DNA of 17,856 bases from Pseudomonadota bacterium (GTDB taxonomy: Bacteria > Pseudomonadota > Gammaproteobacteria > Burkholderiales > Thiobacillaceae). A model generated the notes under the pieces. That model had not been told where the DNA came from, ran no database searches, and worked only from the letters and a program-made list of their open reading frames with translations. The translations under genes and the position numbers were made by a program. Shown here in pieces: positions 1 to 17,856 of this stretch. The stretch is from assembly GCA_021821425.1 (NCBI GenBank), contig JAKACL010000018.1, positions 1-17,856 of the forward strand. Reading direction: 5' to 3'. The stretch's first letter is position 1; each line of letters begins with the position of its first letter.

Positions 1-1353
1 GACGGCGGGTTCGATGAAAGCGTTGAAGGTACCGCCCCAATTGAAGAAGCGGTCGATGTCCGGGGCCTGGAAAGCACGGTTGACGTTGGCGAACAGCGAG
101 AACTGCTTATCCAGGCGATGGTTCACACCGACATCCCAGGCCGTCAGCTTGTGGTCGGCGTGAAGCGCGGTCCCGGCCTTGGGCGCATAGGTATATTCCA
201 CATTCTCCCGGCGCGCGCCCGCGGAAAACGTCGTGCGGTCGAGCTGGTACTGTCCCTGGACGTACCAGCCGGTATTGTCCTTGCTGGTGCGGTTGTTGCT
301 GCCGAAGCGGGTGCCGTCAAAGGTTTGCAGGCCCGCCGTAAGGTTGAAGGCCCCCCCGCGATATTGCAGGGCCAGGTCGTCAGCCGCGTAGTCGTAATTG
401 GACTCGGAATTCCAGGAAACGAAATTGGAAAGCTTGTCCTCCTGGCTATGGCTGGCCATCAGCGTCCACGCCTGACTCAGATCCAGTTTGGTCTGAATCC
501 GCCAGGTGTCCGATTCGAGTTTCTGATGGGAATACGCGTTGGCGGGCATGACCCAGGGATTGTTGCCGACTTGCGCGGGGTCGGCCGTGAATTGCGCAAG
601 GGTGAGCGGGGAGGGATAGCGCGCATCGATACGGCTGCTGCCGGCATCGATGTCAATTTCCACGCGCTCGTGCGGATGGAACGCCAGACTGCCGCGCAGG
701 GTACGGCTGCGGGACTCGTCGGTATGGCCGCTGGGGTCGGTCGCGCTGTATCCGTCCAGTCCGGAATAGTCCGCGCTGGCCGAGAGCCTGATCTTCTCCG
801 TTCTCAAGCCCGCCGTCGCCGTTCCTGTCACGGCACCATGGCTGCCGGCGGATGCGGCGAATGAAACGCCCTGATGGGGCCGGGTGTAAATCTGGATCGA
901 GCCTGCCGTTGCGCCATCGCCGAACATCACCGAACCGCTGCCCTTGGTGATTTCGATGCGCTCGATGTCGGCCAGCGGGATCGCGCCGATGAGTTGCGGC
1001 ACCCCGTCGATATTATTCAGCCGGCGGCCGTCCAGCGAGACGACGATGTTCTGGTAGCCATCGCCGATGCCGTAGCCGCGCATGTCGATTTTGGGGGTGA
1101 ACTTGTTGCCATAGCTGGACAGAACCTGCACGGACGTATGCTGCACAAGATAGTCATACAGCGATGCCGCGCCCGACTGCTCGATCATGCTGCGGGTGTG
1201 AACTTCCGAGGCAAAGGGCGCATCCACGTCGGCAAGCGGCACCCGCGTCGGCGTAACAATGATGGTTTCGCCGACGAATTCCGGCAGGGTTTCCGCATGG
1301 GCGAAAGTAACGAAAGCAACGCCCAGGGCGAGCGCGAGAGGAGTTTGACGCAT
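1..1353 (-). CDS. btuB: TonB-dependent outer-membrane cobalamin receptor BtuB (5' part; C-terminus beyond the window)
   Basis: Outer-membrane receptor that takes up cobalamin (or a related corrinoid) using TonB energy. The frame is open without a stop from ATG at 1353 to the window edge: 451 codons of a family usually 600-650 residues long. Residues 1-20 form a signal peptide ending AHA. It is followed by a TonB-box-like segment (ETIIVTPTR, about 30-38) and a plug domain with the typical RGYGIGDG, LDGRRLNN and IEITKGSGS motifs (about 50-160). The rest reads as alternating beta-strands of the barrel, including a late FANVNRAFQAPDIDRFF segment typical of TonB receptors. Substrate is assigned mainly from the cobalamin riboswitch 70-250 bp upstream on the same strand; without it, only 'TonB-dependent receptor' would be safe. 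No good Shine-Dalgarno sequence is visible before the ATG, which may reflect sequestration by the riboswitch expression platform. Confidence 0.9.
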   Translation of the reverse strand, partial: MRQTPLALALGVAFVTFAHAETLPEFVGETIIVTPTRVPLADVDAPFASEVHTRSMIEQSGAASLYDYLVQHTSVQVLSSYGNKFTPKIDMRGYGIGDGYQNIVVSLDGRRLNNIDGVPQLIGAIPLADIERIEITKGSGSVMFGDGATAGSIQIYTRPHQGVSFAASAGSHGAVTGTATAGLRTEKIRLSASADYSGLDGYSATDPSGHTDESRSRTLRGSLAFHPHERVEIDIDAGSSRIDARYPSPLTLAQFTADPAQVGNNPWVMPANAYSHQKLESDTWRIQTKLDLSQAWTLMASHSQEDKLSNFVSWNSESNYDYAADDLALQYRGGAFNLTAGLQTFDGTRFGSNNRTSKDNTGWYVQGQYQLDRTTFSAGARRENVEYTYAPKAGTALHADHKLTAWDVGVNHRLDKQFSLFANVNRAFQAPDIDRFFNWGGTFNAFIEPAV

Positions 1354-1419
1354 GATGAAGTCCGGTTTGGGCGCCCGGTTCCCCGCAGGCGCGTTGCACG
1401 ATCCGCTGCCGTATTCACG

Positions 1420-1600
1420 ACAGGGCTCAGGCCGGTATCCGGGCTCGCGCTTGTAAGACCATCGCCTTCCCGGGCGAACCCAGTGGCGGTGTGATGGACC
1501 GTTTAGCGCTTACCGTTGCGGGGGCAGCACAGGCTTGATGGCTTGAGCCACACACCTGTTTCCCGTTTATCCTCGGCGACGGGACGTCGCGTCGGCACCT
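1420..1600 (-). promoter_or_regulatory. Cobalamin (B12) riboswitch controlling btuB
   Basis: Read on the minus strand, this leader has the conserved cobalamin riboswitch blocks in order: GGTGCC near 1599, GGGAAACAGGTG at about 1556-1567, GCCTGTGCTGCCCCCGCAAC (1515-1534) followed by GGTAAGCG, CCACTG, GGGAAGGC, and the B12 box GCGAGCCCGGATACCGGCC (about 1430-1448). It ends about 70 bp before the btuB ATG. In this family, adenosylcobalamin binding folds the RNA so as to block ribosome access or cause termination, reducing receptor synthesis when B12 is plentiful. A GGGCGCCC palindrome (about 1370-1377) lies between the aptamer and the start codon and may be part of the expression platform; that is inference. 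Confidence 0.95.
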
Positions 1601-1610
1601 GAAGCCGCGC

Positions 1611-1616
1611 ATTATA
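1611..1616 (-). promoter_or_regulatory. -10 box of the btuB/riboswitch promoter
   Basis: A perfect TATAAT on the minus strand lies 10 bp upstream of the first conserved riboswitch block, so a transcript starting about 7 nt downstream would begin right at the aptamer. No consensus -35 box is seen at 16-18 bp (TGCGCG-like only), so this may be a weak or activator-assisted promoter. Confidence 0.6.
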
Positions 1617-1655
1617 ACCGGGGTGTTGCCGCGCGCGCACCCGTCCGACCCGCGA

Positions 1656-1684
1656 TTGACCCGCCGCACGGCGCCCCCTATAGT
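1656..1684 (+). promoter_or_regulatory. Sigma-70 promoter of the zapB-like/zapA operon
   Basis: TTGACC (1656-1661), a 17-bp spacer and TATAGT (1679-1684) form a near-consensus promoter. Only six bases separate the -10 box from the ATG at 1691, so transcription is expected to start at or within a base or two of the start codon. It is back-to-back with the btuB promoter 40 bp away. Confidence 0.65.
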
Positions 1685-1690
1685 CGCGGC

Positions 1691-1888
1691 ATGCACGCCG
1701 AACTCGATACCCTAGAAGCCAAGATCCGCCAGGTGGCGGAACTGTGCCAGACGCTGCGCAACGAAAACATTGCGCTGCGCCAACAGCTTCTGACCGCGCA
1801 GCAGGACAGCAGGCAGCTGACGACCCGGCTGGATGCCGCCAAGGCACGGCTGCAGGCCCTGCTCGAAACCCTGCCGGAGGATGTCTGA
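1691..1888 (+). CDS. Small coiled-coil ZapB-like protein (TIGR02449-type) upstream of zapA
   Basis: A 65-residue, highly charged, all-helical protein. Leu/Ile/Ala residues recur with heptad spacing across almost its full length (about 5-60), as expected for a parallel coiled coil. It ends ETLPEDV and overlaps the zapA start by one base (TGATG at 1886-1890), implying translational coupling. Small coiled-coil proteins at this position, next to zapA, are known in many proteobacteria and are annotated as TIGR02449 or ZapB-like; a role with ZapA at the FtsZ ring is inferred from that context, not from a catalytic motif. There is no ribosome-binding site before the ATG, and the promoter -10 box ends six bases upstream, so the mRNA appears leaderless. 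Confidence 0.8.
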   Translation: MHAELDTLEAKIRQVAELCQTLRNENIALRQQLLTAQQDSRQLTTRLDAAKARLQALLETLPEDV

Positions 1889-2187
1889 TGGCCGGTCCGC
1901 GCTCGATTGAAATTCATATCCTGGGCCGCGCCTACAAGGTGGTCTGCGCGCGCGACGAGGAGTCGGCGCTGATCGCGGCGGCCGACTATCTGGACGAAAA
2001 AATGCGCGGCATCCGCGACAGCGGCAAGGTGATCGGCGCCGAACGCATCGCGATCATGGCCGGCCTCAACCTGGCGCACGACCTGCTGACCCAGGGCGGC
2101 GGCGTGGTCGAGGAAGCCCGTAGCCGGCTGACGCATTGCAGCGCGCTGCTGGACACGGTGCTGGAAGACCAGGACACGCTGTTCTGA
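1888..2187 (+). CDS. zapA: Cell division protein ZapA
   Basis: A 99-residue protein of the ZapA family, which bundles and stabilises FtsZ filaments at the division site. The N-terminal half has the ZapA beta-hairpin/helix globular domain (IEIHILGRAYKVVC about 7-20, then ALIAAADYLDEKM about 27-39). The segment ERIAIMAGLNLAHDLL (about 52-67) matches the conserved start of the long dimerisation helix, and the C-terminal third is a coiled coil. Length is typical. The ATG overlaps the stop of the upstream coiled-coil gene by one base, so the two are probably co-translated. 6S RNA follows, as in E. coli and many other proteobacteria, which supports the assignment. Confidence 0.92.
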   Translation: MAGPRSIEIHILGRAYKVVCARDEESALIAAADYLDEKMRGIRDSGKVIGAERIAIMAGLNLAHDLLTQGGGVVEEARSRLTHCSALLDTVLEDQDTLF

Positions 2188-2274
2188 TTTCACACCCGCA
2201 GCAGGGTCTTTGCCGGTTTGCGCGCGATTCGGCCGGGCCGTCCTTTTGATCCGGAAATGGCATACACTACAAAT

Positions 2275-2456
2275 GCTCCCTGCGGTGTTCGAGGCTGGTT
2301 GCAATTTCTCTGAACCAATGCATACGTGCAAGGCTGCGATCTATTCCGATGCGGGTGTGCGCGTGACACGTCTCATGTGCCCAAAGCGTCTTTGAGCGCG
2401 GCCGTCTTGGACCCAGGTTCAAGAGTCCGCAGCCAGTCACGGCACAGGTGGGGAGC
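2275..2456 (+). ncRNA. ssrS: 6S RNA (SsrS), regulator of sigma-70 RNA polymerase
   Basis: The 180-nt gap between zapA and the 5-formyl-THF cyclo-ligase gene is the conserved place for 6S RNA, and the sequence folds accordingly. The ends pair (GCTCCC 2275-2280 with GGGAGC 2451-2456). GGCTG near 2291 pairs with CAGCC near 2430, and CTCTGAACC near 2304-2312 pairs with GGTTCAAGAG near 2416-2425. These long imperfect stems flank a central open region, the shape with which 6S RNA mimics an open promoter and binds the RNA polymerase holoenzyme in stationary phase. Its 182-nt length matches E. coli (184 nt). A -10-like TACACT lies at 2263-2268, seven bases before the predicted 5' end; no clear -35 is seen. 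The cyclo-ligase gene starts 12 nt after the 3' end, so 6S RNA is probably processed from a longer transcript. Confidence 0.85.
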
Positions 2457-2468
2457 CCTCTTTTCCTG

Positions 2469-3062
2469 ATGGACAAATACACCCTGAGACGCCAGCTCAA
2501 GGCCGCGCGCAATGCGTTCCGGCCGGCCGAGCGTCGCCATGCCGCGCGCGCCGCACTGCGGCTGGCCTTGCGCCACGGTCTGCTGCTGCGCGCGCAACGC
2601 ATCGGTTTTTACCTGCCGCAGGGCGGCGAGTTCGACGCCCATCCCCTGCTTAACCAGGCGCTGTACATGCAGCGCGCATGCTACCTACCGATACTGCCGC
2701 GACGCGGGCGGCTGATGCGGTTCGGACGACTCGGCCGCGCCACCCCGATGACGAAGAATCGCTACGGCATTCCAGAGCCGATCGACGCAAAACCCCTGCG
2801 CGCGCGCCAGCTCGACCTGCTGCTGATGCCGCTGGTGGGGTTTGATCGCGAGGGCCATCGGCTGGGCATGGGCGGCGGCTATTACGATGCCACGCTGGCC
2901 TTCATGCGGCATCGTCGTATGTGGCGCAAGCCGCGCCTGGTGGGGCTCGCCTACGAGTGCCAGCGGGTCGATGCGCTGCCGCACGAGCCGTGGGACATGC
3001 CGCTCGACGCGGTGCTGACCGAGCGCCGGCTGCACCGTTTCACTTCCGCCTGCGGCCGGTAG
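2469..3062 (+). CDS. ygfA: 5-formyltetrahydrofolate cyclo-ligase (MTHFS family)
   Basis: A 197-residue cytoplasmic enzyme that converts 5-formyl-THF to 5,10-methenyl-THF with ATP, recycling an inhibitory folate. The family signature is clear: an N-terminal KYTLRRQLKAARNAF helix, then LLMPLVGFDREGHRLGMGGGYYD, with the GMGGGYYD phosphate-binding loop at residues 133-140, and a terminal MPLDAVLTE segment. The ATG at 2469 is chosen because the upstream in-frame GTG at 2448 would lie inside the 3' stem of 6S RNA. Synteny with zapA and 6S RNA is the classical one; in E. coli the gene is co-transcribed with 6S RNA. The gene ends 15 bp from the convergent symporter gene. Confidence 0.92.
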   Translation: MDKYTLRRQLKAARNAFRPAERRHAARAALRLALRHGLLLRAQRIGFYLPQGGEFDAHPLLNQALYMQRACYLPILPRRGRLMRFGRLGRATPMTKNRYGIPEPIDAKPLRARQLDLLLMPLVGFDREGHRLGMGGGYYDATLAFMRHRRMWRKPRLVGLAYECQRVDALPHEPWDMPLDAVLTERRLHRFTSACGR

Positions 3063-3073
3063 GGCCGGGCCGC
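3052..3073. terminator. Possible short hairpin at a convergent gene junction
   Basis: GCGGCC (3052-3057) pairs with GGCCGC (3068-3073) around a 10-base loop, spanning the stop of the cyclo-ligase gene and lying just beyond the stop of the convergent symporter gene. There is no clear U-tract on either strand, so terminator function is only a guess. Confidence 0.25.
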
Positions 3074-3077
3074 TTCC

Positions 3078-4592
3078 TCAGATTTTCTGGACTTCGCGGT
3101 CGAGCTCGCCGCTTTTCAGCTTGTCCTGATACTCCGTCAGCATGGCGCGCACCTTGCCGCTCAGGAGATACAGGCCGATCAGGTTGGGGAAGGCCATCGC
3201 CAGCACCAGCAGATCGGTGAAATCGAGCATGTTGGCCGCGCTCGCCACCGAGGCGACGACGATGAACAGCAGGAACAGCACACGGTACACCATCGACACC
3301 CGTTCGCCGAACAGGTAGGTCCAGCAGCGTTCGCCGTAATAGGACCACGAAATCATCGTGCTGTAGGCGAACAGCACCACCGACACGGTGAGGATGATGG
3401 GGAACCAGTCCGATACCGTGGCGAACGCCACCGAGGTCAGCGCCGCGCCCTTGCTGGCCTCGCGGATCGCCAGCGTGGCGGGGTCGTTGTAGACGCCGGT
3501 CAGGATGATGACCAGTGCGGTCATGGTGCAGATGACGATGGTGTCGATGAAGGGCTCGTACAGCGCGACCATGCCCTGGCGGATCGGGTACTTGACCGAG
3601 GCGGTGGAGTGCACGATGGCCGCCGAACCGAGGCCTGCCTCGCTGGAAAATGCCGCGCGCTTGAAACCCTGCACCAGCGCGCCGACCATGCCGCCCGCCA
3701 CTGCAATCGGCGCGAAGGCTTCGGTGACGATCTGGGCCAGCGCCTGCGGCACCTGCTCGATGTTGCCGAGCACGATCCACAGGCAGGCCGCCAGATAGAT
3801 CAGGATCATCGTCGGCACCACCGCTTCGGCGGTGTGCGCGATGCGGCGCAGACCGCCGATGATGACGACGCCCACCGCCAGGCCCATGATCAGACCGTAG
3901 GCGATCGGCACCTCCTGGAAGAACGGGAACAGTTCCTGCACCGCGCCGAGCGACTGGCTGACCTGGAACGCGCTGCCGGCACCGAAGGAACCGAGCACGG
4001 TGAAGATGGCGAACATGCCGGCCAGGACCTTGCCGGTGCGCGGCAGCTTGAATTCGGCGAAGCCGCGCGACAGGTATTCCATCGGGCCGCCCATGATGCG
4101 ACCATCGGGGCGCACTTCGCGGTAACGCTGCGCCAGCGTGGCCTCGGTGAACTTGGTTGTCATGCCGAGAAAGCCTGCAACAATCATCCAGAACGTAGCG
4201 CCCGGCCCGCCGATTGAAATCGCGATCGCCACTCCGGCGATGTTGCCCAGCCCGACGGTGGCCGACAGCGCGGTGGTCAGCGCCTGGAAGGGGCTGACTT
4301 CACCCTTGTCGTCGGCGGTGTGGTATTTGCCCCGCAGCACCCTGAATGCGTGGCCCATCATGCGCAGGTTGACGAAGCTGAATCGGAAGGTGAGATAGAC
4401 CGCGCCGACGATCAGCCAGGCGACGATGAAGGGCATGACCGGCTCGCCGGGATAGACATCATAGAAAATGACGCTGGCAAGATAGCCGTTAAGCGTGCCG
4501 AAAAAGGCGTCAACCGCGTCGGGTCCGGCGGCCAGCGCCATCTGCGGAAACAGGACCGCGGCCACGACGAGGAAATAAGGATGAATCACCAT
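3078..4592 (-). CDS. Alanine/glycine:cation symporter family protein (AGCS)
   Basis: A 504-residue inner-membrane sodium- or proton-coupled symporter that imports alanine, glycine or related amino acids. The block GEVSPFQALTTALSATVGLGNIAGVA followed by GGPGATFWM (about 95-140) is the most conserved stretch of the AGCS family. Also present are FTEATLAQRYRE, the GGPMEYL motif, SEAGLGSAAIVHS in the middle and AYSTMISWSYYGERC near the C-terminus. About eleven hydrophobic helices can be counted, and the length is normal. The N-terminal hydrophobic stretch (1-22, ending ALAA) could be a cleaved signal, as proposed for several proteobacterial members. GGGGG precedes the ATG. Substrate specificity cannot be read from the sequence. 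A strong hairpin terminator 70 bp upstream separates it from the cytochrome c gene, so it probably has its own promoter. Confidence 0.93.
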   Translation of the reverse strand: MVIHPYFLVVAAVLFPQMALAAGPDAVDAFFGTLNGYLASVIFYDVYPGEPVMPFIVAWLIVGAVYLTFRFSFVNLRMMGHAFRVLRGKYHTADDKGEVSPFQALTTALSATVGLGNIAGVAIAISIGGPGATFWMIVAGFLGMTTKFTEATLAQRYREVRPDGRIMGGPMEYLSRGFAEFKLPRTGKVLAGMFAIFTVLGSFGAGSAFQVSQSLGAVQELFPFFQEVPIAYGLIMGLAVGVVIIGGLRRIAHTAEAVVPTMILIYLAACLWIVLGNIEQVPQALAQIVTEAFAPIAVAGGMVGALVQGFKRAAFSSEAGLGSAAIVHSTASVKYPIRQGMVALYEPFIDTIVICTMTALVIILTGVYNDPATLAIREASKGAALTSVAFATVSDWFPIILTVSVVLFAYSTMISWSYYGERCWTYLFGERVSMVYRVLFLLFIVVASVASAANMLDFTDLLVLAMAFPNLIGLYLLSGKVRAMLTEYQDKLKSGELDREVQKI

Positions 4593-4662
4593 CTGCGCCC
4601 CCTGAGTTGTTGTTGCCCGTCACAATAACAAACTTGCGGCGAAACCGCGCCTGCCGGAATGA

Positions 4663-4689
4663 CAAAGGCCGACACTCGGTCGGCCTTTG
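4663..4689 (-). terminator. Rho-independent terminator after the cytochrome c gene
   Basis: CAAAGGCCGAC and GTCGGCCTTTG form a perfect 11-bp stem with a 5-base loop, 19 bases past the cytochrome c stop codon. On the minus strand the stem ends in CCTTTG followed by TCATT, so the U-tail is short and interrupted. It probably ends the cytochrome transcript and insulates the symporter gene. Confidence 0.75.
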
Positions 4690-4708
4690 CGCGGTGTTGC
4701 TGCTCGGA

Positions 4709-5026
4709 TCACTTCAGGCTCAGCACCCAGGCGATGATCTTGGCGGCTTCTTCGCTCTTCACCTGCGGGTTGGGCGGCATCGGGATCTGGCCCCACACGC
4801 CTTTGCCGCCAGTCTTCACCTTGGCCACCAGGCGGTCGGGCGCGGTCTTGTCGCCGGCATACTTGGCCGCCACTTCCTTGAAGGCCGGGCCGACGATTTT
4901 CTTGTCGACGCCATGGCAGGACATGCAGGCATTCTTCTGTGCCAGCGCCTGGCCTTCATTGGCCGAAGCCACGCCGGACAGGGTGAGCAGAGCAGCGGTG
5001 GCTGCGGTCATCATCAGTTTCATCAT
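4709..5026 (-). CDS. Periplasmic class I c-type cytochrome (c551/c552-like)
   Basis: A 105-residue precursor with an N-terminal signal peptide (MMKLMM..., cleavage after ASA near residue 22) and a single haem site CMSCH early in the mature protein. An IPMPPNP segment near the C-terminus supplies the expected axial methionine, and the closing helix EEAAKIIAWVLSLK is typical of small monohaem electron carriers that feed terminal oxidases or nitrite reductase. The start at 5026 is chosen for its GGAG eight bases upstream and for the signal peptide it gives; a longer frame reaching 5146 would put about 40 non-signal residues in front. The redox partner is not evident. Neighbouring genes encode membrane and thioredoxin-fold proteins but no oxidase subunits. 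Confidence 0.9.
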   Translation of the reverse strand: MMKLMMTAATAALLTLSGVASANEGQALAQKNACMSCHGVDKKIVGPAFKEVAAKYAGDKTAPDRLVAKVKTGGKGVWGQIPMPPNPQVKSEEAAKIIAWVLSLK

Positions 5027-5078
5027 CACAAGTTCTCCGTGGGAAGTCGGGTTGGTCAGGCACTTCTTCATGAGTGCC

Positions 5079-5106
5079 ATATTAAGGGAAAACCCCCCCT
5101 GCGCAA
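5079..5106 (-). promoter_or_regulatory. Cytochrome c promoter with a G7 tract in the spacer
   Basis: On the minus strand TTGCGC (5101-5106) is followed after 16 bp by TAATAT (5079-5084). The spacer contains seven consecutive G (5093-5099). Downstream, GGCACT and AGTGCC form a small 5'-UTR hairpin (about 5057-5077) before the ribosome-binding site. Promoter boxes are assigned by eye only. Confidence 0.5.
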
Positions 5107-5159
5107 TACAGGAACTTGGTTTTTTGCTACCAGCGCACGCAGACATTGAGCTGCCTAGC

Positions 5160-5954
5160 CTACTCCCGTTCTACCAGTTCGCGGTAGGCATGCCAGCTGG
5201 CATGCCCCAGCCACGGGAAGATCAGTGCCATGGCGATGAAATCGGTCGCCATGCCGACCCCGATCAGGCCAGCCAGCATCACAGCCCACAGCAGCATGGC
5301 CGGAAGATTGAGCCGCGTCGCCATGAAGCTGGTGACCAGCGCGGTGGCGAAGTCGACCTTGCGGTGCAGCATCATCGGCAGCGACACCACCGAGACGCTG
5401 AATATCGTCAGCGCCAGGATCCCGCCGAACGCGAAGTAGGCGAGGAAGAAATCCGGATGCTGCTGCACAGCGCTCAGGCTCAGCAACTCGCCCAGGCTGA
5501 TACCGGAACCGCTGAGAAACATGGCAACCAGAATCGCCGTCATGCGCTCCCAGGAAATGAGCACGAACACCAGCATCACCGTGTACAGGCCCAGGGAGCT
5601 GGGGTTGGCCCGCCAGGACAGCAGCGGGACGAACAGGCTGGGCAATTTGTGATGGTGTTCCAGGCGATGACTCACGCAATAGAACACCGTGGCCAGCACC
5701 GGCGCGACGAACAGGAAGCCGGAAGTCAGCGCCATCGCCAGATGCGGCTTGTCCCATGCGCTGTGCACCAGGGCGTAGCCCAGGATCGCAAACACGATGC
5801 CGTAGAACAGGCTCAGCGGCCAGGCCCGGACCATGTCTTTTGCACCGTCGCGCAGCCAGTGGAAGGGTTGATCGAGTGACACATGGCGGATGCCCGGCAA
5901 ATCCATGCGCGCGGCCTTGGGGTGGAATATGGCATGTTCGGTATGGGTACTCAT
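5160..5954 (-). CDS. DUF2189-family integral membrane protein
   Basis: A 264-residue inner-membrane protein of the DUF2189 family, whose function is unknown. After a soluble N-terminal segment with the characteristic LDQPFHWLRDGAKDM motif (about 27-41), roughly six hydrophobic helices follow. The loop after the second carries the histidine-rich SHRLEHHHKLPS (about 94-105), and a C-terminal segment reads FPWLGHASWHAYRELVE. The ATG at 5954 is preceded by GGGAG at five bases, and the protein then begins MSTHTEHAIF, as family members do; the frame stays open further upstream but without a better start. It lies between the cytochrome c gene (134 bp downstream) and the DUF255 gene (82 bp upstream), all on the minus strand. 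The histidine clusters might bind metal or haem, but that is speculation. Confidence 0.82.
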   Translation of the reverse strand: MSTHTEHAIFHPKAARMDLPGIRHVSLDQPFHWLRDGAKDMVRAWPLSLFYGIVFAILGYALVHSAWDKPHLAMALTSGFLFVAPVLATVFYCVSHRLEHHHKLPSLFVPLLSWRANPSSLGLYTVMLVFVLISWERMTAILVAMFLSGSGISLGELLSLSAVQQHPDFFLAYFAFGGILALTIFSVSVVSLPMMLHRKVDFATALVTSFMATRLNLPAMLLWAVMLAGLIGVGMATDFIAMALIFPWLGHASWHAYRELVERE

Positions 5955-6036
5955 GACGACTCCCGAATAATGAAGGACTCCTTTTTGATAGCAGGCGGCG
6001 CGCCGGGTTCCTAACAGCAAATGCTGATTCGTCGGC

Positions 6037-8052
6037 TCAGTCCTTCCATGCCGACAGGTCGCTGAGCGGCGGCTGGCAGGCCGTGCCGCTGCAGATCCAG
6101 GCTGCGGGCCGATCCGATTCCGGCTTTGCCAGCGCGGCCGGCACGTCCACGCCATTCGGCAGCGCCAGCAGCAGGTCGCGCGCGCCGAGCTTGGTCGCCA
6201 GCGTCGTCGCCCACGTGCCCACCCCCGCCGCCGGGCCGCGCAACAGGATCACCCGCGGCGGCATCAGGGCTTCATCCAGCACCGCCAGCAGCGTGGGATA
6301 GGCGATCGGCTGCTGCACCAGCTGGGCGTGAAACAGGGTCAGGCAGCGCGTGCCGGCCTCCAGATAGCGCGGTTCGCCAAGCAGATGACCGAGGCGCTGC
6401 AGGGCGAACGCGGCGACGCCGTTGCCGGACGGCATCGCATTGTCATAGCCGGGCTTGGGACGGGTGATCAGCGCTTCGTGGTCGTGGCTGGTGAAGAAGA
6501 AGCCCCCCGCCTCGCGATCCTCGAAATGCGTCAGCAGCGCCTCGGCCAGTTGCTGCGCCCACGCCATGTCGACTTCGCGGTAGCCGGCCTGCAGCGTTTC
6601 CAGCAGCGCGTCGAGCAGGAAGGCATAGTCGTCGAGGTAGGCGTTGAGCCGCGCTTCGCCGTGCTTGAAGCTGGCGAGCAGACGCCCGTCGCGCCACAGA
6701 TGCGTCCGCAGAAAATCGAGCGCGGCGTGCGCCTCGGCAACCCAGTCGGGGCGGGCCATTACCCGGCCGGCGTGCGCCAGTCCGGATATCATCAGCGCAT
6801 TCCAGCTGGTGAGCTGCTTGTCGTCGCGCCCCGGCCGCACCCGGGTTTCGCGGGCGGCGAAGAGCTTCTGGCGCGCGCTTTTCAGCAGCGCGGCGGCGGC
6901 GGATTCGGCCAGCTCCAATTCAGCCGCAGCGTCCGCCAACGGACGCGCGAGAATGGGGTTCCAGCTCGCGTTCTCGAAATTCGGCGGCTGGTCGAAACCA
7001 TATACCAGCGCCGCGACCGCGTACTCGGATTCGGTCAGCAGCGCACGCACCTGATCCGGCGTCCAGACATAGAACTTGCCTTCGTGGCCTTCGCTGTCGG
7101 CGTCGAGCGCGGAATAAAAACCCCCTTCGGGTGCGCGCATTTCGCGCAGCAGCCAGTCGACGATGCCGACGGCGGTGTCGGCAAACAGCGGCTCGCCGGT
7201 CAGCGCCCAGGCGTCGGCATACAGATGCAGCAAGGGGCCGTTGTCGTAGAGCATTTTCTCGAAGTGCGGAATCGCCCACTGTTCGTCGACCGAATAGCGG
7301 CAGAAACCGCCGCCGAGCTGGTCGACCACGCCGCCCGAGGCCATTTTCTTCAGCGAGAACAGCGCCATCTCGCGCGCCTGCGCATTGCCGCCCTGCGCCT
7401 GCCGCAGCAGGAAGAACAGCTCGCCCGGGCGCGGGAACTTGGGCGCGCGCGAGAAGCCGCCCCAGACCGGATCGAAGGCCTCGGCCAGATCGCGCACCGC
7501 CGCAGCCAGCGGCTCGGCGCTCAAGGCGGTCTGCGGGTCGGGCGCCGGCTGCTGCTGGGCCAGCGCAGCACGCACCGCCTCGTTCTGCGCCAGCACGTCG
7601 CCACGCCGCTCGTGCCAGGCGCGCGCGATGTTTTCCATCAGGTCGATGAAACCCGGCAGCTGGTAACGCGGGGTCTTGGGAAAATAGGTGCCGGCGAAGA
7701 ACGGCGTCTGGTCGGGCGTCAGGAACACCGTCAACGGCCAGCCACCGCCGCGCCGGGTCAGCAGCTGGTGCGCGGACTGGTAGATCTGGTCGAGATCGGG
7801 GCGCTCCTCGCGGTCGACCTTGATATTCACGAACAGCCGGTTCATCACTGCGGCCACTTCGGCGTCCTCGAAGCAGTCGTGGGCCATCACGTGGCACCAG
7901 TGGCAGGCCGAATAGCCGATCGACAGCAGGATGGGCTTGTCTTCGCGTCGGGCTTTTTCCAGCGCTTCGGCGCCCCAGGGGTACCAGTCGACCGGATTGT
8001 CGGCATGCTGCAGCAGATAGGGGCTGGGTTCGGTGGCGAGACGATTGGGCAT
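6037..8052 (-). CDS. DUF255/YyaL-type protein: thioredoxin-fold plus (alpha/alpha)6 domain
   Basis: A 671-residue homologue of bacterial YyaL and animal SPATA20. Residues 1-170 match the conserved DUF255 thioredoxin-like domain: [25 protein letters not shown] at the N-terminus, the redox-like motif CHWC at 50-53 within [10 protein letters not shown], then [16 protein letters not shown] and [12 protein letters not shown]. The rest (about 190-671) is the six-hairpin glycosidase-like region, with [25 protein letters not shown] and [13 protein letters not shown] motifs. The biochemical function of the family is not settled. The start at 8052 gives the family N-terminus; an in-frame ATG 17 codons upstream would add an unrelated tail. 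A -10-like TATTAT ends six bases before this ATG and no Shine-Dalgarno is present. It may be co-transcribed with the DUF2189 gene. Confidence 0.9.
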
Positions 8053-8064
8053 GAGGGCATAATA

Positions 8065-8083
8065 GTTGATTAAATTGGTCAAC
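8065..8083. promoter_or_regulatory. Dyad in the divergent promoter region of the DUF255 and ankyrin genes
   Basis: GTTGATTAAATTGGTCAAC has 5-bp arms (GTTGA/TCAAC) and lies in the 75-bp AT-rich gap between two divergent genes. It overlaps or adjoins the likely promoter of the DUF255 gene (TATTAT at 8059-8064 on the minus strand). A second overlapping dyad, AATTG/CAATT, covers its right half. It could be an operator of LysR-like spacing; no regulator gene is adjacent. Confidence 0.3.
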
Positions 8084-8127
8084 AATTGTACGCTTGCTGC
8101 CAATCGAACAAAACGCAGGAGCGTCCC

Positions 8128-8706
8128 ATGTCCCAGGAATTATTCGCCGCCGCCCAGTCGGGCGATGCCGCACAGATCAAGAAACTGCTGGAGGCCGGCG
8201 CCGATCACGCCGCCGTCGACGAGGCCGGCGAAACCGCGCTGATGCACGCCGCCCATGGCGGCCACGTTGCTGCGGTGCAGGTGCTGATCGCCGCCGGTGC
8301 CGACGTCAACGCGCAGTCGCCGCAGGGCTGGACCGCACTCGCCAAGGCCGCCTACAACGGCGAGACCGAGCGTGGCTACGTGGAAGTCATCGAAGTGTTA
8401 CACGAAGCGGGTGCCGCGCTCGACGCGCGCATCTTCTTCGGCATCACGCCGCTGATGCTGGCCGCCGGCGGCGGCGACGCCCCGGTGGTGGAATGGCTGA
8501 TCAACAACGGCGCCGACGTGCTCGCCACCAACGAGGGCGGCCGCACCGCGCGCCTGATGGCGAACGACAAGTTCTACGTGGACGTGATCAACCTGTTGAC
8601 CGAAGCCGAGCGCCAGCTCGGCGTGCAGGAAGACGGCTCGTGCTCGTCGACCAAGAGCGTGGTGAAGCCGCAGGTGGTCAATCTGATGAAGCCGACCACG
8701 CATTAA
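8128..8706 (+). CDS. Ankyrin-repeat protein
   Basis: A 192-residue protein made of about five ankyrin repeats: residues 3-31 ([22 protein letters not shown]), 34-64 ([27 protein letters not shown]), 67-101, 104-134 ([25 protein letters not shown]) and an imperfect last one to about 160. The third repeat carries a short insertion, [11 protein letters not shown] polar tail (about 161-192) contains CSS and a run ending KPTTH. No signal peptide or membrane segment is seen, so it is probably cytoplasmic and acts by protein binding; the partner is unknown. AGGAG six bases before the ATG at 8128 fixes the start. It is divergent from the DUF255 gene and convergent with the ParA gene. Confidence 0.9.
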
Positions 8707-8717
8707 ACCGGTTTGGG

Positions 8718-8732
8718 CGCGCGCAGCGCGCG
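8718..8732. terminator. GC hairpin between convergent genes, possible terminator
   Basis: CGCGCG-CAG-CGCGCG forms a 6-bp perfect stem in the 31-bp gap between the ankyrin and ParA genes. It is flanked by GTTT (8711-8714) and AAAAC (8733-8737), which could extend the stem around a GGG bulge. The minus-strand side has GAGTTTT before the stem but no U-run after it, so it may slow both polymerases rather than end transcription cleanly. Confidence 0.35.
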
Positions 8733-8737
8733 AAAAC

Positions 8738-9343
8738 TCAAGCCTCCAGCCAGTCGATCAGCCCCTGCCACTGCTCGATATCGCGTTCGGCGATATGCGG
8801 CGGCAAATCAAACAGGCTCTTGCCCTCGAACGCGGCGTTGACGTAATGCTGGGTGTTGCGCAGATGCGCCAGCACCGGCAGATCCTGCTGCGCCATGAAC
8901 TGCTCCAGCGTGACCCCGGCGCGGGTGCGCGGATCGACGCGCATGCCGACCACGGCGACGAAAGCATGCGCCTTGCGCACCGCCTTTTCGGCATGCAGCG
9001 CGGCCAGAAATTCCTGGCTGGCCCGAATGTCGAACAGCGACGGCGCAATCGGCACCACCACCTTGTGCGCGAGCTTCAGCGCACGCTCGAGATTCTTGCC
9101 GTGCAGTCCGGCCGGCGAATCGATCACCAGCCAGTCGCTGTCGCCTTTCTGGCCTTCGCGCAGCAGTTCGATTTCCGGCAGGCCCGCACCGCGTATCGCC
9201 AGCCACTGGGTGGCGGATTTCTGGCGATCAAGGTCCAGCATCGCCACCCGCTTGCCCTGTGAGGCCAGATAGCCGGCGAGGTTGATCGACAGTGTCGACT
9301 TGCCGCTGCCGCCCTTGGGGTTGGCCACCAGAATCACGCGCAT
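8738..9343 (-). CDS. Orphan ParA/Soj-family ATPase (ParF-sized)
   Basis: A 201-residue ParA-type ATPase. The deviant Walker A motif KGGSGKST lies at residues 10-17 (signature lysine K10). LDLDRQKSATQW (about 37-48) is the switch region equivalent to DxDPQ, and WLVIDSPAGL (about 71-80) is the Walker B region. The C-terminal part, including NTQHYVNAAFEGKSLFDLP, is typical of short ParA/ParF proteins. These form nucleotide-dependent dimers on nucleoid DNA and position plasmids, chromosomes or protein cargo. There is no ParB-like partner or parS-like repeat nearby, so the cargo is unknown. GGAGG sits four bases before the ATG. It lies only 30 bp after the end of the ilvD fusion on the same strand and is probably co-transcribed with it. 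Confidence 0.88.
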   Translation of the reverse strand: MRVILVANPKGGSGKSTLSINLAGYLASQGKRVAMLDLDRQKSATQWLAIRGAGLPEIELLREGQKGDSDWLVIDSPAGLHGKNLERALKLAHKVVVPIAPSLFDIRASQEFLAALHAEKAVRKAHAFVAVVGMRVDPRTRAGVTLEQFMAQQDLPVLAHLRNTQHYVNAAFEGKSLFDLPPHIAERDIEQWQGLIDWLEA

Positions 9344-9373
9344 GCTGCCTCCATTTGTGATTGCAGCGTTGTA

Positions 9374-12151
9374 TTACAGTGCCTCGACGCTGTACGTCGC
9401 CGCCAGCGTGTGGGTCTCGCCCGGCGCCACGGTGACAACGTTGTCCATCGCATTGGCCGATTCGACGCAGACCATTTCGCGCCAGCCGGCGCCCGACTTG
9501 CCGCGGCCCATGTCGCCCATCTTATCGGCCTTTTCGGACCACGGCGTCCACACGATGGTGGACTGCGAGCCGGTCTTGGCGATGCGGATACGGCGCCTGA
9601 GGCCGGCGTCCTCGATCACGCAGTCGGCCGGCGTATTGACGTAGACGCGGTCGACTTCGCCATTGAATTCAATTACGCCTTGCTGCTTCCTGCGCGCGAA
9701 ATTGTCGACCTTGTCGTGGTAGTCGCAGCCTTCAAGACCTTCGACCTTGACCGTGCCGATATCGCTGATCTGCAGATAGGTGTGCAACGCCTCGCCGATC
9801 TGCACCGGCGAATCGCCCGTGTTGGTGGTGGCGAGCGACATCTCCAGCTTCTCGCCCACCGCCACGGTCAGCGTCAGCCGCGTGGCATGCGGCCATTGCG
9901 CGCGGGTCTGCGCGTTGTCGACGAGCTCAAAGGTGATCTCGGTCTTGGCGTCGTTGCGACGGCGCGTGCCGGTCACGCTCCAGTCCACGGTGCGTGCAAA
10001 GCCGTGCGCCGGGAATGACGCTTCGCTGGCATGCGCGCCGAACCACGGCCAGCAGACCGGCGCGCCGCCGCGGATGGATTTGCCCGGCGCGAATTTGGCG
10101 GCGTCGGACACCCACACCACCGGCGTGTGCTGCGATTTGGGACGGAAGCTGACGACGTGCGCACCCTGCAAACAGATCGTCGCGCGGCCGCCGTGGTTGT
10201 CGATGTCGACGTAGGTGAGGCCGCCGGCGCCCACGCGGAAACCCAGCTGGCCGGGGATGGCAAAGCGCGCCAGCGGGTCGGCGTGCATCTGCGCTTCGGT
10301 CGGGTGTTCGACCTGGCTGACATCGCGCACTGCGCCAAATGCGGCCGAGGTCGTCATTGCGGCATAGGCGCGCAACGCAGGCGACACTACGCGCACGCGG
10401 TTGACCGGCTTCCACGCCTGCGCGCCTTTCGCGTCCATCGCGGCGCGGCGGCGCTCGAGTTCGACATCGCTCACGGCAACGTTGATGCTGCGATTGGGGA
10501 TGTCGATCTCGATCGTGTCGCCTTCCTCGACCAGGCCGATGTTGCCGCCTTCAGCCGCTTCCGGCGAGGCGTGGCCGATCGACAGGCCCGAGGTGCCGCC
10601 GGAGAAACGACCGTCGGTGATCAAGGCGCAGGCCTTGCCGAGGCCCTTGGATTTCAGGTACGAGGTCGGGTACAGCATTTCCTGCATGCCGGGGCCGCCG
10701 CGCGGGCCTTCGTAGCGAATCACGACGACGTCGCCGGGAACGATGCGGTCGCCGAGGATGGCCTCGACCGCGGCATCCTGCGATTCGAATACGCGCGCAG
10801 GTCCCGAGAACTTCCAGATGCTCTCGTCGACGCCGGCCGTCTTGACGATGCAGCCGTCCAGCGCGAGGTTGCCGTACAGCACCGCCAGCCCACCCTCCTT
10901 CGAGTAGGCGTGCTCGAGGTCGTGGATGCAGCCGTTGACGCGGTCGTCGTCGAGCTTGGCGAAGCGGCGGTCCTGCGAGAACGCCGTTTGCGTCGGCACG
11001 CCGCCGGGCGCGGCCCGGTAGTAGTCGCGCACGTCCTTGTCGCTGGTGCGGCGAATGTCGTAGACGTCGATCTGCTCGCCCAGCGACTTCATCAGCACGG
11101 TCGGCACCTCGCGGTGGATCAGGCCGCCGCGCTCGAGCTCGCCGAGGATCGCCATCACGCCGCCGGCGCGGTGCACGTCTTCCATGTGGTAGGTCTGGAT
11201 CGACGGCGCGACCTTCGACAGATGCGGCACGCGGCGGCTCATGCGGTCGATGTCCTGCATCGTGAAATCGACGCCCGCTTCATGCGCGGCGGCCAGCAGA
11301 TGCAGCACGGTATTGGTCGAGCCGCCCATCGCGATATCGAGCGCGATCGCGTTCTCGAACGCGTCGAAGCTGGCGATCGCGCGTGGCAGCACGCGGGTGT
11401 CGCCGTCGTCGTAATAGCGGCGCGCGTTCTTCACGATCAGGCGGCCGGCGGCAAGGAACAGGTTCCGCCGGTCGGCGTGGGTCGCGAGCAGCGAGCCGTT
11501 GCCGGGCAGACTTAAGCCCAGCGCTTCGGTCAGACAGTTCATCGAGTTGGCGGTGAACATGCCGGAGCACGAGCCACAGGTCGGGCAGGCCGAGCGTTCG
11601 AGCTGGTCGACCTTCTCGTCGCTGAATTTCGCATCGGCCGCCGACACCATGGCGTCGACCAGGTCGAGCTTGATGGTCTTGGATTCCCACACCACCTTGC
11701 CCGCTTCCATCGGCCCGCCGGACACGAATACCGTCGGGATGTTCAGGCGCAGCGCGGCGTTGAGCATCCCCGGCGTGATCTTGTCGCAGTTGGAAATGCA
11801 CACCAGCGCGTCGGCGCAGTGCGCGTTGACCATATACTCGACCGAGTCGGCGATCAGGTCGCGGCTCGGCAGCGAATACAGCATGCCGCCGTGGCCCATC
11901 GCAATGCCGTCGTCGACCGCGATGGTGTTGAATTCCTTCGCCACGCCGCCCGCCGCCTCGATCTCGCGCGCCACCAGCTGGCCCATGTCCTTCAGGTGCA
12001 CATGCCCCGGCACGAACTGGGTGAACGAGTTGGCAATCGCGATGATGGGCTTGTTGAAGTCGCCATCCTTCATGCCGGTGGCGCGCCACAATGCGCGGGC
12101 TCCGGCCATGTTGCGGCCGCGGGTGGTGGTCCAGGAACGGTAGTCGGGCAT
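9374..12151 (-). CDS. ilvD: Fusion: dihydroxy-acid dehydratase (IlvD) + D-hexose-6-phosphate mutarotase (YeaD-like)
   Basis: A single 925-residue frame. Residues 1 to about 616 are a complete dihydroxy-acid dehydratase, the third common enzyme of isoleucine/valine synthesis. It begins [22 protein letters not shown] as in E. coli, has cluster cysteines in SNCDK (C122) and CPTCGSC (C189/C192/C195), the segment [13 protein letters not shown], and the ending [17 protein letters not shown]. From about 622 to 925 follows a full aldose-1-epimerase-fold protein like E. coli YeaD. It has [24 protein letters not shown], the catalytic-His motif FPAHGFAR (about 715), ALHTYLQI and the catalytic-Glu motif VCVESAN (about 895); this family interconverts hexose-6-phosphate anomers. 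Almost no linker separates the parts. The only internal ATG near the junction (10286-10288) has no Shine-Dalgarno sequence. ATG at 12151 is preferred over GTG at 12160 because it gives the family N-terminus. Confidence 0.93.
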
Positions 12152-12213
12152 GATGGTCACTCAGGCAATCTATAATCAGTCGGCCATTTTACCCGGGCGC
12201 TTCGCCAAATCCC

Positions 12214-12240
12214 TAGCCCCTCACTCCTAGCCCCCACTCC
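12214..12240. repeat. Short imperfect tandem repeat upstream of lgt
   Basis: TAGCCCCTCACTCC (12214-12227) is followed directly by TAGCCCCCACTCC (12228-12240), within the 95-bp gap between the divergent ilvD and lgt genes. A TATAAT on the plus strand at 12171-12176 may be the lgt promoter -10, but no good -35 is seen. The repeat lies in the would-be lgt leader. Confidence 0.6.
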
Positions 12241-12246
12241 TAAAAC

Positions 12247-13044
12247 ATGCTCGTTCATCCGCAATTCGATCCCGTCGCCCTGCAACTCGGCCCTGTCGCC
12301 ATCCACTGGTACGGCCTGATGTATTTGCTGGCGTTTGCCCAGGTCATCCTGCTCGGGCGCTGGTGCATCGCGCACCGGCCGTGGTCGGGGTGGACGCAGA
12401 AAATGCTCGACGACGCCCTCTTCTACGGTGTGCTCGGCGTCATCGCCGGCGGCCGGCTCGGCTATGTGATCTTCTACAAGCCGATGGACTACCTGGCCAA
12501 CCCGCTCGACATCATCAAATTGTGGGAAGGCGGCATGAGTTTTCACGGCGGCTTTCTCGGCGTCATCATCGCGATGGCGCTGTTCGCCCACCGCCACAAG
12601 CTGCGCTGGCTCGCCGTCACCGACTTCATCGCCCCGCTGGTGCCGCTGGGGCTCGCCGCCGGGCGGCTCGGCAACTTCATCAACGGCGAGCTGTGGGGCC
12701 GCGCCACCGACCTGCCGTGGGGCATGGTCTTCCCGCAGGCGGCGGACGGCATCGCGCGCCACCCCTCGCAGCTGTACCAGTTCGCCGGCGAAGGTCTGCT
12801 GCTGTTCGTCATCCTGTGGTGGTATTCCAGCAAGCCGCGCCCGGTTGGCGCGATTTCCGGCGTGTTCCTGATCGGCTACGGAGCGTTCCGCTTTCTGGCC
12901 GAATTCACCCGCGAACCCGACAGCTTCCTTGGCCTCTTGGGGCTGGGGCTCTCCATGGGGCAATGGCTGTCGCTGCCGATGATCGTCGCCGGCATCCTCA
13001 TGCTGCGCTGGGCGCAGCGTCAACCCACACCAGGGCAGGCATGA
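12247..13044 (+). CDS. lgt: Prolipoprotein diacylglyceryl transferase Lgt
   Basis: A 265-residue inner-membrane enzyme that transfers a diacylglyceryl group from phosphatidylglycerol to the lipobox cysteine of prolipoproteins, the first step of lipoprotein maturation. Seven or so membrane helices are visible. Key motifs are [12 protein letters not shown] (19-30), [12 protein letters not shown] with the essential histidine H100 (H103 in E. coli), and the Lgt signature [14 protein letters not shown] (139-152). HPSQLYQ follows at about 176-182, with [16 protein letters not shown] later. Length and start match the family. There is no recognisable ribosome-binding site before the ATG. The stop overlaps the next gene's ATG (ATGA at 13041-13044), so the two are translationally coupled. 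Confidence 0.96.
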
Positions 13045-13418
13045 TCGAACACACATGGCGCGTGCTCGGCTGGCTCGGCATCGCCCTCACCCTGGTGGTC
13101 TCGCTGATGCCGCCCGCGCTGGACAGCAGCAGCGGCCACGCCGACAAGATCGTGCACCTGACGGGCTATGCCGTACTGACATTCTGGTGGGCACAGCTCG
13201 TCATCCGGCAACGCTGGAAACTCGCGATCGCCGTGGTGCTGTTCGGCGTCGCCATCGAGTTGCTGCAAGGCCTCACCCCAGCCCGCCAACCCGACCTGCT
13301 CGACGCGCTGGCCAACAGCGGCGGCGTCCTGCTCGGCTGGCTGGCCGCCCGTCTGCTGCCCAATCTTCCTGAACGCCTCACCGCCCGCCGCACCACCCTT
13401 CCCGCCCCGCATCGCTAA
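13041..13418 (+). CDS. VanZ-family membrane protein
   Basis: A 125-residue protein with about four membrane helices. It has the VanZ-like pattern of a first helix ending in a proline-rich turn ([10 protein letters not shown], about 19-28), then [17 protein letters not shown] (about 34-50), where the D-K-x-x-H motif is the conserved core. A third helix and [32 protein letters not shown] (about 72-103) follow, with the typical R-x-x-D-x-x-D-x-x-x-N spacing. VanZ itself gives low-level teicoplanin resistance, but these short chromosomal homologues have no assigned function. The start overlaps the lgt stop by four bases. A direct functional link with lipoprotein maturation is not shown. Confidence 0.85.
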
Positions 13419-13421
13419 AGC

Positions 13422-13427
13422 TATAAT
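13422..13427 (+). promoter_or_regulatory. -10 box of the tRNA-Ala promoter
   Basis: A perfect TATAAT begins four bases after the VanZ-family stop and ten bases before the mature tRNA 5' end. It is followed by a GC-rich discriminator (TCGCACCG) of the kind found at stringently controlled stable-RNA promoters. The -35 position falls inside the upstream gene and is not consensus, so read-through from the lgt operon may contribute. Confidence 0.5.
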
Positions 13428-13437
13428 TCGCACCGTC

Positions 13438-13513
<76 letters not shown>

Positions 13514-13539
13514 CACATATCACAGCACTCCTTTATCAT

Positions 13540-13584
13540 GGAACAGGGAGCATATTTTTGCGTCGGATGCAAAAATATCGTTCC
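13540..13584 (+). other. Structured tRNA 3' trailer: 10-bp perfect hairpin with outer stem
   Basis: ATATTTTTGC (13552-13561) and GCAAAAATAT (13569-13578) form a perfect 10-bp stem with loop GTCGGAT. GGAAC (13540-13544) and GTTCC (13580-13584) can close it as an outer stem across an asymmetric internal loop. A second ATCGTTCC copy (13603-13610) repeats 13577-13584 and could compete for the GGAAC arm. It sits between the tRNA and its terminator, so it should be transcribed with the tRNA. Function unknown; an AT-rich hairpin like this could be a processing signal, a small RNA, or a remnant of the foreign DNA that follows. Confidence 0.45.
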
Positions 13585-13628
13585 AAATCAAAGTGCAAGA
13601 TAATCGTTCCTGCCGGAAGGCGCTTCTC

Positions 13629-13662
13629 AAAACCCCTAGCGGAAGCTAGGGGTTTTTCTTTT
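13629..13662 (+). terminator. Strong Rho-independent terminator of the tRNA-Ala transcript
   Basis: AAAACCCCTAGC (13629-13640) pairs perfectly with GCTAGGGGTTTT (13645-13656) around a GGAA tetraloop, followed by TCTTTT. It is 115 bases after the tRNA 3' end, leaving a long trailer. The A-run before the stem would also give some termination on the minus strand. Confidence 0.9.
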
Positions 13663-13744
13663 CCACTGGCAGGAAGGGGCCGCGGCACAAGCGACCCAGG
13701 GCTGGTGAGGCTCAGTTTGGCCCCCCTCCCTTAAACGCAAGGCC

Positions 13745-14482
13745 ATGCGTGTGATTCAATACCGGGGCAGCAGCCGTGTCGAAACGATCAAGGAACAGGT
13801 TGGGGCCAAGGGTTATGCCAACGGCTTTGAAGGATTGATTGGTTTCATCAATGGCCTGCTGCCATCCAACGAGGTGATCGAGCAGGCGTTACGTAAGACT
13901 GTACCCATGTATCCTGAATTGGCAGTACGAGAGTTGGTGGCGAATGCGCTTATCCACCAAGACTTCTTTATTACTGGTTCCGGTCCGATGGTGGAGATAT
14001 TCGACGACCGTATCGAGATCACCAATCCTGGTCTGCCTCTCGTGGACACGCAGCGATTCGTTGACACCCCACCCAAATCGCGTAATGAGGCACTGGCCTC
14101 TCTGCTACGTCGGGTTGGCATCTGCGAGGAACGTGGCAGTGGGGTCGACAAGGTGGTTTTCCAGACCGAGTATTACCAGTTGCCGGCGCCCAAGTTTGAA
14201 AGCACCGTCGACTCGGTCCGAGCGGTACTGTTCGCGCCCCGCCCTTTGAACCGAATGGACAAAGCGGATCGTGTCCGAACCTGTTATCTCCATGCCTGTT
14301 TGAAGTATGTGAACGGGGAATACATGACCAACACCTCTCTGCGGGAGCGGTTAGGAATTGAGCCCGCCAACAAATCCATGGTGTCCCGTTATATTCGGGA
14401 AGCTCTTGAGGATGACGCAATCAAGCTCCACGACGAAGCAGCCGCGATCAAACTCAGAAAGTATGTGCCATTCTGGGTGTAA
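13745..14482 (+). pseudogene. 5'-truncated AlbA/GHKL-ATPase family gene (COG2865-like)
   Basis: The 245-residue frame matches the C-terminal half of the 'ATP-binding/putative DNA-binding' family whose full-length members (about 450-550 residues) start with an AlbA_2 domain. What remains is the GHKL-type ATPase part: MYPELAVRELVANALIHQDF (about 55-74, N-box), GPMVEIFDDRIEITNPG (about 79-95) and CEERGSGVDKVVFQTEYYQLP. A winged-helix-like end follows, with TNTSLRERLG and KSMVSRYIREALEDD. The whole AlbA_2 domain is missing: an in-frame TGA lies at 13706-13708, and the 12 codons between it and the first ATG are not family-like. No ribosome-binding site precedes the ATG. Codon use is less GC-biased than in neighbours, suggesting acquired DNA. 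A short protein might still be made, so 'remnant' is an inference. Full-length members often accompany restriction-modification or mobile loci. Confidence 0.75.
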
Positions 14483-14821
14483 CGATTTCGTTGACGGGTC
14501 GTTGACTACACATTGGAATATCGATCCAAAAAAACAATAACTAATTGATAAATAATGATTTATTTTCTGTTGGCTCGTTGATGGGTAGTTCACCACCGCA
14601 CTAAATTATGGGGCGGGCCTGAAAACCGATACCAGGTAAACCTGATTGTCGCGGCTATGACCTGGCTGCGATGGCTTACAGATGCCCCTCGACGTGACGT
14701 GAAAACTGGGCTGGCGACATCCTTCAGCATTGGCATGTCCGCATTGCTCTTGATGCCGCGCTTGCCGACTGTCTTATTGACCCGTCCGATTGGCTTCTTT
14801 TAGCAGGATAGGCAAACCCGA
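14483..14821. other. AT-richer intergenic stretch with short repeats, no confident gene
   Basis: This 339-bp gap follows the pseudogene. The motif TCGTTGA(C/T) occurs three times (14488, 14499, 14575), the first two 11 bp apart, and a very AT-rich block lies at about 14521-14570. A 48-codon frame on the plus strand (14657-14803, MTWLRWLT... ending RPIGFF) is the only sizeable one. It has a hydrophobic middle (SFSIGMSALLLMP), no ribosome-binding site and no family I can name; the opposite strand is also open there. I read the region as degraded foreign DNA, without proof. No copy of the tRNA-Ala 3' end that would mark an attachment site is seen. Confidence 0.4.
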
Positions 14822-15268
14822 TCAGTATTTGACCGGCGGGCCCTGCCACGAATCCTGCCGCGGCCGGGCACGGGCAATGGCCTGGGCGGCCGTGCGCCAG
14901 CCTTCGCAGGCGTTGCGTCCGGGACGGCGGCGCAGAAAATTGAGCACGCCCTTGCACTTGGCATAGAAGTGGAAGAACCGTAGCACGAAGTCTTTCTCTG
15001 CGGCGGTCGGCGGCTGGACGCTGCACACCAGCTTGTCGTCCACCATACCGCGGTCGGTCAGCGTGATCGCGCCCCATGCCCTGACCCGTATGCGGGTGCC
15101 GAGCGGCAGGCGCGGGCCGAGCACCAGCGCATCCAGCAGGTCGCCCTCGAGCCCCAGATAGTTCGGGACCGCGCCATAGTTGAACGGACACGGAAGCGGC
15201 GCGACGAAATCGATGTGGCCGGTGGCGCCGCGCTTCAGAAAACTGCCGCGCGGCACTTCGATCACCAC
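14822..15268 (-). CDS. Divergent type I inorganic pyrophosphatase, start probably split off by a frameshift
   Basis: Soluble family I pyrophosphatases hydrolyse PPi to phosphate and pull biosynthetic reactions forward. The fold is recognisable: IEVPRGSFLK near the start, PFNYGAVPNYLGLEGDLLDALVL in the middle, DRGMVDDKLVCSV, and FFHFYAKCKGVLNF near the end. Compared with E. coli Ppa, the metal-binding D67, D70, D97, D102 and K104 have counterparts. The first aspartate of DGDxxD is Glu here (EGDLLD), and counterparts of E31, R43 and Y51 are not evident. The frame opens at TGA 15327-15329, and the first usable in-frame starts are GTG at 15271 or 15268, inside the first strand. A better start, ATG at 15335, is one base out of frame behind a G7 run (15315-15321 on the plus strand); with six G the protein would be 170 residues, a normal length. 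Confidence 0.7.
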   Translation of the reverse strand: MVIEVPRGSFLKRGATGHIDFVAPLPCPFNYGAVPNYLGLEGDLLDALVLGPRLPLGTRIRVRAWGAITLTDRGMVDDKLVCSVQPPTAAEKDFVLRFFHFYAKCKGVLNFLRRRPGRNACEGWRTAAQAIARARPRQDSWQGPPVKY

Positions 15269-15500
15269 GTCGACTTCAAGCGGTTCGGGGGCGTCAATGC
15301 GGGCTGAGGATGGCGGGGGGGTTGACGTCGGTCATGCCGCAAGCCTACCCCAGGCCGCCGCACGCACCGAATCGGGTAGCGGCACTGGGCCGGATGGGCG
15401 GGCGCATCGTTCGGGCCGGCGGAATTTCCGTGCACCCTGGCACTCCCATGTTCAGCCCTGAACGCTGCGGAAACCCTTGCCCCGGCAAGGCCTTGCCGCA

Positions 15501-15537
15501 GGCAATCATTGCCGCATGCGGCCCGAGGGATTAAAAT
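15501..15537 (+). promoter_or_regulatory. gltB promoter with palindrome overlapping the -35 box
   Basis: TTGCCG (15509-15514), a 17-bp spacer and TAAAAT (15532-15537) make a plausible sigma-70 promoter, giving a leader of about 63 nt before gltB. The palindrome GGCAATCATTGCC (15501-15513) covers most of the -35 box and is a candidate operator. Further upstream, CCTTGCC/GGCAAGG repeats (about 15476-15500) make the region rich in small hairpins. The 165 bp from 15336 to 15500 contain nothing else I can name. Confidence 0.5.
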
Positions 15538-15560
15538 GCCGCACTTTTCGCTTGAATTTT

Positions 15561-15584
15561 GCGGCTTGCCCCTGGGCAGGCCGC
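15561..15584 (+). promoter_or_regulatory. Hairpin in the gltB leader
   Basis: GCGGCTTGCC pairs with GGCAGGCCGC (one G-U) around a CCTG tetraloop, giving a 10-bp stem 22 bases before the gltB start codon. It is not followed by a U-tract, so it is more likely an mRNA stability or translation element, or incidental, than an attenuator. Confidence 0.35.
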
Positions 15585-15606
15585 TGTTGCCTGAGCATAC
15601 GGAACC

Positions 15607-17856
15607 ATGGAACGACAACGCTGGCTGGACGGGACGCTGTATTCGCCCGACTTCGAACAGGATAGCTGCGGCTTCGGCCTGATTGCGCAGATCGACAATC
15701 AGCCCAGCCATACGCTGGTGCGGAACGCGATCGGCTCGCTGGCGTGCATGACGCACCGCGGCGCGATCGCCGCCGACGGATTGTCGGGCGACGGCTGCGG
15801 CCTGTTGTTCAAGAAGCCGGATGCCTTCCTGCGCGCGGTGGCGGACGAAGCCGGCTTTGCGCTGGGGGAACTGTATGCCGCCGGCCTGCTGTTCCTGTCG
15901 CGCGATGCGGCACCGCAGGCGCATGCGCGCACCACGCTGAAAACCGAACTCGAGGCGCAGGGCCTGACGGTCGCCGGCTTCCGCCTGGTGCCGACCGATT
16001 CATCGGTGTGCGGCGAATCCGCGCTGGCCTCGTTGCCGCATATCGAAATGGTGTTCGTCAACGCGGCCACGGATATTAACGACGCGGGCTTGAGCGAGGA
16101 CGATTTCGAACGCAAGCTCTACATCGCGCGCCGCCGCGCCGAAAAGGCGCTGGAAGCGAGCGACCCGGTGTTCTACCTGCCGACGCTGTCGTGCCGCGTG
16201 ATCAGCTACAAGGGCCTGGTGATGCCGGACAACCTGCCGGTGTTCTACCCCGACCTCAACGACGCGCGCTTCGCGTCGAGCCTGGTCGTGTTCCACCAGC
16301 GCTTCTCCACCAACACCTGGCCGCAGTGGCGGCTGGCGCAGCCGTTCCGTTACCTCGCGCACAACGGCGAGATCAACACGGTGCAGGGCAACCGCAACTG
16401 GAGCCGCGCCCGCGAACAGAAGTTCGAAACCCCGCTGATCCCGAACATGGACGACATCCGTCCCATTGTAGGCACCAAGGGTTCCGATTCGATGAGCCTC
16501 GACAATATGGTCGAGGGTCTGGTGATGGGCGGCGCGGGCCTGTTCCGCGCGCTGCGCCTGGTGATTCCGCCGGCCTGGCAGAACGTCGAATCCATGGATC
16601 CCGACATCCGCGCCTTCTACGAATACAACTCGATGCACATGGAGCCGTGGGACGGCCCCGCCGGCGTGGTGCTGACCGACGGCCGCTACGCGGTCTGCAC
16701 GCTCGACCGCAACGGCCTGCGGCCCGCGCGCTGGGTGCTGACCAAGGACCGCATCCTCACCATCGCCTCCGAAGTCGGCGTGTGGCAGATCGATCCGGCG
16801 AACGTGGAGCGCAAGGGCCGCGTCAAGCCCGGCCAGATGATCGCCGCCGACCTGAACACCGGCCGTTTGCTGATGCCGGAAGACATCGACAACGAACTGA
16901 AGGGCGCGCAGCCCTACCGCGAATGGCTGAAGGCCAGCGCGGTCAAGCTGGAGCTGTCGATCAACCAGGACGCCGACCTGCCGGTGATGGACGCGGCGAG
17001 CCTGCTGACGCACCAGAAGCTCTTCAACGTCAGCTTCGAGGAACGCGACCAGATCATCCGCGTGCTCGCCGAGGACGGCGCCGAGGCGATCGGCTCGATG
17101 GGCGACGACACGCCGATGGCGGTGCTGTCCCAGAAAGTGCGCTCGCCCTTCGACTACCTGCGCCAGCAGTTCGCCCAGGTCACCAACCCGCCGATCGACC
17201 CGATCCGCGAGGCGATCGTGATGTCGCTCAACACCAGCTTCGGCCCCGAGCGCAACCTGTTCGAGGAAACCGCGGCGCACGCGCACCGGGTCGAAGTGCA
17301 CACCCCGCTGCTGTCGAAGGAGGCCTTCGACAAGCTGCTGAACCTGAACGACCCGGCGTTTGCCCATGTCGTGCTCGACCTGCATTACGACCCGGCGGCA
17401 ACCACGCTGGAAGCCGCGATCCGGGCGCTGACCGCGCGCGCCGTCGACGCCGTGCGCAAAGGCAAGGTCATCCTCGTCCTGTCCGACCGCAACATCGCCC
17501 GCGATCGCCTGCCGATCCACGCGCTGTTCGCCGTGGGCAGCGTGCACCATGCGCTGATCGCCGCCGGCCTGCGCTGCAACGCCAACATCGTGGTCGAAAC
17601 CGGCACCGTGCGCGACCCGCACCACTATGCCTGCCTGATCGGCTACGGTGCGACCGCGATCTATCCCTACCTCGCCTATCAGGTGATTGGCGAATTCGTG
17701 AAGACCGGCGAGATCAAGCCCGGCCTCGACAAGGCGCTGGGCAACTTCCGCAAGGGCATGGACAAGGGCCTGTACAAGGTGCTGTCCAAGATGGGCATTT
17801 CGCTGGTGGCCAGCTACCGCGGCGCCCAGCTGTTCGAGGGCGTGGGCCTGCACGAA
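15607..17856 (+). CDS. gltB: Glutamate synthase (NADPH/ferredoxin) large subunit GltB (N-terminal 750 residues)
   Basis: The first half of the roughly 1,500-residue GOGAT large subunit, which makes two glutamates from glutamine and 2-oxoglutarate. The frame runs open to the window edge. A 20-residue propeptide precedes the N-terminal nucleophile C21 (DSCGFGLIAQ), which must be exposed by cleavage. The class II glutamine amidotransferase domain (21 to about 440) shows THRGAIAADGLSGDGCGLL, FHQRFSTNTWPQW, PFRYLAHNGEINTVQGNRNW and LDRNGLRPARW. The central domain (about 490 onward) has SFGPERNLFEE, ILVLSDRNI, HHALIAAGLRCNANIVVETGTVRDPHHYACLIGYGATAIYPYL and, near the edge, LYKVLSKMGISLVASYRGAQLFE at the start of the FMN-binding synthase domain. 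GGA five bases before the ATG is a modest ribosome-binding site. The partner gltD is expected beyond the window. Confidence 0.96.
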   Translation, partial: MERQRWLDGTLYSPDFEQDSCGFGLIAQIDNQPSHTLVRNAIGSLACMTHRGAIAADGLSGDGCGLLFKKPDAFLRAVADEAGFALGELYAAGLLFLSRDAAPQAHARTTLKTELEAQGLTVAGFRLVPTDSSVCGESALASLPHIEMVFVNAATDINDAGLSEDDFERKLYIARRRAEKALEASDPVFYLPTLSCRVISYKGLVMPDNLPVFYPDLNDARFASSLVVFHQRFSTNTWPQWRLAQPFRYLAHNGEINTVQGNRNWSRAREQKFETPLIPNMDDIRPIVGTKGSDSMSLDNMVEGLVMGGAGLFRALRLVIPPAWQNVESMDPDIRAFYEYNSMHMEPWDGPAGVVLTDGRYAVCTLDRNGLRPARWVLTKDRILTIASEVGVWQIDPANVERKGRVKPGQMIAADLNTGRLLMPEDIDNELKGAQPYREWLKASAVKLELSINQDADLPVMDAASLLTHQKLFNVSFEERDQIIRVLAEDGAEAIGSMGDDTPMAVLSQKVRSPFDYLRQQFAQVTNPPIDPIREAIVMSLNTSFGPERNLFEETAAHAHRVEVHTPLLSKEAFDKLLNLNDPAFAHVVLDLHYDPAATTLEAAIRALTARAVDAVRKGKVILVLSDRNIARDRLPIHALFAVGSVHHALIAAGLRCNANIVVETGTVRDPHHYACLIGYGATAIYPYLAYQVIGEFVKTGEIKPGLDKALGNFRKGMDKGLYKVLSKMGISLVASYRGAQLFEGVGLHE

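Follow-up and report, generated by a model that had tools for sequence, protein, structure and literature searches.

A hexose-6-phosphate mutarotase probably fused to dihydroxy-acid dehydratase early in Thiobacillus

What brings a dihydroxy-acid dehydratase (DHAD, IlvD) and a hexose-6-phosphate mutarotase together in a single gene? We know of no substrate common to the two reactions and of no metabolic link between these housekeeping enzymes. The question is raised by a 17,856-nucleotide stretch of contig JAKACL010000018.1 (hereafter, the window), for which the original prediction was an in-frame IlvD-mutarotase fusion lacking any stop or frameshift at the junction. This prediction holds: positions 12151..9374 on the minus strand form a single uninterrupted frame of 925 codons plus stop, with a computed product of 99.5 kDa, and the same join is present in many relatives. 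The protein consists of a complete E. coli-type IlvD, a linker and a complete YeaD-type hexose-6-phosphate mutarotase, in this order, and contains three Pfam domains, all scoring far over the cut-off: PF00920 (residues 34-359), PF24877 (408-607) and PF01263 (650-920). On the minus strand of the window, the E. coli-type dihydroxy-acid dehydratase half (residues 1-612) occupies 10316..12151, the linker (residues 613-629) 10265..10315, and the mutarotase half (residues 630-925 and the stop codon at 9374-9376) 9374..10264. The join had been put at about five residues; however, IlvD homology stops at approximately residues 612-615 and mutarotase homology starts at approximately 629-635, so that the linker comprises about 13-17 residues.

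The fusion gene is flanked by lgt, the divergent upstream neighbour (12247..13044, plus strand; PF01790, 281.4 bits), and, directly downstream, by a gene for a ParA-like ATPase with CbiA/ParA Pfam matches (8738..9343, minus strand). Two other ORFs lie on the plus strand. The one at 13745-14482 has HATPase_c_4 (RecG C-terminal-like) as its sole domain match and could be what is left of a larger regulator gene, and the one at 15607-17856, which runs past the window end, is presumably GltB, the large subunit of glutamate synthase.

A database search with residues 540-925 as the query yielded, as the best 98 hits, proteins 70-95% identical to this part, mostly from the sulfur-oxidising genus Thiobacillus where the source was named. 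Of these, 93 are at least 840 amino acids long, and all 93 list the same three Pfam domains; these 93 long database clusters and the window protein make up the set of 94 fused sequences used for the analysis of conservation.

The N-terminal half matches NF009103 with 1176.6 bits against a cut-off of 710 (model positions 1-615 of 616) and TIGR00110 with 832.4 bits against a cut-off of 618.15 (model positions 2-542 of 543). The NCBIfam equivalog match across residues 1-615 and the presence of both C122 (codon at 11786..11788, minus strand) and C195 (11567..11569, minus strand) bear out the earlier claim of a full-length IlvD with these two cysteines, which, in E. coli numbering, we take to be Fe-S cluster ligands of DHAD. 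Compared to the E. coli-type IlvD (EC 4.2.1.9), the Thiobacillus protein is the same over nearly the full length of NF009103 and TIGR00110 and shares C122 and C195, but has about 310 additional C-terminal residues. A third cysteine, in an N-terminal PC motif, marks the [2Fe-2S] subgroup of DHADs, and glycine at this position is expected for the [4Fe-4S] type. In the 94 fused sequences, this third ligand is absent from the aligned position: the PC-motif cysteine of 6ovt and 6nte aligns with Gly49, which is found in 93 of the 94, with one gap. We considered and rejected 6-phosphogluconate dehydratase (Edd), which would have provided an Entner-Doudoroff link via glucose-6-phosphate; the score against TIGR01196 is 224.1 bits, far below the cut-off of 708.25.

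The C-terminal half accounts for the Aldose_epim (PF01263) match of the window protein, at 163.1 bits against a cut-off of 27, and a structure search places 2hta/2htb and 2ciq/2cir as its nearest solved structures. Four residues align with motifs of 2ciq (all codons on the minus strand): R694 (10070..10072) with the arginine of RGG, R720 of the HGFAR motif (9992..9994) with HGLAR, H790 of the ALHTY motif (9782..9784) with FHTY, and E897 of the CVES motif (9461..9463) with CIEP. We take R694 to bind the substrate or its phosphate, R720 to bind the phosphate, and H790 and E897 to be the catalytic residues. Whereas mutarotases of the YeaD/YMR099C type (EC 5.1.3.15) are usually single-domain proteins of about 300 residues, the Thiobacillus mutarotase hangs on IlvD, without a conserved start of its own. 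According to one account, mutarotases clear anomer bottlenecks, and many have resisted assignment to one substrate or process (PMC5902678).

Nine residues, C122, C195, S517, R694, H716, R720, H790, D834 and E897, are identical in all 94 fused sequences; S517, H716 and D834 were included as presumed active-site residues alongside the six discussed above. Across 32 full-length genes (496 non-independent pairs), the median pairwise dN/dS is 0.130 for the IlvD half (496 pairs in the usable dS range), 0.143 for the linker, taken as residues 613-630 (414 pairs), and 0.206 for the mutarotase half (493 pairs). These ratios indicate purifying selection on all three parts of the gene. The invariance of the active sites and the ratios well below 1 in both halves strengthen the earlier argument that intact active sites speak against decay.

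Within the linker, H616, A620, A624 and P626 are identical in all 94 sequences and the alignment is ungapped, with variation at residue 622 (Ala in 35, Met in 17, Ile in 14, Glu in 11, Val in 5, other residues in the rest). Sequence conservation nearly as strong as that of IlvD, along with the lack of gaps, loosely hints that the linker might be more than a passive joint. AlphaFold model A1 (88 alignment rows) reached a pTM of 0.42 and was poor for IlvD; its Foldseek matches were to DHADs and YeaD, and the rmsd for the IlvD half exceeded 13 Å. Model A2, for which 20 of the 75 rows were IlvDs of about 40% identity, had a pTM of 0.60, with pLDDT below 50 over residues 583-624. The arrangement of the two halves against each other is resolved by neither model. 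A search of viral structures gave weak matches only, the best by E-value having a TM-score of 0.25 (target length) and rmsd of 11.9.

How widespread is the fusion? From a genome scan with the mutarotase part, we took the best 80 of 518 loci; 41 (L001-L041) are of the fused type, two of which are titled as strains rather than metagenome-assembled genomes (MAGs), namely, T. thioparus DSM 505 (L017) and T. denitrificans RG (L032). One locus of this Thiobacillus type, L006 (JAIBEL010000058.1), comes from a MAG whose title reads Rhizobium sp.; this bin is probably mixed or carries the wrong label. An Aldose_epim match was detected in 101 of the 117 genomes of the GTDB family to which genome G001 belongs and, within the genus, in 50 of 56. 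The fused frame, at least 736 codons long, is present in 42 of these 50 genus genomes, and in six more (G060, G074, G076, G080, G091 and G094), the gene breaks off at the edge of a contig, with the frame still open into IlvD or the linker; G060, G080 and G094 were paired with L011, L037 and L024, respectively, by equal frame length. One genome (G104, corresponding to L039 by equal frame length) has an in-frame stop within the IlvD half, at codon 340 of the frame examined, which in this MAG reflects either an assembly error or decay, and in another (G105), the match is an unrelated aldose epimerase. No frame of at least 700 codons was detected in the 51 family genomes outside the genus that have a mutarotase match, and no separate ilvD-mutarotase pair was found among the Thiobacillus genomes examined. 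Six apparently stand-alone Thiobacillus mutarotases (P0121, P0128, P0129, P0132, P0139 and P0145) were rejected as candidates for such a state: all six start inside the IlvD tail, so that a truncated gene call or the end of a contig is the most likely cause, not a split gene.

Of 229 genomes sampled from the class, 80 have a mutarotase match, with frames longer than 600, besides G001, in G202, G284 and G131; the latter two are, by Pfam, fusions with an SLT_2 domain, and the long frame of G202 is probably open upstream sequence because no start-to-stop ORF of at least 300 amino acids covers the mutarotase. In the phylum sample, 59 of 60 genomes have an IlvD match, and above the cut-off, frames longer than 800 occur only in G001 (928) and G226 (948). 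In a survey of the order (150 genomes, 146 with a match), G001 alone, among the matches listed, aligns over residues 1-925 without a stop. Among the 34 mutarotase-bearing genomes in these listed matches (counted by eye), one is fused, and in seven, the mutarotase follows a co-directional ilvD at a distance of at most about 1.2 kb. Our searches of an open-licence library brought up no description of an IlvD-mutarotase fusion; the combination of known enzymes is new, the kind of system is not.

In 36 of the 42 genomes with the fused frame, the fusion is the single PF00920 (ILVD_EDD_N) match; a further match is present in G001, G073, G075 and G081, and the two matches in G100 and G109 may be parts of one gene. 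Likewise, Aldose_epim has a single match in 99 of the 101 family genomes where it was detected and two in G092 and G118, partial matches included. The genomes are largely MAGs, with completeness not given, such that single-copy counts can miss copies. There is mostly no second copy of either enzyme, and the fusion is therefore normally the sole visible source of both activities. Judged from these sequences, one polypeptide probably does both jobs.

The origin of the fusion can be traced in relatives outside the genus, where many genomes carry a divergent lgt followed by ilvD and the mutarotase gene on one strand; lgt beside ilvD (L118, L119, L138, L139 and others) marks the shared locus. In 12 of the 39 non-fused loci L042-L080, the distance from ilvD to the mutarotase alignment downstream of it is at most 200 nt, in 13 it is 440-1366 nt, and in 14 no ilvD was found in the flanking DNA examined. 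The Gallionella-type clade has the two genes adjacent in 12 of 16 rows, and in L067 and L074, they overlap at an ATGA junction. Other genes can intervene: a conserved protein of about 197 residues, presumably Uma2-like, is encoded between ilvD and the mutarotase in L043, L045, L048, L049, L050, L052, L055 and L057, and a ParA gene (8390-9001) in L042. Of the 41 fused loci, 38 have a tblastn match to a ParA-like ATPase near the fusion; given its position between the two genes in L042, gene order has been reshuffled here. Of 20 junctions examined, nine have the ilvD stop in the mutarotase reading frame, about the chance rate, and at seven of these (L139, L117, L119, L120, L144, L060 and L121), this in-frame stop is the only one between the two genes. 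In L139, L117, L119 and L120, the single in-frame stop is 33-36 nt before the mutarotase alignment; the gap is equally short in L138 and L118, but out of frame.

Fused sequences form one clade both in the mutarotase tree (44 rows, support 96/99) and in the ilvD tree (20 rows, SH-aLRT 100); thus, the fusion most likely has a single origin. Of the three explanations originally offered, loss of a stop codon between neighbours is favoured by the adjacent, co-directional genes of relatives, some separated by a single in-frame stop. Comparison of relatives yields the fusion throughout the genus and separate neighbours in many relatives outside it. Relatives that have a stop codon here, which in the original prediction would count against the fusion, occur only outside Thiobacillus, where this is likely the ancestral state; within the genus, no separate pair was found. 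Adjacency first, followed by one fusion, is the simplest reading, likely but not certain: ancestral adjacency is made less certain by the Thiomonas-containing group, which has no ilvD nearby and is the weakly supported sister of the fused clade in the mutarotase tree (90/89), and by adjacency being the minority state across the order.

Several other explanations have to be weighed against a genuine two-enzyme fusion. The named examples come mostly from MAGs, which might suggest that assembly or a frameshift error joined two separate genes; nevertheless, the same join recurs across many independent assemblies, including the two titled as strains, and the linker is under purifying selection, leaving an artefact next to no chance. 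A state in which one half functions and the other is a passenger would fit the higher dN/dS of the mutarotase half and the stop in the IlvD half of L039; it is rendered very improbable by the invariant active sites and low dN/dS in both halves, and by the single Aldose_epim match in nearly all family genomes that have one. The fused frame could also give rise to two proteins, through internal initiation at codon 622 or proteolysis of the linker. The original prediction saw no internal ribosome-binding site, and this is correct for the window: its ATG at residue 622 (10286..10288, minus strand), the sole ATG in frame over residues 600-650 and possibly a relic of the old mutarotase start, has an upstream anti-Shine-Dalgarno energy of -0.2 kcal/mol, compared to -1.5 for GTG608 and -3.1 for GTG640, and no start codon with a good leader was found between residues 600 and 650. 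It does not extend to seven fused loci out of 41, T. thioparus (L017) among them, where an ATG or GTG at codon 622 follows GAGG at -5.9 kcal/mol. The latter value equals the median for the Shine-Dalgarno-like leaders of presumed mutarotase starts in separate genes (29 loci, best ATG chosen), but in-frame positions within ilvD (median -1.8 kcal/mol) also reach -5.9 in 5% of cases. Going by these leaders, a free mutarotase from codon 622 is possible in the seven loci. Genus-wide internal initiation is unlikely because the start codon is missing in most members, with Met622 in only 17 and Val in 5 of the 94 fused sequences, and we regard two separate products as a poor explanation of the locus.

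A functional tether, under which the mutarotase domain and the conserved linker would regulate, stabilise or localise DHAD, is also rather doubtful. The domain might stabilise DHAD or shield its oxygen-labile cluster, the hexose-phosphate level might modulate branched-chain synthesis, coupling the two in an autotroph, or the mutarotase might act on a substrate near the branched-chain pathway. Such a role would account for the four invariant linker residues and for a linker dN/dS near that of IlvD, as well as for the single origin with no clear reversal within the genus. However, the mutarotase catalytic residues match those of hexose-6-phosphate mutarotases without visible change, the linker has no confident structure, relatives manage without a tether, some with other genes in between, and the same mutarotase type has unrelated fusion partners elsewhere.

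We therefore favour, with a probability of roughly 85%, a genuine two-enzyme fusion that would have arisen early in Thiobacillus from neighbouring genes that ran together, with both activities retained and no need for metabolic coupling. As the arrangement in relatives suggests, co-directional ilvD and YeaD-type mutarotase genes would have run together once, through loss of the ilvD stop codon and perhaps of a few flanking codons. Translation from the ilvD start would then yield a single polypeptide. Given the equivalog membership and intact cluster residues, its N-terminal half is predicted to produce the 2-keto acids needed to make valine, isoleucine and pantothenate, and its C-terminal half, given the fold and catalytic residues, to speed the equilibration of alpha- and beta-glucose-6-phosphate. 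Most likely, the fusion would persist through harmlessness and equal co-expression rather than metabolic coupling of the reactions, and yet the conservation of the linker would appear to stand against pure neutrality. Separate-gene states persist in relatives, so the question of function versus gene order is directly testable. The source names of the long fused proteins mostly give the first function only, and with annotation by the IlvD half alone, a reader misses the mutarotase.

Comparable fusions of the same mutarotase type exist. Within the GTDB family of G001, one clade encodes a GNAT-mutarotase fusion, which also has the YeaD-type domain C-terminal but differs in its partner; the mutarotase is 43-47% identical, and there is no ilvD within the stretches fetched. 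Four such proteins were confirmed by Pfam (L091:940-2301, L102:919-2301, L125:5719-7122 on the minus strand and L132:5495-6850), further rows were judged from sequence (L124, L126 and L128-L131), and the ten rows form their own clade in the mutarotase tree (100/100). One further protein, P0101 (545 amino acids, 49% identical to the query part), combines a mutarotase with PF16561, presumably AMPK1_CBM, possibly one more fusion partner. In yeast Gal10 (1z45), a mutarotase is likewise fused to another enzyme, but it is a galactose, not a hexose-6-phosphate, mutarotase, and its partner, UDP-galactose 4-epimerase, belongs to the same pathway. The lytic transglycosylase-mutarotase of the XAC4296 type in Xanthomonadaceae is described as a gene fusion (PMC9143381) and resembles the IlvD fusion in having a mutarotase of the same type C-terminal to a biochemically unrelated enzyme. 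In the lytic transglycosylase fusion proteins scanned here, the partner is SLT_2 with PG_binding_1, unlike in the IlvD fusion; Pfam finds neither domain in the window protein, and given the different partner, the XAC4296-type fusion is a separate event. With three unrelated N-terminal partners, a permissive mutarotase N-terminus and gene order are favoured over pathway logic, and the C-terminal fusions of one mutarotase type to IlvD, GNAT and lytic transglycosylase make a natural series for telling function from gene order.
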